Assembly: GCF_018448935.1 (NCBI RefSeq) | Contig: NZ_RCWC01000012.1 | Coordinates: 62,001 to 126,000, forward strand | Direction of reading: 5' to 3' | Length of the DNA stretch: 64,000 bases | Source of the DNA: Photorhabdus noenieputensis | Lineage (GTDB): Bacteria > Pseudomonadota > Gammaproteobacteria > Enterobacterales > Enterobacteriaceae | In this document: piece by piece, positions 1 to 64,000 of the stretch | How positions within the stretch are numbered: position 1 is the first letter of the stretch | How the letters are laid out: each line of letters opens with the position of its first letter | Made by a program: the position numbers and the translations under genes | Notes under the pieces: model-generated | Databases searched by the model: none | Told to the model about the DNA's origin: nothing | What the model saw: only the letters and a program-made list of their open reading frames with translations

Positions 1-29
1 TGCATCGAGAAACCAGAATGTTCCTTTAA
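1..29 (+). CDS. 3' tail of a preceding LuxR/PAS4 paralogue (partial)
   Basis: The first bases read in frame as HRETRMFL followed by a stop at 27-29. This matches the C-termini of the next genes (HPESRMFP, HPESRMFL). An earlier member of the tandem array therefore ends here and the array continues upstream of the window. The stop is followed by the same spacer (CCTTAGATTAAAAGGAGTTC) that separates the other copies. Confidence 0.85.
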
Positions 30-58
30 CCCTTAGATTAAAAGGAGTTCTACTAATT

Positions 59-739
59 ATGAAAAAGAATTATGTCATCTCACCTCAGGTTATTAACACT
101 ATGGAGCAAAGTAATGAACCCTGGGGAATAAAAGACAAGAACTCATGCTTTATTTATGCCAATCGAGCATGTAAACATGTTCAGAATATTTCAAGCTCTT
201 TTGACTATGAGGGGCTTTATGATTATGACCTTCCCTGGAATGGAGCCGAATTTGCTAAAGAATTCATGATTCACGATAAAATGGTGATGGAGAAAGAAGA
301 GAGGATGCGTTCACTTATAACACATGTACATGGAAAAGAACAAATTCTTTCATCTTATTTTTTTGAAAAATATCCTTTTTATCATGAAGACGGAAGCTGT
401 ATAGGAACGATATATCATGGTTGGCAAGTTCAGGATTTCTCATTCACCCGGCTATTTCGTGGAAAATTGCCAGCAAATATTATGTTCCAGCCACCGACCG
501 CCCTCTTTACCCAACGGGAATGGGATATTATTTTCCTCATGTTGCAAAAGTATAACAATAAGCAAATCGGTAGAATGTTAAATATTTCCTATCGTACTGT
601 TGAAAATCACATCTCTCGTATATATAAACGCACTGGTGTTCACTCTAGCCATCAATTGGAAGAATATTGTCGTACCAATGATTATGATCTCTATGTACCA
701 GAAAGATTTGTGCACCCAGAAACCAAAATGTTTCCTTAA
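59..739 (+). CDS. LuxR solo with PAS4-like sensor domain (array copy 1)
   Basis: The product is a 226-residue regulator. Residues about 20-125 form a PAS4-like sensor (EPWGIKDKNSCFIYAN start, YHEDGSCIGTIYHGW near the end). Residues 149-204 form a LuxR/GerE helix-turn-helix (LFTQREWDIIFL, then YRTVENHISRIYKR as recognition helix). No acyl-homoserine-lactone domain and no luxI lies nearby, so it is an orphan ('solo') receptor. This type is greatly expanded in Photorhabdus and has been proposed to sense host-derived or hormone-like compounds; the ligand here is unknown. AAAAGGAG precedes the ATG. The next copy starts 28 bp after its stop, so it is probably cotranscribed. Confidence 0.9.
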   Translation: MKKNYVISPQVINTMEQSNEPWGIKDKNSCFIYANRACKHVQNISSSFDYEGLYDYDLPWNGAEFAKEFMIHDKMVMEKEERMRSLITHVHGKEQILSSYFFEKYPFYHEDGSCIGTIYHGWQVQDFSFTRLFRGKLPANIMFQPPTALFTQREWDIIFLMLQKYNNKQIGRMLNISYRTVENHISRIYKRTGVHSSHQLEEYCRTNDYDLYVPERFVHPETKMFP

Positions 740-767
740 CCATTAGATCAAAAGGAGTTCTACTAAT

Positions 768-1448
768 ATGAAAAAGAACTATTTAATATCACCTCAGGTT
801 ATTAATACAATGGAGCTGAGTAACGAGCCTTGGGGAATAAAAGATGAAAACACACGCTATATTTATGTCAATCAGGCATGTAAGCGTCTTCAAAATATTT
901 CAAGTTCTTTTGACTATGAGGGGCTTTATGAGCATGAATTGCCCTGGGCTGGAGCCGAATTTGCCAAAGAATATATGGCCCATGATAGAAAAGTGGTAGA
1001 ACAGGAAAAAAGAATATGTTCACTTGAGACACATGTACATGGAAAAGAACAAATTCTATCATCCTACTTTTTTGCAAAATATCCTCTTTATCATGAAGAC
1101 GGGAGCTGTATGGGCATTATATATCATGGTTGGCAAGCTCAGGATTTTTCATTTACCCGGTTATTTCGCGGAAAACTGCCAGCATCTATTATGTTCCAAC
1201 CACCGACCAATCTCTTTACTCAACGGGAGTGGGATGTTATTTTCCTTTTTTTACAAAAATATAACAGCAAGCAAATCGGTAGAATATTAAATATTTCTTA
1301 TCGTACGGTTGAAAATCATATCTCACGTATATACCAAAGAATTGGAGTTCATTCCAGTTATCAATTGGAAGAATACTGTCGTACCAATGATTATGATCTC
1401 TATGTACCAGAAAGATTTGTGCACCCAGAAAGCAGAATGTTTCCTTAA
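768..1448 (+). CDS. LuxR solo with PAS4-like sensor domain (array copy 2)
   Basis: A 226-residue paralogue of the preceding gene, colinear without gaps. It has the same PAS4-like N-terminal half and C-terminal GerE helix-turn-helix (LFTQREWDVIFLFLQKY, YRTVENHISRIYQR). Differences concentrate in the sensor (for example YEHELPWAGAEF versus YDYDLPWNGAEF), which would suit diversified ligand recognition over a shared DNA site; that is inference. AAAAGGAG lies upstream, with spacers of 28 and 30 bp to its neighbours. Ligand and targets cannot be read from the sequence. Confidence 0.9.
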   Translation: MKKNYLISPQVINTMELSNEPWGIKDENTRYIYVNQACKRLQNISSSFDYEGLYEHELPWAGAEFAKEYMAHDRKVVEQEKRICSLETHVHGKEQILSSYFFAKYPLYHEDGSCMGIIYHGWQAQDFSFTRLFRGKLPASIMFQPPTNLFTQREWDVIFLFLQKYNSKQIGRILNISYRTVENHISRIYQRIGVHSSYQLEEYCRTNDYDLYVPERFVHPESRMFP

Positions 1449-1478
1449 TTCTTAGGTTAAAAAGGAGCTCTCACTAAT

Positions 1479-2159
1479 ATGAAAAAGAAATATATCGTCT
1501 CACCCCAGATTATTAATACAATGGAGATGAGTAATGAACCGTGGGGAATAAAAGATAAAAACTCATGCTTCATTTATGTCAATCAGGCATGTAAACGTCT
1601 TCAAAATATTTCAAGTTCTTTTGACTATGAAGGGGTTTATGAACATGAATTACCCTGGGATGGAGCCGAATTTGCCAAAGAATATATCTCTCATGATCAA
1701 AAAGTAATGGAACAAGAAAAAAGAATATGTTCACTTGAAACACATTTATTCGGAAAAGAACAAATTCTGTCATCCTACTTTCTTGCAAAATATCCGCTCT
1801 ATCATGAAGATGGGAATTGTATAGGAGTTATATATCATGGCTGGCAAGCCCAGAATTTTTCATTTACTCGATTATTTCGTGGAAAACTGCCGGCATCTAT
1901 TATGTTCCAGCCACCAACCGATCTCTTTACTCAACGGGAATGGGATGTTATTTTCCTCCTGTTACAAAAGTATACCAATAAGCAAATCGGTAGAATGTTA
2001 AATATTTCCTATCGTACGGTTGAAAACCATATCTCACGCATATACAAAAGAGTGGGTGTTCATTCTAGTTATCAATTGGAGGAATATTGTCGCATCAATG
2101 ATTATGATCTCTATGTACCAGAAAGATTTGCGCACCCAGAAAGTAGAATGTTTCTTTAA
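1479..2159 (+). CDS. LuxR solo with PAS4-like sensor domain (array copy 3)
   Basis: A 226-residue member of the array, closest to copy 2 (shared YEHELPWDGAEFAKEY and EQEKRICSLETH stretches). The PAS4-like sensor covers about 20-125 and the GerE helix-turn-helix 149-204, with recognition helix YRTVENHISRIYKR. It is preceded by AAAAAGGAGCTC and spaced 28 bp from the next gene. The repeat unit is about 710 bp, which points to recent tandem duplication. No cognate synthase is present. Confidence 0.9.
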   Translation: MKKKYIVSPQIINTMEMSNEPWGIKDKNSCFIYVNQACKRLQNISSSFDYEGVYEHELPWDGAEFAKEYISHDQKVMEQEKRICSLETHLFGKEQILSSYFLAKYPLYHEDGNCIGVIYHGWQAQNFSFTRLFRGKLPASIMFQPPTDLFTQREWDVIFLLLQKYTNKQIGRMLNISYRTVENHISRIYKRVGVHSSYQLEEYCRINDYDLYVPERFAHPESRMFL

Positions 2160-2187
2160 CCATTAGATAAAAAGAGTTCTCACTAAT

Positions 2188-2868
2188 ATGAAGAAGAACT
2201 ATGTAATCTCTTCTCAGATTATTAATACAATGAAGCAAAGTAATGATCCTTGGGGAATAAAGGATAGAAATGCATGTTTTATTTATGCCAATCAAGCATG
2301 TAAACATGTTCAAAATATTTCACGTTCCTTTGACTATGAAGGGCTTTATGATTATGATCTTCCTTGGGATGGAGCTGAATTTGCTAAAGAATACATAATT
2401 CATGATAAAATAGTGATGGAAAAAGAGGAACGAATATGTTCACTTGTAACACATACATTTGGAAAAGAACAAATTCTGTCATCTTACTTCTTTGAAAAAT
2501 ATCCTCTCTATCATGAAGACAAAAGCTGTATAGGAACGATATATCATGGTTGGCAAGCACAGGATTTCTCATTTACCCGGTTATTTCATGGAAAACTGCC
2601 GGCATCTATTATGTTCCAGCCACCGACCAATCTCTTTACCCAACGGGAATGGGATGTTATTTTCTTCATGCTACAAAAGTATACTAGTAAACAAATCGGT
2701 AGAACGTTAAGTATTTCCCACCGTACTGTTGAAACCCATATTGCACGAATATATGAAAGAATTGGTGTTCACTCTAGCTGCCAATTGGAAGAGTATTGTC
2801 GCACCAATGATTATGATCTCTATATGCCAAAATGTTTTGTTCATCCCAAAAGCAGAATGTTTCTTTAA
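2188..2868 (+). CDS. LuxR solo with PAS4-like sensor domain (array copy 4)
   Basis: A 226-residue array member, most like copy 1 in the sensor half (YDYDLPWDGAEFAKEY, EKEERICSLVTH). Its helix-turn-helix has begun to diverge: the recognition segment reads HRTVETHIARIYER rather than YRTVENHISRIYKR. The ribosome site is weaker (AAAAAGAG) than in the other copies, so translation may be lower. Expected role is a cytoplasmic orphan regulator; ligand unknown. Confidence 0.88.
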   Translation: MKKNYVISSQIINTMKQSNDPWGIKDRNACFIYANQACKHVQNISRSFDYEGLYDYDLPWDGAEFAKEYIIHDKIVMEKEERICSLVTHTFGKEQILSSYFFEKYPLYHEDKSCIGTIYHGWQAQDFSFTRLFHGKLPASIMFQPPTNLFTQREWDVIFFMLQKYTSKQIGRTLSISHRTVETHIARIYERIGVHSSCQLEEYCRTNDYDLYMPKCFVHPKSRMFL

Positions 2869-2898
2869 CCTTTAGAGTTAGAAGGAGTTGTTACTAAC

Positions 2899-3570
2899 AT
2901 GAAGAAGAACAGTGCAATATCACCTCAAATTATTAACACAATGGCGATAAGCAATGAACCGTGGGGAATAAAGGACAGTTCTTCAAACTTTATCTACGGT
3001 AATTCAGCCACAAAAAAATTTATCCACAATTTTAAAGAGTCATTTGATTATGAAGGGCTTGATGATCATGAGCTGCCTTGGGATGGTGCTGAGTTCGCCA
3101 AGGAGTTTATTATCCACGATAAAAATGTCATGGCTAAAGGCGAAAGAGTCTGTTCACTTGAAACCCATGTATTTGGACAAGGGCAAACTCTGTCATCCTA
3201 TTTTTGTGAAAAATTGCCTCTTTATCATAACAATGGTAATTGTATGGGAATTATGTACCATATGTGGCAAGCCAAGGAGTATTCATTAACCTGCCTATAT
3301 CAATATTATGATAAATTACCGCCATCCATATTACTCCAACCACCCTCTGATCTTTTTACCCAACGGGAGTGGGATGTTATCTTTCTCTTCTTACAGAAGC
3401 AATCTAGAAGACAGATTGGGAAAATATTGAATATCGCCTATCTTGAGGTTGAAGAACATATGGCAAGGATATATCGTAAAATCGGGATTCAATCCAGTCA
3501 ACAGTTGGCAGAATATTGTCTAGCTAATAATTTTCATCATTACATCCCAGAAAGGTTTTTATTGTCTTAG
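2899..3570 (+). CDS. LuxR solo with PAS4-like domain, divergent helix-turn-helix (array copy 5)
   Basis: A 223-residue, more diverged array member. The PAS4-like start is kept (EPWGIKDSSSNFIYGN), as are LFTQREWDVIFLFLQKQ and the final PERF motif. The recognition helix is altered to AYLEVEEHMARIYRK, replacing the R-T-V-E-N core of its paralogues with L-E-V-E-E. It may bind a different DNA site or have lost DNA binding. The ATG follows GAAGGAG. The gene lies 30 bp after copy 4 and 144 bp before the subtype-B gene. Confidence 0.86.
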   Translation: MKKNSAISPQIINTMAISNEPWGIKDSSSNFIYGNSATKKFIHNFKESFDYEGLDDHELPWDGAEFAKEFIIHDKNVMAKGERVCSLETHVFGQGQTLSSYFCEKLPLYHNNGNCMGIMYHMWQAKEYSLTCLYQYYDKLPPSILLQPPSDLFTQREWDVIFLFLQKQSRRQIGKILNIAYLEVEEHMARIYRKIGIQSSQQLAEYCLANNFHHYIPERFLLS

Positions 3571-3714
3571 ATTACGTATTATTTCCCAGTTGCTACACAC
3601 TACCTTTGTTAATTATTTATTGATAAAATATATGGCCCTATGGAAATAAGCTTTTTCAATGGAACATCTCCACTCAATAGTTTAAAAAAGCAATAATTAT
3701 CTTAAAGGATATTT

Positions 3715-4413
3715 ATGAATAAATCAGGATTAGAAAAAGTCCCTTTTATCACTCGTCAATTTACACATGTATGGGACAGAAGCCCTGAACCGTGGTTCGT
3801 AAAAGATAAGGAATCCCGTTTTATTTATGCAAATACTAAGTTCATTAAAGTCATGAAGTTACCGGAACACTTTAATATTATAGGGCACGCCGTTGAAGAA
3901 TTACCAACACCCGTTAATGGTTTTGCTCATCATTTTAAAGAACATGATCGTAGGGTCTTAGAATGTATGCAACGAGTATGTTCTGTCGGAACTTATCCTC
4001 AAGGTAATGGTCGCCCGCCTAAATCCTATTTTTGCGAGAAATACCCATTGATGGGGGAAGATAATCAATGTATCGGCATTATTTGCCATGCCAGAGAAAT
4101 AGAACACTTTACAGTGTCCCACTATATTCATCAAGGTGACACCCCAATATCTGCCTGTCCCAGACCACCTAATGACTTGCTAAACGAGAAAGAGTGGATG
4201 GTTATTTTTCTATTTTGCTGCGGTATGAATAATAATGATACGGCCCTTGAAATGAATGTTTCATGCCACACCGTGGAAAAACATTTTGAAAGTATTTACG
4301 AAAAATTATCTGTCAGCTCATTGACAGAGTTACGATCACTTTGCAAAGAAAATGGCTATGACCTCTATATGCCACCAAGGTATTTTCTATCCATAGGCCA
4401 TTTTATATTATAA
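3715..4413 (+). CDS. LuxR/PAS4 orphan regulator, subtype B (closes the first array)
   Basis: A 232-residue regulator of a second subtype. The N-terminus reads VPFITRQFTHVWD, then EPWFVKDKESRFIYAN of the PAS4-like sensor. The C-terminal helix-turn-helix carries CHTVEKHFESIYEKL as recognition helix and the protein ends LYMPPRYFLSIGHFIL. It is clearly closer to the gene at 21971-22666 than to its immediate neighbours. It has its own 144-bp upstream gap and an AAAGGATATTT ribosome site, so it may be transcribed separately. Confidence 0.87.
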   Translation: MNKSGLEKVPFITRQFTHVWDRSPEPWFVKDKESRFIYANTKFIKVMKLPEHFNIIGHAVEELPTPVNGFAHHFKEHDRRVLECMQRVCSVGTYPQGNGRPPKSYFCEKYPLMGEDNQCIGIICHAREIEHFTVSHYIHQGDTPISACPRPPNDLLNEKEWMVIFLFCCGMNNNDTALEMNVSCHTVEKHFESIYEKLSVSSLTELRSLCKENGYDLYMPPRYFLSIGHFIL

Positions 4414-4653
4414 ATAATTTATTTCGCTATTAACTGTTACTTATCTCATTTATTAATTTTTTTAATAATTAGGAATGCAATTAATGATATCGCCGACTTT
4501 TACATTAATTCAGGATCGATAAACCTTGATATCGATCTCCCCATACTCAGAAAATATTGAACATATTTTGGATGACAGACGTTATATACCGCCGATTGCG
4601 GCGGATGTTACTGCATCCAGAATAATCCTCTGCCTATTTCTTTAGCCTTTTTA

Positions 4654-5751
4654 TTACCGCAAGGCAACGGCCTGTGCACAGCTTTGGCTCAGGAGCCTTA
4701 TCACTGTCTCCGCACCACTTCGATTGGGATTTATTCTTATCATCCGTTTTTCTAACAAAGGATCAGACTGACGGAATGTACCGGATAACCGGTAAAACAG
4801 CGGCGGAATATCAAATTTTGATTCGGCTCCTACCGGATATGGCAATGCACCAAGCTGATGAGCAACATGAAGTACTTGTTCGGCAATCTCATCATAAAAC
4901 TCCACCAGCAGTACTTTCGATTGTGCATTAGCGATAAATGCCTGTTTTACTTGCGGAATAATTCCCTGATTAAGCCGTACCACTAATGTTTCACCCACCT
5001 GAGCCTGCACCGCATGCATCACCGGGGCAAATACCAATCCACGCAATACTTCTAATGCCTGAAATCCCTGCACCTGACTGCCGCCGGAATACATACTACA
5101 CCGGATGCGCTCTACTGCCGCTTGTTGGCCTACCACAACACCGACACCTTGCGGGCCAAACAATTTAAAGCTGGAGAAAGCCGATAACGCAGCCCCCCAT
5201 TCACAACCGATATGTTCCACTTTCATGGCTGCATAGTTATCGTCAACCAGAACCGGTAATGATGCGGCATTCAGCAGTGATATCACCTCTGCCAAATCAT
5301 AAGCATCATCAATTTTCTGTCGCGTGTGTTGTACCAACCCCGCCACCGGCGAATGTTGCAAAATCGCAGCTCGTATTTGTTCGGATTGATTGAAATCAGC
5401 CCGAACTAGGTGCAAACCCATCTGCTCGGCAGTAACCGCTGTCGAAGGATATAACGGCGCATCATGAACCAACAAGCTATCGCCTGCGTTAAGTAATGCC
5501 GCCAGCCCACAGCGTATTGCGCCGGTTCCCGCCCCTTGCACTAACACAGCAGCTTCGGCGGAAAAGAAATCTGCGATAACCTGTTCAACACGTTGTGTCA
5601 CTTGTGGCCGATTCAATCCCGGCACCAGCCCTAAATCTCCAGTGGTGAGAAAATCCGCACCGGGAAAATGGCAACAGATAATATCAACTAAACGAAACTG
5701 TTTGTGCTGCGCCTGCTCCATGCTCAGACTGGGTAATGGATATGTGTTCAA
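4654..5751 (-). CDS. yhfS: YhfS-like PLP-dependent aminotransferase-fold protein
   Basis: A 365-residue protein of the fold-type I PLP family that matches Escherichia coli YhfS throughout (GDLGLVPGLNRPQVTQRV, VQGAGTGAIRCGLAALL, SSFKLFGPQGVGVVVG with the probable PLP lysine, LFYRLSGTFRQSDP, RINPNRSG). The start is TTG, preceded by CAGGAGAG; the same TTG is conserved in the decayed copy at 15387-15647. It is the last gene of the yhf operon, separated from yhfT by 240 bp holding an ERIC. The reaction is not established for the family. Confidence 0.9.
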   Translation of the reverse strand: MNTYPLPSLSMEQAQHKQFRLVDIICCHFPGADFLTTGDLGLVPGLNRPQVTQRVEQVIADFFSAEAAVLVQGAGTGAIRCGLAALLNAGDSLLVHDAPLYPSTAVTAEQMGLHLVRADFNQSEQIRAAILQHSPVAGLVQHTRQKIDDAYDLAEVISLLNAASLPVLVDDNYAAMKVEHIGCEWGAALSAFSSFKLFGPQGVGVVVGQQAAVERIRCSMYSGGSQVQGFQALEVLRGLVFAPVMHAVQAQVGETLVVRLNQGIIPQVKQAFIANAQSKVLLVEFYDEIAEQVLHVAHQLGALPYPVGAESKFDIPPLFYRLSGTFRQSDPLLEKRMIRINPNRSGAETVIRLLSQSCAQAVALR

Positions 5752-5780
5752 TATTTGCTCTCCTGCGCCATCTGTTCCCT

Positions 5781-5816
5781 CACACTATTCTATTTTCCCA
5801 CACTATTCTATTTTCC
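5781..5816. repeat. Two-unit 18-bp tandem repeat in the yhfS leader
   Basis: The unit CACACTATTCTATTTTCC occurs twice in perfect tandem (5781-5798, 5799-5816), between the ERIC and the yhfS start. It looks like a simple slip-strand duplication in the untranslated leader. No function is evident. Confidence 0.9.
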
Positions 5817-5863
5817 CGCACTTCCCCCTCTATTTTTATCATCACAAAATAAAGGGAGAAATC

Positions 5864-5986
5864 TATACCCTATGGATTTCAAGATGCATCGCGGCGGCAA
5901 GGGAGCGAATCCCCGGGAGCATAGCAAACTATGTGACCGGAGTGAGTGCAGCCAACAAAGAGGCAACTTGAAAGATGACGGGTATA
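5864..5986. repeat. ERIC element between yhfT and yhfS
   Basis: An imperfect palindrome of about 123 bp bounded by TATACCC and GGGTATA. It contains the ERIC core GAATCCCCGGGAGCATAG, then CTATGTGACCGGAGTGAG. It starts 5 bp after the yhfT stop and so lies inside the operon transcript, where it would fold into a long hairpin that could affect mRNA stability or readthrough into yhfS. It lacks a few bases of the core (GAGTGAGTGCAGCC versus GGGTGAGCGAGTGCAGCC in other copies). Confidence 0.93.
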
Positions 5987-5991
5987 TTCAA

Positions 5992-7347
5992 TTAACTGAT
6001 GCCCAACAGATAGATAACGTTAGCTAATACACCAACCACAATCGTTGCAATAGGCCCAATCGCCATTTCAACCAAAGGACGTTTAGCCGTGCGGTTGAGC
6101 AAATAAATGCCCGCCACCACCATGAAGCCCATGCCCGGCAAAATGGCATTGGAAGCCATCATTCCCCCCACCAATAGGGCAACTTCCAACATGCGGGTAA
6201 TAACGGTACGAATATGTTCACCACAAGCTTTGACGCCGGGATATTTATCCAACCAGATAGCAATTCTTGCCAGTAGTTTGATTTCCATGAACATAATCAC
6301 ACTGCCAGCAATGAAAGCAACCCATAGGTTATTTGTCACTAATCCCGCGACAAACACAAATTTCATGCCAACCGGGCTATAAACTCCAGTAGCAATGGCG
6401 GTCATACCGACTAACGGCACAAAGCTGATCGCTCTGGCAAGTGCCACCAGCATGGCGTTAGCCCCTTCCCCCTGTGCCATCAGTTGCAGTGATACAGGCC
6501 CTTCCGCCAGCAAACTAAGCGACATCGAAGCCGCTACAGCAGTCAATCCCCCACTGAATACCAGCAACCAAATGTTATTTTGAATACGCTGTATCCGCGT
6601 GGAAAATAATCCAACCAACATTTCATTCGCCCCCTTGGACGAAGCAGATCCCTCGCCAGCTTTGGGTGCACGCTGTTTCATAGCAAAATAGAACATCACT
6701 ATCATCGAAATCAGTAGGGCTATCCCGTTAGGGTCCAACTGTACCGGTTTGCTCAGGGCACCACCAAAACTCAATGATCCTACCGCTTTCGTCGCGATAT
6801 ACCCCACCAATGTCGCAATCAGCACCCATATTCCTTTGCCATAGCCATATTGATAGGCCACAACAATCGCAGGAAACAGTGCAAAGCAGGCCACGATAGG
6901 ATCGCCAACTTTACTCAAGTTACCCATGAAATTAACCGGCAAATGGGCAAAGATATCGACGACAGATCGTAAACCGGTCATCAAGGCAACGGCATACAGC
7001 GCCCCTAAGATAGCGGAAAGTATGAAACCTTTTTTACTGTTTGCACACCAGGTTCCAATGACATCGGTTCCCAATAATAAGCTATGCACCAAAATAATCG
7101 GAGCGGTCAGCGAGAACGGAATACCAAACCCAATAACCAGACCAAAGCTTAGGGCAAAACTGGTGGCTGCCAAGGTCTTACGATTCATACGCCCTTCCAG
7201 ATGCTCCGGCATTAAAGGACGTAGCCCATCATGAAATACCGCAATACCACGGTTAGCCATCATGGCAGATATCCCACCGATCACCGCTAACAAACCAGCT
7301 TTAAATGGATCAATTTCCATTAAACGGCTGAAAAATTCATATTCCAT
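5992..7347 (-). CDS. yhfT: YhfT-like multi-pass membrane protein
   Basis: A 451-residue, very hydrophobic protein with roughly ten or more membrane segments. It corresponds to YhfT of the E. coli yhf operon (a predicted inner-membrane transporter). The N-terminus carries FKAGLLAVIGGISAMMANRG and the C-terminus KRPLVEMAIGPIATIVVGVL. GAGGGCAGGAAA precedes the ATG. It lies 10 bp downstream of yhfU, so it is probably cotranslated in the operon. Substrate unknown; the neighbouring PLP enzymes suggest an amine or amino-acid-like compound (inference). Confidence 0.88.
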   Translation of the reverse strand: MEYEFFSRLMEIDPFKAGLLAVIGGISAMMANRGIAVFHDGLRPLMPEHLEGRMNRKTLAATSFALSFGLVIGFGIPFSLTAPIILVHSLLLGTDVIGTWCANSKKGFILSAILGALYAVALMTGLRSVVDIFAHLPVNFMGNLSKVGDPIVACFALFPAIVVAYQYGYGKGIWVLIATLVGYIATKAVGSLSFGGALSKPVQLDPNGIALLISMIVMFYFAMKQRAPKAGEGSASSKGANEMLVGLFSTRIQRIQNNIWLLVFSGGLTAVAASMSLSLLAEGPVSLQLMAQGEGANAMLVALARAISFVPLVGMTAIATGVYSPVGMKFVFVAGLVTNNLWVAFIAGSVIMFMEIKLLARIAIWLDKYPGVKACGEHIRTVITRMLEVALLVGGMMASNAILPGMGFMVVAGIYLLNRTAKRPLVEMAIGPIATIVVGVLANVIYLLGIS

Positions 7348-7357
7348 TTTCCTGCCC

Positions 7358-7717
7358 TCATAAAGAAAAAATAGCCTTGATAATCACCGGAATAACTGCG
7401 TCCATATCCTGACCAGTAAAACCAAATGCGGTTTTCCCCACGTTGACATGGGCAATAATTTCTTCATCAGGCAGGATCTTGCCTGGCATACTGATGGTGA
7501 CGCATTTATCAATACCAACAATCGCAATTGCCATTGCTAAAGCACCCCCACCCGTATTACAGGCACCAAAATAGTAATCCGCATCACCATTCTTAAGCGC
7601 CATAGCGGCATCTATATCGGCCATTACGGTAATGGATGAGGCTTCATCCCCGGCCAGACGACGTAAAGTTTCAGCAATTTTTTCTTTCTCAATTTGTCCT
7701 CCAATAACAAATCTCAT
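7358..7717 (-). CDS. yhfU: YhfU-like small protein (DUF2620)
   Basis: A 119-residue protein matching the DUF2620/YhfU family of the yhf operon (MRFVIGGQIEKEKIAETL, ADYYFGACNTGGGALAMAIA, GKTAFGFTGQDMDAVIPVI). The small glycine-rich alpha/beta layout recalls a PTS IIB or sensor-like domain, but the biochemical role is unknown. AAGGAAAAACAT precedes the ATG. It sits 11 bp after php and 10 bp before yhfT. Confidence 0.88.
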   Translation of the reverse strand: MRFVIGGQIEKEKIAETLRRLAGDEASSITVMADIDAAMALKNGDADYYFGACNTGGGALAMAIAIVGIDKCVTISMPGKILPDEEIIAHVNVGKTAFGFTGQDMDAVIPVIIKAIFSL

Positions 7718-7728
7718 ATGTTTTTCCT

Positions 7729-8619
7729 TTATTTGAAAAATAATGTTGGGTTATCACGTAACATCAAATCAATATCGGTTTGCGTTAATCCAGCCTGATT
7801 TAGCATCGGCACAAAGGTGGTGATTAAATAGGCAAAGCCATTGCCACCATTGGCTTTTAAGTGAGAACGACGGGTAATATCCATCGATAACATGACGCGG
7901 TTAAGCAAGCCACGCTGGGCCAGGGTCTGTAACATGGTGATCCGCTTTTCATCCGGGTAATAATCGTTTTTGCCAATCGTGTCGAACTGGATATAGGCTC
8001 CCTGTTCAATGATGCGCAATATGTTGTCCAGATTATCTTTAAGATCACAGTGACCAATAACTACACGTTCAGCATCTACACCGTACTTTTTCAGTAACGC
8101 CAGTTGTTCAAGGCCCATCGTGCTTAATGTCGTATGCGTCGAAATAGGACGCCCCGTTTCCAGATGAGCTATAGCCGCAGCATGAAATACTTTCTCTTCA
8201 TCCGGCGTAATTATCCCCTTGCTGGAACCAATTTCCCCAATCACTCCGGCTTTCAGCGTTGTATCGTCGATACCCTGCTCAATCTCAGCGATCATTTCAT
8301 CCGCCAGTTGTCGAGCTGTGGTATGTGCTACATGCTCAGGGAAAAAGGCAGATTGGTAATAGCCAGTTGAAACTATTACATTAATGCCGGAGTCCCGCAT
8401 CAGATCCAGCATAAACTGTGGGTTACGTCCCATGTAACGATTGGTCATCTCCACAATATTGTGTACACCCAAGCTGACCAGTGTTTTCATCTCTTCACAA
8501 ATCAGGTCGTATTGATCCAGTCGGCAGTCAATGTTGTTTTTAAATGATGATAAATCGAGATGCAGGTGTTCATGCGCATAGGTATAGCCCGATGCGTCAA
8601 TTCTGTTTTGCTGAGTCAT
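7729..8619 (-). CDS. php: Phosphotriesterase-homology protein Php
   Basis: A 296-residue amidohydrolase-fold protein matching E. coli Php. Visible landmarks are the metal-binding HEHLHLDL near the N-terminus, GVIGEIGSS (the Glu sits where phosphotriesterase has its carboxylated Lys), RPISTHT, VIGHCDLKDNLDNI, and LSMDITRRSHLKANGG with the last metal ligand. An ATG at 8619 (MTQQNRIDASGYTYAHEH) fits the family; an in-frame start at 8658 only adds unconserved residues. The true substrate of Php is unknown and phosphotriesterase activity should not be assumed. yhfW, normally between yhfX and php, is absent. Confidence 0.9.
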   Translation of the reverse strand: MTQQNRIDASGYTYAHEHLHLDLSSFKNNIDCRLDQYDLICEEMKTLVSLGVHNIVEMTNRYMGRNPQFMLDLMRDSGINVIVSTGYYQSAFFPEHVAHTTARQLADEMIAEIEQGIDDTTLKAGVIGEIGSSKGIITPDEEKVFHAAAIAHLETGRPISTHTTLSTMGLEQLALLKKYGVDAERVVIGHCDLKDNLDNILRIIEQGAYIQFDTIGKNDYYPDEKRITMLQTLAQRGLLNRVMLSMDITRRSHLKANGGNGFAYLITTFVPMLNQAGLTQTDIDLMLRDNPTLFFK

Positions 8620-8662
8620 AAGTAAGATGGTCCGAAGGTAAAGAGGATGGAGGTACATCTAT

Positions 8663-9841
8663 TCACGGGTCATTTTCTCCATTAATCGAAATAGGCCCCC
8701 CTTGGCTGTCATAAAGCCCTTCCAATACCGGATGACCTGACTGGATACCGCTAACCAACGCTACATCACTGCGAGTCGCAAATATCTGAGTGCGAAAGCA
8801 CAACATAACAGCACAACCGACCGGAAATTCACCGCTCAGGGGGAAATGGTAATCAATACTGGTATCATCCATCGGTAACAAGTGAGTGGCGGTAATCTGG
8901 CCGTCTGGCAGGAGTACCAGCGCGTTATACGCCTGCCCACGACGGTAATAACCGCCCCCATAGCAGTAGCTGTTACCGTTAAATCGGTGGGATATTTCTG
9001 TCAGGTAGAGCATAGCAATGCGTTCTGGCTGCTCCCCACGATAATTGGCAAGGATTGTTCCTGTTAGCGCATGCCCAGGCTCGGTATGGGTAACACCATA
9101 CTTTGCCAGTAACGGCAGCGTGCTACAGCTTGACGCCGACGGCGCATTTATCTGCGTCACCTCAACCCCTGCCTGTCGCAAAATGTCTTTTGCTTTCAGT
9201 AAAGTAAATAAGTTTGGTGCCGGCAGTGTCTGCTGCTGGACGTCTTGCCACAACAGGCAAGGAAAATGTGTCAACCCTGTCAGTTTTACACCGGGCATCG
9301 CCATAATACGCTGAACGATGGTGTTCAATTCCGACAAATGAAAACCTGCTTCCTGACCAGGATATAAATGGTCATGATCATCATAGATTTTCAGCATAAT
9401 GCGTTGCACATTTCCCTCACGCTGCGCCAGACTGGAAATTTCCTCCGCTTTTTCTAAAGAAAATACTGTGATCACTTCCGGATGTTGCTGCATCACTGAG
9501 GAGACCATATTGCGAGGGATCTGTACCAAATGGCCTACATGAGTCACCGGGATCTTCCTGTTCATCAAGATCCTGGCTTCTTTAAAATCCACCGCGGTGA
9601 CGCCCTGATAACCCAGTTCTATCAGTTTACGCGCCAACCAAGCGTTACGCCCAACCTGTTTGGTCATCAGGTAGAGTGCAATACCATGATGCTCCGCTAC
9701 CGCAAGCAATCGTCTGGCATTGTCTAAAACCTGGTCAACGTCAATAACATAAGTATCTGGCAGTAAGGCTCCTCGCGCCCATAACATCTGGGCCGCCTCA
9801 ATCAATGCCGGATTTTGTTTGTTCAGCGCATGCATAAACAT
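8663..9841 (-). CDS. yhfX: YhfX-like alanine-racemase-fold PLP protein
   Basis: A 392-residue protein with an alanine racemase-type PLP barrel, matching YhfX. The N-terminus has YVIDVDQVLDNARRLL and LMTKQVGRNAWLARKL (probable PLP lysine in TKQ); later come VTHVGHLVQIP, HFPCLLWQ and GYYRRGQAYNALVLLPDG. AGGAGG lies 6 bp before the ATG at 9841. Its stop is 43 bp upstream of php, with no room for yhfW. Substrate unknown. Confidence 0.88.
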   Translation of the reverse strand: MFMHALNKQNPALIEAAQMLWARGALLPDTYVIDVDQVLDNARRLLAVAEHHGIALYLMTKQVGRNAWLARKLIELGYQGVTAVDFKEARILMNRKIPVTHVGHLVQIPRNMVSSVMQQHPEVITVFSLEKAEEISSLAQREGNVQRIMLKIYDDHDHLYPGQEAGFHLSELNTIVQRIMAMPGVKLTGLTHFPCLLWQDVQQQTLPAPNLFTLLKAKDILRQAGVEVTQINAPSASSCSTLPLLAKYGVTHTEPGHALTGTILANYRGEQPERIAMLYLTEISHRFNGNSYCYGGGYYRRGQAYNALVLLPDGQITATHLLPMDDTSIDYHFPLSGEFPVGCAVMLCFRTQIFATRSDVALVSGIQSGHPVLEGLYDSQGGPISINGENDP

Positions 9842-9954
9842 GCTGTACCTCCTGTACTTCTTCGGCGATCAATGCCACTACAAGACTTAGATGTTAAATC
9901 ATCATTTTTTTGAATATTTGATGGAAAAAAAATTCCCCTCATCTCTGTGATGGT

Positions 9955-10314
9955 TTAGCACTGCTCCTTCGCCGCCCAAAGGCTAAGCAAATTTGCCAGC
10001 AGGTATCCCTCCTCACAGGGATGTAATTGCACGTCAAAATGTGCCAACAACGAAGCGTTAACCGCTTGCAAATGAGAAAAAACTCTCGATTGACGTACTT
10101 CCATCAGCAGTTCAATATCCATTGAACTGATTTGTTCTCCCCGGCGTGAGCGCATCAACGCATTAGCCATATGTGTTATTACTATTTCCCCTAGTGCATT
10201 TCTGACAGGGATTTTCCAATCATTTTCAAGCTGCGCCACAACCTGTAACATGCCATCATAGATATCCTGATCTATGACATTTCCCTGGCAGAGTAGATTC
10301 AGTCGATTCTCCAT
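9955..10314 (-). CDS. yhfY: YhfY-like PRD-domain protein
   Basis: A 119-residue protein consisting of a single PTS-regulation-type (PRD) domain, with the segment VITHMANALMRSRRGEQI carrying the candidate phosphorylatable histidine. The start at 10314 (MENRLNLLCQG) is chosen because GGAGG lies 8 bp upstream and the length then fits YhfY (about 120 residues); the longer frame to 10377 would overlap yhfZ. It probably couples yhf expression to PTS phosphorylation together with YhfZ (inference). Confidence 0.85.
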   Translation of the reverse strand: MENRLNLLCQGNVIDQDIYDGMLQVVAQLENDWKIPVRNALGEIVITHMANALMRSRRGEQISSMDIELLMEVRQSRVFSHLQAVNASLLAHFDVQLHPCEEGYLLANLLSLWAAKEQC

Positions 10315-10342
10315 TTCGTGAACCTCCTCTATCCATGCCAAA

Positions 10343-11248
10343 TTAATAACTTGGGTCCTGCTGGCCTGACAGTACACGTTGTTGGTGAGCCAACAACTCT
10401 GTTTTATTCACCATTGTACGTAAAAGTTGTTGAATCAAAATGTCATCAGCTCTGGTTAAAACCACCGCTTCAGATGCCTGGATAAAACATGCACTTCCAC
10501 GAAGCGGTACTGCAATAAGTTCCCTGGAACTGAGTTCAGTTTCTCTGCTAACGTTCCAGATCACCGCGTCAATGTCACCTTTCGCTACCTTATACAGGCT
10601 CTCGTGGTAAGAGATATCCACCAACGTGATATCCAGCCCTGCAAAGTACACTTCGGTCATGATCTTCTGGTCGGCGGAACGCTGATCCAGCCCAACACGA
10701 CGGATATTATGTTCACCTCCTTTGCGATAAATCAGTTGGTGTGCGCCAACATAGGTATGTGGCCCCAATTCGAGTACCGCGCGAACATCTCCCTGTTCCA
10801 GATAAGTTTGCGCCGCCAAATGAGATACCACCGCCAAGTCATAAATACCATCACGTAAGCACTCTACCCTGGCATCTGAACCTCTCATGTGGGCGAAGTA
10901 AAACGGAATGCCTTCAAATTGCGCTTTCAGGCCGCTCGCTAATCCCTCATACAATCGGGTATAAGGCAACGGCATTGCGCAAACCACATTACTAATATCA
11001 GCATGGGCTAACAGCGCTTTGTGATCCACACTGACTAAATAGCTGCCATTGCGCCCCCGCCGTTCCACGTAAACCGCGCCAGAACTCTCCAATTTCTTTA
11101 ATGCAAACTGAACTAGCCCAACAGATAACCCATAATCAGATGACAGCTCTTCAATCGTCTTCAACCGACTACCACAATGCTCACCTAGCAGATAACGTGC
11201 CAAACACGCCTGAGCAACCCCCTCTTTTTTCAACAGCCCTCGACTCAT
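10343..11248 (-). CDS. yhfZ: YhfZ-like transcriptional regulator of the yhf operon
   Basis: A 301-residue regulator. The N-terminus has a winged helix (residues about 30-75, TIEELSSDYGLSVGLVQFALKKLESSGAV). The rest resembles a periplasmic-binding-like ligand domain (YGLASGLKAQFEGIPFYFAH, VGAHQLIYRKGG, GDIDAVIWNVS). It matches YhfZ and is the first gene of the minus-strand operon, so it is a likely local regulator. Its stop lies 28 bp before the yhfY start. The effector is unknown. Confidence 0.85.
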   Translation of the reverse strand: MSRGLLKKEGVAQACLARYLLGEHCGSRLKTIEELSSDYGLSVGLVQFALKKLESSGAVYVERRGRNGSYLVSVDHKALLAHADISNVVCAMPLPYTRLYEGLASGLKAQFEGIPFYFAHMRGSDARVECLRDGIYDLAVVSHLAAQTYLEQGDVRAVLELGPHTYVGAHQLIYRKGGEHNIRRVGLDQRSADQKIMTEVYFAGLDITLVDISYHESLYKVAKGDIDAVIWNVSRETELSSRELIAVPLRGSACFIQASEAVVLTRADDILIQQLLRTMVNKTELLAHQQRVLSGQQDPSY

Positions 11249-11400
11249 AATAATTCTTCATTTTTTTGAATGTATTTATATCTAATTTAAGCAGGCAAAT
11301 AACAATCGGAAAATGGCAAAAATGTGAATAAGGTCACGAATAAATAGATAATTTCCTGTAATTTCAATGAGTTTAGTTTGATAACTAATAATTTCTGTTT

Positions 11401-13086
11401 TTATGCTTTAGTCATGGTCGTTTCTGGACGCTTAAGTAATGCATAAATAAATCCTGCCAACAGGGTACCGGCAATAATCGATATCAAATAACCCACTATT
11501 GGTGTGATAGCGCCAGGGATCAACAGCACAAACAGGCCACCGTGCGGTGCCATTAACTGTGCACTCACTGCCATAGAGATCGCTCCCGTCACCGCACCGC
11601 CAGCGATACAACATGGGAGTACTCGCATCGGATCGCGGACAGCGAAAGGAATAGCGCCTTCGGAAATAAAACATAGGCCCAACACCAATGCAGCTTTACC
11701 ACTTTCCCGCTGAACGTTATCAAACTTCTGCCGGGCAATCAGGGTCGCCACTCCCATTGCCAACGGTGGAACCATCCCCGCAGCCATAATGGCAGCCATT
11801 GGCGCATAGGTTTGCGAGCTAAGCAAACCGACACCAAACGCATAGGCAGCTTTGTTTATCGCTCCCCCCATATCAGCGCACATCATCCCACCCAAAATGG
11901 CCCCTAGCAGCAGCGCGTTGGTTGTCCCCATATTAGAAAGCCAGTGCGTTAGCCCCGCCATGATACCGGCGACTGGTTTACCAATAACGTAGATCATAAT
12001 CAGGCCAGTGATCAGGCTGGCAAATAGCGGAATGATCAAAATCGGTTTCAACGCTGCCATACTTTGCGGCAATTTAACTTTGGTACTCAGTAATTTCGCT
12101 ATATAACCGGCGAGAAACCCCGCAATAATGCCGCCAATGAATCCCGCGTTCGTGCTGGTTGCCAACATGCCGCCAATTAAACCCGGTGTCAGACCTGGAC
12201 GATCAGCGATCGAGAAAGCAATGTAACCTGCCAGTACAGGGACCATCAGCGCAAAAGCTGAACCACCCCCAATTTGCATCAGCGCGGCTGCTAATGTACC
12301 CGGCTCTTTAAATGCAGTGATGCCAAAAGCAAATGACAGCGCGATACACAGACCTCCCGCCACTACCATCGGTAACATATAAGAAACGCCGGTCAACAGG
12401 TGACGATAGATGCCGCTATTCTCTTCTCCTTGTCCACTTTTAGTACTATTTTTTTGCGTACTATTCTGCCCTGTCGGCTGGAAAGGTTTAGCTTCGATCA
12501 GCGCTTTATCAAATTCTTGCGCCGTTTTCTTCAACGCTAGCCCGGTGGAGGTACGGTACATAGGTTTTCCTGCAAATTTCGCCAGATCTACGTCAATATC
12601 TGCAACGATCAGCACCAGATCCGCTTCTGCCACCTCTTCCGGTGTAATAACATTGCCCGCCCCTACCGAACCGCGAGTTTCCACCTTTACCCACCAACCG
12701 CGCTTTTTGGCTTCGATTTCGATAGCTTCAGCGGCCATAAAGGTATGTGCCACACCAGTAGGACAAGCAGTAACCGCGACAATGCGTTTTGTATCACAAT
12801 TGATGTCAGTTGCTGGTATCTGATACGGCTTCGCGTCAGTTTTTGCCCGCTGAAAGAAATTTTCCGGCGCATGCAACGCCTGTTCCGTGTCACCGAGATA
12901 AACAAGTTTACCGTTCAGTGCGTTATCGGCGGGGATGCGACTGCCGGTCACGACGACCAAATCGGCTTCCGCTGGATCTTCTGTTAGTATCAATCCGTTT
13001 TCCACCGCAGCGGCACTGAGGACTGTTTTCACCAGATAACTCCCGGCGAGTCCGAGTGAAGGATCAACGATAAGCAGCATTTTCAT
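11401..13086 (-). CDS. fruA: Fructose PTS transporter FruA (EIIB'BC)
   Basis: A 561-residue inner-membrane permease that phosphorylates fructose to fructose-1-phosphate during uptake. It matches E. coli FruA end to end: a degenerate IIB' domain at the N-terminus, the active IIB domain with phosphocysteine in VTACPTGVAHTFMAAEAIE, then the IIC membrane domain (GVSYMLPMVVAGGLCIALS, MAPHGGLFVLLIPGAITP). ATGs occur at 13089 and 13086; AGGAG is better spaced for the second. The 1-phosphofructokinase gene that normally precedes it is gone (see 13112-13156). Confidence 0.95.
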   Translation of the reverse strand: MKMLLIVDPSLGLAGSYLVKTVLSAAAVENGLILTEDPAEADLVVVTGSRIPADNALNGKLVYLGDTEQALHAPENFFQRAKTDAKPYQIPATDINCDTKRIVAVTACPTGVAHTFMAAEAIEIEAKKRGWWVKVETRGSVGAGNVITPEEVAEADLVLIVADIDVDLAKFAGKPMYRTSTGLALKKTAQEFDKALIEAKPFQPTGQNSTQKNSTKSGQGEENSGIYRHLLTGVSYMLPMVVAGGLCIALSFAFGITAFKEPGTLAAALMQIGGGSAFALMVPVLAGYIAFSIADRPGLTPGLIGGMLATSTNAGFIGGIIAGFLAGYIAKLLSTKVKLPQSMAALKPILIIPLFASLITGLIMIYVIGKPVAGIMAGLTHWLSNMGTTNALLLGAILGGMMCADMGGAINKAAYAFGVGLLSSQTYAPMAAIMAAGMVPPLAMGVATLIARQKFDNVQRESGKAALVLGLCFISEGAIPFAVRDPMRVLPCCIAGGAVTGAISMAVSAQLMAPHGGLFVLLIPGAITPIVGYLISIIAGTLLAGFIYALLKRPETTMTKA

Positions 13087-13111
13087 CATGCTTCTCCTGC
13101 TATTAGCTAAA

Positions 13112-13156
13112 TTAGGGTTGTAGATCGACGCGCGCCATTATCACAGTCAATTGGAG
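13112..13156 (-). pseudogene. fruK: Remnant 3' end of fruK (1-phosphofructokinase)
   Basis: The short fruB-fruA gap reads, on the minus strand, LQLTVIMARVDLQP then a stop. E. coli FruK ends in QLAAMMARVDLQPFN, so these are the last 14 or so codons of fruK. About 300 upstream codons are missing between the fruB stop (13161-13163) and this tail. The deletion is clean and leaves fruB and fruA intact and cotranscribed. Confidence 0.87.
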
Positions 13157-13160
13157 GTTT

Positions 13161-14288
13161 CTATTTACGCGGCTCCTCCCCCAAACCGGAAACAATCGCT
13201 TCACCAATGGCAGTTATCGCCTGCTGCGCATCATCACCATTAGCAGTAACATGCAGCCGATGCCCTTTTTTAGCACCCAATGACATGATTTTCATCAGAC
13301 TACGGCCGTTTACCGGTTGACCGGCACCATCAAGATTGATGATGGTAATTTCACTGGAAAATTGCCGGATAACATTAACCAGCACAGCGCCAGGACGAGT
13401 ATGTAAGCCATGTTCGTTGCATAGGACAAATTCCCCATTGGATATCGCGCTCTGCGCCTGTACGCCGCTGGTCAGTAATGCCAGCACTGTCGGCGCATCA
13501 GCTTTCAGCAAACATTCCGCTTTTTGTGCTAATAACAGGTTACTTAAGTGATGCAATACATTTAGCGGCTGGTCGTCGGCAACTGCAACGGTCAACAACA
13601 TCACTACTGGTTCGTTGTCCTGCGTGAACAATCGGCTCACTGCCACAGCGCTGGTTAAATTACCGTCGGGGCTATCGCTTAGCCAGATGCCCTGCCCAAG
13701 ATCCAACGGCTTACTGTTGATCACTTTGCTGACAAAGGTCGTATCCACAGCCCCCACTTGCTGTAACCGGCCAGCATTCAATGCCTGTAGTGTCATCAGA
13801 TCGCGGGCGTTAACATCTAGCGTAATCAGGCTGGTATCGAATTTAAACTCAGGTTGCTGAATTTCTCCCATTAGCAAGCTATGCAGTGCCTGTGCTGATT
13901 CAATTGTTCTTAGCTGCCTGGCAATACGATCATCGCTCAATAGGTGTGTTAACTGACGCAGTAATGCCAAATGCTCATCGGAACGTGCAGCGATACCAAT
14001 AACCACGTAACACATCGCTCCCTGATCCCATTCAACACCTTGTGAGAAATGAAATACCTGTACATCAGTTTTCATGACCAGCTCACGGGTATCTAGCGTG
14101 CCATGTGGAATGGCGATACCGTTGCCAAGGTAGGTGGAGATTTGCTTTTCACGTTGTAACATGCCGTCAACATAGGCATCACCGACGTTACCATTCGCGG
14201 CTAACATGGCCGCCACTTGGCGAATAGCATCCTCTTTACTGGTCGCACTTGCACCAGTATGGATATTTTGCAGAGACAACTGGAACAT
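13161..14288 (-). CDS. fruB: Fructose PTS diphosphoryl-transfer protein FruB (EIIA-M-HPr)
   Basis: A 375-residue cytoplasmic phosphocarrier that passes phosphate from enzyme I to FruA. Its EIIA domain carries His62 ([10 protein letters not shown]), the middle M segment is present ([15 protein letters not shown]), and the C-terminal FPr/HPr domain carries the active His at about 296 ([12 protein letters not shown]). Length and order match E. coli FruB (376). It is the first gene of the fru operon, with two Cra-like sites upstream. Confidence 0.95.
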
Positions 14289-14312
14289 AATTTTCTCCCT
14301 ATTACCAAAAAT

Positions 14313-14324
14313 AGAAGCGTTTCA
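14313..14324. promoter_or_regulatory. Cra (FruR) operator-like site, proximal to fruB
   Basis: AGAAGCGTTTCA, read on the minus strand as TGAAACGCTTCT, fits the Cra pattern TGAAACGNTTCA except for the last base. It lies 24 bp upstream of the fruB start, as expected for the primary Cra-repressed operon, which is relieved by fructose-1-phosphate. Confidence 0.75.
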
Positions 14325-14379
14325 GTTTACGCAGAGAAAAAAGCATTAAGTCCAATAAAAAGAAAAAGAGATAAAAAAC

Positions 14380-14391
14380 TGAAACGTTTCA
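14380..14391. promoter_or_regulatory. Cra (FruR) operator-like site, distal to fruB
   Basis: TGAAACGTTTCA is a perfect 12-bp palindrome matching the Cra consensus, 67 bp upstream of the proximal site. Two sites ahead of fruB is also the arrangement in E. coli. Confidence 0.82.
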
Positions 14392-14400
14392 ACGAGTGTG

Positions 14401-14766
14401 GAACATGACTAATTTTCATTCAATACTTATGTGAAATAAAATCGCAATTTTTTGAGATTACTCACATTTTTCTTGCCTCGTTTTTTGCCTACCTCCGGTT
14501 TAAGAGATTTGGCAAATCGATAACTCATTTATGCTGATGAGAATGTCGATGTTGAGGGTTATGTACTTCACTTTTTTAACCGGCAAATGGTCGATGTCTA
14601 GAAGCTGCCTTATCGGATGAATACTGTCTCAGCAACGCCTGTGGTTTATGATATGCCGTTTCGTGAACGTTATACGTGGGTAGAGTTTATTGACTCAAAA
14701 ACAGGGGAAAATAAACAGAGATGGTCTTTATGTATGCGCCTTAACAGGCGCATACATCAGAATCGC
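14401..14766 (+). other. Intergenic stretch with an unidentified 53-codon frame
   Basis: No full gene is seen between the fru promoter and the recombinase. A 53-codon frame at 14617-14778 (MNTVSATPVVYDMPFRERY start) and a short open stretch ending at 14601 (YADENVDVEGYVLHFFNR) look like gene debris, but I do not recognise the parents. Confidence 0.4.
14730..14757 (-). terminator. Strong hairpin just after the recombinase gene
   Basis: ATGTATGCGCCT, loop TAAC, then AGGCGCATACAT gives a perfect 12-bp stem. It lies 10 bp beyond the recombinase stop. There is no clear U-tract on either strand, so it could be a Rho-assisted terminator or a small palindromic repeat. Confidence 0.5.
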
Positions 14767-15387
14767 TTATTCAGTTGAACAAGCATTTTCCTGTGGGACA
14801 TAATCAAAGTGTAATTCTCGTTGCCGATTCCTTTTTACACCCCAAACACCGTGGAAACGCTCCGCATTACTGGCGGTATATCGCACAGTATGGCGAATAT
14901 TACTGTGCCCAAGATAATCTTGTATCAACCGAGTATCTATCCCTCTATCCGCAAGCGCAAAACCACAGGCATGGCGCAACATGTGCGGATGCGAATCTAT
15001 GGAAATCTTAGCCAATCGTCCAAATTGGTTAATAAGTTGATAAACACGCTGGCGAGTCAGTGGGTTTCCGGTACGTGACAGAAACAACCAATCACTTTCT
15101 GCCCCTCGGAAGGTTTTACGGACTTTTAGCCACTCTTTGATCGCCTGGATTTCATAACCCAAAAGAGGATGAATAGTAGAAAATCCGCCTTTTAAACGCC
15201 GGATATACAAACTGCCATCATCCAAATCCAGATCAGATAACCGTAGATATCTGGCTTCACTAACACGTAAGCCATGAACAAAGCTCATGTATACCAGACA
15301 ATAGTCGCGCGCCCCATTAGGACTCTTTTTCGCCACTTCCAGTATTCTTTCCACTTCGTATTGCGTTAGATGTCTTCGTTGACCCAT
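14767..15387 (-). CDS. FimB/FimE-type tyrosine recombinase
   Basis: A 206-residue site-specific recombinase of the short FimB/FimE class, a catalytic domain with little N-terminal arm. Catalytic residues are visible in order: Arg in HGLRVSEARYL, Lys in RRLKGGFS, HxxR in PHMLRHACGF, His in LGHSNI, and the nucleophile Tyr in VRYTASNAERF. This family usually inverts promoter segments of fimbrial genes, but no fimbrial gene or paired inverted repeat is evident here. It abuts a decayed yhfS copy (shared base 15387), consistent with arrival by transfer or rearrangement. Confidence 0.9.
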   Translation of the reverse strand: MGQRRHLTQYEVERILEVAKKSPNGARDYCLVYMSFVHGLRVSEARYLRLSDLDLDDGSLYIRRLKGGFSTIHPLLGYEIQAIKEWLKVRKTFRGAESDWLFLSRTGNPLTRQRVYQLINQFGRLAKISIDSHPHMLRHACGFALADRGIDTRLIQDYLGHSNIRHTVRYTASNAERFHGVWGVKRNRQRELHFDYVPQENACSTE

Positions 15388-15647
15388 TATGGTCTATCCC
15401 AAATATTCTTTATTTTAACGCATGTAACACACTGCGTTATCTGTAACTGATTGAGACCCAGAACCAACCCTAAATCCCCCATAGTAAATAAACCTGCGCC
15501 GGAATGACGGCAGATGATTGTATGAAACCTCTGTTTCTGTACTTGATCTATGTTCAAGCTGCGTAACGGATAGATATTCAATGTCTGTTCTCCGGTAATC
15601 CCCCCTATTCTTACCATCACTAGGTTAAAAGAAAAATAGTGATTCAA
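15387..15647 (-). pseudogene. yhfS: N-terminal fragment of a second yhfS copy
   Basis: The frame contains LNIYPLRSLNIDQVQKQRF and GAGLFTMGDLGLVLGLNQLQ, which align with the first 55 or so residues of the intact YhfS at 4654-5751. The TTG start corresponds to Leu24 of the open frame, preceded by CCGGAGAA as in the intact gene. Similarity ends at about 15412, where the recombinase segment begins. This is a truncated, decayed duplicate. Confidence 0.88.
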
Positions 15648-15752
15648 TTAACCGATTCCTACCAAATAAGGCTTTTCGGCTAGAATTACCAACAAAAATC
15701 ACTGCAATAAGTTCAATAACCATTTTAACAAAAGGACGTGTCAGTCGATTAA
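15645..15752 (-). pseudogene. yhfT: C-terminal fragment of a second yhfT copy
   Basis: On the minus strand this reads NRLTRPFVKMVIELIAVIFVG, aligning with NRTAKRPLVEMAIGPIATIVVG at the end of intact YhfT. The DNA ATTCAATTAAC at 15643-15653 also matches the end of the intact gene (ATTCAATTAACTGATG). The yhfT-yhfS gap in this ghost copy lacks the ERIC, so the intact locus may have gained the element after the copies parted. Confidence 0.8.
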
Positions 15753-16232
15753 TTTCTGGTTCAAATCACTAAGGAAGGATGTTGAGATGTTGATGCAGCG
15801 ATGTTTGTCGGCTTCCGATAAACATTCAATCTCTCTACCTTGCCGGAAAAAACCCGGCAGGCAGCAAATTCAACAGACTGGTAACACCAATAGACGATCC
15901 TCTATGCAGAATGATCTGGTATATCAGCCAGATACAACATTCAGCTTTTCAAATCATCACCAGATTTCAGCCATGTCACCACCGTGATACTCTTTACTCT
16001 ACCTAAACTCCGAACATTATGACTCATTATTGCCCTCTTCTGCTAATCCTTTACAACAAAAATTGGTTTGCGAATGTACTCACATGTTTAAAAGTTACAT
16101 GTTACTTTTTTAGTTATTTGTTATTTAAAACAATCAGATAAGTGTCATTTTATCTTCCTATGCTGTTATTCTTAATCTGTATCTTTAGTTTTATGTAATC
16201 AAATAATATCCATAGCAAGGAACAGAAGTTTA
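15753..16232 (+). other. Upstream region of the alpha-glucoside PTS operon
   Basis: No convincing gene. A small hairpin TTGCCGG/CCGGCA occurs near 15839-15861, and a 20-bp palindrome at 16090-16109 is listed separately. The last 150 bp are AT-rich, fitting a promoter region. AAGGAACAG lies just before the ATG at 16233. Confidence 0.5.
16090..16109. promoter_or_regulatory. Palindromic operator candidate upstream of the alpha-glucoside PTS gene
   Basis: AAAAGTTACATGTTACTTTT is a near-perfect 20-bp palindrome (18 of 20 positions), about 125 bp before the permease start. It is a candidate binding site for the RpiR regulator at 19660-20436; that link is inference. Confidence 0.5.
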
Positions 16233-17774
16233 ATGAAAAGGATCATTAATGCATTGCAAGACCTTGGCAAATCTTTGTATGGCCCGGTGTTAATTCTCCC
16301 TATCGTCGGGCTATTTATTGCTTTTGGCAATGTATTGGGAAACGGCAACCTTGCAGAATATCTTCCATTTTTAAACCATTGGTTAATTCAGCAATCTGGG
16401 AAATTGATCTCACAATCTGCTGTTTCAATATTGAGCAATCTGGCGTTGATTTTTGCTGTTGGAATCCCTATCGGGCTGGCAAAACGCAATAAAGGTTATG
16501 CCGCACTGATCGGTCTGGTTACTTTCGTCATTTTTATCAACGCCATGCACGTTACTTTAGCATTACAGGGAAAATTAGCGCCAGAAACGCAAATGCGCAA
16601 CGTTGGTCAAGGTATGGTGCTAGGTGTGCAAGTTCTAGAGATGGGCGCTTTTGCCGGAATATTGATCGGTGCATTGGCTGGTTATTGCTATAACCGTTAT
16701 TCGTCAAAACAGTTTAATGGTGTGATGGCAATTTATTCCGGGCACTGTTTTGTCGCCATTCTGATGATCCCTCTGGCCGTTATATCGGGTTACTTAATGA
16801 ATGATATTTGGCCCTATGCACAACGGGGCATCAGCGCCCTTGCTCACGGTATTCACGAGTCAGGGCCATTTGGCGTCGCCATATACGGCTTTCTGGAGCG
16901 CATTCTGATCCCCTTAGGCTTACATCATCTGGTTTATACGCCCTTTTTGTACACCGAATTAGGGGGCATTGCAGAGGTATGCGGCACTGTCCATCAAGGA
17001 GCACGTAATATCTATTTCGCTGAAATGGCCTGCCCGACGGTACATCAACTCAGTAACAGTGTGGTCTGGGATGCACGCGGGATCAGTAAGATGTTTGGCC
17101 TGACTGCCGCAGCACTGGCAATGTATGTGACTGCCCGCCCTGAAAAGAAAAGGACGGCAAAAGCGGTTCTCATCCCTGCCGCTACGACCACTCTTTTGTT
17201 AGGCGTGACCGAGCCACTTGAATTTTCTTTCCTGTTTGTTGCGCCGCTATTATTTGGCGTTCATGCCGTGTTAACCGGTTTAGGTTTTATGCTGTTCTAT
17301 CTACTCGGCGTACATGCTATCGGCGCTAATGGCATAATCGACTTCATACTGTACAACTTACCGCTCGGCACCGAAAAATCTAACTGGCCAATGTATATCG
17401 CCGTAGGGCTAATCATGTCAGTGATTTATTTCTTCACATTCCGTTTCCTTATTTTACATTACGACCTGAAAACCCCTGGACGAGAGAGTGACGATCAGGA
17501 AACACGTCTCTATAGCAAGAAACAGTATCAAGTTGCCGATGATGACCAACCAGGACGACAAATCATCTGTGGGTTAGGTGGTACAGCGAATATTGTCGTT
17601 ATCGACAACTGCTATACCCGACTGCGTATAACGGTACATGACACCACACTCATTGACGAAAACAAACTTAAATCGACCGGCGCAAAAGGTGTCATCTGTC
17701 AGGGAAATAACGTTCAGGTAATTTACGGTCTGCACGTTAAAAAGATACGTGAAGCCGTAGAAGAAGCACTTTAA
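16233..17774 (+). CDS. Alpha-glucoside PTS transporter EIICB (AglA/GlvC type)
   Basis: A 513-residue sugar PTS permease of the glucose superfamily. The N-terminal IIC membrane domain has LYGPVLILPIVGLFIAFG, GFLERILIPLGLHH and LLGVTEPLEFSFLFVAP. The C-terminal IIB domain starts near residue 440 and has its phosphocysteine at about 460 in DNCYTRLRI. No IIA domain is attached, so it must borrow one such as EIIA-Glc. The downstream 6-phospho-alpha-glucosidase identifies the substrate class as alpha-glucosides (maltose or sucrose isomers), as for Klebsiella aglAB and E. coli glvCBG. Confidence 0.9.
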   Translation: MKRIINALQDLGKSLYGPVLILPIVGLFIAFGNVLGNGNLAEYLPFLNHWLIQQSGKLISQSAVSILSNLALIFAVGIPIGLAKRNKGYAALIGLVTFVIFINAMHVTLALQGKLAPETQMRNVGQGMVLGVQVLEMGAFAGILIGALAGYCYNRYSSKQFNGVMAIYSGHCFVAILMIPLAVISGYLMNDIWPYAQRGISALAHGIHESGPFGVAIYGFLERILIPLGLHHLVYTPFLYTELGGIAEVCGTVHQGARNIYFAEMACPTVHQLSNSVVWDARGISKMFGLTAAALAMYVTARPEKKRTAKAVLIPAATTTLLLGVTEPLEFSFLFVAPLLFGVHAVLTGLGFMLFYLLGVHAIGANGIIDFILYNLPLGTEKSNWPMYIAVGLIMSVIYFFTFRFLILHYDLKTPGRESDDQETRLYSKKQYQVADDDQPGRQIICGLGGTANIVVIDNCYTRLRITVHDTTLIDENKLKSTGAKGVICQGNNVQVIYGLHVKKIREAVEEAL

Positions 17775-17787
17775 CAGGAGAATAAAT

Positions 17788-19146
17788 ATGGCTAACGCCC
17801 CTTTCATTTTAACTATCGCCGGCGGCGGTAGTACCTATACGCCAGGTATCGTAAAAAGCCTGATGGTACGGCTAAACGACTTCCCATTAGCGGAAATTCG
17901 TTTGTACGACATCGATACTCACCGGCAAGACACTATTGCGCCGGTAGTGGAAAAAGTGATACGTGAGCATAGCCAGACGATTCGCTTTGTCGTAACAAGC
18001 GAGGCAAAAACAGCCTTTAGCGGTACCCATTTTGTTTTTGCCCAAATACGTGTTGGTCAGTACAAAATGCGAGAACAGGATGAAAAGATCCCCTTACGCC
18101 ACGGCGTAATTGGTCAGGAAACCTGTGGTCTTGGCGGATTGGCTTACGGCCTACGCACTATCATGCCAATGGTGAAATTGATCGATTTGGTAGAGCGCTA
18201 CGCAGACAACGCTTGGATCGTAAATTACTCTAACCCCGCCTCTATCGTTGCTGAAGGAATACGCCGCTTACGCCCACAAGCCAGAGTACTCAATATTTGT
18301 GATATGCCAGTGGCCGCTATGCGCAACATGGCAGCGATTTTAGGTGTGGATCGCCATGATATTACCGTCGATTACTTTGGTTTGAATCATTTCGGCTGGT
18401 TTACCAAAGTATGGGTGAACGGAAAAGATCATTTGCCTGAATTGCGTCGTCATATCGCTCAGTATGGCCTACTGACTGCGGATGCAGCACAGACAGATCC
18501 GCAACATGCGGACCCGTCATGGGTTAAAACCTGGCGTAATATCAAGCCGATCATGGACCATTTTCCTGATTATGTGCCGAATCCCTATTTGCAGTACTAT
18601 CTGATGCCAAACCACATTGTTGAGCACCAAAATCCTGACTATACCCGCGCCAATGAAGTGATGGATGGTCGCGAAAAGAAGTTGTTTAAAGCAGCGGCTG
18701 AGTTTAAACGCACAGGCATTTTACCTGACGCTTTCCATGTCGGGGTACACGGCGCTTTTATTGTTGATGTAGCATGTTCACTGGCTTTTGATTTGCGTCA
18801 GCGCCATCTGGTGATTACCGAGAACAGAGGCGCTATCGCTAACTTACCTTATGATGCAATGGTGGAAATACCCGCTTACATTACCGCTCAAGGTCCTGAG
18901 CCGGTAAGTATAGGGAACGTCCCCCTGTTTCATCAGGCGCTGCTAGCGCAACAACTGGCTTCAGAACAGTTGTTAGTGGAAGCGGCATTAGAAGGTAGCT
19001 ATGAGAAAGTGCTGCAAGCCTTCACTCTGAATCGTACCGTCCCTACTATGCAACAAGCTAAAGCGATTCTGGATGAAATGATCGAAGCTAACCAAGGTTA
19101 TTGGCCTACACTTAACCAAGCTTGGCACCACGGTGAAGCAATTTAA
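17788..19146 (+). CDS. 6-phospho-alpha-glucosidase, glycoside hydrolase family 4
   Basis: A 452-residue NAD- and metal-dependent GH4 enzyme that hydrolyses phosphorylated alpha-glucosides delivered by the PTS. The N-terminal Rossmann segment is FILTIAGGGSTYTPGIVKSL; NYSNPASIVAEGI and GLNHFGW are GH4 motifs. CDMP, with Cys171 as metal ligand and Asp172 as proposed catalyst, is the signature of 6-phospho-alpha-glucosidases, rather than CNVP of the beta enzymes or CHEV of MelA-type enzymes. It starts 13 bp after the permease with AACAGGAG, so the two form an operon. Confidence 0.93.
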   Translation: MANAPFILTIAGGGSTYTPGIVKSLMVRLNDFPLAEIRLYDIDTHRQDTIAPVVEKVIREHSQTIRFVVTSEAKTAFSGTHFVFAQIRVGQYKMREQDEKIPLRHGVIGQETCGLGGLAYGLRTIMPMVKLIDLVERYADNAWIVNYSNPASIVAEGIRRLRPQARVLNICDMPVAAMRNMAAILGVDRHDITVDYFGLNHFGWFTKVWVNGKDHLPELRRHIAQYGLLTADAAQTDPQHADPSWVKTWRNIKPIMDHFPDYVPNPYLQYYLMPNHIVEHQNPDYTRANEVMDGREKKLFKAAAEFKRTGILPDAFHVGVHGAFIVDVACSLAFDLRQRHLVITENRGAIANLPYDAMVEIPAYITAQGPEPVSIGNVPLFHQALLAQQLASEQLLVEAALEGSYEKVLQAFTLNRTVPTMQQAKAILDEMIEANQGYWPTLNQAWHHGEAI

Positions 19147-19197
19147 CCTATATTTGACCTATAATCTGCCTTTCTTGCAGAGAAAAAAAGATTTTTA

Positions 19198-19311
19198 TGC
19201 GAGCCGGCTCACTGTCCGGCAATCACTATCTTGAGGAGATTAAGAAAATTCACCACAATTGGATTACCGAACAAATAGCAGAGATGTTTGATAAGCCTCT
19301 CTATTGCCTTT
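19198..19311 (+). pseudogene. Possible biotin synthase (BioB) N-terminal fragment
   Basis: A 37-codon frame includes NWITEQIAEMFDKPL, resembling the start of BioB (RWTLSQVTELFEKPL in E. coli). It stops at once (YCL, stop) and no radical-SAM motif follows. It could be a scrap of a displaced bioB; chance similarity remains possible. Confidence 0.35.
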
Positions 19312-19364
19312 AACTGGCCGGCAAAATCAATATTTAAGTTATTGATGCTATAAATTAAAAACAC

Positions 19365-19491
19365 TACACCCTATGGATTTCAAGATGCATCGCGACGGCA
19401 AGGGAGTGAATCCCCAGGAGCATAGCGAACTATGTGACCGGGGTGAGCGAGTGCAGCCAACAAAGAAGCAACTTGAAGGATAACGGGTATA
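19365..19491. repeat. ERIC element (first of a tandem pair)
   Basis: A copy of about 127 bp with canonical core GTGAATCCCCAGGAGCATAG and TATGTGACCGGGGTGAGCG. It begins ACACCCTATGGATTTCAAG and ends GATAACGGGTATA. A second copy in the same orientation follows immediately, sharing the junction TATATACC. Confidence 0.93.
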
Positions 19492-19618
19492 TACCTTATA
19501 GATTTCAAGATGCATCGCGGCGGCAAGGGAGCGAATCCCCGGGAGCATAGATAACTATGTGACCGGGGTGAGCGAGTGCAGCCAACAAAGAGGCAACTTG
19601 AAAGATGACGGGTATATA
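19490..19618. repeat. ERIC element (second of a tandem pair)
   Basis: A full-length copy of about 129 bp in direct orientation to the first, beginning TATACCTTATAGATTTCAAG and ending GATGACGGGTATATA. It differs from its neighbour at several bases (GCGGCGG versus GCGACGG; CCCCGGGAG versus CCCCAGGAG), so it was probably acquired separately rather than by local duplication. It lies 41 bp before the RpiR gene. Confidence 0.93.
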
Positions 19619-19659
19619 TGGATATGGCAGTTTATCTGCCTGTTATCACTGGATAAATA

Positions 19660-20436
19660 ATGGATAATCGGTTAGCACCTCTATTACAGCGCACCGAAAG
19701 AATAACTCGCGCGGAATACCGCGTGTTATCCCATTTGACCGCACATCCATTGCTGATTGGGCAGATTACGGTACGTGAACTGGCAAAGGCCACGTTCATC
19801 TCTCCCGCCACTATTATGCGTTTATGCCAGAAATTAGGGTTCAGTGGTTATAGTGAATTTATTTGGTACTGCAAACAATTGCTATCCAGCGGAGCGTCTA
19901 TTTTCGGGAATACTCAGCCCCACCATGATGAGATAATTCCTGATACATTTGAACACTTTGTTACTAATTACCGTAAAACTTTTGCTTTAGTCACACCAGA
20001 GAAAATGTCTTGTTTTAGTACTCTGCTACGTGAAAAAGAGAGCTTTTTTCTCTATGGAGCTGGTTTTTCCAAACTATTTGTCAATTATTTGACACAGAAA
20101 TTGCAAGTGCTAGGGAAAACGGCTTTTAGATCCGGCCCAGGAGATAGCCGTAAGATCTTCCTAAGTAATGCAATGAAATATGAAGTTTTTATTGCTATCT
20201 CTCGCAGCGGTCAGACAGAACAGGTGTTGGATAAAGTACGCATTGCTCATAATATTGGCATGACAGTCATCGCATTCACCCGCTCATCTGCTAATCCATT
20301 GGCTTCACTGGCTGATGTGCACTTTGCACTGTATGACGAGGCAATTTATTTCGATGCGGAAATCAACGAAATCACTTCATTCGAGTCTAATCTGATCATG
20401 CTCATCGATTTATTATTATTACAGGCAACGTCTTAA
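19660..20436 (+). CDS. RpiR-family transcriptional regulator
   Basis: A 258-residue regulator. The N-terminal RpiR helix-turn-helix (about residues 1-75) includes QITVRELAKATFISPATIMRLCQKLGFSGYSEF. The C-terminal SIS sugar-phosphate-binding domain (about 115-250) includes FLYGAGFSKLFVNYLTQKL and EVFIAISRSGQTEQVLDKV. It follows the alpha-glucoside genes, so it is the likely local regulator sensing the sugar phosphate. Two ERICs separate it from the glycosidase, so it may have its own promoter. Confidence 0.88.
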   Translation: MDNRLAPLLQRTERITRAEYRVLSHLTAHPLLIGQITVRELAKATFISPATIMRLCQKLGFSGYSEFIWYCKQLLSSGASIFGNTQPHHDEIIPDTFEHFVTNYRKTFALVTPEKMSCFSTLLREKESFFLYGAGFSKLFVNYLTQKLQVLGKTAFRSGPGDSRKIFLSNAMKYEVFIAISRSGQTEQVLDKVRIAHNIGMTVIAFTRSSANPLASLADVHFALYDEAIYFDAEINEITSFESNLIMLIDLLLLQATS

Positions 20437-20762
20437 TTCACTGAACACAAACCATACAATATAATCTCGACAGCCAAGAAAAATAAGGACAGAGAAAGAG
20501 ATGTTAACTATTAAATCAAATCGGTATAAGACCGACTTAAATAATTTTGGCACTAAATAATAATGGTGTTTATATTTTCTCACATAAAGGTATTTTTACA
20601 TAAAATAATAAACTATTTGATTAACAGATTTAGGTAAAAATCGATAAATTTTATTTTTATACGAATTAATTATTGCAATCTGTTATATAATCAGGTTATT
20701 TTAGATGAAATCAGTAGAAAAACTCTTCAGATAATGATTTAAACACTCATTAAGGAGTTGTC
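20437..20762 (+). other. AT-rich upstream region of the second LuxR/PAS4 cluster
   Basis: No gene seen. The segment is very AT-rich, with a 5-bp-stem hairpin TCGGTATAAGACCGA near 20520-20534 that could terminate the RpiR transcript weakly. TAAGGAG precedes the next ATG. Confidence 0.45.
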
Positions 20763-21224
20763 ATGTTAAATATAAAAAACAAACAAAATAATATCACTCC
20801 GCAATTAGTTTACCTATGGAAAAAAAACTATAATCTTTGGGAAACTAAACATTGCCAGTCAAAATCTATCTATGCCAATCCGCTATTTTGCCAACAACTC
20901 AACTTATCTAAAAACTCTAATATTACCGAACTTTCAGCAAGTGAATTACCTACACCTATTACAGAAGATAAGGATTCACAGCACTGTATTGGTACTCTCT
21001 TTCATGTAAATAAAGCAAAAGTTTTTTCTCTAATCTGTCGGTTTTATGGAAAATTACTAGCATCCGTTATGTGCCAAGCACCATTTGAACTTTTTACTCA
21101 AGTTAAGCATGCTATCATTTTCCTGTTCTTACAAAAATATATTAGCCAGAAACTAGAGGAATATCGTTGTCTCAATAACTTTGAGCTCAACACACCAGAG
21201 AAATCTTTGCAACAGTTTTCCTAA
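20763..21224 (+). pseudogene. Shrunken LuxR/PAS4 paralogue (two internal deletions)
   Basis: A 153-residue frame that aligns at both ends with the 226-232-residue paralogues but lacks two blocks. One is the middle of the sensor: ELPTPITEDKD jumps to SQHCIGTLFHV. The other is the helix-turn-helix: FLFLQKY jumps to ISQKLEEYRCLNNF. Both deletions preserve the frame. A good ribosome site (TAAGGAGTTGTC) remains, so a protein may be made, but it lacks the DNA-recognition helix and cannot be a conventional regulator. Confidence 0.78.
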
Positions 21225-21237
21225 ATCAAAATATTAC

Positions 21238-21915
21238 ATGAATATGACTAGAAAAAACTCGATTCCTTCGCTACAAATAATCAACACCCTGGAAGTAAGC
21301 AATGAACCGTGGGGAATAAAAGATAAATCTTCCTGCTTTCTCTATGGTAATGATGCATTGATTGAACTCCAAAATATAAATGCCAACTATGATTATGAAG
21401 GTAAATACGATAGTGACATTCCCTGGCAGGGCAATAAATTTGCCAAAAATTTTATTACACACGATTTACATGTCATAAAAAATAAAGAAAGTATTTTATC
21501 ATTACAGACACATGTATTTGGCCGTGATAAAGTTTTATCATCTTATTTACAGGAAAAATTTCCATTCTATGATGATAAAGGTGAATGCATCGGTATTCTT
21601 TTCCATGCCTGGAAAGTTCAGGATAATTCACCGACTCAGCTATTTCACAATAAACTACCTGCTTCTATTATATTTCAATCGCCAACCCATCTTCTTACTG
21701 AACAGGAATGGGAAATTGTCTTTCTTTTTCTGCAAAAATATAGTAGGGCGCAAATCTGTCAATTACTCAAAATTTCAGATAAAACCATAGAGGAATATAT
21801 AAGAAAGATTTATAATAATTTGAAAGTTAACTCAGACTCACAACTGGAGGAATATTGCCGACTAAATAGTTTTGATCTCTATGCGCCAAAAAGGTTCTTA
21901 TTGTCTTACTTATAA
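21238..21915 (+). CDS. LuxR solo with PAS4-like sensor domain (second cluster)
   Basis: A regulator of about 225 residues related to the first array: PAS4-like start EPWGIKDKSSCFLYGN, DYEGKYDSDIPW, then LLTEQEWEIVFLFLQKY and helix-turn-helix ISDKTIEEYIRKIYNNL. The start is set at 21238 (21244 is equally possible) because paralogues begin MKKN or MTRKN just before IPSLQIINT; the longer frame from 21181 overlaps the shrunken neighbour. The ribosome site is weak. Its recognition helix differs from the first array, suggesting other targets. Confidence 0.83.
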   Translation: MNMTRKNSIPSLQIINTLEVSNEPWGIKDKSSCFLYGNDALIELQNINANYDYEGKYDSDIPWQGNKFAKNFITHDLHVIKNKESILSLQTHVFGRDKVLSSYLQEKFPFYDDKGECIGILFHAWKVQDNSPTQLFHNKLPASIIFQSPTHLLTEQEWEIVFLFLQKYSRAQICQLLKISDKTIEEYIRKIYNNLKVNSDSQLEEYCRLNSFDLYAPKRFLLSYL

Positions 21916-21970
21916 ATATCGTCTATTTATTCAAATTTTTTATAAGGTAATAATGTTATAAAGGTCAAAT

Positions 21971-22666
21971 ATGAGTCAATCAGGATGTAAAAAAGTCCCT
22001 TTTATTACTCCTCAATTAACTAATATGTGGGATAAAAGCTCAGAACCGTGGTTTGTAAAAGATAAGGAGTTCCGCTTTATTTATGCAAATAAAATGTTTA
22101 TTAAGGCTAATAAATTACCTGAAAATTTTGATATTATTGGGTATACCGATAAAGAGTTACCCTCACCCGTTAACCAGTTTGCTCATCTTTTTGAGGAGCA
22201 TGATCATAAGGTATTGCAGGATATGCAACGAATATCATCTCTTAGCACTTTCCCTCATACCAAAAATGAGCAAGCTACATCCTATTTCTGTGATAAATAT
22301 CCATTAATGGATGAAAATAAACAGTGTATTGGCATAATTTCTCATGCCAGAGAAATACACAATTTTACCGTATCTCATTATATGGAGAACAATATTCCTA
22401 TATCAATCCGATTTCAACAACCTAACAATCTATTAAAAGAGAAAGAATGGATAATCATTTTTTTATTCTGCCGTGGCGTTAGCAATAAATATATCGCTGA
22501 TGAAATGAAAATTTCATATCGCACTGTGGAAAAATATTTCGAAAGTATCTATGAGAAACTATCAGTTAACTCAGCAATTGAACTAAGAATACTTTGCAAA
22601 GAGAATAATTATGATCTTTATATTCCCCCTCAATACCTTCAATCCATAGGCCATATTTTACTATAA
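21971..22666 (+). CDS. LuxR/PAS4 orphan regulator, subtype B (closes the second cluster)
   Basis: A 231-residue regulator very similar to the gene at 3715-4413 (VPFITPQLTNMWD, EPWFVKDKEFRFIYAN, ELPSPVNQFAHLFEEHD, YRTVEKYFESIYEKLSV, IPPQYLQSIGHILL). PAS4-like sensor in the N-terminal half, GerE helix-turn-helix in the C-terminal third. As in the first array, a subtype-B gene is the last member, which argues that the two clusters share an ancestor block. Confidence 0.87.
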   Translation: MSQSGCKKVPFITPQLTNMWDKSSEPWFVKDKEFRFIYANKMFIKANKLPENFDIIGYTDKELPSPVNQFAHLFEEHDHKVLQDMQRISSLSTFPHTKNEQATSYFCDKYPLMDENKQCIGIISHAREIHNFTVSHYMENNIPISIRFQQPNNLLKEKEWIIIFLFCRGVSNKYIADEMKISYRTVEKYFESIYEKLSVNSAIELRILCKENNYDLYIPPQYLQSIGHILL

Positions 22667-22976
22667 ACAATCGATTTCATTACTACATATTTCTCTCTGC
22701 TCTGTTTAATTAACCTGAATTTTGCTTAAATTTCCCTAAGTTATATATGGATAACAATTTGACAAATTAAAATAAAGGGCTAAAAACGTGACTAAATAAT
22801 CATTTTTTTGAAAATTTACTTTCTTATTTCTGTTGAAGACTTTATATAAAAAACGATGAAACCAAGAGATTTTTATGAGCATTGACCGATGCCTTACCAC
22901 AGTCAAATGGTTTACATCAACATTTTGGCAAGAGACAGGGTGTTTATAACCCCCTGTTTCAATGCCAAATCCACAA
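22667..22976 (+). other. Intergenic region between convergent LuxR and PTS genes
   Basis: No credible gene. A hairpin with stem ACAGGG/CCCTGT at about 22935-22957 lies just after the PTS IIC stop on the minus strand and may contribute to termination, though without a clear U-tract. Confidence 0.4.
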
Positions 22977-24230
22977 TCAACGAACAATAATACCTAACAG
23001 AATGCCCAATGCGCCAAAATCAGCATCACTGAATGTCGTGTTGGCAATACCAATATCCCCCAAGACGGGTAACAGGAACACGGGTAAAAAGGTAATCAAA
23101 AAGCCCTGAGCAAAAGCCCCGAGAATAGCGCCTCTACGCCCCCCTGTCGCATTACCAAAAACCCCAGCCGCTGCACCAACAAAGAAATGTGGCACAACAC
23201 CTGGAATAATGACCGTCATACCGAGTGCATACAGTATAAACATACCGACAACACCAGCGACAAAACTACTCAAGAACCCTACCAATACTGCATTAGGAGC
23301 GTAAGGGAAGACAACCGGGCAATCCAACGCGGGTTTGGCATTTGGTACCAGTTTGTCAGAAATTCCTTTAAACGCGGGAACGATTTCTGCAATGACCATT
23401 CTCACACCTTGCAGAATAATATATACACCAGCGGCAAAGGTAATAGATTGCATTAGCGAGAACATAAATCCATTTTTCCCACCACTGACTTCTCTCACAA
23501 AATCACCACCAGCGAATAAACAACTGATCATGAAAATAATCGCCATCGTAAAAGAGATGGCAACCGGTGTATCACGTAGAAACAACAAACTTTTCGGAAC
23601 ATTCATTTCTTCTGTCGAGTGCGCTTTATTTCCTAGTTTGCTGCCAATAAAACCAGATAGAACATAGGAAAGAGTGGAAAAATGCCCAATGCCAACATCG
23701 TCAGAACCTGTTATTTTTTTCATATATGGATGAGCAATCGCCGGGAAAAAAACCATAGCAACGCCAACAACCACAGAACCAATAGCCACGAGCATCATGC
23801 CTTTGATCCCTGCTGTCGCCAGAATCACCGCAACCATCATGGACATAAATAATGTGTGATGCCCGGTCAGAAAGATAAATTTCCACGGGGTAAAACGTGC
23901 AATCAAAATATTAATCACCATAGCAAAGAACATGATCATTGCCATTTCTTTACCAAAACTTTTTTGCGCAATCGAAACAATCGCTTCGTTGTTTGGCATT
24001 ACCCCCTGAATACCAAAAGCGTGTTGGAAAATCTCAGCAAAATCTCCCAGTGAAGAGACGACTAATCCAGCCCCCGCACCGAGGATTAAAAACCCCATAA
24101 TGGTTTTTATAGTGCCTTTGATACATTCAGTCACCGGTTTCTTTTGCAAGATCAAACCAATCAGCGCGATAAGACCAACCAAAATCGCAGGTTCTGATAG
24201 GACACTCATCAGAAAATGGAAAAATTCCAT
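22977..24230 (-). CDS. Ascorbate-type PTS EIIC permease (UlaA/SgaT family)
   Basis: A 417-residue integral membrane protein with about ten segments, of the ascorbate-galactitol PTS superfamily (MEFFHFLMSVLSEPAILVGL, TGHHTLFMSMM, PGVVPHFFVGAAAGVFGNATGG). The ATG at 24230 is chosen because GGGAGG lies just upstream; a longer frame to 24257 overlaps the IIB gene. No catabolic genes such as ulaD/E/F/G homologues lie nearby, so the substrate is uncertain: ascorbate or a related pentitol/acid. Confidence 0.88.
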   Translation of the reverse strand: MEFFHFLMSVLSEPAILVGLIALIGLILQKKPVTECIKGTIKTIMGFLILGAGAGLVVSSLGDFAEIFQHAFGIQGVMPNNEAIVSIAQKSFGKEMAMIMFFAMVINILIARFTPWKFIFLTGHHTLFMSMMVAVILATAGIKGMMLVAIGSVVVGVAMVFFPAIAHPYMKKITGSDDVGIGHFSTLSYVLSGFIGSKLGNKAHSTEEMNVPKSLLFLRDTPVAISFTMAIIFMISCLFAGGDFVREVSGGKNGFMFSLMQSITFAAGVYIILQGVRMVIAEIVPAFKGISDKLVPNAKPALDCPVVFPYAPNAVLVGFLSSFVAGVVGMFILYALGMTVIIPGVVPHFFVGAAAGVFGNATGGRRGAILGAFAQGFLITFLPVFLLPVLGDIGIANTTFSDADFGALGILLGIIVR

Positions 24231-24243
24231 GACGTCCTCCCGG

Positions 24244-24531
24244 TTACAAAGCACCAAGTTCTGCTAATGCCACGGACAGATGTACTTTCATTGCCGATTT
24301 ATCCACCATATTATCCAGCGAAACAATTTTGCCATCGACTGCTTGAACAACTAGTTGTTCCGCAATATCTTTAGTACCAACAAAAATGTCGCTTTGAGTT
24401 GCTTTTGCTGACCCCAGATCGACGTGATCAACACTGGCATCAATTCCCATCTCTTTCAGAATATTTTTAATGCTCATTTCCATCATCAAACTGGTACCTA
24501 ACCCATGTCCGCAAACGACGGTGATTTTCAT
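24244..24531 (-). CDS. Ascorbate-type PTS EIIB (UlaB family)
   Basis: A 95-residue cytoplasmic EIIB. The phosphocysteine lies in the N-terminal P-loop, VVCGHGLGTSLMMEM. The start at 24531 (MKITVVCG) has GGGAAACAG just upstream; a frame from 24549 adds six unconserved residues. It sits between EIIA and EIIC, so the three form one operon transcribed from about 25.1 kb. Confidence 0.88.
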   Translation of the reverse strand: MKITVVCGHGLGTSLMMEMSIKNILKEMGIDASVDHVDLGSAKATQSDIFVGTKDIAEQLVVQAVDGKIVSLDNMVDKSAMKVHLSVALAELGAL

Positions 24532-24560
24532 ACTGTTTCCCCATAGCAAAAAATAGCGCC

Positions 24561-25004
24561 TTAATACTGGTTAATCACGGCAAGAATCTCTTCTTTACTT
24601 TTGGCACTCATCAGCAACGCAACATCCTGTTGATTATCAAACAACTCAGCAAGCTGAGCGATCACTTCAATATGACTATGGCTGTCAGTTGCAGCTAAGA
24701 CAATCAACAATTTGATCGGATCATTTTCTTCAGACCCAAACTCCACTCCTTTACTAATCACAGCCAACGCTAAAGCTAATTTATTGACCCCATCTTCCGG
24801 TCTGGCATGTGGCATAGCAATTCCTGGACCGACAACATAATAGGGACCAATTGCCTCATGCGAACGATAAATAGCATCAATATAACGAGAAGAAACAGCG
24901 CCATTTTCCACCAAAGGCTGACAAGCAACCGCGATTGCTTCGCACCAACTTTCAATATCCGGGATCACTTGGATCACATCTTGAGTAAGTAACGCCTTTA
25001 GCAT
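24561..25004 (-). CDS. PTS EIIA of the fructose/mannitol type (UlaC-like)
   Basis: A 147-residue EIIA with the phosphohistidine in PGIAMPHARPEDGV. It passes phosphate to the EIIB encoded downstream. The ATG at 25004 is preceded by AGGGGAAATTG. It is the first gene of the three-gene PTS operon, and its leader contains a 7-bp tandem repeat and twin LacI-type operators. Confidence 0.88.
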   Translation of the reverse strand: MLKALLTQDVIQVIPDIESWCEAIAVACQPLVENGAVSSRYIDAIYRSHEAIGPYYVVGPGIAMPHARPEDGVNKLALALAVISKGVEFGSEENDPIKLLIVLAATDSHSHIEVIAQLAELFDNQQDVALLMSAKSKEEILAVINQY

Positions 25005-25043
25005 CAATTTCCCCTGATTAAAATCTCACGCCTCTCTACCATC

Positions 25044-25127
<84 letters not shown>

Positions 25128-25149
25128 TGCCAGTGATATTAATCACAAA

Positions 25150-25163
25150 TGATAGCGCTATCT
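25150..25163. promoter_or_regulatory. LacI-family operator (site 1)
   Basis: TGATAGCGCTATCT is a near-perfect palindrome centred on the GC step typical of LacI/GalR operators. It is one base off the perfect partner site 34 bp away. Confidence 0.82.
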
Positions 25164-25183
25164 ATGATCATAACTCATTATTG

Positions 25184-25197
25184 TGATAGCGCTATCA
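25184..25197. promoter_or_regulatory. LacI-family operator (site 2)
   Basis: TGATAGCGCTATCA is a perfect 14-bp palindrome. Together with site 1 it lies between the divergent PTS operon and the LacI-type gene, so a single regulator could control both. Confidence 0.85.
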
Positions 25198-25327
25198 TTT
25201 GTTATCTGATTAATTCACCAAAAAGCGAAAGTACATTCATGGTTTTTTCCCACCACTTGCCTGAGATCAGGTAGAATCCCATCGTCAAATTCATAGCCGT
25301 TAATTAAAAAAACAGAAAAATATTTTG

Positions 25328-26368
25328 ATGAGAAAGACACGAAAACGCCGTAATACAGGGCGAGTAACATTACAAGATGTTGCTAAGTATGCCGGTGTCG
25401 GTTCAATGACAGTTTCACGCGCATTGAGAACACCAGAAATGGTATCGGATAAATTACGAGAAAAAATTGAACAAGCCATACAGGAATTGGGATATATCCC
25501 AAATGGCGCTGCCGGTGTACTTGCTTCAGGCCAAAGTAATATTATCGCGGTACTTGTGCCCTCACTGACAGATAAAGCCAGTGCTACATTTATACAGTCA
25601 CTGCAACAGGTGCTGAATAAAAATGCCTTTCAAGTTTTACTTGGATGTCATGAATATGACCATAATAAAGAAGCCGAAATTATCATGACACTACTGCAAA
25701 GCAATGCAGCAGCACTAGTAATTTTCAGCTCACCATTGGCAGATAAAACCTATAGCAATATTTCTCATATCAATATTCCCATTATTAATGTTGCAGGTTC
25801 TCATCAACAGCAAACGGCAATTAATATAGCAACCGATTTTTCCGCGGCCGCCTATACGTTGACTGAACATATGTTAAATAATGGTCGCAAGCATATCGGT
25901 TATATTGGTGCCCAAATGGACAGCCGTTTACGCAATCAGCAAATTAATGGCTGGCATAAAGCCATGTTGCATCACTATCAGAATGCTGACCAAAATATCA
26001 CTACCTCGGATACTGCTAGCATGCAATTTGGTCGCCAGGCGATTACTGAGATGTTATTACGTCAACCTGAACTGGAAGGTGTGATTTGCAGTCATGAAGT
26101 GATTGCCTTAGGTGTCATATTTGAATGTCAGCGGCGTCTACTTAAAATACCCGCTGATTTGGCTATTGCTTGTCTGGAAGGTTCAGATAACTGTGACCAC
26201 ACGCAACCAACACTAACATCAATTCGCATTGATTATCCCCAAATAGGCCGAGATACCGGAAAGTTGCTGATAAAACTGCTCAATCAACAAGGTGAAGATG
26301 AAGCAAAATATCAAAACAACCAATATCACCTATTTCCGTATAAGTTCGAGCCTAGACAAAGTGCTTAA
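25328..26368 (+). CDS. LacI/GntR-type transcriptional repressor
   Basis: A 346-residue LacI-family regulator. The helix-turn-helix and hinge are at about 14-70 (VTLQDVAKYAGVGSMTVSRAL, GYIPNGAAGVLASGQSN), followed by a periplasmic-binding-type sensor (IIAVLVPSL, INIPIINVAG, RKHIGYIGAQMD, PADLAIACLEGSD). It resembles GntR-like members. The ATG at 25328 follows an in-frame TTG. It is divergent from the PTS operon with two operators between; the effector is probably the transported compound or its phosphate (inference). Confidence 0.88.
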   Translation: MRKTRKRRNTGRVTLQDVAKYAGVGSMTVSRALRTPEMVSDKLREKIEQAIQELGYIPNGAAGVLASGQSNIIAVLVPSLTDKASATFIQSLQQVLNKNAFQVLLGCHEYDHNKEAEIIMTLLQSNAAALVIFSSPLADKTYSNISHINIPIINVAGSHQQQTAINIATDFSAAAYTLTEHMLNNGRKHIGYIGAQMDSRLRNQQINGWHKAMLHHYQNADQNITTSDTASMQFGRQAITEMLLRQPELEGVICSHEVIALGVIFECQRRLLKIPADLAIACLEGSDNCDHTQPTLTSIRIDYPQIGRDTGKLLIKLLNQQGEDEAKYQNNQYHLFPYKFEPRQSA

Positions 26369-26426
26369 CAAAATGACAACGCCATGATGAAACATCCATT
26401 GTGATTAAAACCTGTAATCGTGGTAA

Positions 26427-26891
26427 CTATTTTACCTGCTGGCTGAGATCATGTGGCGTGAAAGGAAAACCCGCGCAATCCTCAACTTTATTTACTATGT
26501 CAGCCACCGTTGTTTCAGCCAAAGCAGTTTCTAGCACACAGGTAACACGCGAGAATTCATCTTCTAACACTGGGGTGATATTGTGCCCAATATAACACTT
26601 GGGATTAGGTTTAGAACGATGCAACGTAAAATACAGAGGATCTTCAACTGCGCGATAAATATCTAATAATGAGATTTGCTTCGACGGCCGGGCGAGTAAC
26701 GCCCCCCCGCCCTGCCCCATTTGCGAATAAGTCAGACCAGCCTCCGCAAGGGCACCTAAAAGTCGGCGAACAACAGTCGGGTTAGTATTCACACTTTTTG
26801 CAATATCCTCAGAACGCACGGCTTGTCCGTGGTGAAGCGCGATATCGGTGAGAATATGAATAGCAACAGCAAAACGGGTAGATGTTGGCAC
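26427..26891 (-). CDS. Rrf2-family transcriptional regulator
   Basis: A 154-residue Rrf2-type winged-helix regulator (STRFAVAIHILTDIALHHG, SEDIAKSVNTNPTVVRRLLGAL, GGGALLARPSKQISLLDIYRAVE). It lacks the three-cysteine cluster of iron-sulfur members such as IscR; only isolated cysteines (KCYIGHNI, EDCAGF) remain, so it fits the YwnA-like group. The start is GTG with AGGA upstream. It precedes the SnoaL-like and reductase genes and might regulate them (inference). Confidence 0.83.
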   Translation of the reverse strand: MPTSTRFAVAIHILTDIALHHGQAVRSEDIAKSVNTNPTVVRRLLGALAEAGLTYSQMGQGGGALLARPSKQISLLDIYRAVEDPLYFTLHRSKPNPKCYIGHNITPVLEDEFSRVTCVLETALAETTVADIVNKVEDCAGFPFTPHDLSQQVK

Positions 26892-27096
26892 TGGAAAATC
26901 CTGTATACCTTAAGGATGTTATGGAAGAATAGCAAAATATGCACAAAAAGGCCGCATAGTATGTCACTAATTTCGTCACATAACAAGAAATGAAATTCAG
27001 AATGTTAACTTGTCTGATTAACATTCCTGCTCCTTCCGTTTTGCCGCCGTATGCTATTGTTCGGCTCAGTTAATATTACAAGCATGGCAACCGATG

Positions 27097-27498
27097 CTAC
27101 CTAATGGAATAATCTGCATGAGCACGCTCAATTTGAAGTGTATCGGCGGTTTGTTGTAATTTAACTAACCGTCCATCCCGCACTGTCCATATATGAACGA
27201 AACGAGCAATGAATCGTTTGCCACGCTTCACCCGCCCCAAATAATTACCCAGAACAATAACATGATCATCTGATTCAAAATATTCAGAACTGTCCGCAAC
27301 AAAATCATCAACATCATTTAAAAATGGCACAAAGAAATTATTTAATATATCTTCGATTCCTTCATAAATCCCACCATATCGGGAGCCTTCGGTAACATCC
27401 CAAATAACATCACTCGCCATGATTTGGCGAAGAACATCAATATCACCCATAGAGTCATAAAAACGGCGAACAATAGATACATTTAATGAATCTGACAT
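27097..27498 (-). CDS. SnoaL-like / NTF2-fold protein
   Basis: A 133-residue protein with the compact NTF2 cone fold typical of SnoaL-like polyketide cyclases and ketosteroid-isomerase relatives (SIVRRFYDSMGDIDVLRQIMA, DVIWDVTEGSRYGGIYEG, RFVHIWTVRDGRLVKLQQTAD). The ATG at 27498 is well spaced from AAGGAG; the first ATG (27504) is too close. It lies next to an ene-reductase gene on the same strand, but 180 bp apart. Substrate unknown. Confidence 0.75.
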   Translation of the reverse strand: MSDSLNVSIVRRFYDSMGDIDVLRQIMASDVIWDVTEGSRYGGIYEGIEDILNNFFVPFLNDVDDFVADSSEYFESDDHVIVLGNYLGRVKRGKRFIARFVHIWTVRDGRLVKLQQTADTLQIERAHADYSIR

Positions 27499-27679
27499 TA
27501 TCATTCTCCTTCAAATTATCCTGCAATGAAATATGACCGGTTCTTATAAAATGAACCGGCCGGATATCTTGGGACGTTCAACCAAAAAGCACCATTAGAA
27601 CTTTAAATTAACATCCCCGGAAAACAATTCGAACATCTTTCATGTTAGGCTATCCATTGCGGGTAAGATATCCCCTTAC

Positions 27680-28735
27680 CTAGGTAAGCACTGGATAATC
27701 AGTATAGCCTATAGCACCAGGAACCATAAAAGTTTCCGGTTGTTGTTCATTAAATGGGGCTTTAACCAAAAACCGATGGGGTAAGTCTGGATTGGCGATG
27801 AATAATTGACCAAAAGCCACTGCGTCAGCCCTGCCGTCAACAAGAACTTGCTCGGCACTTTCTTTAGTAAGTTCCTCATTCGCAATATAGGTTGACCCAA
27901 AAGCCTCTTTTATCACCTTACTTAAGTCACCATCAACCACAGCATCACGTGAGAAGATAAAAGCAATCCTACGTTTACCAAGTTCACGTGCTACATATCC
28001 AAACGTCGCCACAGGATTGGAATCCGCCATAGAGTAATAACCTCCGCGTGGGGATAAATGCATGCCAACACGTGATGATCCCCAAACTGAAATACAAGCG
28101 TCTGTCACTTCCAGCAGCAACCTAGCCCGATTTTCGACTGAACCTCCGTATTGATCTGTGCGCAGGTTAGCATTATCTTGCAAGAATTGATCGAGCAAAT
28201 ATCCATTGGCACCATGTATTTCTACTCCATCAAACCCGGCCGTTTTCGCATTTTCCGCTCCACGCCTGAATGCTTCGACAATGCCGGGAATTTCTTCAGA
28301 CTCAAGCGCCCGTGGAACCACAAAAGGACGTTTTGGACGTAATAAGCTAACATGACCATCAGCCGCAATTGCACTTGGTGCCACCGGTCGTTCTCCATTA
28401 AGGAAAACAGGGTCCGATATCCGCCCTACATGCCAAAGCTGTATAAAAATACGCCCACCGGCAGCATGCACAGCATCCGTGACCAACCGCCAACCAGCAA
28501 CTTGTTCATCTGACCAAATACCCGGCGTATTCTCGTAACCAACTCCCTGCGGAGTTACTGAGGTCGCTTCGCTGATAATCAAACCAGCAGAAGCACGCTG
28601 AGCATAATATTCCGCCATCAACGCATTAGGGACACGCCCTTCTCCTTCTGCACGGTTACGTGTCAGAGGAGCCATAATGATGCGATTTGGCAAGTCGAGA
28701 TCACCAATGCGAATTGGGTCAAAAAGTGTAGGCAT
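27680..28735 (-). CDS. Old yellow enzyme-type ene-reductase (NemA-like)
   Basis: A 351-residue FMN-dependent NADH:flavin oxidoreductase. Motifs are LFDPIRIGDLDLPNRIIMAPLTR at the N-terminus, FIQLWHVGRIS, the substrate-binding His/Asn pair in GVEIHGANGYLLDQFL, TDQYGGSVENRARLLLEV, and DAVAFGQLFIANPDLP near the end. It reduces activated alkenes, nitro compounds or electrophiles. The ATG at 28735 matches the family start; the frame to 28777 adds 14 unconserved residues. Confidence 0.92.
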   Translation of the reverse strand: MPTLFDPIRIGDLDLPNRIIMAPLTRNRAEGEGRVPNALMAEYYAQRASAGLIISEATSVTPQGVGYENTPGIWSDEQVAGWRLVTDAVHAAGGRIFIQLWHVGRISDPVFLNGERPVAPSAIAADGHVSLLRPKRPFVVPRALESEEIPGIVEAFRRGAENAKTAGFDGVEIHGANGYLLDQFLQDNANLRTDQYGGSVENRARLLLEVTDACISVWGSSRVGMHLSPRGGYYSMADSNPVATFGYVARELGKRRIAFIFSRDAVVDGDLSKVIKEAFGSTYIANEELTKESAEQVLVDGRADAVAFGQLFIANPDLPHRFLVKAPFNEQQPETFMVPGAIGYTDYPVLT

Positions 28736-29054
28736 ATCTTTTCTCTCATATAGATTAATAAATGCACTTCGTTGCAAATCATCAATAGGTGCATAGCCAG
28801 GTCATACCAGAAACAAACAGCGTTAATTAGGGAGTGTGAACTATTCCTCTTGATTCTGTTCCCGAGCCTTTAGTAGCAAGCTGCTTCTCTGACATGAATC
28901 AATGTAACTTACACAGTTACATAAAGCAACAGGACAAAAACGTCAGATGCTAGAATATCTGCAAGATGATAATGTTGTGACACAATAATGACTTTGTTTG
29001 AGAATGATATAGGCCAGTTGTCGCCTTTGATTTGAGTGAGTAGGGATCTGGCAT
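28736..29054 (-). other. Reductase promoter region, no gene
   Basis: About 320 bp between the reductase start and the toxin-antitoxin terminator. I see no coding frame of substance; the segment should hold the reductase promoter but no operator could be assigned. Confidence 0.45.
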
Positions 29055-29081
29055 AAAAAAGGCTACGCAATACGCAGCCTT
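29055..29081 (-). terminator. Rho-independent terminator of the toxin-antitoxin operon
   Basis: On the minus strand AAGGCTGCG, loop TATTG, CGTAGCCTT forms a 9-bp stem with one mismatch, followed by a T-run. It starts 25 bp after the toxin stop. Confidence 0.8.
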
Positions 29082-29086
29082 GAAAC
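29067..29086. repeat. 20-bp direct repeat bracketing the toxin-antitoxin genes (copy 1)
   Basis: GCAATACGCAGCCTTGAAAC recurs identically at 29968-29987, 901 bp away. The pair brackets the toxin-antitoxin genes; this copy overlaps the operon terminator. Confidence 0.9.
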
Positions 29087-29105
29087 GCTCTAATAGATAG
29101 AGCCC

Positions 29106-29435
29106 CTATCCAATGAGTTTTAAATCCGTTTTTCTGTGCCGCTTTTGTTCCTGATAAAAATTTTCATGAGAGCCAAAGTTCAACAGGTATAACTCTATTT
29201 TCCCTTCAACCCAACAATAACCAAGCAATGTTAACTGGTTATTTAACTGAAATTTATGAACTCGAAGGAAACTTAAATCACCTTTCTTCTGCTCACCGAT
29301 TTCAGGGTTATTAATTATTTTATCAATCTCATCTTCTACTATCGTAAGAAGATCCTCAGATAATCTGGATAATGCCTTAGAAAAACGTCTTGTTTCATAA
29401 ACATCAATCTTTGGATCTTTTTGTCCTTCTGACAT
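29106..29435 (-). CDS. RelE/ParE-type toxin
   Basis: A 109-residue protein with the small RelE/ParE superfamily layout (VYETRRFSKALSRLSEDLL, IGEQKKGDLSFLRVHKFQL, LTLLGYCWVEGKIELYLLNFGSHENFYQ). The ATG at 29435 has AAGGTG 7 bp upstream and overlaps the antitoxin gene by 32 nt, a classic toxin-antitoxin arrangement. A longer frame to 29588 is only the shadow of the antitoxin. Whether it cleaves mRNA (RelE) or poisons gyrase (ParE) cannot be told. Confidence 0.85.
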   Translation of the reverse strand: MSEGQKDPKIDVYETRRFSKALSRLSEDLLTIVEDEIDKIINNPEIGEQKKGDLSFLRVHKFQLNNQLTLLGYCWVEGKIELYLLNFGSHENFYQEQKRHRKTDLKLIG

Positions 29436-29640
29436 AATGCGACACCTTACCGCTGTTGACTTCGCTTTTTGCCAGTAAAGAATCAAGGATAAAAGAGTAC
29501 GGCAAATCAGGGTTATCCTCCGCAATGCGGCCAATCTTAGCCCAATGCTCGATTTGCTTAGGTACACTTCTGCTTGAAGCTTCTGCATGAATTTTTACAT
29601 CATTCACGAAATCATCATCCAAACGTATACTGATAGCCAT
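29404..29640 (-). CDS. ParD-like ribbon-helix-helix antitoxin
   Basis: A 78-residue protein beginning MAISIRLDDDFVNDVKIHAEASSRSVPKQIEHWAKIG in part, a short beta strand followed by two helices as in ribbon-helix-helix antitoxins. The C-terminal part is polar and likely wraps the toxin. AGAGGGG precedes the ATG. It is the first gene of the pair and probably represses its own promoter, where inverted repeats (ATGCG/CGCAT) occur at 29674-29692. Confidence 0.85.
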   Translation of the reverse strand: MAISIRLDDDFVNDVKIHAEASSRSVPKQIEHWAKIGRIAEDNPDLPYSFILDSLLAKSEVNSGKVSHYVRRTKRSKD

Positions 29641-30152
29641 AGCTTAGTTTGCCCCTCTGGGATTTTGTACTACATGCGACATAAAACGCATATGTATAAA
29701 ATGCAATATTTTATCGCATTATGCAATCATTGATTACGATTTCAATATGTCTATTCCCGTGATACAAAAGGCGACCTCTCAAAATCCCCTGCTCAACGCA
29801 ATAAAACACGGCAAGGCCAATTTTATTCTCACTCTCAATAAAACTGGCCTCATTGAATTGTCGATATCGCCTAAATTTCGGACTTATGATTCAGAAAAAT
29901 CGATTTATCCCCCCTTTTTGGGGATTAAATGCCTGAAATCCAGCTCGATTAAGGTACAAAAAACCAGGCAATACGCAGCCTTGAAACTTTCTTTAATGAG
30001 TAGATGCAATAAATTAAGTTTGAAAATACGTGATCCCAGTTTTATCTTTTTTAGCCTCCTCCTATCAAAAATTGATTATGATTATAAATGGTTTGTCTGA
30101 TGCTGGCAGGCTGTTGGTTGATATGTAAAAAATTATTGCCCGGAGGACATAT
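29641..30152 (+). other. Toxin-antitoxin promoter region and leader of the phospholipase-like gene
   Basis: Holds the antitoxin promoter with inverted repeats ATGCG/CGCAT near 29674-29692, and the second 20-bp direct repeat (29968-29987). A 117-codon plus-strand frame (29747-30100) spans the repeat, shows no family features and is not called a gene. Confidence 0.5.
29968..29987. repeat. 20-bp direct repeat bracketing the toxin-antitoxin genes (copy 2)
   Basis: Identical to 29067-29086. Here it looks like a displaced piece of a terminator (still next to an A-run) with no minus-strand gene ahead of it, suggesting a duplication or insertion scar. Confidence 0.9.
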
Positions 30153-31874
30153 ATGAATTTATTGGATGGTTTGCAAAAAAAACTGGACGGTTACTTCTAT
30201 AAAACAAGCGAAATCAACTACGTAAAAATATTTGATACTCCCAAAATATGGGGGCTTCCTTTTGGAAAAGAGATAATGCCGCAGGCGGTTAAAAGAGCTG
30301 CGGAATTTGAAGATGCTATTGTAAGCATTTTGGAAAACATGCGTTATCGCTGTGATATTTCCTCCTTAAATGCCCCGGATGCAGAGTGGAGAAAAGTTAT
30401 TCTATCAGCTATTGATAGAGCATTTACCAAAAAAATAAATAGGAAGGATAGAACTCAGATAAGGTTCTTATTCGCTCAAACACCGACATCTTTGTTAAAC
30501 GGTGTGGACTCATACTTTGAAGGCACTCCTGAATATCTGGCATTGAAGGAGGATATTATTAAATTAATTCAAGAAAGGAGAAAGAATTGGGAGTGTATAC
30601 CTGAAATATGGATTGGTCGGTTTTACAGGATAGTAGACGGACTCAAAGTATCATTACAGAAGAAGGTGCTACCAGAGGAAATATTTCCAGAAGATGACAC
30701 CAGAATGACATGGAATCATACAAAAATTATCGCAGTTGATGGAATTGAATCATTTGTCGGAGGCCATAATTTAAATATGGATCTCTTTAAAAATTACCCT
30801 CCAGTTCATGATGTCTCTGTTAAAGTTATAGGAACGGCATCATTAAGCTCACAATTATTTTTAAATAACATGTGGGTGTCTGATACAGACCTCTTAACTA
30901 AAGAATTCTTTAATATAGATGAAAATAGATGGGTTAATGCAAATGGTATTGTAGGAAAGCCGGAAGATCCATTAAAAAAAGAGCACATTACTGAATATAT
31001 AGACAGAAAAAAAGAAGAATGCCTAAAAAATCCGCCTAAAGACCCAGAATATAAGAAAACAAGCAGGATATTATCCGTAGGTAAATATTGGTCTGGGCCT
31101 GATATGCGAACGGATTATAAAAAAGGCTCTGAAATAATGAAAGAGTTTATAATAAAGAATGCAAAGAAAAAAATTCGCATGTCCCAACAGGATCTTGTCA
31201 GTGCATGGAAAAAACAATGGCGGGATCATCATGTGTGCCGATGGTTGATCGAAGCATTACTTGCCAACCCCGAGCTGGAAGTTCAAATTGTTGTATCGCC
31301 ACTTGATGCAGCAGCAGGTGCTGCTGGCGATCAGTATTCTTTTGGTTCTGGAGCCAAAAGAACGTTTGAAATATTTAAATACTATTTGACACATGATGAG
31401 CATACCGATGAGAAGCTGGAAGATCCGGATGGAATCAGGCAAGCCGCACTGAAAAGAATAGAGGTTGCCCCTTTTTTCTTTACAGACAAAGTGCCTAAAG
31501 ATCTTTTGATTGAAGGTAGTACATACAAATGGCCAACTCCGGATGAAAACTCTTATACTGCTACGCTAAAAGAACCGTCTCTTTCTGAAAGACCTCCACA
31601 GATAGGCGCTATAGGACGCCCATTCCGGTCCTTAATTAAAGCAAGTGGTCCGGTATATCCCAAAGTTCCCCCTGCTCCTGGGAATCATGCAAAAGTAACA
31701 ATAATTGACGATGAACTCTACGTGGTGGGTTCTGATAATCTCTATCCGGGTTATCTTTCGGAGTTCAATTATCTTATTGAGGGAGAAGATGCGGTGAAAG
31801 CTTTCATAGAATCCTACTGGGAACCGTTGTGGAAATATTCAGGAATACATTCATTTAATTACAAAAATGTTTGA
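30153..31874 (+). CDS. Phospholipase D-superfamily protein with two HKD motifs
   Basis: A 573-residue protein with both catalytic HxKxxxxD motifs of the PLD superfamily: His189-Lys191-Asp196 in WNHTKIIAVDG, followed by GGHNL, and His512-Lys514-Asp519 in NHAKVTIIDDELYVVGSDN. This predicts a phosphodiesterase or transphosphatidylase acting through a covalent phospho-His. There is no signal peptide or membrane segment, so export would need a dedicated route such as type VI secretion, or the enzyme acts internally. CGGAGG lies 6 bp before the ATG. It stands alone with its own terminator; the substrate is unknown. Confidence 0.88.
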   Translation: MNLLDGLQKKLDGYFYKTSEINYVKIFDTPKIWGLPFGKEIMPQAVKRAAEFEDAIVSILENMRYRCDISSLNAPDAEWRKVILSAIDRAFTKKINRKDRTQIRFLFAQTPTSLLNGVDSYFEGTPEYLALKEDIIKLIQERRKNWECIPEIWIGRFYRIVDGLKVSLQKKVLPEEIFPEDDTRMTWNHTKIIAVDGIESFVGGHNLNMDLFKNYPPVHDVSVKVIGTASLSSQLFLNNMWVSDTDLLTKEFFNIDENRWVNANGIVGKPEDPLKKEHITEYIDRKKEECLKNPPKDPEYKKTSRILSVGKYWSGPDMRTDYKKGSEIMKEFIIKNAKKKIRMSQQDLVSAWKKQWRDHHVCRWLIEALLANPELEVQIVVSPLDAAAGAAGDQYSFGSGAKRTFEIFKYYLTHDEHTDEKLEDPDGIRQAALKRIEVAPFFFTDKVPKDLLIEGSTYKWPTPDENSYTATLKEPSLSERPPQIGAIGRPFRSLIKASGPVYPKVPPAPGNHAKVTIIDDELYVVGSDNLYPGYLSEFNYLIEGEDAVKAFIESYWEPLWKYSGIHSFNYKNV

Positions 31875-31898
31875 TGTACGCAACAAGTCTACTAATAT

Positions 31899-31923
31899 AT
31901 TCCCGCCAACTACTGGCGGGAAT
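31899..31923 (+). terminator. Hairpin after the phospholipase D-like gene
   Basis: ATTCCCGCCA, loop ACTAC, TGGCGGGAAT gives a perfect 10-bp stem 25 bp after the stop. The U-tract is poor. Confidence 0.7.
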
Positions 31924-32068
31924 ACAACTTGAAAAACATTAAGGAAATGACTTTTCAGAGTAGAAAACCAAATCAAAGCGTTTTTCAGTAATAACCTGGA
32001 AGCCGACAGGATATTGAACCGGATATAAACCAGATACTGGCAACCGAATTGCCTGTGAAAGACACCAA

Positions 32069-33400
32069 TTAGATTTTGGCTGTCGCCAAGTACTTTGTCA
32101 TTTCATCATCGGGTACCATACCACCGCCGGTTGCCCAAACCAAATGCGTAGCCTGTTTCATCTTTTCTGCTGAAAGATTCTTATGGCTCAGGTAATCACA
32201 GTTTCCACTCACACGAGCAGGCCCCGCCATCCCAGCTAATGCCGAAGGCTCTAACCGGATACCCTCATCACGATTCAGTAACCCCAACAGATTATACATT
32301 TCCTGATCTTGAATAGTATAAAACCCATCCAGCAAACGTTCCATCGCACGGCCAACAAAGCCAGAAGCCCTGCCTACCGCAAGACCATCAGCAGCAGTGA
32401 TATTGTCGATACCGATGTCCTGTACACAAATATTGTCATGCAAACCAGTATATACCCCCAACAACATACTGGGAGAATGGGTCGGTTCAGCAAAAATGCA
32501 GTGCACATGATCACCAAAAGCCAATTTCAGTCCAAATGCAACACCACCGGGACCACCACCAACGCCGCACGGTAAATAAACGAATAATGGATGATCTTCA
32601 TCAACCACAATATTCATCTGCTCAAACTGCGCCTTTACCCGTCCACCTGCGACAGAATATCCCAAAAACAACGTTTGGGAGTTTTCATCGTCAATAAAGA
32701 AACAGTTCGGATCAGATTCCGCTGCTTTACGCCCTCTGGCTACGGCTACCCCATAATCCATTTCATGTTCCACGACATTGACCCCATGCGAACGTAGCTT
32801 TTGCTTCTTCCATTCACGAGCATCGGCAGACATATGCACACTGACATTAAAACCCAGTTTTGCACTGACAATACCAATGGATAGGCCCAAATTGCCGGTA
32901 GAACCTACAGCAATACTGTATTGATTAAAGAACCGTCTTAATTCTTCCGAAAACAGTTTGCTGTAATCATCGTTTTCAGAAAGCAACCCCGCCTGTAATG
33001 CCAATTTTTCCGCGTGGGTTAACACTTCATAAATTCCACCACGGGCTTTAATCGAACCTGAAATTGGCAAATGGCTATCTTTTTTAAGCAAAATTCTCCC
33101 TGTGATACTCACACCATAATGTTGTTCTAGTGCTTTCTGCATCGTAGGAATAACCACTATTTCTGATTCAATAATACCATGTGTGACGGCTGTTTCTGGG
33201 AAAGCTTTACATAAATAAGGCGCAAAACGATTCAGGCGTGCTTCAGCATCCCCAATATCATCAGCGCCCAAACCAACAAAAGGCAATCCCTCTTTAAAGG
33301 TGGTGTTACAAGGGTTAAACCAAAAGATTTCCTCTAATTCCATTAAATTTTTTACTAACGGATGTTCATTTAGTAATTGTTGAATTTCAGTACTTTTCAT
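32069..33400 (-). CDS. dsdA: D-serine ammonia-lyase (dehydratase) DsdA
   Basis: A 443-residue PLP enzyme converting D-serine to pyruvate and ammonia. It matches E. coli DsdA (442), with the PLP lysine at 118 in SGSIKARGG, the glycine-rich loop [10 protein letters not shown], and [19 protein letters not shown]. The ATG at 33400 ([19 protein letters not shown]) fits the family; the frame continues upstream into an ERIC, and those 31 residues are an artefact. It lies downstream of dsdX with an ERIC in the gap. Confidence 0.95.
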
Positions 33401-33433
33401 GTATGTGTTAACCCAAGATAAGTGTTTCCCTGG

Positions 33434-33561
33434 TATATACCCGTCATCTTTCAAGTTGCCTCTTTGTTGGCCGCACTCGCTCACCCCGGTCACATAGTTT
33501 GCTATGCTCCCGGGGATTCACTCCCTTGCCGCCGCGATACATCTTGAAATCTATAGGATAT
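33434..33561. repeat. ERIC element between dsdX and dsdA
   Basis: A copy of about 128 bp, in the opposite orientation to those at 5.9 and 19.4 kb (starts TATATACCCGTCATC, ends TTGAAATCTATAGG), with core CTCACCCCGGTCACATAG and CTATGCTCCCGGGGATTC. It ends 33 bp before dsdA on the shared transcript and may fold or be processed in the dsdXA mRNA. Confidence 0.93.
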
Positions 33562-33817
33562 GTAAAACAAACCTTACTTGCTTGATTATTATAATTTTTA
33601 TTATATTCAACATGTTATGTTTACTACAACTTCCTACAATATATCAGCACATCATACTTTGTTTATTTTTTATCTTCCCCTTATTTTCATCATTTCGTTA
33701 ATGTTTATTTTGTTTATTATTTTAGCTATAAAAGCTGCCTGTTTTACAGGCTTCCCTGGTATTGACACTTCGCACGTCTTATTCTTATTTTTCAAGCTGA
33801 GCTGTTACTTCTTTCCA
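33562..33817 (-). other. Remainder of the dsdX-dsdA intergenic region
   Basis: About 250 bp of AT-rich sequence between the ERIC and the dsdX stop, with no credible gene. E. coli dsdX and dsdA lie much closer together, so this gap is expanded. Confidence 0.5.
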
Positions 33818-35155
33818 TTACACAATGGTAGAAAGAAGAAACGTCCCAATCAACGCAACCACAGACGCAAAAAATGTCGCGGTTGTGTAGTACTTAAAAG
33901 TTTCACTGAGCGTTGCTCCGCAATATTGCTTAACCAACCAAAACAGTGAATCAGTCACAATAGTACAGCCGATAGCACCAGAACCAATGGCTAATACAAT
34001 GATTTCAGGGCTAATATCTGGATATAACGGCAACATAGGCGAAACAATCGCTGTCGCACCCATCATTGCGACTGTTGCTGAACCAACCGCCGCGTGCAAA
34101 ATAATGGCAACCAACCACGACAAAAGAATTGGGTGCATATCCAGACGCGACAAAGTAACGGCCAACATATCACTAAGGCCACTTACTTTTAAAATACTAT
34201 TAAATGCTCCACCCGCACCGATAATCAATAAGATATTGGCGATAGAGGAGAAACAATCTTCTGTTTTCGTCAACAGCGTATTCATTCCTATATTTTGCTT
34301 GATGCCCAAGGTGTAATAGGCAACAAAAGCGGCAATGAACATGGCTGTAACAGGATTACCAATAAATTCCAATACCGTATAAAACGTAGTGCCTTTTTCT
34401 ATATTTAATTCAGCAACCGTTTTAATCAACATTAACCCAATTGGCAATAACACCGTAAACAATGTCATGCCTAAAGAGGGTAAATTCTCTTCTTTACAAA
34501 CTGCAATTTCAGAAAATTCAGCCGGAACCGATTTAAAAGGCAGACGACCACCGAGAAGCTTCTGAAATAATGGGCCACCCACCAAAGCTGCAAATAGGCC
34601 AACTATCAGCCCATACACAATCACTGAACCAATATCCGCACCCAGTTTATTTGTCACAAATAATGCCGCCGGGTGTGGAGGAATAATACAGTGAACCGCC
34701 ATCAATGCTGTACATAATGGGATCGCTAATTTCAGCAGCGACGTATTGGTTTTCCTGGCAACAGAAAATGCCAGTGGAATTAACAATACTACCCCTACCT
34801 CAACAAACAGCGTAATACCACAAACCAAACCAATCAGTACCATAATGATGTCAGGCGACAACCATCGGCATTTTTGCAATGTGATACCAATACGCTCTGC
34901 CGCGCCGGATATCTCCATCATCTTACCAAGAATGGTTCCCAGGCCAATCACTACGGCCAAAAAACCTAACGTATCTCCGACTCCCCCTTGAATGGCGCTC
35001 ACCATTTCAACAGGGTTCATTCCCATTAAGACACCGACATAAAAACTGGCTAACAATAACGCGAGAAAAGGGTGAATTTTTAATTTAATTATCGTGAATA
35101 CGATTAACACAATACTTGTGAGTAACGTACCAATCACCCAAGGTTGTGAATCCAC
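33818..35155 (-). CDS. dsdX: D-serine permease DsdX (GntP family)
   Basis: A 445-residue permease with about twelve membrane segments, closely matching E. coli DsdX (HPFLALLLASFYVGVLMGM, TLFVEVGVVLLIPLAF, HCIIPPHPAALFVTNKLGAD, LIIGAGGAFNSILK, ATVAMMGATAIVSPMLPLY). It is the first gene of the dsdXA operon, divergent from dsdC, and imports D-serine for DsdA. Confidence 0.95.
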   Translation of the reverse strand: MDSQPWVIGTLLTSIVLIVFTIIKLKIHPFLALLLASFYVGVLMGMNPVEMVSAIQGGVGDTLGFLAVVIGLGTILGKMMEISGAAERIGITLQKCRWLSPDIIMVLIGLVCGITLFVEVGVVLLIPLAFSVARKTNTSLLKLAIPLCTALMAVHCIIPPHPAALFVTNKLGADIGSVIVYGLIVGLFAALVGGPLFQKLLGGRLPFKSVPAEFSEIAVCKEENLPSLGMTLFTVLLPIGLMLIKTVAELNIEKGTTFYTVLEFIGNPVTAMFIAAFVAYYTLGIKQNIGMNTLLTKTEDCFSSIANILLIIGAGGAFNSILKVSGLSDMLAVTLSRLDMHPILLSWLVAIILHAAVGSATVAMMGATAIVSPMLPLYPDISPEIIVLAIGSGAIGCTIVTDSLFWLVKQYCGATLSETFKYYTTATFFASVVALIGTFLLSTIV

Positions 35156-35396
35156 TTAATCATTCCCCACAGTTAGCCTCTGTTCGTCATACGAATTTTC
35201 ATTATTGAATATGAATATTCAATTTTTGACAAATGATTAATACATAGCCATGCATGAATCAGATTGAGCCAATTCAGTGATACCGATCAAAATTTTCACT
35301 TTATTTGCGATTTAAATCACTAAAACTATCTGAAACACACCGCCTTAATGATACGGTTATATTATCCGTCGTCGATGAACTAGAAACACTATAAAT

Positions 35397-36335
35397 ATGT
35401 ACACAGATGATAATTTCATGGTTGTAAATAAATTACTCAATGGAAGCCAGTTATCAAAGCTGCATACATTTGAGATAGCCGCTCGCCACTGCTCTTTTGT
35501 TCTGGCCGCTGACGAATTAGCTATCAGTGCCAGCGCAGTCAGCCATCGAATCAGTTCTCTGGAACAAGAGTTGGGATTCAAACTCTTCCAACGTTTTCAC
35601 AGAAAAATTGAATTAACTTGTGAAGGAAAGCGTTTATTTTGGACAATTAAATCGACGCTGGAACACCTAAATCAGGAAATTCTGGAAATAAAAAATCAGG
35701 AGTTATCGGGTAATCTGACTATTTACTCCCGCCCGACCTTTACCCAATGTTGGCTAGTGCCTAAATTGGCTGATTTTAATCAGCTATATCCATCCATTAA
35801 CCTGAACATCTTAGTCGGTAACGAAAATGTGAATTTCCGCGGTTATGGTATCGATCTTGCGATTTACTTTGATGATATTATATCCAACGAGTTATCACAT
35901 CAATACCTGATGAGTGAATATATTACCCCAGTCTGTAGCCCACAATATGCCGAAAAGCATAACCTAATGGGAAATATAGATAATCTACAATACTGCACAC
36001 TATTACATGATAAACAAGCATGGAGCTATGATTCCGATACCAAAGAGTGGAATACTTGGGCAGAGCACTTTAACATTACACTGGAGCCATCACACAAGTG
36101 TATTGTCTTTGATCGTTCCGATTTAGCTGCCGTTGCCGCAATACACCATGCGGGTGTTGCAATGGGCAGAAAAAATATGATTTGGGAAAAAATTGAAAAC
36201 AATGAATTAGTCGCTCCCTTTCCTAACACTGAAGTATTATGTAAACAATATTACTATACCTGTACCCTGCCTCAACAACAGAATGAAAAAGTCAACGCCT
36301 TTGTCCAATGGTTAAAATCAACTATAGACGAATAA
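35397..36335 (+). CDS. dsdC: LysR-type activator of D-serine genes, DsdC
   Basis: A 312-residue LysR regulator. The N-terminal helix-turn-helix is at about 20-80 (LHTFEIAARHCSFVLAADEL, SAVSHRISSLEQELGFKLF). The effector domain has NLTIYSRPTFTQCWLVPKL, GIDLAIYFDD and FDRSDLAAVAAIHHAGVAMG, matching E. coli DsdC. It is divergent from dsdXA across 241 bp, where it presumably binds to activate dsdXA in the presence of D-serine. Confidence 0.93.
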   Translation: MYTDDNFMVVNKLLNGSQLSKLHTFEIAARHCSFVLAADELAISASAVSHRISSLEQELGFKLFQRFHRKIELTCEGKRLFWTIKSTLEHLNQEILEIKNQELSGNLTIYSRPTFTQCWLVPKLADFNQLYPSINLNILVGNENVNFRGYGIDLAIYFDDIISNELSHQYLMSEYITPVCSPQYAEKHNLMGNIDNLQYCTLLHDKQAWSYDSDTKEWNTWAEHFNITLEPSHKCIVFDRSDLAAVAAIHHAGVAMGRKNMIWEKIENNELVAPFPNTEVLCKQYYYTCTLPQQQNEKVNAFVQWLKSTIDE

Positions 36336-36687
36336 AAATATAGCCAACCATTAACGGATATAACAAATCTGCCCTGTATTAAGTGGCGATAATGAATTTT
36401 AAGTGGCGATAGTGAGTCGCCACAGAAGTTTAATACCAGATTCTACCGTACGTTCAATCCCATTATTTATTGACTCTAGCAAAATATTGCCGACCACGAG
36501 CTAAAATACCGTTTTGCTTTTAGTAAATAACGATTTTAATATTATTTTGTTTTTGACCATATCAAGCTAATGATCCTTGGCAAGCCCATATGCTCAAAAC
36601 CATTAAATTATACTTTTCACAAGAAAACTAATATAGTGCTAATTTTCACCTGATTTATATGATGAATTTAGCAAATAAGAGGTTTAT
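36336..36687 (+). other. Intergenic stretch with short repeats and a hairpin
   Basis: No gene. AAGTGGCGAT occurs at 36381-36390 and again at 36401-36410. The second copy pairs with TCGCCAC to form a 7-bp stem, GTGGCGA/TCGCCAC (36403-36423), that may terminate dsdC. The rest is AT-rich and includes the promoter of the next gene. Confidence 0.5.
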
Positions 36688-36987
36688 ATGAAAAAATTAA
36701 TCATTCTATTAGTAGCAGTTATTTCATTTAGCACTACTGCTAAAAATCAAGTCGATGTCTCAAAGATCTTTGGAAAGATTAAAATAGTTGAATCATTTCC
36801 TGACTATAAAGTCAAGGTTGTTGATAATTCTCCCGATTTAAAAGTCAAAATTGTTAATAATTCCCCTAACTCCCCCGGAAAATGGAGATTTGTTAATTCA
36901 TTTCCTGATTACAAGATTCAGTTTGTAGAATCATTCCCCGATTTCACAATCAGATTCGTTGATGCATTCCCTGGCCCAGCTAAGTAA
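36688..36987 (+). CDS. Small secreted repeat protein, possible septoil-knot fold
   Basis: A 99-residue protein with a signal peptide (MKKLIILLVAVISFSTTAKN) followed by six short repeats of a beta strand and turn: IKIVESFPDY, VKVVDNSPDL, VKIVNNSPN, WRFVNSFPDY, IQFVESFPDF, IRFVDAFPG. The motif x-hydrophobic-x-V-(D/N/E)-S-F-P-D is strict. From memory it resembles small proteins annotated as 7(1) septoil-knot domains; this is unverified. Predicted periplasmic or secreted; function unknown. AAGAGG precedes the ATG. Confidence 0.8.
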   Translation: MKKLIILLVAVISFSTTAKNQVDVSKIFGKIKIVESFPDYKVKVVDNSPDLKVKIVNNSPNSPGKWRFVNSFPDYKIQFVESFPDFTIRFVDAFPGPAK

Positions 36988-37017
36988 GGCGTAGAATCAG
37001 TATCACACAGAATGATA

Positions 37018-37053
37018 AAGGCTGAACTTCATCTTCTACAACAGTCCAGCCTT
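37018..37053 (+). terminator. Hairpin after the repeat protein gene
   Basis: AAGGCTGAACT and AGTCCAGCCTT pair over 11 positions with one mismatch, 31 bp after the stop and followed by ATTAAA. Confidence 0.6.
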
Positions 37054-37304
37054 ATTAAATTAATCTTAATCCCTTGGTAATGAATAAGTATTTCAACTAC
37101 AGAGATAATATCTATCGACTGCAATAGCCATTTATTATTTTCACATTTTTGCTGGAATTTTATTATCACTGTTTCTATCCTTAAAAAATCAGTAATAATG
37201 TAATGATTTGAAAATAACATCTAAACTTAATCAAAAAATATATACTAACGGTGTAAGTTATGATATTCATCACAACTGCTAGTAAGCAAATCGTTTAAAT
37301 GAGT

Positions 37305-37329
37305 TATATACCCTATGGAGACGGGTATA
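37305..37329. repeat. Internally deleted ERIC (both ends only)
   Basis: TATATACCCTATGGA joined directly to GACGGGTATA: the first and last bases of the ERICs seen elsewhere in this window, with about 100 bp of interior missing. It lies upstream of the Ail-like gene, inside the longer open frame. Confidence 0.82.
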
Positions 37330-37373
37330 AAGTCGTTTATTTCAGAAGTATGAAGTATATAGAGTGTAATGAA

Positions 37374-37946
37374 ATGCAAAAATTGTTATTAAGCTGTGGA
37401 GTTATCTTTTCTGTATCTGCGATAACTTTCCCTGTCCAAGCTGAACAGAATACAGCTTCGATCGGATACGCCTACGTGAAACCACAAGATGCAAGTGCAC
37501 TAAATGGTGCAACATTGAGTTATCGATATGAACTTGATGATCAATGGGGGCTATTATCATCATTTACCTTTGCTAAAGGCGATGAAAAAGAGAGAACAGA
37601 GAATTACCACTCAAAAGATGATATTAAGTATTATTCCCTAATGGCGGGCCCAACCTATAGGATTAATGATTATGTTAGCTTATATGGTCAACTGGGATTA
37701 TCTAGGATTAACGCAAAATCCTCCACTCACTATCGCCCTTCAACCGATTACCGTACCGGATATATCGAAAAGGAATCAGTAAGCAAAAACACTTTAGGTT
37801 GGGGAGCGGGCTTTATTATCAACCCAACAACCAATACCTCAATTACCGCTGGTTATGAAGGTAGCCGTTTTAGTATTAAAGACGGAAACGAGAAAGATCA
37901 CTTATCTACTAACGGTTTTAATATAACTGTCGGCTATCGTTTCTAA
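37374..37946 (+). CDS. Ail/OmpX-family outer-membrane beta-barrel protein
   Basis: The product is 190 residues from the ATG at 37374, beginning with a signal peptide (MQKLLLSCGVIFSVSAITFPVQA, processed after the last Ala). The mature part has the eight-stranded barrel pattern of Ail/Lom/OmpX (SIGYAYVKPQD, LSYRYELDDQWGLLSSFTFA, YGQLGLSRINAK, GWGAGFIINP, GYEGSRF) and ends in the outer-membrane signature VGYRF. The family includes adhesion and serum-resistance factors and phage Lom proteins. Starts upstream of 37374 read through an ERIC remnant and are unlikely. Confidence 0.85.
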   Translation: MQKLLLSCGVIFSVSAITFPVQAEQNTASIGYAYVKPQDASALNGATLSYRYELDDQWGLLSSFTFAKGDEKERTENYHSKDDIKYYSLMAGPTYRINDYVSLYGQLGLSRINAKSSTHYRPSTDYRTGYIEKESVSKNTLGWGAGFIINPTTNTSITAGYEGSRFSIKDGNEKDHLSTNGFNITVGYRF

Positions 37947-37970
37947 CTTAATCAATGAGCAGTGTATTAT

Positions 37971-38004
37971 CACCAAGGTTAAATATTATAACCTTGGTGG
38001 TTTT
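37971..38004 (+). terminator. Terminator of the Ail-like gene
   Basis: CACCAAGGTT, a 9-nt loop, AACCTTGGTG: a perfect 10-bp stem followed by GTTTTC, 25 bp after the stop. Confidence 0.82.
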
Positions 38005-38454
38005 CAAAAATATTTAATATAAATAATTACTTATAATAAAAAACAGGTAAACATCTAAGATTAAAAATAATCGATTTAATTCTGGCGTTATGAGCCACAA
38101 ACAATAAAAATAATAATTTAGAGAAAACAAACAATAACTTTATAGATGTTTTTGCACTAGTCATTTTAATCAAACTAGAATGCATTATCAGAAAAAATCA
38201 TAGAAAAAATTGAATAAATGAAAGAAAAATAATTTCCAAGCATTGAATATATATGATTCAAATATATCTTTATTTACAATGTTTTTGATTTTTTATTTCC
38301 ATCAACAATATAAAAACAGTTAATCTTCTGATCTAATAAAAACATATCATTATTCTTTATCTAAACTAGACTATGGTTGATACAAATGATGATAAATCAT
38401 CTGTACAATAATTTAATATATTGATTGTAAATCAACATTACTTAAGGAATATAT
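38005..38454 (+). other. Very AT-rich non-coding stretch
   Basis: About 450 bp with no open frame of note and no recognisable RNA gene. The base composition is more AT-rich than its surroundings, consistent with horizontally acquired or prophage-derived DNA. It must contain the tail-fibre promoter. Confidence 0.5.
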
Positions 38455-39348
38455 ATGAGCCAAAAAAATGATTTTAAAGCATTTTCTATTGATAATAATG
38501 CTAATATAGTTAGCCAAGAAAGATATGAAGAAAGCCAAAGTTTGAATACCGGGTTTCAACCAGATAATGTTCCCACACACCTGTTAAATAAAGTATTACG
38601 CCAGTCGTCTTCAATATCATCAGTGGTGGCTAATTTTATCGCAACACAATCTAACAATGATATTCTGGATGACGGAAATATAACTAAACTTACTACACAA
38701 TTACATAAAGCGTTAGAGCAAAAAATCACAACAGTAACGCCAAATGCCTCATTAACCCAAAAAGGCGTTGTCCAGCTTACAAATGTTGTAGGTAATGATG
38801 ATACATTAGCTATTACGCAAAAATTTGCTCAGAATATCATAAATTCATTGAATGAAAATATTAATGGTAAAATACCCAATACTCGTAAAGTCAATGGGAA
38901 GGTGTTATCCAGCGATATCAACCTAACTGCCGGGGATATAGGAAGTTACGATAAATCTGAATCAGACGGGAAATACCAACCGCGTGGTAATTATCAGCCA
39001 ATAGGACAATCGTATACTAAAGCTGAGTCTGATTCCCGCTATGCCAGTAAAAATACCGCTTCTTTAATAGCTACAAATGGTTGGTGGAAGTGTGGTGATA
39101 CTGGGATAATTTATCAATGGGGAAAATCTCCTGAAGAAATTAATGAAACATCTAATACTTATTATTTCCCTATTGCATTTCCCTCTACTTGTGCTATCGG
39201 AGTAGCAACACCCGATCATCATAAGATAGAAGCTGGTGTCATTTCCGCATATTTTAAAATTATTGACAATGCGAGATTTAAATTAACCCTTGATCAAGCT
39301 TCAAATGATCAACCAGCCAGAGTTTTTTGGTTTGCTATTGGATGGTAA
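38455..39348 (+). CDS. Orphan phage tail fibre-like protein
   Basis: A 297-residue protein with tail-fibre features: TPNASLTQKGVVQLTN and TRKVNGKVLSSDINLTAGDIG (common in lambdoid and P2-like fibres), the repeats YDKSESDGKYQPRG and YTKAESDSRYASK, and a C-terminal tip ending FWFAIGW. No other tail, assembly or lysis gene is near, so it is a prophage remnant or a domesticated fibre such as a pyocin-like receptor-binding part. AAGGAATATAT precedes the ATG. Confidence 0.87.
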   Translation: MSQKNDFKAFSIDNNANIVSQERYEESQSLNTGFQPDNVPTHLLNKVLRQSSSISSVVANFIATQSNNDILDDGNITKLTTQLHKALEQKITTVTPNASLTQKGVVQLTNVVGNDDTLAITQKFAQNIINSLNENINGKIPNTRKVNGKVLSSDINLTAGDIGSYDKSESDGKYQPRGNYQPIGQSYTKAESDSRYASKNTASLIATNGWWKCGDTGIIYQWGKSPEEINETSNTYYFPIAFPSTCAIGVATPDHHKIEAGVISAYFKIIDNARFKLTLDQASNDQPARVFWFAIGW

Positions 39349-39460
39349 GGAAAACATGACTTTGCAGGATTGGAAAAAATACTAAGTCATGATAAATAGG
39401 ATTGATAATTCAAAAGTACCAGAAAGTGATTGACCAACGCTACCATTATAATCACCAAAA

Positions 39461-39490
39461 AAGGTCGGGGACAGGATAATACCCGGCCTT
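39461..39490 (+). terminator. Terminator of the tail fibre gene
   Basis: AAGGTCGGG and CCCGGCCTT pair over 9 bp (one G-U), with TTAATAATTTT after, 112 bp past the stop. Confidence 0.7.
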
Positions 39491-39570
39491 AATAATTTTA
39501 TCTATTTGCACTAGATCAAACCTGCATTGAAAGTTACCGGTTATTTATACAGACTTCAAGTGCTATTACC

Positions 39571-39699
39571 TATACCAGTCATCTTTCAAGTTGCCTCTTT
39601 GTTGGCTGCACTCGCTCACCCCAGTCACATAATTATCTATGCTCCCGGGGATTCACTCCCTTGCCGTCGCGATGCATCTTGAAATCCATAGGGTATATA
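39571..39699. repeat. ERIC element upstream of tRNA-Lys
   Basis: A copy of about 129 bp, in the same orientation as that at 33434. It starts TATACCAGTCATC (one terminus degraded: CCAGTC in place of CCCGTC) and ends CCATAGGGTATA. The core reads CTCACCCCAGTCACATAA and CTATGCTCCCGGGGATTC. A 64-codon frame inside it is not a gene. Confidence 0.93.
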
Positions 39700-39869
39700 C
39701 GACAAGAAATAACCACTGCAAAAGAAATTCAGAAGATATGTGTATTTATCACCAAGTCATTTTAAGAAAATACAGAGAATATCAAATCAGACTTGGTATG
39801 ATTATGACACTAATAAGTCACATAGAAAAATAAGTTGTCAGTGAAATATTTACAACTCATTAATTTGAT

Positions 39870-39945
39870 TGGTGGGTTGTCGGGGGCTCGAACCCCGGAC
39901 CAATTGATTAAGAGTCAACTGCTCTGCCGACTGAGCTAACAACCC
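39870..39945 (-). tRNA. tRNA-Lys, anticodon CTT
   Basis: On the minus strand this folds as a 76-nt tRNA with acceptor GGGTTGT/ACAACCC, D arm GCTC/GAGC, anticodon arm TTGA-CTCTTAA-TCAA (anticodon CTT), T arm CGGGGTTCGAGCCCCG and an encoded CCA. It is identical in layout to enterobacterial tRNA-Lys(TTT) except for the anticodon and the T arm. Confidence 0.95.
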
Positions 39946-40197
39946 AATGTGGGTAATTATTCCTCGATACAAAGCTGTCGTCAATATATTATAGCTATTT
40001 TTTTCTAACCGAATAATTCATACTCAATTCCAACAGCATTAACAAGTTAAATTGTAACCAATTTGTTTTTAAAGTGAGATCAGGCTGTTATTACTATAGT
40101 AATCTGTGTCACAATATTTTTCGCAAACATCATCATATATAAGGCCACTTAAAGAGCCGTAACAATTTACCTAAGAAAATATTGGATACTATATACT

Positions 40198-41604
40198 ATG
40201 GCAGAAAATATACACACTTCACTTTCCGCTGAAACCGGGGAAACGCAGTTGCAACGTAATCTAAGCAACCGACATATACAACTTATCGCTATCGGCGGTG
40301 CCATCGGCACGGGGCTGTTTATGGGATCAGGGAAAACAATCTCTCTCGCTGGGCCATCAATCATATTCGTTTATATGATTATCGGTTTCATGCTGTTCTT
40401 CGTGATGCGCGCAATGGGTGAACTATTGCTTTCGAACCTGAATTATAAATCATTCAGTGATTTCTCCGCTGATTTGCTCGGGCCTTGGGCCGGTTTTTTC
40501 GTCGGCTGGACTTACTGGTTCTGTTGGGTTATTACCGGTATCGCCGATGTAGTTGCCATCACTTCTTATATCAGCTATTGGCAACCGGATTTTCCACAAT
40601 GGCTCACTTCTCTGCTCTGTGTTTCACTATTGCTTTCCCTTAATTTGGCTACAGTGAAATTATTCGGGGAAATGGAATTCTGGTTCGCCATGATAAAGAT
40701 CGTTGCCATTATCGCTTTAATCGCAACAGGTGCTGTTCTAATTGGCATGCATTTTCAATCTCCAGCCGGTCATACCGCTTCACTGGCAAATATATGGAAT
40801 GATGGTGGATTCTTCCCCAAAGGGTTAAGCGGATTTTTTGCCGGATTTCAGATAGCCATATTCGCCTTTGTAGGTATTGAATTAGTGGGTACTGCTGCCG
40901 CAGAAACTAAAGATCCAATGAAATCACTCCCCAGAGCCATTAATGCCATCCCGATTCGTATTATCACCTTCTACGTTCTGGCGCTGATGATTATTATGTC
41001 AGTCACTCCGTGGCGTTCAATCATTGCAGACAAAAGTCCTTTTGTTGAGCTGTTTGTTCTCATCGGTTTACCCGCTGCTGCCAGTATCGTGAACTTTGTG
41101 GTATTAACCTCTGCCGCCTCCTCAGCGAACAGTGGTGTTTTCTCCACCAGCCGCATGCTATTTGGATTAGCGAAAGAAGGCGATGCGCCACAGCAATTCA
41201 GCCGCCTTTCACGCCGTTCTGTACCTGCATCGGGGTTAATTTTCACCTGTTTATGTTTATCCTGTGGTGTAGTGCTGATTTATTTAATTCCTGATGTTAT
41301 GCATGTGTTTACCTTAGTAACTACCGTTTCAGCTATTCTGTTTATGTTTATCTGGAGTATGATCCTATGCTCATATCTGGTTTACCGGAAACGTCGCCCA
41401 GCATTGCATAAGGCTTCAACCTATAAAATGCCATTGGGTATTATCATGTCATGGATCTGTCTGGCATTTTTTGCATTTGTTCTGATACTACTCACTTTAC
41501 GAGATGATACCCGTCAGGCATTAATCATCACGCCTGTTTGGTTTCTGATCTTAATTATCGGTTTTCAAATTGTAAAAAAACGTAGAACACGTTTATACAG
41601 CTAA
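40198..41604 (+). CDS. cycA: D-serine/D-alanine/glycine:proton symporter CycA
   Basis: A 468-residue amino-acid permease of the APC family with twelve membrane segments, nearly colinear with E. coli CycA (LSNRHIQLIAIGGAIGTGLF, MGELLLSNLNYKSFSDF, EMEFWFAMIKIVAIIAL, AGFQIAIFAFVGIELVGT, SSANSGVFSTSRMLFGLA). It imports D-serine, D-alanine and glycine, fitting the dsd genes 4 kb away. It is monocistronic, with a terminator after it. Confidence 0.93.
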   Translation: MAENIHTSLSAETGETQLQRNLSNRHIQLIAIGGAIGTGLFMGSGKTISLAGPSIIFVYMIIGFMLFFVMRAMGELLLSNLNYKSFSDFSADLLGPWAGFFVGWTYWFCWVITGIADVVAITSYISYWQPDFPQWLTSLLCVSLLLSLNLATVKLFGEMEFWFAMIKIVAIIALIATGAVLIGMHFQSPAGHTASLANIWNDGGFFPKGLSGFFAGFQIAIFAFVGIELVGTAAAETKDPMKSLPRAINAIPIRIITFYVLALMIIMSVTPWRSIIADKSPFVELFVLIGLPAAASIVNFVVLTSAASSANSGVFSTSRMLFGLAKEGDAPQQFSRLSRRSVPASGLIFTCLCLSCGVVLIYLIPDVMHVFTLVTTVSAILFMFIWSMILCSYLVYRKRRPALHKASTYKMPLGIIMSWICLAFFAFVLILLTLRDDTRQALIITPVWFLILIIGFQIVKKRRTRLYS

Positions 41605-41630
41605 CTTATTCAAATCCTTAATATCTATAT

Positions 41631-41664
41631 GACCTGTTGGAATAATACTCCACAGGTCTTTTTT
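41631..41664 (+). terminator. Rho-independent terminator of cycA
   Basis: GACCTGT and ACAGGTC pair over 7 bp, followed by TTTTTT, 27 bp after the cycA stop. Confidence 0.85.
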
Positions 41665-42012
41665 ATTGCTGCAAGCTGAAAAATTACCACTACACTTAAC
41701 TCTATCGGTTGAGAAAGTATTGCTTATAAAAAAATGACTTTCTGTGGACGATGAACCGTCAACTTTAATCTCCATAAACATTATCATTATATAATCATTT
41801 AAACCCATTCAGTCACGCAAAAAACGTCGTATCATTATATTATCAATATACATGTTAAAAGAGTAACCAAGTGGATAATTCATTTTTTAATATTAACACA
41901 AAAACATCACTATTTAATAAGACCTTAACTTAAATCACATAAATATAGTCATTTTCGATCTAACATCCTGCAAATAAATGATATCGGTAACATCAAAATA
42001 AGAGGGCATATC
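41665..42012 (+). other. Promoter region of the xylitol genes
   Basis: About 350 bp, AT-rich and without a credible gene. It holds the promoter of the dehydrogenase-kinase pair; no regulator gene is adjacent. AAGAGGGC lies just before the next ATG. Confidence 0.5.
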
Positions 42013-43041
42013 ATGAAGGCATTAGTATTAGAAAAAGCAGGTCAGATTTCAATTCAAGACTGGGAAACCTCCGAAATATTGGGTGAAAATGATGTTGAAA
42101 TAAAAATTCATTCAGTAGGGATTTGCGGCAGCGATGTGCATTATTACCAATACGGACGTATTGGGCCATTTATTGTCGAAAAGCCGATGATCCTCGGGCA
42201 CGAAGCATCAGGTGTAATCACCGCAGTAGGTAAAAATGTGACTCACTTAAAAATCGGCGATCGGGTCTGTATGGAACCTGGCATTCCTAATCTGCAATCA
42301 CCACAATCGCGGGCAGGTATTTATAACTTAGATCCAGAAATCCGTTTCTGGGCGACGCCCCCTATTGATGGTTGCTTACGTGAAAGAGTTATTCACCCGG
42401 CAGCATTTACGTTCAAATTACCTGATAATGTCAGTTTTGCCGAAGGTGCGATGGTTGAACCATTATCTATCGGTATGCAAGCAGCCACAAAAGCAGAAAT
42501 TAAACTTGGAGATATCGCATTAGTTGTTGGTGCTGGTACGATCGGAATTGTTACCGCACTTGCAGCATTAGCCGGTGGCTGTTCTGATGTCATTATTTGT
42601 GATGTGTTCGATGAAAAACTAGAAATTGCAAAACAGTATCCAGGTCTTCACCCTGTTAATAGCAAAGTACTTGCTGAGAAAGTGAATACCTTAACCGATG
42701 GTAATGGCGTTAATATTCTCTTTGAATGTAGTGGCGCAAAACCCGTCATTGCTACTATTTCAGAGCACATTGCACCGGGAGGAATAGCTGTTCTGGTCGG
42801 TATGCCTATCGATCCGGCACCATTTGATGTTGTCTCTGCTCAAGCTAAAGAGATCACATTCAAAACTATTTTCCGCTACGCGAATATGTACCCTCGTACT
42901 ATCCGTTTACTTAGCTCTGGCAAGCTCAAGGTAACTCCCCTATTATCCGCAACCTATAAATTTAAAGACAGCGTTCAGGCGTATGAACGAGCCGCGGAGG
43001 GTCGCCCGACAGATATTAAAATTATGTTGGAAATGGAGTAA
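42013..43041 (+). CDS. Xylitol (polyol) dehydrogenase, zinc-dependent MDR family
   Basis: A 342-residue medium-chain dehydrogenase of the sorbitol/xylitol group. The catalytic zinc ligands are in [10 protein letters not shown] (Cys) and [10 protein letters not shown] (His-Glu); the NAD-binding loop is [16 protein letters not shown]. The first structural-zinc cysteine region ([19 protein letters not shown]) lacks the usual cysteines, as in some family members. Paired with xylulokinase 3 bp downstream, the likely reaction is xylitol to D-xylulose; other polyols are possible. Confidence 0.88.
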
Positions 43042-43044
43042 CAC

Positions 43045-44556
43045 ATGGCGCTCTATGCTGGTATCGATTGCGGTACACAAAGTACTAAAGTCATTATTGT
43101 CGATAGCCAAAAAACGCATATTTTGGGTGAAAGCAGCTCGCCTCACCCAATAATTAGCGATTCAAACGGCCGTCGTGAACAACAAGCTCACTGGTGGACA
43201 GAGGCATTGGAAAGTGCCTTTTCTCAAGCGATCGAGCAAGCAGGAATTTCTGGTACAGAAATTGCCGCCCTTGCCGTCTCAGGTCAACAGCATGGTTTTG
43301 TTCCTCTGGATGCAGAAGGTCATGTTTTAGCACCGGTAAAACTCTGGTGTGACACTGAAACTGCGGTCGAAAATCAGGAAATTATTGATGCACTCGGTGG
43401 TACCCAAGCCGCTTTAGCACAACTCGGATTAATGCCGCAGACAGGTTATACCGCATCTAAAATTCTTTGGTTCAAAAAATACCATCCTGAATTATGGGAA
43501 AAACTGAATGCCGTTTTATTGCCTCATGATTATCTCAATTATTGGCTAACAGGCAGATTAGTTGCCGAATATGGTGATGCTTCAGGAACCGGATTACTGA
43601 ATATTCGTAAACGCGAATGGGATAACCAAATTGCCCAATTAATTGATCCGAATGGCCGTCTTTGGCATGCACTGCCTGAATTGGTTTCCGCTGAGACCTG
43701 TATTGGTACAGTAAAGCCTGAAATAGCAAGAAGATTAGGGCTTTCACCGACAACCAAAGTTGCGTCTGGCGGGGGCGATAATATGATGGCTGCAATTGGA
43801 ACGGGCAATATCATTCCGGGCATCACGACCATGAGTTTAGGCACCTCTGGCACCCTATTCACTTACTCTGACAAACCGATTGTCGCTGACTCTGAAATGA
43901 TCGCGGGTTTCTGTTCCTCTAATAATGGATGGCTACCATTGATCTGCACGATGAATGTGACTTCAACCACCACCACCATTCAAAAGCTGTTTAATATGGA
44001 TATTCAGACTTTTAATGACACATTGAACCAGAACAAACCCGGCGCTAATGGTTTGATGATGCTACCGTTTTTTAATGGTGAACGTGTTCCGCCACTCCCC
44101 CACGCCAAAGCGAGTCTCCATAACCTGGATACTAGCAATATGAATCAACAAAATTTCATTTTGGCTGCGGTTGAAAGCGCTACGTACGGGCTACGTTTTG
44201 GTATTGAATTATTTCGCAAGCAAGGGATTGAAATTAATGAGATCCGTTTGACCGGCGGCGGCGCTCGTAGCAAAAAATGGCGACAAATTGTAGCTGACGT
44301 CATGAATACTCCTGTTATCTGTGTCACCAATCAAGAAGCTGCCGCCCTGGGTGCTGCTATTCAAGCTATGTGGTGTGATTCCTTGACAGAAGAGAAAGAT
44401 AAACAAGCGCAGCTCGTCCACCTTTGCCAACATTTTGTTCATCTTGATGAAGAAACCCGCACCGTTCCAACTCCCGAAACAGCCGCATTATATGACCTGC
44501 TTTATCAAGATTATTTATCTCTGTTGACTGCTGAATATCCAGAGGTGAAAGTATGA
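43045..44556 (+). CDS. xylB: Xylulokinase XylB
   Basis: A 503-residue FGGY-family sugar kinase phosphorylating D-xylulose to xylulose-5-phosphate for the pentose phosphate pathway. Landmarks are GIDCGTQSTKVIIVD (ATP-binding start), AVSGQQHGFVPLD, GGGDNMMAAIGTGN and LTGGGARSKKWRQIVADV with TNQEAAALGAAI near the C-terminus. AATGGAG lies just before the ATG and the gap to the dehydrogenase is 3 bp, so expression is coupled. No xylA or xylose transporter is present. Confidence 0.92.
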   Translation: MALYAGIDCGTQSTKVIIVDSQKTHILGESSSPHPIISDSNGRREQQAHWWTEALESAFSQAIEQAGISGTEIAALAVSGQQHGFVPLDAEGHVLAPVKLWCDTETAVENQEIIDALGGTQAALAQLGLMPQTGYTASKILWFKKYHPELWEKLNAVLLPHDYLNYWLTGRLVAEYGDASGTGLLNIRKREWDNQIAQLIDPNGRLWHALPELVSAETCIGTVKPEIARRLGLSPTTKVASGGGDNMMAAIGTGNIIPGITTMSLGTSGTLFTYSDKPIVADSEMIAGFCSSNNGWLPLICTMNVTSTTTTIQKLFNMDIQTFNDTLNQNKPGANGLMMLPFFNGERVPPLPHAKASLHNLDTSNMNQQNFILAAVESATYGLRFGIELFRKQGIEINEIRLTGGGARSKKWRQIVADVMNTPVICVTNQEAAALGAAIQAMWCDSLTEEKDKQAQLVHLCQHFVHLDEETRTVPTPETAALYDLLYQDYLSLLTAEYPEVKV

Positions 44557-44610
44557 AACATTGACCACCGATAATTCTCCTAGTGAATGACTCAAAGTCA
44601 CTGGTATCCA

Positions 44611-44644
44611 AAAAAAACAAACCTCGCTATTTTAAACGAGGTTT
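44611..44644 (-). terminator. Terminator between convergent xylB and putP
   Basis: AAACCTCG and CGAGGTTT form an 8-bp stem (44619-44626 and 44637-44644). The A-run at 44611-44617 gives a U-tract on the minus strand, so it best serves putP; it may also stop xylB transcripts. Confidence 0.78.
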
Positions 44645-44714
44645 GTTAGCGGTCTGGTGAAAGCATTCCGCCTTCACGCTCTCTTACCTTTCTTTCAATT
44701 TACCTTATTTCAAT

Positions 44715-46199
44715 TCATTTAGTCTTGTATTGCGCCTCAGCACCAACAAAACGCTGTTGCGCTGCACTGCTCGGCGCTTTACCCAACAGACTCACAACCA
44801 CGATCGCAATAGAAGCTAAGACAAAGCCAGGAATAATTTCATACAACGCAAACCATTGGTACTTCATCCACACCAATACCGTGACGGCCCCTACCAACAT
44901 TCCCGCTAATGCGCCGTTACGTGTCATACGTTTCCAGATAACAGAAATCAGTACGACCGGGCCGAACGCAGCACCAAATCCTGCCCATGCATTACTTACC
45001 AGAGCCAGTACTTTATTATCCGGATTAGTTGCTATCACCATCGCGATGACCGCCACCAGCAACACCATGAAACGCCCTACCCACACCAACTCTTTCTGGC
45101 TGGCAGATTTACGGATAAAGGGTTTGTAAAGATCTTCCGTCAAAGCACTTGCACACACCAGCAACTGACAGCTTAAGGTACTCATCACCGCGGCCAGAAT
45201 AGCGGATAGTAAAATGCCTGCTACCCACGGATTAAACAGAATAACAGCCAATTCCATAAAGATACGCTCACGGTTGGCTGTAACCGGGCCAGACAGTTCA
45301 GGATGCATTTCAAAATAAGCAATACCGAAGAAACCGACAGCAATAGTGCCTGCCAAACATAACACCATCCAAGTCATACTGATACGACGAGCCTTACGGA
45401 TAGTATGATGGGAATCTGCCGCCATAAAACGTGCCAGAATATGCGGCTGACCAAAATAACCCAACCCCCAACCTAACAACGAGATAATGGCAATAAAGTT
45501 CAACCCTTTAAACATGTCCATATAAGCTGGGCTTTTTGCTGCTATCAGAGCCAGAGAGGTATCAATGCCACCCACAGAGAAAATAACGATAACCGGTGTC
45601 AAGATAAGCGCAAAGATCATTAATGAAGCCTGAACCGTATCGGTCCAACTGACCGCCAAAAAGCCGCCAAGGAAAGTATAAGCAATCGTTGCCGCGGCAC
45701 CGAGCCACATGGCTTTCTGATAACTGATACCGAACGTACTTTCAAATAACAATCCTCCGGCAACCACGCCAGAGGCACAATAGATAGTAAAGAAGATCAA
45801 AATCACCAACGCAGAAATAATACGTAGGATTTTACTGCTATCGTCAAAACGACTGGTGAAATAATCCGGCAATGTTAGCGCATTATTATTAACTTCGGTC
45901 TGGATTCGTAACCTGCCGGCCACCAATTTCCAGTTCAGGTAAGCGCCTAAAGCAAGACCAATGGCTATCCAGCTTTCTGAAATCCCCGCAAAATAGACTA
46001 CGCCAGGTAAGCCCATTAATAACCAACCACTCATATCCGAAGCACCGGCAGACAAAGCCGTTACCACGCTGCCTAATCGCCTTCCTCCCAAGATATAGTC
46101 ATCAAAATTCTTGGTTGAGCGATAAGCCAAAAAGCCTATCAACAACATACCAGTAATGTAGACAATAAAGGTGATTAGCATTGGTGTATTTACTGTCAT
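44715..46199 (-). CDS. putP: Sodium/proline symporter PutP
   Basis: A 494-residue SSS-family transporter matching E. coli PutP (502): STKNFDDYILGGRRLGSVVTALSAGASDMSGWL in part (sodium-site region), LPDYFTSRF, FLGGFLAVSWTDTVQ, GQPHILARFMAA. The ATG at 46199 (MTVNTPMLITFIVYITGML) has GGAGAAC upstream; the longer frame to 46256 is non-conserved. It is divergent from putA, with PutA-type operators between. Confidence 0.95.
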   Translation of the reverse strand: MTVNTPMLITFIVYITGMLLIGFLAYRSTKNFDDYILGGRRLGSVVTALSAGASDMSGWLLMGLPGVVYFAGISESWIAIGLALGAYLNWKLVAGRLRIQTEVNNNALTLPDYFTSRFDDSSKILRIISALVILIFFTIYCASGVVAGGLLFESTFGISYQKAMWLGAAATIAYTFLGGFLAVSWTDTVQASLMIFALILTPVIVIFSVGGIDTSLALIAAKSPAYMDMFKGLNFIAIISLLGWGLGYFGQPHILARFMAADSHHTIRKARRISMTWMVLCLAGTIAVGFFGIAYFEMHPELSGPVTANRERIFMELAVILFNPWVAGILLSAILAAVMSTLSCQLLVCASALTEDLYKPFIRKSASQKELVWVGRFMVLLVAVIAMVIATNPDNKVLALVSNAWAGFGAAFGPVVLISVIWKRMTRNGALAGMLVGAVTVLVWMKYQWFALYEIIPGFVLASIAIVVVSLLGKAPSSAAQQRFVGAEAQYKTK

Positions 46200-46283
46200 G
46201 CAAGTTCTCCATAGTGTTATCTGTGTTTTGCAAATCCGCAGTTCTCCCGGGTACACAGAGTTTTCCCTGTCAGGTTCAGGAAC

Positions 46284-46289
46284 GTTGCA
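46284..46289. promoter_or_regulatory. PutA operator motif, putP-proximal
   Basis: GTTGCA, the core recognised by the E. coli PutA ribbon-helix-helix domain, lies 85 bp before putP and is followed by the near-repeat ATTGCACC. Confidence 0.55.
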
Positions 46290-46614
46290 CCTGATTGCAC
46301 CTAAAAATGGTCCATAATTCTAAATTGAAATAATTATTTTTGTAACCAATTAGAAAGTTACAGTGAATCCTAGATTAGCATCAGGTAATTTAACAACTAA
46401 TTAACGCCATTTTTTACAAGAAACGTCTACTGAATCACATTTATTTGCTTTAAAAATTATACTTTTTAACCATTTCAGGGTTACACCCCTATATTTCGCT
46501 ATAAAATAGTAAACCAATGTGTATCAATCAAATAAAGTCACAAAAATAAATATATCCACCTAATTATAATAACTAGATTAATTTCACAAAAATAAAACAA
46601 GCGCTTCTCATAAG
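46290..46614. other. Central part of the putP-putA control region
   Basis: About 325 bp of AT-rich intergenic DNA without a gene, lying between divergent promoters and flanked by GTTGCA motifs on both sides, which would suit repression by DNA looping. Confidence 0.55.
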
Positions 46615-46630
46615 GTTGCACAAAGTTGCA
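46615..46630. promoter_or_regulatory. Paired PutA operator motifs, putA-proximal
   Basis: GTTGCA occurs at 46615-46620 and again at 46625-46630, ten bases apart (one helical turn), 57 bp before putA. Adjacent in-phase copies suit cooperative PutA binding and autorepression. Confidence 0.68.
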
Positions 46631-46686
46631 ACATGTCAGATATTATCATGCAATTTTAGATAAACCTTACCTATTAAGGAGCGAGG

Positions 46687-49600
46687 ATGGGTAGTACAAC
46701 AATGGGCGTGAAGCTTGATGAAGCAACGCGCGATCGCATTAAAGCTGCGGCACAACGGATTGACCGCACTCCACATTGGCTGATTAAACAAGCTATTTTT
46801 AATTACCTTGAACGCCTTGAAAATGATGAACAGATCGCTGAACTCTCTGCTAATCAAGATATTAAAGAAGAGAAGATCATCGCAGAAGAAACGGCACCAG
46901 ATTCTGCTCATCAACCTTTCCTCGACTTCGCAGAACATATCCTGCCTCAATCAGTAAAACGTTCCGCAATCACTGCGGCCTATCGCCTGCCAGAAACACA
47001 AGCAGTTCCCATGTTGCTGCAACAGGCGCAATTGCCCGAAGATCAAGCACAAGCGACTCATAAGCTGGCTTACAGCATTGCAGAAAAATTGCGTAACCAG
47101 AAAAACAGCATTGGTCGTTCAGGTCTGGTTCAAGGGTTATTGCAGGAATTTTCGCTTTCATCTCAGGAAGGCGTTGCGCTAATGTGTCTGGCGGAAGCCT
47201 TGCTCCGTATTCCTGATAAAGCGACTCGCGACGCGCTGATCCGCGACAAAATCAGCAACGGCAACTGGCATTCCCATTTGGGCCAAAGTTCATCCATGTT
47301 TGTCAATGCAGCAACCTGGGGGCTGCTGTTTACCGGCAAATTAGTTTCTACCCACAATGAAGCCAAACTCTCCAATTCGCTGAATCGCATTATCAGTAAG
47401 AGCGGCGAGCCATTAGTACGTAAAGGCGTCGATATGGCAATGCGCCTGATGGGTGAACAGTTTGTGACCGGAGAAACCATCGCTCAAGCGCTGGCAAGTG
47501 CACGTAAGCTGGAAGAAAAAGGGTTCCGTTACTCCTATGACATGCTAGGTGAAGCCGCTTTAACTGAGGAAGATGCTCAGAATTATATGGTTTCCTATCA
47601 ACAAGCGATTCATGCTATCGGGAAAGCCTCTAACGGCCGCGGCATTTATGAAGGACCTGGAATTTCCATTAAGCTTTCCGCTTTGCACCCACGTTATAGC
47701 CGTGCTCAATATGAACGTGTCATGAACGAGTTATACCCACGCCTGCTTTCCCTGACATTGCAGGCACGCCAATATGATGTTGGTATCAATATTGATGCCG
47801 AAGAAGCAGATCGTCTGGAAATTTCTCTCGATTTGTTGGAGAAACTCTGTTTTGAACCACAACTGGCTGGCTGGAATGGCATTGGCTTCGTTATTCAGGC
47901 TTATCAGAAACGCTGCCCCTTTGTTATCGATGCAGTCATTGACTTAGCGCAACGCAGCCGTCGTCGGCTGATGGTGCGACTGGTAAAAGGCGCTTACTGG
48001 GATAGCGAAATTAAACGTGCTCAAATCGATGGGCTGGAAGGCTATCCCGTTTACACTCGCAAAGTTTATACTGACGTTTCTTATCTGGCTTGTGCCCGCA
48101 AATTATTGTCAGTACCCAATCTGATTTATCCTCAGTTCGCTACCCATAACGCCCATACTTTAGCTGCCGTTTATCATATGGCGGGACAAAACTATTATCC
48201 TGGTCAATATGAATTTCAGTGCCTGCATGGCATGGGAGAACCATTGTATGAACAAGTGGTCGGGAAAATCGCTGATGGCAAATTAAACCGCCCATGCCGT
48301 ATTTATGCGCCAGTAGGCACTCACGAAACACTGTTGGCTTATCTGGTCCGTCGCCTGTTGGAAAACGGCGCTAACACTTCTTTCGTCAACCGTATCGCCG
48401 ATACCACATTACCACTGGATGAACTGGTTGCCGATCCGGTGAACAAGGTTCAGAAGCTGGCCGAAACCGAAGGCCAAATCGGTCTTCCACATCCGAAAAT
48501 TCCTCTGCCTCACAATCTGTATGGCAAAGATCGCGCAAACTCAGCCGGTCTGGATCTTGCCAACGAACATCGTCTGGCATCTCTTTCCAGTGCGCTATTA
48601 AGTTCTGCTACCGAAGAGCAGTATAGCGAGCCACTATTGGGCGGCAATTATCACCATCAAGGTGAGTTACCCGCCGCTAAACCGGTTATTAACCCGGCGG
48701 CACCTTCGGATATTGTTGGTCATGTTCGTGAAACAACTGAACAGGAAGTCAGTCATGCGCTGGATGTCGCAACAGAAGCCGGCGCAATCTGGTTTGCGAC
48801 GCCGCCATCAGAACGAGCCGCTATTCTGATTCGTGCTGCGGAATTGATGGAAAACCAGATGCAACTGCTATTGGGCATTTTGGTTCGGGAAGCCGGCAAA
48901 ACCTTTAATAACGCGATTGCTGAGGTACGCGAGGCGGTCGATTTTCTCTATTACTACGCAGGGCAAATTCGCCATGATTTCGCCAATGATACTCATCGCC
49001 CTCTGGGGCCGGTTGTCTGTATCAGCCCGTGGAACTTCCCATTAGCCATTTTTACCGGACAGATAGCGGCTGCATTGGCTGCCGGTAACAGTGTATTAGC
49101 AAAACCTGCGGAACAGACTCCATTAATTGCAGCAACAGCGGTCAAAATACTGCATCAAGCAGGTATTCCCCTCGATGCATTGCAATTATTACCTGGCCGA
49201 GGTGAAACCATTGGCTCTCTTCTGGTGAGTGATGAAAGAGTGCGAGGCGTAATGTTTACTGGCTCCACCGAAGTGGCGAGTCTATTACAACGTAACATTG
49301 CCGGACGACTTGATGCACAAGGGCGACCAACCCCTTTGATTGCCGAAACCGGTGGTCTGAACGCCATGATTGTTGACTCTTCCGCACTAACAGAACAAGT
49401 TGTTATGGATGTAGTCGCTTCTGCTTTTGATAGTGCAGGTCAACGTTGCTCTGCTCTGCGTATTCTCTGTATTCAAGATGACGTGGCAGAAAGAACCCTC
49501 ACCATGCTGAAAGGTGCCATGTCTGAATGCCGGATGGGTAATCCTGAACGCCTGTCTACCGATATCGGCCCGGTCATTGATGCGGAAGCCAAAGCCGGCA

Positions 49601-50667
49601 TTGATCGCCATATTCAAACAATGCGTACCAAAGGACGCACGATTTATCAGGCAGCACAAGATAACGTGGTTGACAATCAAGAGTGGGATCAAGGTACTTT
49701 CGTTAAACCAACACTGATTGAATTGGAAAATTTCAATGAATTAAAGCAAGAGATTTTCGGCCCGGTTCTGCATGTTGTCCGTTTTAAACGTGACGAGCTG
49801 GATAAATTGCTGGAGCAAATTAATCACTCCAACTATGGTTTGACCCTTGGCGTCCATACCCGTATTGATGAAACGATTGCACAAGTTACCGCTAAAGCGA
49901 AAGTCGGCAATCTGTATGTTAACCGCAACATGGTAGGCGCTGTTGTTGGCGTGCAACCGTTCGGTGGTGAAGGCTTATCCGGTACCGGACCGAAAGCAGG
50001 CGGCCCACTCTATCTGTACCGTTTGCTCTCTTGCCGTCCTCAAAACGCGATCAACCAAACGTTGGGACGCCAGGATGCGGAATATCCACTGGATGCTAAT
50101 GTCCGTTCAGCGCTAATGGCTCCCTTTGATGCATTAGCAGAATGGGCAACCAACCAGCACAACGAAGAGCTAAATCAGTTAGTTCAACAATATAAATTGC
50201 TGGCACAAGGCGGCACCACCCGCCTGTTGCCGGGGCCGACCGGCGAACGCAATACTTATACCCTGTTGCCTCGTGGTCAGGTGCTGTGTCTGGCGGATAA
50301 TCAACAAGATATATTCATTCAACTGGCAGCAACATTATCTGTGGGCTGTCAATTGCTATGGCAAAATGATGAACTACATCAGCAACTGTTTCGTCAATTG
50401 CCAGATAGCGTCCGTAAATCAATCAATTTAGTTCAGGACTGGCAGAGTGAAGATACGGTATTCGAAGCGGTTATTTACCACGGCGACTCTGATCAATTGC
50501 GTCAAGTTTGTGAACAAATCGCTCAACGTAAAGGCGTTATCATTTCCGTACAAGGTTTTGCCCGTGGAGAAACTAATCTGCTGTTAGAACGTTTGCTACA
50601 TGAACGCTCACTGAGCATTAACACCGCGGCGGCGGGGGGTAATGCCAGTCTGATGACTATCGGTTAA
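46687..50667 (+). CDS. putA: Bifunctional proline dehydrogenase / P5C dehydrogenase and repressor PutA
   Basis: A 1326-residue trifunctional flavoprotein matching E. coli PutA (1320). The N-terminal ribbon-helix-helix (1-47, MGVKLDEATRDRIKAAAQ) represses put genes. The FAD proline dehydrogenase barrel is at about 220-570 (EGPGISIKLSALHPRYS, VRLVKGAYWDSEIKRAQ, FATHNAHTLAAV). The aldehyde dehydrogenase domain is at about 640-1120 with the catalytic Glu in IAETGGLNA and Cys in AGQRCSALR. The C-terminal tail is conserved. It oxidises proline to glutamate at the membrane; proline is abundant in insect haemolymph. Confidence 0.97.
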   Translation: MGSTTMGVKLDEATRDRIKAAAQRIDRTPHWLIKQAIFNYLERLENDEQIAELSANQDIKEEKIIAEETAPDSAHQPFLDFAEHILPQSVKRSAITAAYRLPETQAVPMLLQQAQLPEDQAQATHKLAYSIAEKLRNQKNSIGRSGLVQGLLQEFSLSSQEGVALMCLAEALLRIPDKATRDALIRDKISNGNWHSHLGQSSSMFVNAATWGLLFTGKLVSTHNEAKLSNSLNRIISKSGEPLVRKGVDMAMRLMGEQFVTGETIAQALASARKLEEKGFRYSYDMLGEAALTEEDAQNYMVSYQQAIHAIGKASNGRGIYEGPGISIKLSALHPRYSRAQYERVMNELYPRLLSLTLQARQYDVGINIDAEEADRLEISLDLLEKLCFEPQLAGWNGIGFVIQAYQKRCPFVIDAVIDLAQRSRRRLMVRLVKGAYWDSEIKRAQIDGLEGYPVYTRKVYTDVSYLACARKLLSVPNLIYPQFATHNAHTLAAVYHMAGQNYYPGQYEFQCLHGMGEPLYEQVVGKIADGKLNRPCRIYAPVGTHETLLAYLVRRLLENGANTSFVNRIADTTLPLDELVADPVNKVQKLAETEGQIGLPHPKIPLPHNLYGKDRANSAGLDLANEHRLASLSSALLSSATEEQYSEPLLGGNYHHQGELPAAKPVINPAAPSDIVGHVRETTEQEVSHALDVATEAGAIWFATPPSERAAILIRAAELMENQMQLLLGILVREAGKTFNNAIAEVREAVDFLYYYAGQIRHDFANDTHRPLGPVVCISPWNFPLAIFTGQIAAALAAGNSVLAKPAEQTPLIAATAVKILHQAGIPLDALQLLPGRGETIGSLLVSDERVRGVMFTGSTEVASLLQRNIAGRLDAQGRPTPLIAETGGLNAMIVDSSALTEQVVMDVVASAFDSAGQRCSALRILCIQDDVAERTLTMLKGAMSECRMGNPERLSTDIGPVIDAEAKAGIDRHIQTMRTKGRTIYQAAQDNVVDNQEWDQGTFVKPTLIELENFNELKQEIFGPVLHVVRFKRDELDKLLEQINHSNYGLTLGVHTRIDETIAQVTAKAKVGNLYVNRNMVGAVVGVQPFGGEGLSGTGPKAGGPLYLYRLLSCRPQNAINQTLGRQDAEYPLDANVRSALMAPFDALAEWATNQHNEELNQLVQQYKLLAQGGTTRLLPGPTGERNTYTLLPRGQVLCLADNQQDIFIQLAATLSVGCQLLWQNDELHQQLFRQLPDSVRKSINLVQDWQSEDTVFEAVIYHGDSDQLRQVCEQIAQRKGVIISVQGFARGETNLLLERLLHERSLSINTAAAGGNASLMTIG

Positions 50668-50680
50668 TTTCGGTTGTAGC

Positions 50681-50713
50681 TAAGGGGAACACATCAAAAA
50701 GGTGTTCCCCTTA
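50681..50713. terminator. Strong bidirectional hairpin after putA
   Basis: TAAGGGGAACAC, a 9-nt loop, GTGTTCCCCTTA: a perfect 12-bp stem 13 bp after the putA stop. There is no U-tract, but the position between convergent genes fits termination. A decayed relative sits at 51812-51839. Confidence 0.75.
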
Positions 50714-50777
50714 GATTAGCAATCAACCTCAAAACTCTGTTCATTCCTATCGAATGTAGGAATAATAGCGTAATCAT

Positions 50778-51317
50778 TTACATCAATTTTTCATCAGATA
50801 TTTCTTTAGTCATTATTTCTTTATTCATATAGTATTCATCTATCAGTTCACCATTTATAAATAGTGAGCCAGTTCTGATGCCAGAAAAAATAAAACCTGA
50901 TGACAAATACCGCTTTATTGCCAATGTGTTTCTTATTGCAACGGTTAATTCAAGTCTGCTAATTCCATTTTTCCGTGACCAATCTTGCGCTTTGTCGATT
51001 AGGATTCTCGCTATTCCTTTGTTTCTATACTCCTTTTTTACTCCAAGAGCAATAGAACCCAAATGCCTGTTTCTATTGAATACTCCTCTAGATATAACAA
51101 TAAATCCAACAATGTTTTTGTTGTCTTCGCATATTAACATTTGCCTGTCTTTTCCAAATCCTTTTATTATATCCACCTGTTCTTCAACACTGGTTTTTCT
51201 TTCTCCCGGCTCAAGCAACATAAATTCAGATGTATTATCCAACTCATTGAAAAAAACAATGAGATTATTCGCATCTTCCACGTTAACTTCTCTAAAAACA
51301 AAGATTTCTTTTTCCAT
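50778..51317 (-). CDS. GNAT-family N-acetyltransferase
   Basis: A protein of about 179 residues with a GNAT fold: FREVNVEDANNLIVFFNEL at the N-terminus, GFIVISRGVFNRNRHLGSIALGV, the acetyl-CoA loop KKEYRNKGIARILIDKA, and LELTVAIRNTLAIKRYLSSGF. Substrate unknown (RimJ/RimL-like or small-molecule acetylation). No strong ribosome site marks the start; 51317 (MEKEIFVFREV) is chosen on family grounds, though 51329 or 51365 are possible. It lies between the put and fli regions, without operon partners. Confidence 0.82.
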   Translation of the reverse strand: MEKEIFVFREVNVEDANNLIVFFNELDNTSEFMLLEPGERKTSVEEQVDIIKGFGKDRQMLICEDNKNIVGFIVISRGVFNRNRHLGSIALGVKKEYRNKGIARILIDKAQDWSRKNGISRLELTVAIRNTLAIKRYLSSGFIFSGIRTGSLFINGELIDEYYMNKEIMTKEISDEKLM

Positions 51318-51811
51318 AGCAAATACCATATTAATGAAATTAGCATATACCATATATTTCAGCATACAAAAGTCAATAAGATTTCGAATGATGTTGGAAT
51401 AATTAGTAGTGAGGTGATTGAAAAAATAATGAGGTGAAAGAAATTGGTACCTATCGCGATATTTAAAAAATTGCCATCATCACTTATGTATTTTTAATTA
51501 ATTGAAATAACAGCAAAAAAATCCCGTAATAAACAGGTAATTCACTATCCCATATAAATAAATAATTAAGCCTATTATCGTCCCTATTATTAGAAACTAA
51601 GTGTAGTTTTTATTTTCATGTCTGAAAAATAAAAAGTATGCAGATATTCTCCGATCGAGATAATACATCCTTTTATTCACCCAACATATAAATTCTTCTA
51701 CACACCCAAGTGGTCGATTAAACCGGATTAATGAGGAAAATGAGTTGGCTCATGATTCACCATGAAAAAACAAACCCCGTTATTTCTAACGACATTTGTC
51801 AGCAACGATCC
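51318..51811. other. AT-rich non-coding stretch before fliZ
   Basis: About 490 bp without a credible gene. At 51763-51801 it has a decayed copy of the terminator-like unit at 44611-44650 (AAAAAACAAACCCCG, TTTGTCAGC). Confidence 0.5.
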
Positions 51812-51839
51812 GAGGGGAACACATCAAATGCGTTCCCCC
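51812..51839 (-). terminator. Hairpin downstream of fliZ
   Basis: AGGGGAAC and GTTCCCC pair over 7 bp around ACATCAAATGC; it begins 36 bp after the fliZ stop. It shares GGGGAACACATCAAA with the putA hairpin, so it may be a dispersed palindromic unit rather than a dedicated terminator. Confidence 0.5.
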
Positions 51840-51875
51840 AAAATTAATCATCTCTTTGCTGTTTATATTTCCAGC

Positions 51876-52388
51876 TTAGTGACCGCCCTGTTGCCAGCTC
51901 AAATACTGTTCATACTTGCGCAAAGCAATGTTGTAGTTACTGAATGCCGACTGTGACAGCTTTTCACTCAGTTTTTCCTGAATTTTCTCTGTTGTGAACT
52001 CTTTTACAGGGTAATTGCTTGAAGTGAGCAATTCATCCAAACGTCGTAAACGAACCACATACTCACGAACAGTACTATGACTCATTTCAGTCTGTTCAAA
52101 CAGGTACTGTTTGAAAGACATGATGTCAAAATAATCTGTCTCGCTATTGCAATAAATCTCACTGCAAAAACGACATAACGCGACAAATTTATCTTGCAGC
52201 TCATCCCAGGTCTTGTCATCAATCAACTCCGTCATCTCGGAGATGGACTCTTTGTTGATCACTTGGCCATTAAAAACCAACGAGATACGGTCAAGAGCTT
52301 TGTGACAATGCAAGCAATGAGTTTGACTATGCTTGTAGTCTTTAATGTAACGGCTGAGCGGCCGTTTCTTTTGTGTTGTAACAGACAT
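51876..52388 (-). CDS. fliZ: Flagellar regulator FliZ
   Basis: A 170-residue protein matching FliZ (183 in E. coli): RPLSRYIKDYKHSQTHC, LVALCRFCSEIYCNSETDYFD in part, SHSTVREYVVRLRRLDELL, and a C-terminal segment SNYNIALRKYEQYLSW. In enterobacteria FliZ supports class 2 flagellar expression and antagonises sigma-S; in Xenorhabdus it also tunes virulence genes. It lies 52 bp after fliA on the same strand, as in the fliAZ operon. Confidence 0.9.
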   Translation of the reverse strand: MSVTTQKKRPLSRYIKDYKHSQTHCLHCHKALDRISLVFNGQVINKESISEMTELIDDKTWDELQDKFVALCRFCSEIYCNSETDYFDIMSFKQYLFEQTEMSHSTVREYVVRLRRLDELLTSSNYPVKEFTTEKIQEKLSEKLSQSAFSNYNIALRKYEQYLSWQQGGH

Positions 52389-52440
52389 AAGAGATAAGCC
52401 CTGTGTGTAGTCTTAAACAAAAAACAAATAAGCAAAAAAG

Positions 52441-53163
52441 TTACTTTTCCGGATTTAAGCGTGCCCGCAAGCGTTTAATCGCCTGGCTGTGTAGCTGACT
52501 TATACGGGACTCCCCGACTTCAAGTACTGCGCCAATCTCTTTCAGATTAAGTTCTTCCTGATAATACAGCGTCAGAACCATTTTTTCTCGTTCAGGTAAC
52601 GAATCGATAGCCTCAATTACCCGTTGACGAACGTCACTCTCCAGCAATTGTTGTAAGGGATTAGTTTCATGCCCCTCTTCAATGACAGGTTCACAGCTTT
52701 CACCATGAATTTCATGCCATTCGTCATACGAAAACAACTGACTGTTATTCGTATCTAACAGTATCTGCCGATATTCTACCAGATCAATCTTTAATTCTTT
52801 AGCAACTTCCTGCTCACTGGCTGGACGGCCTAAGTCTTGCTCAAGTTTACGGATGATTTGCGTCACTTCGCGCGCATTACGGCGCACGCTACGCGGAGCC
52901 CAATCGCGGCTCCTTAACTCATCCAACATTGCACCTCTGATGCGTTGTACCGCATAAGTGGTAAACGCGGTTCCTTGTAAGGAATCAAAACGTTCCACCG
53001 CATTTAGTAAGCCGATTCCCCCGGCCTGAAGTAGATCATCCAGCTCCACACACGCGGGTAACCTAACTTGTAGCCTTAACGCTTCATGGCGAACTAATGG
53101 TACGTAGCGCTTCCAGAGGCTGTTTTTGTCCATCACGCCTTCGGCGGTATACAAATCGCTCAC
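52441..53163 (-). CDS. fliA: Flagellar sigma factor FliA (sigma-28)
   Basis: A 240-residue sigma-28 factor matching E. coli FliA (239): LYTAEGVMDKNSLWKRYVP, then region 2 (LPACVELDDLLQAGGIGLLNAVERF, FTTYAVQRIRGAMLDELRSRDW), region 3, and region 4 (LPEREKMVLTLYYQEELNLKEIG, GESRISQLHSQAIKRL). The GTG at 53163 gives MSDLYTAEG and is preceded by AAGGTG; another in-frame GTG lies at 53175. It directs transcription of fliC and fliD from the two promoters at 54.56-54.72 kb. Confidence 0.95.
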   Translation of the reverse strand: MSDLYTAEGVMDKNSLWKRYVPLVRHEALRLQVRLPACVELDDLLQAGGIGLLNAVERFDSLQGTAFTTYAVQRIRGAMLDELRSRDWAPRSVRRNAREVTQIIRKLEQDLGRPASEQEVAKELKIDLVEYRQILLDTNNSQLFSYDEWHEIHGESCEPVIEEGHETNPLQQLLESDVRQRVIEAIDSLPEREKMVLTLYYQEELNLKEIGAVLEVGESRISQLHSQAIKRLRARLNPEK

Positions 53164-53324
53164 AACAACAGACACCTTTGGAAAAAGAGACTAACCATCA
53201 TTATCCAATCCCCTAACAAGGGCAATCGTTTGAACAATGTAGTAAAAACACTTCTTTTTCACCTATGCGAAATTTATTGTCTGCCTAATAGTATCACAAA
53301 TTTTAGGCTGTTCCTGATAAACTC

Positions 53325-53355
53325 CTAAAAAAGAAGGACCGGCGAGCCGATCCTT
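53325..53355 (-). terminator. Rho-independent terminator of fliC
   Basis: On the minus strand AAGGATCGG, loop CTCG, CCGGTCCTT forms a 9-bp stem followed by a run of T's, 55 bp after the fliC stop. Confidence 0.88.
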
Positions 53356-53410
53356 GATTTTATTTGGATTTTTATGTGAATCAGGTTCACATATTGCCCT
53401 AGCTGAGCGA

Positions 53411-54481
53411 TTAACGCAGCAGAGACATTACATTCTGAGGCACTTGGTTAGCCTGAGCCAGAACCGCAGTACCCGCTTGTTGCAGAATTTGACCACGGCT
53501 CATGTTAGACACTTCGGTCGCGTAGTCAGCATCTTCGATACGGCTACGAGCTGCGCTCAGGTTGTTAACGGTGTTGTTCAGGTTGTTAACGGTAGATTCC
53601 AGACGGTTTTGGATCGCACCCAAAGAACTGCGCAGGCTGTCAACTTTTGCCAGAGCTTTGTCTAAAGCATCCGTAGGCTTTTCTGATGCTTTGGCAGTAA
53701 TCTCATCGGTTGCTTTCAACTTACCATCAGCTTTGTTAATTTCTGCGCTGAAATATTTTACTTTGCCATCTGTATCGTCAGTACCTTTGACAACATATTT
53801 ACCAGGCTCAACTTCACCTTTTTCATTAACAGCTTTATAGAATTCTACATTTTTCAGGTCCTTAACTTTAGCGTCGGCAGTGTGATCGATAGCTTTCTTC
53901 CCACCTGCACCATCGTCAACCTCTGTAATTTTATCACCGTGCGGAACTCCCGTAGAAACTGTGAATGTCTTCAGGTCCAGAGTTCCGCTGTCAATTTTTT
54001 CCAGATTAATTTTGATAACTTCGTTATCGTTAGCACCAACCTGAATGGTCATTTCGTTCTTTTCACTTAGAACATGAACACCGTTAAATTGAGTCTGTTG
54101 AGAAATACGATCAATTTCCTTTAAACGTTCAGTAACTTCTTCCTGGATAGATTTGGTATCACTATCAGAGTTGGTTCCGTTTTTCGCCTGAACAGCCAGT
54201 TCACGAATACGTTGTAAGTTGGTGTTAATTTCGTTCAGCGCACCTTCGGTAGTCTGTGCAATAGAGATACCGTCGTTAGCGTTACGTGCTGCCTGAGTCA
54301 GACCTCTAACATTTGCAGTGAAACGGTTAGCGATCGCTTGACCAGCCGCATCATCCTTCGCGCTGTTGATACGCAGACCAGAAGACAGACGCTCAATAGC
54401 GCTACCCAAAGTACCCTGGGATCTATTCAGGTTATTCTGAGTCAGCTGGGAGAGGATGTTAGTTCCGATGACTTGTGCCAT
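53411..54481 (-). CDS. fliC: Flagellin FliC
   Basis: A 356-residue flagellin. The conserved N-terminal D0/D1 region covers about 1-170 ([60 protein letters not shown]). A short variable centre covers about 175-280 and the conserved C-terminus about 285-356 ([36 protein letters not shown], ending [11 protein letters not shown]). The central part is much shorter than in 498-residue E. coli K-12 FliC, so outer domains are reduced. Transcribed from the sigma-28 promoter at 54559-54585. Confidence 0.96.
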
Positions 54482-54558
54482 AGTTAGAGTTCCTTTTTAA
54501 AATCAAGTCGATATATAAGTTTGGGTTTTACCCACGGTGTTCATCACCGCCAACAGTT

Positions 54559-54585
54559 TTATCGGCGTTCCTCAAAGAACCTTTA
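54559..54585 (-). promoter_or_regulatory. Sigma-28 promoter of fliC
   Basis: On the minus strand TAAA, exactly 15 bp, GCCGATAA: a perfect match to the FliA consensus, 77 bp before the fliC ATG. Confidence 0.95.
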
Positions 54586-54691
54586 ATTTTTCTTGAAAAA
54601 ACTTTTTCTTTTTTATCACGTTGCCCTGATAAGCCAAACAGCGTCGGTTCTTCACGACTATTCCTACCATAGAAAAATTATTTTTATTAGT

Positions 54692-54718
54692 AAACTTTTC
54701 CAAAAACTTACCGATAAC
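54692..54718 (+). promoter_or_regulatory. Sigma-28 promoter of fliDST
   Basis: TAAA, 15 bp, ACCGATAA: one mismatch to the FliA consensus, 37 bp before the fliD ATG and divergent from the fliC promoter. Confidence 0.92.
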
Positions 54719-54755
54719 CGGTTCAATAAAGCTTTACTAATAAAGGAGTCAATAA

Positions 54756-56180
54756 ATGGCTAGTATTTCTTCATTAGGTGCCGGGTCGGGGATGGATCTT
54801 GGCTCTATATTGGATAAACTTCAGGCAGCAGAACAAAAACGTTTAGTACCGCTGACACAGCAACAAACCAGTTATAAAGGTAAGCTAACCGCTTTTGGTA
54901 CATTAAAAGGCAGTTTAGAAAAACTGGAAACCGCATCTGAGTCACTGAAAAAGTTCGATAAACTTAAAACAACTACTGCCAGCGAAAAACATGATGCATT
55001 CGTTGCCAGTACTGATTCTAAAGCCAGCCCAGGTAACTACAGTATTAAAGTTAAACAATTGGCACAGGCACAATCATTACAGACAGAAAAAGTCCGTAAT
55101 ATCAAAGAGCATATGGGTGAATCTTTGGGTGAAGGTAAAACCCGGACAATTACCATTACTCAGCCTGGCGAAAAAAAGCCGATGAAAATCGAGCTGACAG
55201 ACGAACAAACATCCATCATTGAGATCCGTGATGCGATTAATAAACAGGAAGGTAATGTCAACGCCAGTCTTATTAAGGCCAAAGATGGCGAAAACTATTT
55301 AGTGCTGACAGCTAAAAAAGCGGGCACTGAATCGGTGATGACCATCACTGTTGAAGGCGATAACAAACTTAGCGAATTACTAAACTACACTCCGGGTACA
55401 AAGGGTAAACTCACTCAAACGGTTGAAGCGCAAAATGCGAAATTGACCATCAACAACATCGAAATTGAACGTCAAACAAACCATATTACCGATGCACCCG
55501 AAGGCGTTAAGCTGGATCTGAAAAAAACGACCGAGGATAAAGATAAACCAGGGGAACATAAGCCAGAAATACTGGTTATATCCCGTGATATTGAGCCGAT
55601 GAAAGAGGCGATTAAAAATTGGGTTGATGCTTATAATGAATTACAAACGACATTTGATTCATTGACCAAATTTAAGCCAGTAAAACAGGGTGAAGAACCG
55701 TCGAAAGATAATGGCGCTTTATTAGGTGACAGCACATTACGCGGAATACAGAATCAACTAAGAGGCCAGATTTTCAGCTCTCAGGCGGCTAATGATATTC
55801 CAACCCTGAATAAGCTGGGCATTAAACAAAAGCCTGACGGTAAGCTGGAAATTGATAACGAAAAACTGGAAAAAAATCTAAAAGAAAAGCCGGCTAATGT
55901 GAAAGCGTTCTTTATGGGTGACGGTAAAAAAACGGGTTTTGCCACCCAGACACATAAGCTATTAAAAGACGCACTGGATAGTCATGAAGGTACTTTAGTT
56001 ACCGCGACTAATGGCATTAACAAGCGTCTAAAAAACCTTGATCAACAAGTAGACAGGACGAAACAGAATATTAACGAAACAATTGAACGTTATAAACGCC
56101 AATTTTCACAACTGGATAAAATGGTCTCTTCTTTGGGAAAAACCGGTAACTTCCTCTCACAATTACAGAAAATGAGATAA
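54756..56180 (+). CDS. fliD: Flagellar filament cap protein FliD (HAP2)
   Basis: A 474-residue capping protein (468 in E. coli). The N-terminal helix region (MASISSLGAGSGMDLGSILD, QQTSYKGKLTAFGTLKGSLE), central domains with KLTINNIEIERQTN, and a C-terminal coiled coil (LKNLDQQVDRTKQNINETIERYKRQF in part) are all present. It forms the pentameric tip cap that guides flagellin assembly. AAGGAG precedes the ATG. First gene of fliDST. Confidence 0.94.
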   Translation: MASISSLGAGSGMDLGSILDKLQAAEQKRLVPLTQQQTSYKGKLTAFGTLKGSLEKLETASESLKKFDKLKTTTASEKHDAFVASTDSKASPGNYSIKVKQLAQAQSLQTEKVRNIKEHMGESLGEGKTRTITITQPGEKKPMKIELTDEQTSIIEIRDAINKQEGNVNASLIKAKDGENYLVLTAKKAGTESVMTITVEGDNKLSELLNYTPGTKGKLTQTVEAQNAKLTINNIEIERQTNHITDAPEGVKLDLKKTTEDKDKPGEHKPEILVISRDIEPMKEAIKNWVDAYNELQTTFDSLTKFKPVKQGEEPSKDNGALLGDSTLRGIQNQLRGQIFSSQAANDIPTLNKLGIKQKPDGKLEIDNEKLEKNLKEKPANVKAFFMGDGKKTGFATQTHKLLKDALDSHEGTLVTATNGINKRLKNLDQQVDRTKQNINETIERYKRQFSQLDKMVSSLGKTGNFLSQLQKMR

Positions 56181-56192
56181 TTAAAGGAAATT

Positions 56193-56603
56193 ATGTATCA
56201 ACGTTCGGCAAGTCAATTATATGCCCAGATAGATATGGAGAGCGAAATTATGAACGCCTCCCCCTATCAGTTGATTCAGATTTTGTTCAACGGGGCGCTT
56301 AGCGCCCTGCGTCGAGCAATTATTCTGATGGAACAAGGTAATATCGCGGAAAAAGGCGCAGCTATTTCCAAAGCGATCAATATCATCGATAATGGCCTCA
56401 AACAAGGGTTAGATAATGAAAAAGGTGGAGAGCTGGCGCACAATCTCGCCTCCCTTTATGACTATATGACCCAACGTTTACTCCACGCTAATTTACGCAA
56501 TGATGAGCCAGCCATTACCGAAGTAATAAAGTTACTCACCGAGATTTCAGACGCTTGGCGGCAAATTGGCCCTCATTACAACGCCAGTCAGGATATTGTT
56601 TAA
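56193..56603 (+). CDS. fliS: Flagellin export chaperone FliS
   Basis: A 136-residue helical chaperone matching FliS (SQLYAQIDMESEIMNASPYQLIQILFNGAL in part, KAINIIDNGLKQGLDNEKGG, LYDYMTQRLLHANLRND). It binds the flagellin C-terminus to prevent premature polymerisation. AAAGGAAATT precedes the ATG, 12 bp after fliD. Confidence 0.94.
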   Translation: MYQRSASQLYAQIDMESEIMNASPYQLIQILFNGALSALRRAIILMEQGNIAEKGAAISKAINIIDNGLKQGLDNEKGGELAHNLASLYDYMTQRLLHANLRNDEPAITEVIKLLTEISDAWRQIGPHYNASQDIV

Positions 56604-56980
56604 TGGATAATAAAATGGATCTTTTGTCAGCTTACCAACAGATCCTAAGTTTAAGTGAGCAAATGCTTAATTTAGCTAAAAATGAAAAATGGGATGAACT
56701 TGTTGATATGGAAATCACCTACCTTAAAGCAGTAGAAGTGATCAGCCACTCTTCAATATCATCGACGACTTCTCTTTCGTTACAGCAAAAAATGACCAAC
56801 ATTTTGCAGACAATTTTAGATAATGAAAATGAGATTAAAAAACTACTACAGAAAAGACTTGATGAATTAAGTAAACTCATCAAACAAACAAGCCAACAGC
56901 AATTATTAAATGATAGCTACGGCCAATTCCCTGTTGAACCCTATCATAATACCCTTATGAACTCTACGGAACAAAAGTAA
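56603..56980 (+). CDS. fliT: Flagellar export chaperone FliT
   Basis: A protein of about 125 residues, mostly helical (MDLLSAYQQILSLSEQMLNLA, KWDELVDMEITYLKAVE, NENEIKKLLQKRLDELSKLI), matching FliT, the FliD chaperone and FlhDC modulator. Its ATG overlaps the fliS stop by one base (TAATG), indicating translational coupling; a longer frame from 56555 runs inside fliS and is not used. Confidence 0.9.
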   Translation: MDNKMDLLSAYQQILSLSEQMLNLAKNEKWDELVDMEITYLKAVEVISHSSISSTTSLSLQQKMTNILQTILDNENEIKKLLQKRLDELSKLIKQTSQQQLLNDSYGQFPVEPYHNTLMNSTEQK

Positions 56981-56992
56981 TTGAGAAATAAA

Positions 56993-57012
56993 GGTGATGT
57001 ACTCTCATCACC
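56993..57012 (+). terminator. Hairpin after fliT
   Basis: GGTGATG, loop TACTCT, CATCACC: a perfect 7-bp stem 12 bp after the fliT stop, followed by ATTATTT. Confidence 0.65.
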
Positions 57013-57174
57013 ATTATTTACCCGTTTTGTGAGCTTGGTTTAGGATGTCTTTAAGACCTTGTAGTATTCCGGTCTACAAATCAGGATTATCCTTCATCTT
57101 CATATTCTATCCCCATCGCAACCAATAGGTATTAGTGAGCTGTTATATGTAGCTCTGTGATTTAAGTTGATTGT

Positions 57175-57208
57175 GAAAAATAAAAAGACCACGCCGGAGC
57201 ACGGCCTT
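57175..57208 (-). terminator. Terminator of the Tad2-like gene
   Basis: On the minus strand AAGGCCGTGC, loop TCCG, GCGTGGTCTT pairs over 10 positions with G-U pairs, then a T-rich run. It begins 32 bp after the stop. Confidence 0.82.
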
Positions 57209-57240
57209 GAATTTAGGGTGTAGATTTGAATTATTTATTC

Positions 57241-58071
57241 TTATACATCACTCCAACTTAAGTAAAAACGCTTAGTTACACCTGTTTTCTTTATAATTCC
57301 GCCTAGTTTTTCAGTATCCACTTTATGTGGATTATTGGGCGGGTCATTGTTATATAAAACACCGGATGTAGAATTTGTTATATCTGCACTCCATTCTGGG
57401 CTTGTTCCAAGATTATAGGTTATATTGTCAACTTTGACATAAAGATTTTTCTTAAATAATTCTTTCACCTTTTGAGAATTAACTTCATCAAAGGATACAG
57501 AAAAATGAATATAACCTGGATTTTCAACAGTATGGAATATTAAAATGTTTTTAATATCTGTCTTATTTTGGGTAATAGTTAAAGTCCCTATAGGAGCGGC
57601 ATCAGAGTCACTTATTTTATTTTCACTCAAATATCCATAATATCCAGCTTTTTCGCCAAACTCTGATTTAAGATCGAAAACCAACATATAATCTGACTCT
57701 GGTTCAGGCTTTACCTTATCTTCAAAAAAACTCCAATCACAAGCCATCATATCTTCTTGTGTTGGCTGCCACGGTACAAAATTACCATGCTCGTTACGCA
57801 GATCAATATGCGTCAAATAATCATATTTAGTGCCAACGGCGACACCATCAACAGCGTAAGCACTACCTTCTTCTACTGTTAAATCATTCACACGAGGAGT
57901 AATAGCCAAATACATCTTTTTATCACTCCAAACAGAACGAGTGACAAGTTTACGTAGCTTTAATTGAATCAGAGCCCAAGAAAAAGAACCAACCGGAGCA
58001 ACAACACTATGGCATTCATATTGCTTAGGATCAAACGGACATTCATTTTCAGGCTTAATAACCTCAGACAT
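57241..58071 (-). CDS. Tad2/DUF2829-like domain protein with an unknown C-terminal domain
   Basis: A 276-residue protein. Residues about 29-117 match the DUF2829 family, which includes the Thoeris anti-defence protein Tad2: FSWALIQLKLRKLVTRSVW, KKMYLAITP, DYLTHIDLRNEHGNFVPWQ and TQEDMMACDW. Known Tad2 proteins are small stand-alone phage proteins that sequester glycocyclic-ADP-ribose signals. Here about 155 further residues follow, beta-rich and unrecognised (GTLTITQNKTD, GYIHFSVSFDEV, TKRFYLSWSDV). No signal peptide. It sits alone between fliT and an NRPS with its own terminator. The domain match is from memory; function is inferred only. Confidence 0.78.
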   Translation of the reverse strand: MSEVIKPENECPFDPKQYECHSVVAPVGSFSWALIQLKLRKLVTRSVWSDKKMYLAITPRVNDLTVEEGSAYAVDGVAVGTKYDYLTHIDLRNEHGNFVPWQPTQEDMMACDWSFFEDKVKPEPESDYMLVFDLKSEFGEKAGYYGYLSENKISDSDAAPIGTLTITQNKTDIKNILIFHTVENPGYIHFSVSFDEVNSQKVKELFKKNLYVKVDNITYNLGTSPEWSADITNSTSGVLYNNDPPNNPHKVDTEKLGGIIKKTGVTKRFYLSWSDV

Positions 58072-58661
58072 ATTATTTCCTTATATCTATAAATAATTAA
58101 AAATCAAACCACATGATTTGACTTTTAATCTATTATTAAACATTCAGTAAATTTTTATGAATTAATACAACCGACATAAAACTAAGATTCAATTATAACA
58201 GGACACACCTCTCATTCTCCTTATCGTTTTTTGATACTTATCAATAAGTTAAAGTTAATCTCAGAAATTAGAGTTGAAAGTTATTATTCGAAACCGTGAT
58301 ACCTTAAATATTTTATTGACAATGAGTTTTACAACATTTAATTAAATCGCTAACTATAACAAGCATTCAACTTATTGAAAGGTCACTGTGCTATATCGGT
58401 TAATGGCAATTAGCGATTAACATTTAGATTTGAAGGTGACTTTCCGACAAACAAAAGTAATAGCTCAAAACGCGCGATCGCTGTCAATCTCATTGGCGTT
58501 ACAAAGATATAAAGTATGCGTAAGATCACACTATTTTTAAATCAGGAATGAGGTGCGAAATGACGGATAGATAAAAAATCCTGGTGATTAAACTGCGTGC
58601 TGTTTTTCATTCTCAATCGAGAATGCAAATAATTATGTTGCACTTACTATGCGAAATCGCC
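58072..58661. other. Non-coding region between the NRPS and Tad2-like genes
   Basis: About 590 bp without a credible gene. It contains the promoter of the Tad2-like gene and, near the NRPS end, a hairpin CATTCTC-AATC-GAGAATG (58608-58625) 37 bp after the NRPS stop, without a U-tract on the minus strand. Confidence 0.5.
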
Positions 58662-61600
58662 TTAAATTATCAAACCTCCTTTATTCTTTTTATTTCTTAA
58701 AAATATTTTCGGTATTTTATCCTCGGTTTTTTCTCTGTTTTGAAGCATTTTAGCAATTCCAAATACATTGCGTCCAAGGAAAATATCAGACAACTCGACA
58801 GCCATATTCAAAGAATCGTTCATAGCTGCAACTAATCTGACAGCTAATATAGAATTACCCCCCAATTGAAAAAAATCATCAAATATCCCCACACGCTCTA
58901 ACTTTAAATGTTGACTCAATAACTGGCATATTTTCACCTCCAGAATATTACTTGGTGCCACGTAACTACATTCGTCATTGCGATCTGGCTCTGGTAACAA
59001 AGAATAGTTTACTTTTCCATTGATAGTAAGTGGTATGAAATCAAGAAAGGTATATGTGGTTGGTACCATATACTCTGGTAAAGTATAAGATAATTTTTCT
59101 TTAATTTTTATTTTACTCCAAACATAAACGTTAGAACATACTAAATAGGCAGATAAATACTTATTATCGCCTTCTCCTCTAACAACAACAACACTTTGTA
59201 AAACCCCTTCTAATGCTGTTATCACAGTTTCAATTTCTTTTAGTTCAATACGAAAACCTCTTAACTGTATTTGCCGATCGTTACGACCAAGGTACTCAAT
59301 ATTTCCATCATTCAAATAACAAGCTATATCACCTGTGCGATACATTATCTCATCAGTCGATGAAAATGGATTACGTATAAATCTTTCTTGTGTTAATTCT
59401 GGCCTATTTAAATATCCACGAGCTACTCCAGGCCCAGCGATATATATCTCTCCTTTCACACCGATTGGAACAGGTCTAAGGTAAGTATCCAATATATAAA
59501 TACGTAGATCTTTCAAACGTTTCCCTATTAATTTACAAGAAGATTTTATATCGGACATCTGAATAATATGATAAGTTGCATGCACAGTAATTTCAGTAAT
59601 TCCATACATATTGACGAATTGTGTTTTAGGCGAAGAAGGTTCAAAATACCACCCAGAAAGTATTGATAGAGATAATTCTTCTCCACCAAAAATAACATAT
59701 CTTAAATCATTCGGTAATCTTCTTTTTCCCTGCTCATCAATAAAAAGCTCAAAAGCACTAGGCGTTTGATTTAAAATAGTAATTCTCTTTCTACAAACCA
59801 ACTCATAAAATTCCTTCGTGTCTTTAACCGACTGTTCTGGAACAATAATCAGCTTTCCTCCGTAAAGCAAAGCCCCCCATATTTCCCAAACAGAGAAATC
59901 AAATGCATAGGAATGAAAAAGGCACCATATATCCTTTTCGTTAAATTTATAAATAGAGTAAGTTGACTGAAACAATCTCACTACCTGAACATGCTCGACC
60001 ATCACTCCTTTGGGCTTGCCTGTTGAGCCGGAGGTATAGATAACATAAGCTAAGTGCTTTTCACATACTCTTGTTACATTAGGATCCGGATTATCTTCAC
60101 TAAAATTATCCCACTTATCTTGCCATGTGCAAAGTTCCAGTTCTGGCAACTTGTTAGGCTTATACCCATCCAACCGCCGGTGACCCTCTTCATCAGTAAG
60201 CAACAGTATTGGCGAAGCATCCTCCAGCTGTTGAAACAGACGCTGTGCCGGACTACCAGGATCTAGAGGCAAATAGGCACCACCTGCTTTCAGAACAGCC
60301 AACAAACAAATAACCATTGCTGGGCTACGTTTGACACAAAGGGCAACCAGAGAATCAGGTATAATACCCATCTCAATAAGACAATGAGCCAGTTGGTTAG
60401 ACTGACGATTTAAAGTGTCATAGGTGAGTTCCGTCTCATTATAGACAAGTGCTATTGCATCAGGGTGACGTATCACCTGATCTTCAAATAATTGGTGCAG
60501 ACAGAGATTATTTGGATAACATTTTTCTGTTTGATTCCACGTTTCCAGTAAAAGTTTTCGCTCCTCTTCCCCAATCATATTATATGTAAAAACAGGGAGG
60601 TAGATACCTTCTACCATAGATTGCAATATACTTAACAGATATATGCGAAATCTCTCGATTGTATCAACATCAAAAACCGCACAAGCATATCGAATTTGCC
60701 CAGTAATTATTCCATGTTCATTCTCACTGAAAATAAACTCTAAGTCTGTTTTCACTCTATTTAAAAAAATTTCTTTCGTATGTATCCTAAATCCAGGAAA
60801 TTCGTGTTTAACATTCTCTTCCCATGAAAACATAACTTGATATAAAGGCGTATAAGCCATACTACGCGGCGGGTTAACAATTTCCACAATCTTCTCAAAC
60901 GGTAACTCTTGGTGATCCTGCGCTTCAAGTACAGTCTGTTTCACACGAGCAAGCAATGTTGCTCCATCAGGCCCATCCGAGAGATCAATCCGCAATACTA
61001 ACGTATTAACAAAAAAACCAATTAACGACTCCAATTCATACCTACCACGATTAGCAACTGGAATTGCAACAATGACATCATCCAAACCCGACAAACGGGC
61101 AAGAACAATCACTATGGCCGAAAGCAAAGTAGTGGATAATGTTGTCTCATGGCGTTGACTTAATTGTTTTAATTGCAAAGAAAGTAATGACCCAACTTCA
61201 ATAGGTAAAGCTGAACCCATAAAGTTCTGTTGTTTTGCCCTTGGCCTGTCAATCGGAAGTGGTAGCAATGGAGTAACCCCAGAAAGTTTTTCCTGCCAAT
61301 ACATTGCATGCATTTTAAGATATTCATCGGTTAACCACAGTGATTGCCAAAGTGCATAATCGATGTACTGAATATCTAATTCCGGCAACTGTGCCTCCAG
61401 ACTATTACATTCTGCTTGATATAATATATTAAGTTCATTTAACAGAATATTGACAGACCAACCATCGAATATAATATGATGAAAAGTTAATAGAAGATAA
61501 TTTTCTTCACTATCCACCCGATACAAATGTCCCCTAAACAATGGACCTTGGCCCATATCGAATAATTGACAAGCTTCAAACTGAAACAGTTTATTTAATC

Positions 61601-64000
61601 GCTGCTTAGATATACTTCTTTGGTGACTAAGATTACTTTCAGTAAACGGTATGCAAGAGTCAGCAGGTAATAACTGGATATAAGGTTCTCCATTTTCTAC
61701 GGAAAAGATTGTCCGTAATACTTCGTGACGTTCGAAAAGCTTACCTAATGTAATACGTAGTGCCTCAATGTTAACCCGACCACATATTTCTAAAAGCAGA
61801 GGAACATTATAAGAATATTCCTTCGGATCCATTTGCATTAAAAACCACAACCGCTGCTGAGAAGCGGATAGAGGTAATTTATTTACGCGAGGAAAGCGTA
61901 CTACAGGAGGCAGTTTCACTAACACATCTTCTTGCCCCTGTAATTTGACTAACATATCTGCTTGGTCAGCCAAAGTACGATGTTTATAAAGACGTTCAAG
62001 AGTTAAAGAAATACAAAATAACTGATTAATTCTATTAAGCAAGCGTACAGCAAGCAACGAATGTCCTCCAATTTCAAAAAAATCATCTTGCCGTCCAATT
62101 TGAGCCACATCTAAAAGCTCTGACCAAAGTAACGATAAACGCTGTTCAACCTCACCTTTCGGTTCCTCAAAAGTGATAAAGCGCATCGCCTCTATATCCG
62201 GTTTAGGCAAAGCTTGCCGGTTGATTTTTCCATTAGAAGTCAAAGGAAATGATTCCAGCAACACATAGGCAGAAGGCAACATATAGTCTGGCAATGTTTG
62301 TGAAAGAAAATTACGCAACATCCTGTTTAATAAATTTTTCCCCATTTTTTGCTGTTCTTTTATAGGAATAAAATAGGCAACTAACCGTTTATCACCTACG
62401 ATATCTTCCCTGAGCACAACAACACTATCACTGATAGCAGAATGTTGATTCAGTCCTTTTTCAATTTCTCCAAGTTCAATCCGGTAACCTCGTAATTTTA
62501 TTTGTTGATCATCGCGGCCAACATATTCAATTCGACCATCTGGAAGATAGCGTGCAAGATCTCCACTACGATACATACGTGCACCTAATATAGGACTAAA
62601 AGGATCCACCATAAAACGCTCTATGGTCAGTTTAGTATTTTTAAGGTAACCTCTTGCCACCCCAACACCACCAATATAAATTTCCCCGACACAACCCAGT
62701 GGTACTGGCTCCCTGTATTCATTCAATAAATAAATACGTGCATTGGCTACCGGACGACCAATGTGAACAACATGATCATTGTGACTAAGCTCACCAGCAG
62801 TCACCAATACCGTGGTTTCTGTCGGGCCATAACTATTAATCAACGTTAATTGAGAGGGAAGCGATACAAGAGGGAACGTAAAACGATCGCCCCCAATTAG
62901 CAAATAGCGTAAATGACGATTTAATTTACCTTCCTCAATCGCCAAAGTTGCAATTGGGCTAGCTAAAACGGCGATATCCAATACTTGATTGTTCAACCAT
63001 TCAAGCAAAGCAGGTACATTGTTGGCAAGCTGGTTGAGTGAAAGTACTAACGTTCCACCACAGGATAACACTGGCCATATATCACAAGCACTAGCATCAA
63101 AAGACAGATTTTTCGTCATAGCACTACGGCTACCTAAACCCAATCGAAATCGAAAAATATGCCAGTGGACAATATTAACAATTTGAGCATGTTCAACCAT
63201 CACCCCTTTCGGCTTCCCTGTTGAACCCGAAGTATAGATAACATAAGCTAAATGCTTCTCGCATACCCTGGTTATATAAGGATCTGGATTATCTTCACTA
63301 AAATTCCCCTCCTCATTTTCTACCACAGAAAATTCCAGCTCTGGCAACTCATTAGGCTTATACCCTTCCAACCGTCGATGACCTACCTTATCGGTAAGCA
63401 GTAGTATTGGCGAAGCACCCATTAACTGTTGACATAGACGCTGCTGTGGACTGTCAAGCTCCATAGGCAGGTAAGCTCCCCCGGCTTTCAAAATACCCAA
63501 CAGGGAAATGATCATTGCCGGGCTGCGTTCAACACAAAGTGCAACCAAAGAATCAGGAGTCACCCCCATCTGGATAAGACGATGAGCCAACTGGTTAGCC
63601 CGACGATTTAGAGTGTCATAAGTCAGCTCAATTTCACCATGAACAAGCGCTATTGCAGTAGGATAACGAATCACTTGTTCTTCAAATAATTGATGCAAAC
63701 AAAGATTATTTGGATAATATTCTTCTACATGATTCCAACTTTCCAGTAAAAGGTTTCTCTCCTCAGCAACCATGAAATCTATTGTATTTATACATTGAAA
63801 CAGATTCTCTTTTTCAACAATAGTATTCAATATTAACAAAATAGAATCACACATATAATTCTTTTTATAAAGAAAAATATCATCATACAAATATCTAAAC
63901 TCACCGGTATCTGTATTTATCTGAAAAATCAAACACCCTCCTTTTATTATACTTTCATTCAGACCTGTGCACAGTTCATCATGATAGCTATTGATACTAA
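58662..64000 (-). CDS. Non-ribosomal peptide synthetase, partial: (C)-A-PCP-C-A(Thr)-PCP
   Basis: The frame stays open to the window edge (SINSYHDELCTGLNESII lies upstream of the TTG at 63932), so the start is outside and the first residues are the end of a condensation domain. Counting from 63932: A1 about 80-570 (YVIYTSGSTGKPKG at 230); PCP1 Ser625 (GGHSLLAVRL); C domain with intact HHIIFDG at 818-824; A2 after about 1160; PCP2 Ser1694 (GGNSILAVRL). A2 pocket residues read D-F-W-N-I-G-M-V-H, the threonine code. A1 reads roughly D-A-C-V-L-G-S-V-L, probably a hydrophobic residue. There is no thioesterase or epimerisation domain, so release needs another protein. Confidence 0.93.
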   Translation of the reverse strand, partial: SINSYHDELCTGLNESIIKGGCLIFQINTDTGEFRYLYDDIFLYKKNYMCDSILLILNTIVEKENLFQCINTIDFMVAEERNLLLESWNHVEEYYPNNLCLHQLFEEQVIRYPTAIALVHGEIELTYDTLNRRANQLAHRLIQMGVTPDSLVALCVERSPAMIISLLGILKAGGAYLPMELDSPQQRLCQQLMGASPILLLTDKVGHRRLEGYKPNELPELEFSVVENEEGNFSEDNPDPYITRVCEKHLAYVIYTSGSTGKPKGVMVEHAQIVNIVHWHIFRFRLGLGSRSAMTKNLSFDASACDIWPVLSCGGTLVLSLNQLANNVPALLEWLNNQVLDIAVLASPIATLAIEEGKLNRHLRYLLIGGDRFTFPLVSLPSQLTLINSYGPTETTVLVTAGELSHNDHVVHIGRPVANARIYLLNEYREPVPLGCVGEIYIGGVGVARGYLKNTKLTIERFMVDPFSPILGARMYRSGDLARYLPDGRIEYVGRDDQQIKLRGYRIELGEIEKGLNQHSAISDSVVVLREDIVGDKRLVAYFIPIKEQQKMGKNLLNRMLRNFLSQTLPDYMLPSAYVLLESFPLTSNGKINRQALPKPDIEAMRFITFEEPKGEVEQRLSLLWSELLDVAQIGRQDDFFEIGGHSLLAVRLLNRINQLFCISLTLERLYKHRTLADQADMLVKLQGQEDVLVKLPPVVRFPRVNKLPLSASQQRLWFLMQMDPKEYSYNVPLLLEICGRVNIEALRITLGKLFERHEVLRTIFSVENGEPYIQLLPADSCIPFTESNLSHQRSISKQRLNKLFQFEACQLFDMGQGPLFRGHLYRVDSEENYLLLTFHHIIFDGWSVNILLNELNILYQAECNSLEAQLPELDIQYIDYALWQSLWLTDEYLKMHAMYWQEKLSGVTPLLPLPIDRPRAKQQNFMGSALPIEVGSLLSLQLKQLSQRHETTLSTTLLSAIVIVLARLSGLDDVIVAIPVANRGRYELESLIGFFVNTLVLRIDLSDGPDGATLLARVKQTVLEAQDHQELPFEKIVEIVNPPRSMAYTPLYQVMFSWEENVKHEFPGFRIHTKEIFLNRVKTDLEFIFSENEHGIITGQIRYACAVFDVDTIERFRIYLLSILQSMVEGIYLPVFTYNMIGEEERKLLLETWNQTEKCYPNNLCLHQLFEDQVIRHPDAIALVYNETELTYDTLNRQSNQLAHCLIEMGIIPDSLVALCVKRSPAMVICLLAVLKAGGAYLPLDPGSPAQRLFQQLEDASPILLLTDEEGHRRLDGYKPNKLPELELCTWQDKWDNFSEDNPDPNVTRVCEKHLAYVIYTSGSTGKPKGVMVEHVQVVRLFQSTYSIYKFNEKDIWCLFHSYAFDFSVWEIWGALLYGGKLIIVPEQSVKDTKEFYELVCRKRITILNQTPSAFELFIDEQGKRRLPNDLRYVIFGGEELSLSILSGWYFEPSSPKTQFVNMYGITEITVHATYHIIQMSDIKSSCKLIGKRLKDLRIYILDTYLRPVPIGVKGEIYIAGPGVARGYLNRPELTQERFIRNPFSSTDEIMYRTGDIACYLNDGNIEYLGRNDRQIQLRGFRIELKEIETVITALEGVLQSVVVVRGEGDNKYLSAYLVCSNVYVWSKIKIKEKLSYTLPEYMVPTTYTFLDFIPLTINGKVNYSLLPEPDRNDECSYVAPSNILEVKICQLLSQHLKLERVGIFDDFFQLGGNSILAVRLVAAMNDSLNMAVELSDIFLGRNVFGIAKMLQNREKTEDKIPKIFLRNKKNKGGLII

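Follow-up and report, generated by a model that had tools for sequence, protein, structure and literature searches.

The window analysed here, a stretch of 64,000 nucleotides from the insect-associated bacterium Photorhabdus noenieputensis, contains the genes of a fructose phosphotransferase system (PTS) on its minus strand. The product of fruB (14288..13161) is a fused fructose PTS EIIA/FPr (HPr-like) protein of 375 aa (NF008319, PF00359, PF00381), and that of fruA (13089..11401) is a fructose PTS EIIB'BC permease of 562 aa (NF007984, TIGR01427). Both are intact as judged by curated HMMs: NF008319 gives FruB 575 bits (cut-off 302), and FruA scores 1043 bits against NF007984 (cut-off 793) and 480 bits against TIGR01427. 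The PTS pair itself is therefore complete and, as the initial annotation had it, no fruK lies between the two genes. The contiguous fruB-fruK-fruA arrangement of the E. coli-type fruBKA operon is not found, fruK being missing with an end piece remaining. Adjoining fruB is a gene (14767-15387) for a 206-aa phage-integrase-family protein (PF00589), which is also found beside yhfZ in two genomes of the genus that have no fruBA (G002 and G003). Adjoining fruA are YhfX-like and YhfZ-like genes with a small gene between them (8663-11248), a region whose genes were found in all 12 genomes of the genus looked at. Elsewhere in the window, two adjacent copies of a repeat of about 127 bp (19365-19615), which we take to resemble ERIC elements, match several places in P. 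asymbiotica and P. australis loci too.

Upstream of fruB lies a putative Cra operator, TGAAACGTTTCA (14380..14391, minus strand), with no mismatch to TGAAWCGWTTCA, the sequence that we took as the Cra core for site scoring. A second site, TGAAACGCTTCT (14313..14324, minus strand), is located 36 bp before the start codon (ATG) of fruB and has two mismatches; its counterpart when aligned with Yersinia and Serratia is their proximal fruB operator. Hence, of the two Cra-like operators first described for this promoter region, one is perfect and the other is degenerate. Core matches are common in shuffled sequence, at least one with no more than one mismatch being present anywhere in the 64 kb in 62 of 100 shuffles, so that it is the placement upstream of fruB that counts. 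Scanning for promoters and terminators in and around fruB yielded nothing beyond what the shuffles gave.

The gap between fruB and fruA measures 71 nt on the minus strand and encodes LQLTVIMARVDLQP followed by a stop (13156..13112, minus strand), that is, 14 codons from near the end of FruK, stopping two residues short of typical FruK ends. The remnant had been placed at 13112..13163; the FruK tail was correctly seen, but its extent was not, as position 13163 runs into the last bases of fruB. Against a reference set of FruK C-termini from 40 fruBKA loci (nine distinct ends) the gap scored 50, while base shuffles gave a maximum of 23 and none of 100 reached 50. The same test on the seven genomes of the genus that bear the gap gave 0/100 in six and 1/100 in G001. 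In a by-eye alignment the gap DNA resembles the 3' end of fruK in Pantoea and Erwinia and the spacer that separates it from fruA there, up to and including the ribosome-binding stretch. The predicted ribosome-binding region of fruA (13090..13103, minus strand) matches that spacer and, on this alignment, is a leftover of it that has been retained by fruA. A FruK-like tail arisen by chance is ruled out by the shuffle comparison and by the junctions across the genus, and among the relatives whose junctions were compared no case was found in which the tail had never been part of fruK. Since the similarity to FruK tails is far above shuffles and the DNA aligns with Pantoea and Erwinia, fruK was most likely deleted; from the alignment, the deletion most likely begins just past the stop codon of fruB and reaches to within about 16 codons of the end of fruK, sparing the fruA ribosome-binding region.

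The initial annotation had gone on to reason that without 1-phosphofructokinase fructose-1-phosphate would accumulate, and that either another kinase takes over or the system works as a fructose sensor acting on Cra. A genome search for FruK/PfkB kinases located an intact fruK on a contig other than that of the window (G000:C34, 46432-47376), its product scoring 585.5 bits against NF007068 (cut-off 432) and 321.4 bits against TIGR03828 (cut-off 292). This resident fruK is flanked by nfo and a nudix gene (yeiE-yeiH-nfo-fruK-nudix-tyrP-like-yeiP), the neighbours bearing names that we assigned after E. coli. Ahead of its ORF, at a distance of 75 bp from the start, is a perfect Cra-like site, TGAAACGATTCA, which in alignment corresponds to the proximal operator of Yersinia fruB. 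The search gave nine PfkB-family matches, and among the eight that were scored (the ninth, on C24, is weak) the resident FruK alone passed the 1-phosphofructokinase cut-offs. Other PfkB kinases were rejected as stand-ins: three besides FruK pass curated cut-offs of their own, as ribokinase, HldE and IolC, and four more pass none, being closest to pseudouridine kinase, 2-keto-3-deoxygluconokinase, inosine/guanosine kinase and ribokinase; six of the eight were scored on the matched stretch rather than on the whole frame, which lowers the scores. The PfkB search and the curated FruK scores thus rule out the absence of a kinase. Because an intact fruK behind a Cra-like site is present elsewhere, the metabolic puzzle does not hold, and neither the accumulation nor the sensor role finds support. 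That the FruBA product is a dead-end signal to Cra in a genome without fructose-1-phosphate kinase, for which the missing fruK between fruB and fruA would speak, is extremely improbable against an intact FruK above curated cut-offs with its own Cra-like site and against the purifying selection on FruK orthologs in the genus. Judging from its sequence, the resident FruK should allow fructose catabolism by acting in trans.

Comparison of the best 80 of 379 confirmed loci divided them equally, 40 having a lone fruK beside nfo and 40 having fruBKA. The lone loci are from Photorhabdus (12), Xenorhabdus (20), Morganella (5), one MAG, one Limnobaculum and 'Enterobacteriaceae bacterium B14'. Several Yersinia loci read tyrP-like, nudix, fruB-fruK-fruA, nfo, yeiH, yeiE, that is, the same flanks around a full operon, and, when aligned with MAFFT, most of the lone-fruK operators shown fall on the proximal operator of fruB in Yersinia and Serratia, the B14 row being a misfit. 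This synteny and the coinciding operator argue that fruB and fruA were most likely lost in place with retention of the operator, and the nfo locus is the presumed ancestral fru locus. In a tree of nfo and yeiE (55 rows) the lone state requires three changes, two of them forced by well-supported branches; the direction of the presumed change is shown by the synteny, the change counts giving none. The species and FruK trees took in 55 of 88 loci, the rest having been thinned by hand or being without nfo or yeiE. A perfect Cra-like site is found within 200 bp of the lone fruK at 36 of the 40 loci, with a frequency of 0.001 in shuffles. In 12 further copies of lone fruK, two of which repeat L165 and L184 and one of which (L206) is away from nfo, the site had no mismatch in one, one mismatch in six, two in one and four in four. 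Within Photorhabdus, P. bodei and P. heterorhabditis (L116, L123) have no Cra-like site within 200 bp upstream of fruK, whereas the other ten loci do.

Across the 12 Photorhabdus genomes the resident-type fruK is always present at the same place, 89-100% identical and without internal stops. Full-length FruB was found in ten of them, with fruA directly downstream each time and fruK between the two in none. Photorhabdus shares with the E. coli-type fruBKA system the three proteins, all above curated cut-offs, the Cra-like sites upstream and the fruB-fruA order, but fruK stands outside the operon, alone at another locus, fruB and fruA are at a new place, and their junction is either the FruK-tail scar (7/10) or a direct fruB-fruA overlap, TAATG (3/10; G006, G010 and G011). 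That the scar is common to seven of the ten agrees with the deletion from the operon proposed at first. Neither FruB nor FruA was found in G002 and G003, which match P. asymbiotica and P. australis. The block 11342..14718 of the window is absent there, with identical BLASTN alignment ends in both, and is replaced by 410 and 201 bp, respectively, in an otherwise unchanged neighbourhood. By itself this empty site cannot tell a gain from a later loss.

The gene content of the two loci is complementary, and could also have arisen internally if a native fruBKA had been duplicated or moved, fruK then disappearing from one copy and fruB and fruA from the other, without any foreign donor. A native fruBA of Morganellaceae to compare with was not found, which leaves some room for such a split. 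We consider it quite unlikely for several reasons. In trees obtained by quick searches with no bootstrap, both FruB and FruA of Photorhabdus cluster with proteins of Erwiniaceae and their allies (SH-aLRT 99 and 97), separately from the operons of Yersinia, Edwardsiella, Pectobacterium and, in the FruB tree, Xenorhabdus; the FruB tree comprises 86 rows and the FruA tree 51, loci with a short flank, Xenorhabdus operons included, having been dropped from the latter. A caveat on this grouping is the long branch of Photorhabdus FruB (0.41). The resident FruK ends in MADVELIPVK; the scar, MARVDLQP, departs from this and is closer to Erwiniaceae FruK ends. Besides, the same lone state is seen at the Xenorhabdus and Morganella loci, and re-acquisition recurs, as second operons indicate. 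The 30 Xenorhabdus genomes all have fruK (81-86% identity), its solitary position having been seen at the 20 loci compared rather than in each genome; seven of them also carry FruB, 49-53% identical to that of the window, with a second fruK (65-70%) alongside, and a fruA-type IIC was beside FruB in both of the two, out of these seven, that were scanned. Likewise, a complete fruBKA is accompanied by an extra fruK in G014, G057, G093 and G139, the latter gene being at the nfo locus in three of the four. Two Xenorhabdus without FruB hold pieces of a fructose-type PTS IIC (G212, C1:468987-469236; G214, C1:1657380-1657736), which suggest that a re-acquired operon has decayed again. Base composition was dropped as proof of transfer: the GC3 of fruBA (0.49) is above that of nfo and yeiH (0.30-0.37), but the flanking yhf genes are equally rich (0.46-0.51) and are present at the empty site. 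Adjacency was checked in the 45 top-ranking genomes of the FruB list among the 117 that have both genes; fruB and fruK are apart only in the two Photorhabdus among them.

Taking into account that gain of a whole fruBKA and deletion of its redundant kinase explain together: (i) the placement of FruB and FruA in the trees; (ii) the separation of fruB and fruK; (iii) the resemblance of the scar, and (iv) the recurrent re-acquisition, we propose with good confidence a split fructose pathway, in which ancestral loss of fruB and fruA was followed by gain of a foreign operon. In the model, the ancestor of Photorhabdus, Xenorhabdus and Morganella would have lost fruB and fruA in place, keeping fruK under the old operator. 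Photorhabdus would later have gained an Erwiniaceae-like fruBKA between yhfZ and the integrase-like gene, and the incoming kinase, redundant with the resident FruK, would have been deleted with the scar left behind. FruBA would import fructose as fructose-1-phosphate, which would free Cra from the fruB and resident fruK sites, and the resident FruK would convert it in trans into fructose-1,6-bisphosphate. The locus in the window would then clearly illustrate how an operon was lost, probably regained from a foreign source and trimmed of its redundant gene.

Lone fruK occurs in Photorhabdus, Xenorhabdus, Morganella and Budviciaceae-like genomes. Among 198 genomes drawn from the family, fruK is present in 128 and fruB in 119; comparison of the lists by hand gave 11 genomes with fruK only, the gene being beside nfo in ten and without recognised neighbour in G144, and two with fruB only, both degenerate (in G039, whose completeness is 49%, fruB contains stops, and the operon of G172 is frame-broken). 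A fructose-type IIC (TIGR01427, 1e-5) had no match in 27 of the 30 fruK-only genomes scanned, a set that took in 19 Xenorhabdus genomes out of the 23 that have no FruB; the exceptions are sub-cut-off fragments in two Xenorhabdus and a fructose-like PTS paralog in G053. All 23 genomes tested for Cra, including 13 with fruK only, encode it (TIGR02417, above cut-off). In an alignment of 18 Cra sequences, from most of which the first ~50 residues are missing, the regulatory domain matches closely. In relatives without fruBA the retention of fruK is not readily explained by ordinary fructose catabolism.

Constraint on the lone genes was estimated from median dN/dS, values that are rough because synonymous distances are near 1: 0.077 in 12 Photorhabdus, 0.061 in 20 Xenorhabdus and 0.037 in five Morganella loci, against 0.016 in 11 Pectobacterium and 0.010 in nine Yersinia loci for operon fruK. 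The shift for nfo is smaller (0.056, 0.037 and 0.056 in the lone groups; 0.032 and 0.027 in the operon groups), and the shift in fruK exceeds that in yeiE as well. By these estimates lone fruK is under purifying selection, weaker than that on operon fruK. GAGD, the PfkB catalytic motif, reads GAGDS in all 40 lone and all 40 operon FruKs. Of 239 columns invariant across the operon FruKs, 75 vary in at least one of the lone ones.

Lone fruK might be a passive leftover, the transporters going first because loss of the kinase beside them is toxic and fruK then decaying slowly. The excess of genomes with fruK but no fruB over the reverse, together with the raised dN/dS, would be expected from this; a dN/dS far below 1, the lack of internal stops in 30/30 Xenorhabdus and 12/12 Photorhabdus, and the retention of the Cra-like site and of GAGDS are not, and we find slow decay a rather doubtful explanation. 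A regulatory function can also be considered. In Weeramange et al. 2024 (PMC11157272), E. coli FruK was reported to produce fructose-1-phosphate from fructose-1,6-bisphosphate and to bind Cra, and it is debated whether Cra is controlled in the cell by fructose-derived fructose-1-phosphate only or also by a signal derived from fructose-1,6-bisphosphate. A lag on glycerol was reported there for an E. coli fruK deletion. The genomes studied here resemble that system in having a FruK ortholog with a Cra-like operator, and Cra; the FruK described there is within fruBKA, whereas many genomes here, as known from sequence, keep FruK without FruBA. Tentatively, FruK may have outlived the fructose PTS in Morganellaceae and Budviciaceae-like genomes for a regulatory job, making fructose-1-phosphate from fructose-1,6-bisphosphate or binding Cra and so reporting glycolytic flux without fructose, Photorhabdus having then rebuilt uptake around the resident kinase. 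By analogy such a second role would fit the retention of lone FruK, slow decay or an unknown substrate being the alternatives. The weaker constraint, the 75 of 239 varying columns, the four of 40 loci without a perfect site and the mismatched sites among the 12 further copies count against the regulatory reading.

In the literature searched, mostly outside subscription journals, no description of lone fruK in these genera was found; the main text describing the FruR/Cra regulon (PMC4052901) does not mention Photorhabdus or Proteus, and passages of PMC2329645, PMC12304739 and PMC5146860 hold nothing decisive on it. Genomes that have Cra and FruK behind a Cra-like site, mostly without a fructose-type PTS permease, allow the question of regulation to be treated apart from fructose catabolism, and lone-fruK lineages would provide natural tests of the putative second role of FruK. 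One substitution distinguishes most of the lone proteins: in the GKGINVA motif, 33 of the 40 FruKs encoded at the lone loci (L112-L144, L165-L169, L171 and L184) carry Asn at a position (46 of L112) that is Ile in every one of the 40 operon FruKs. The position adjoins what we presume to be the substrate-binding Asn, and the change could alter substrate preference.
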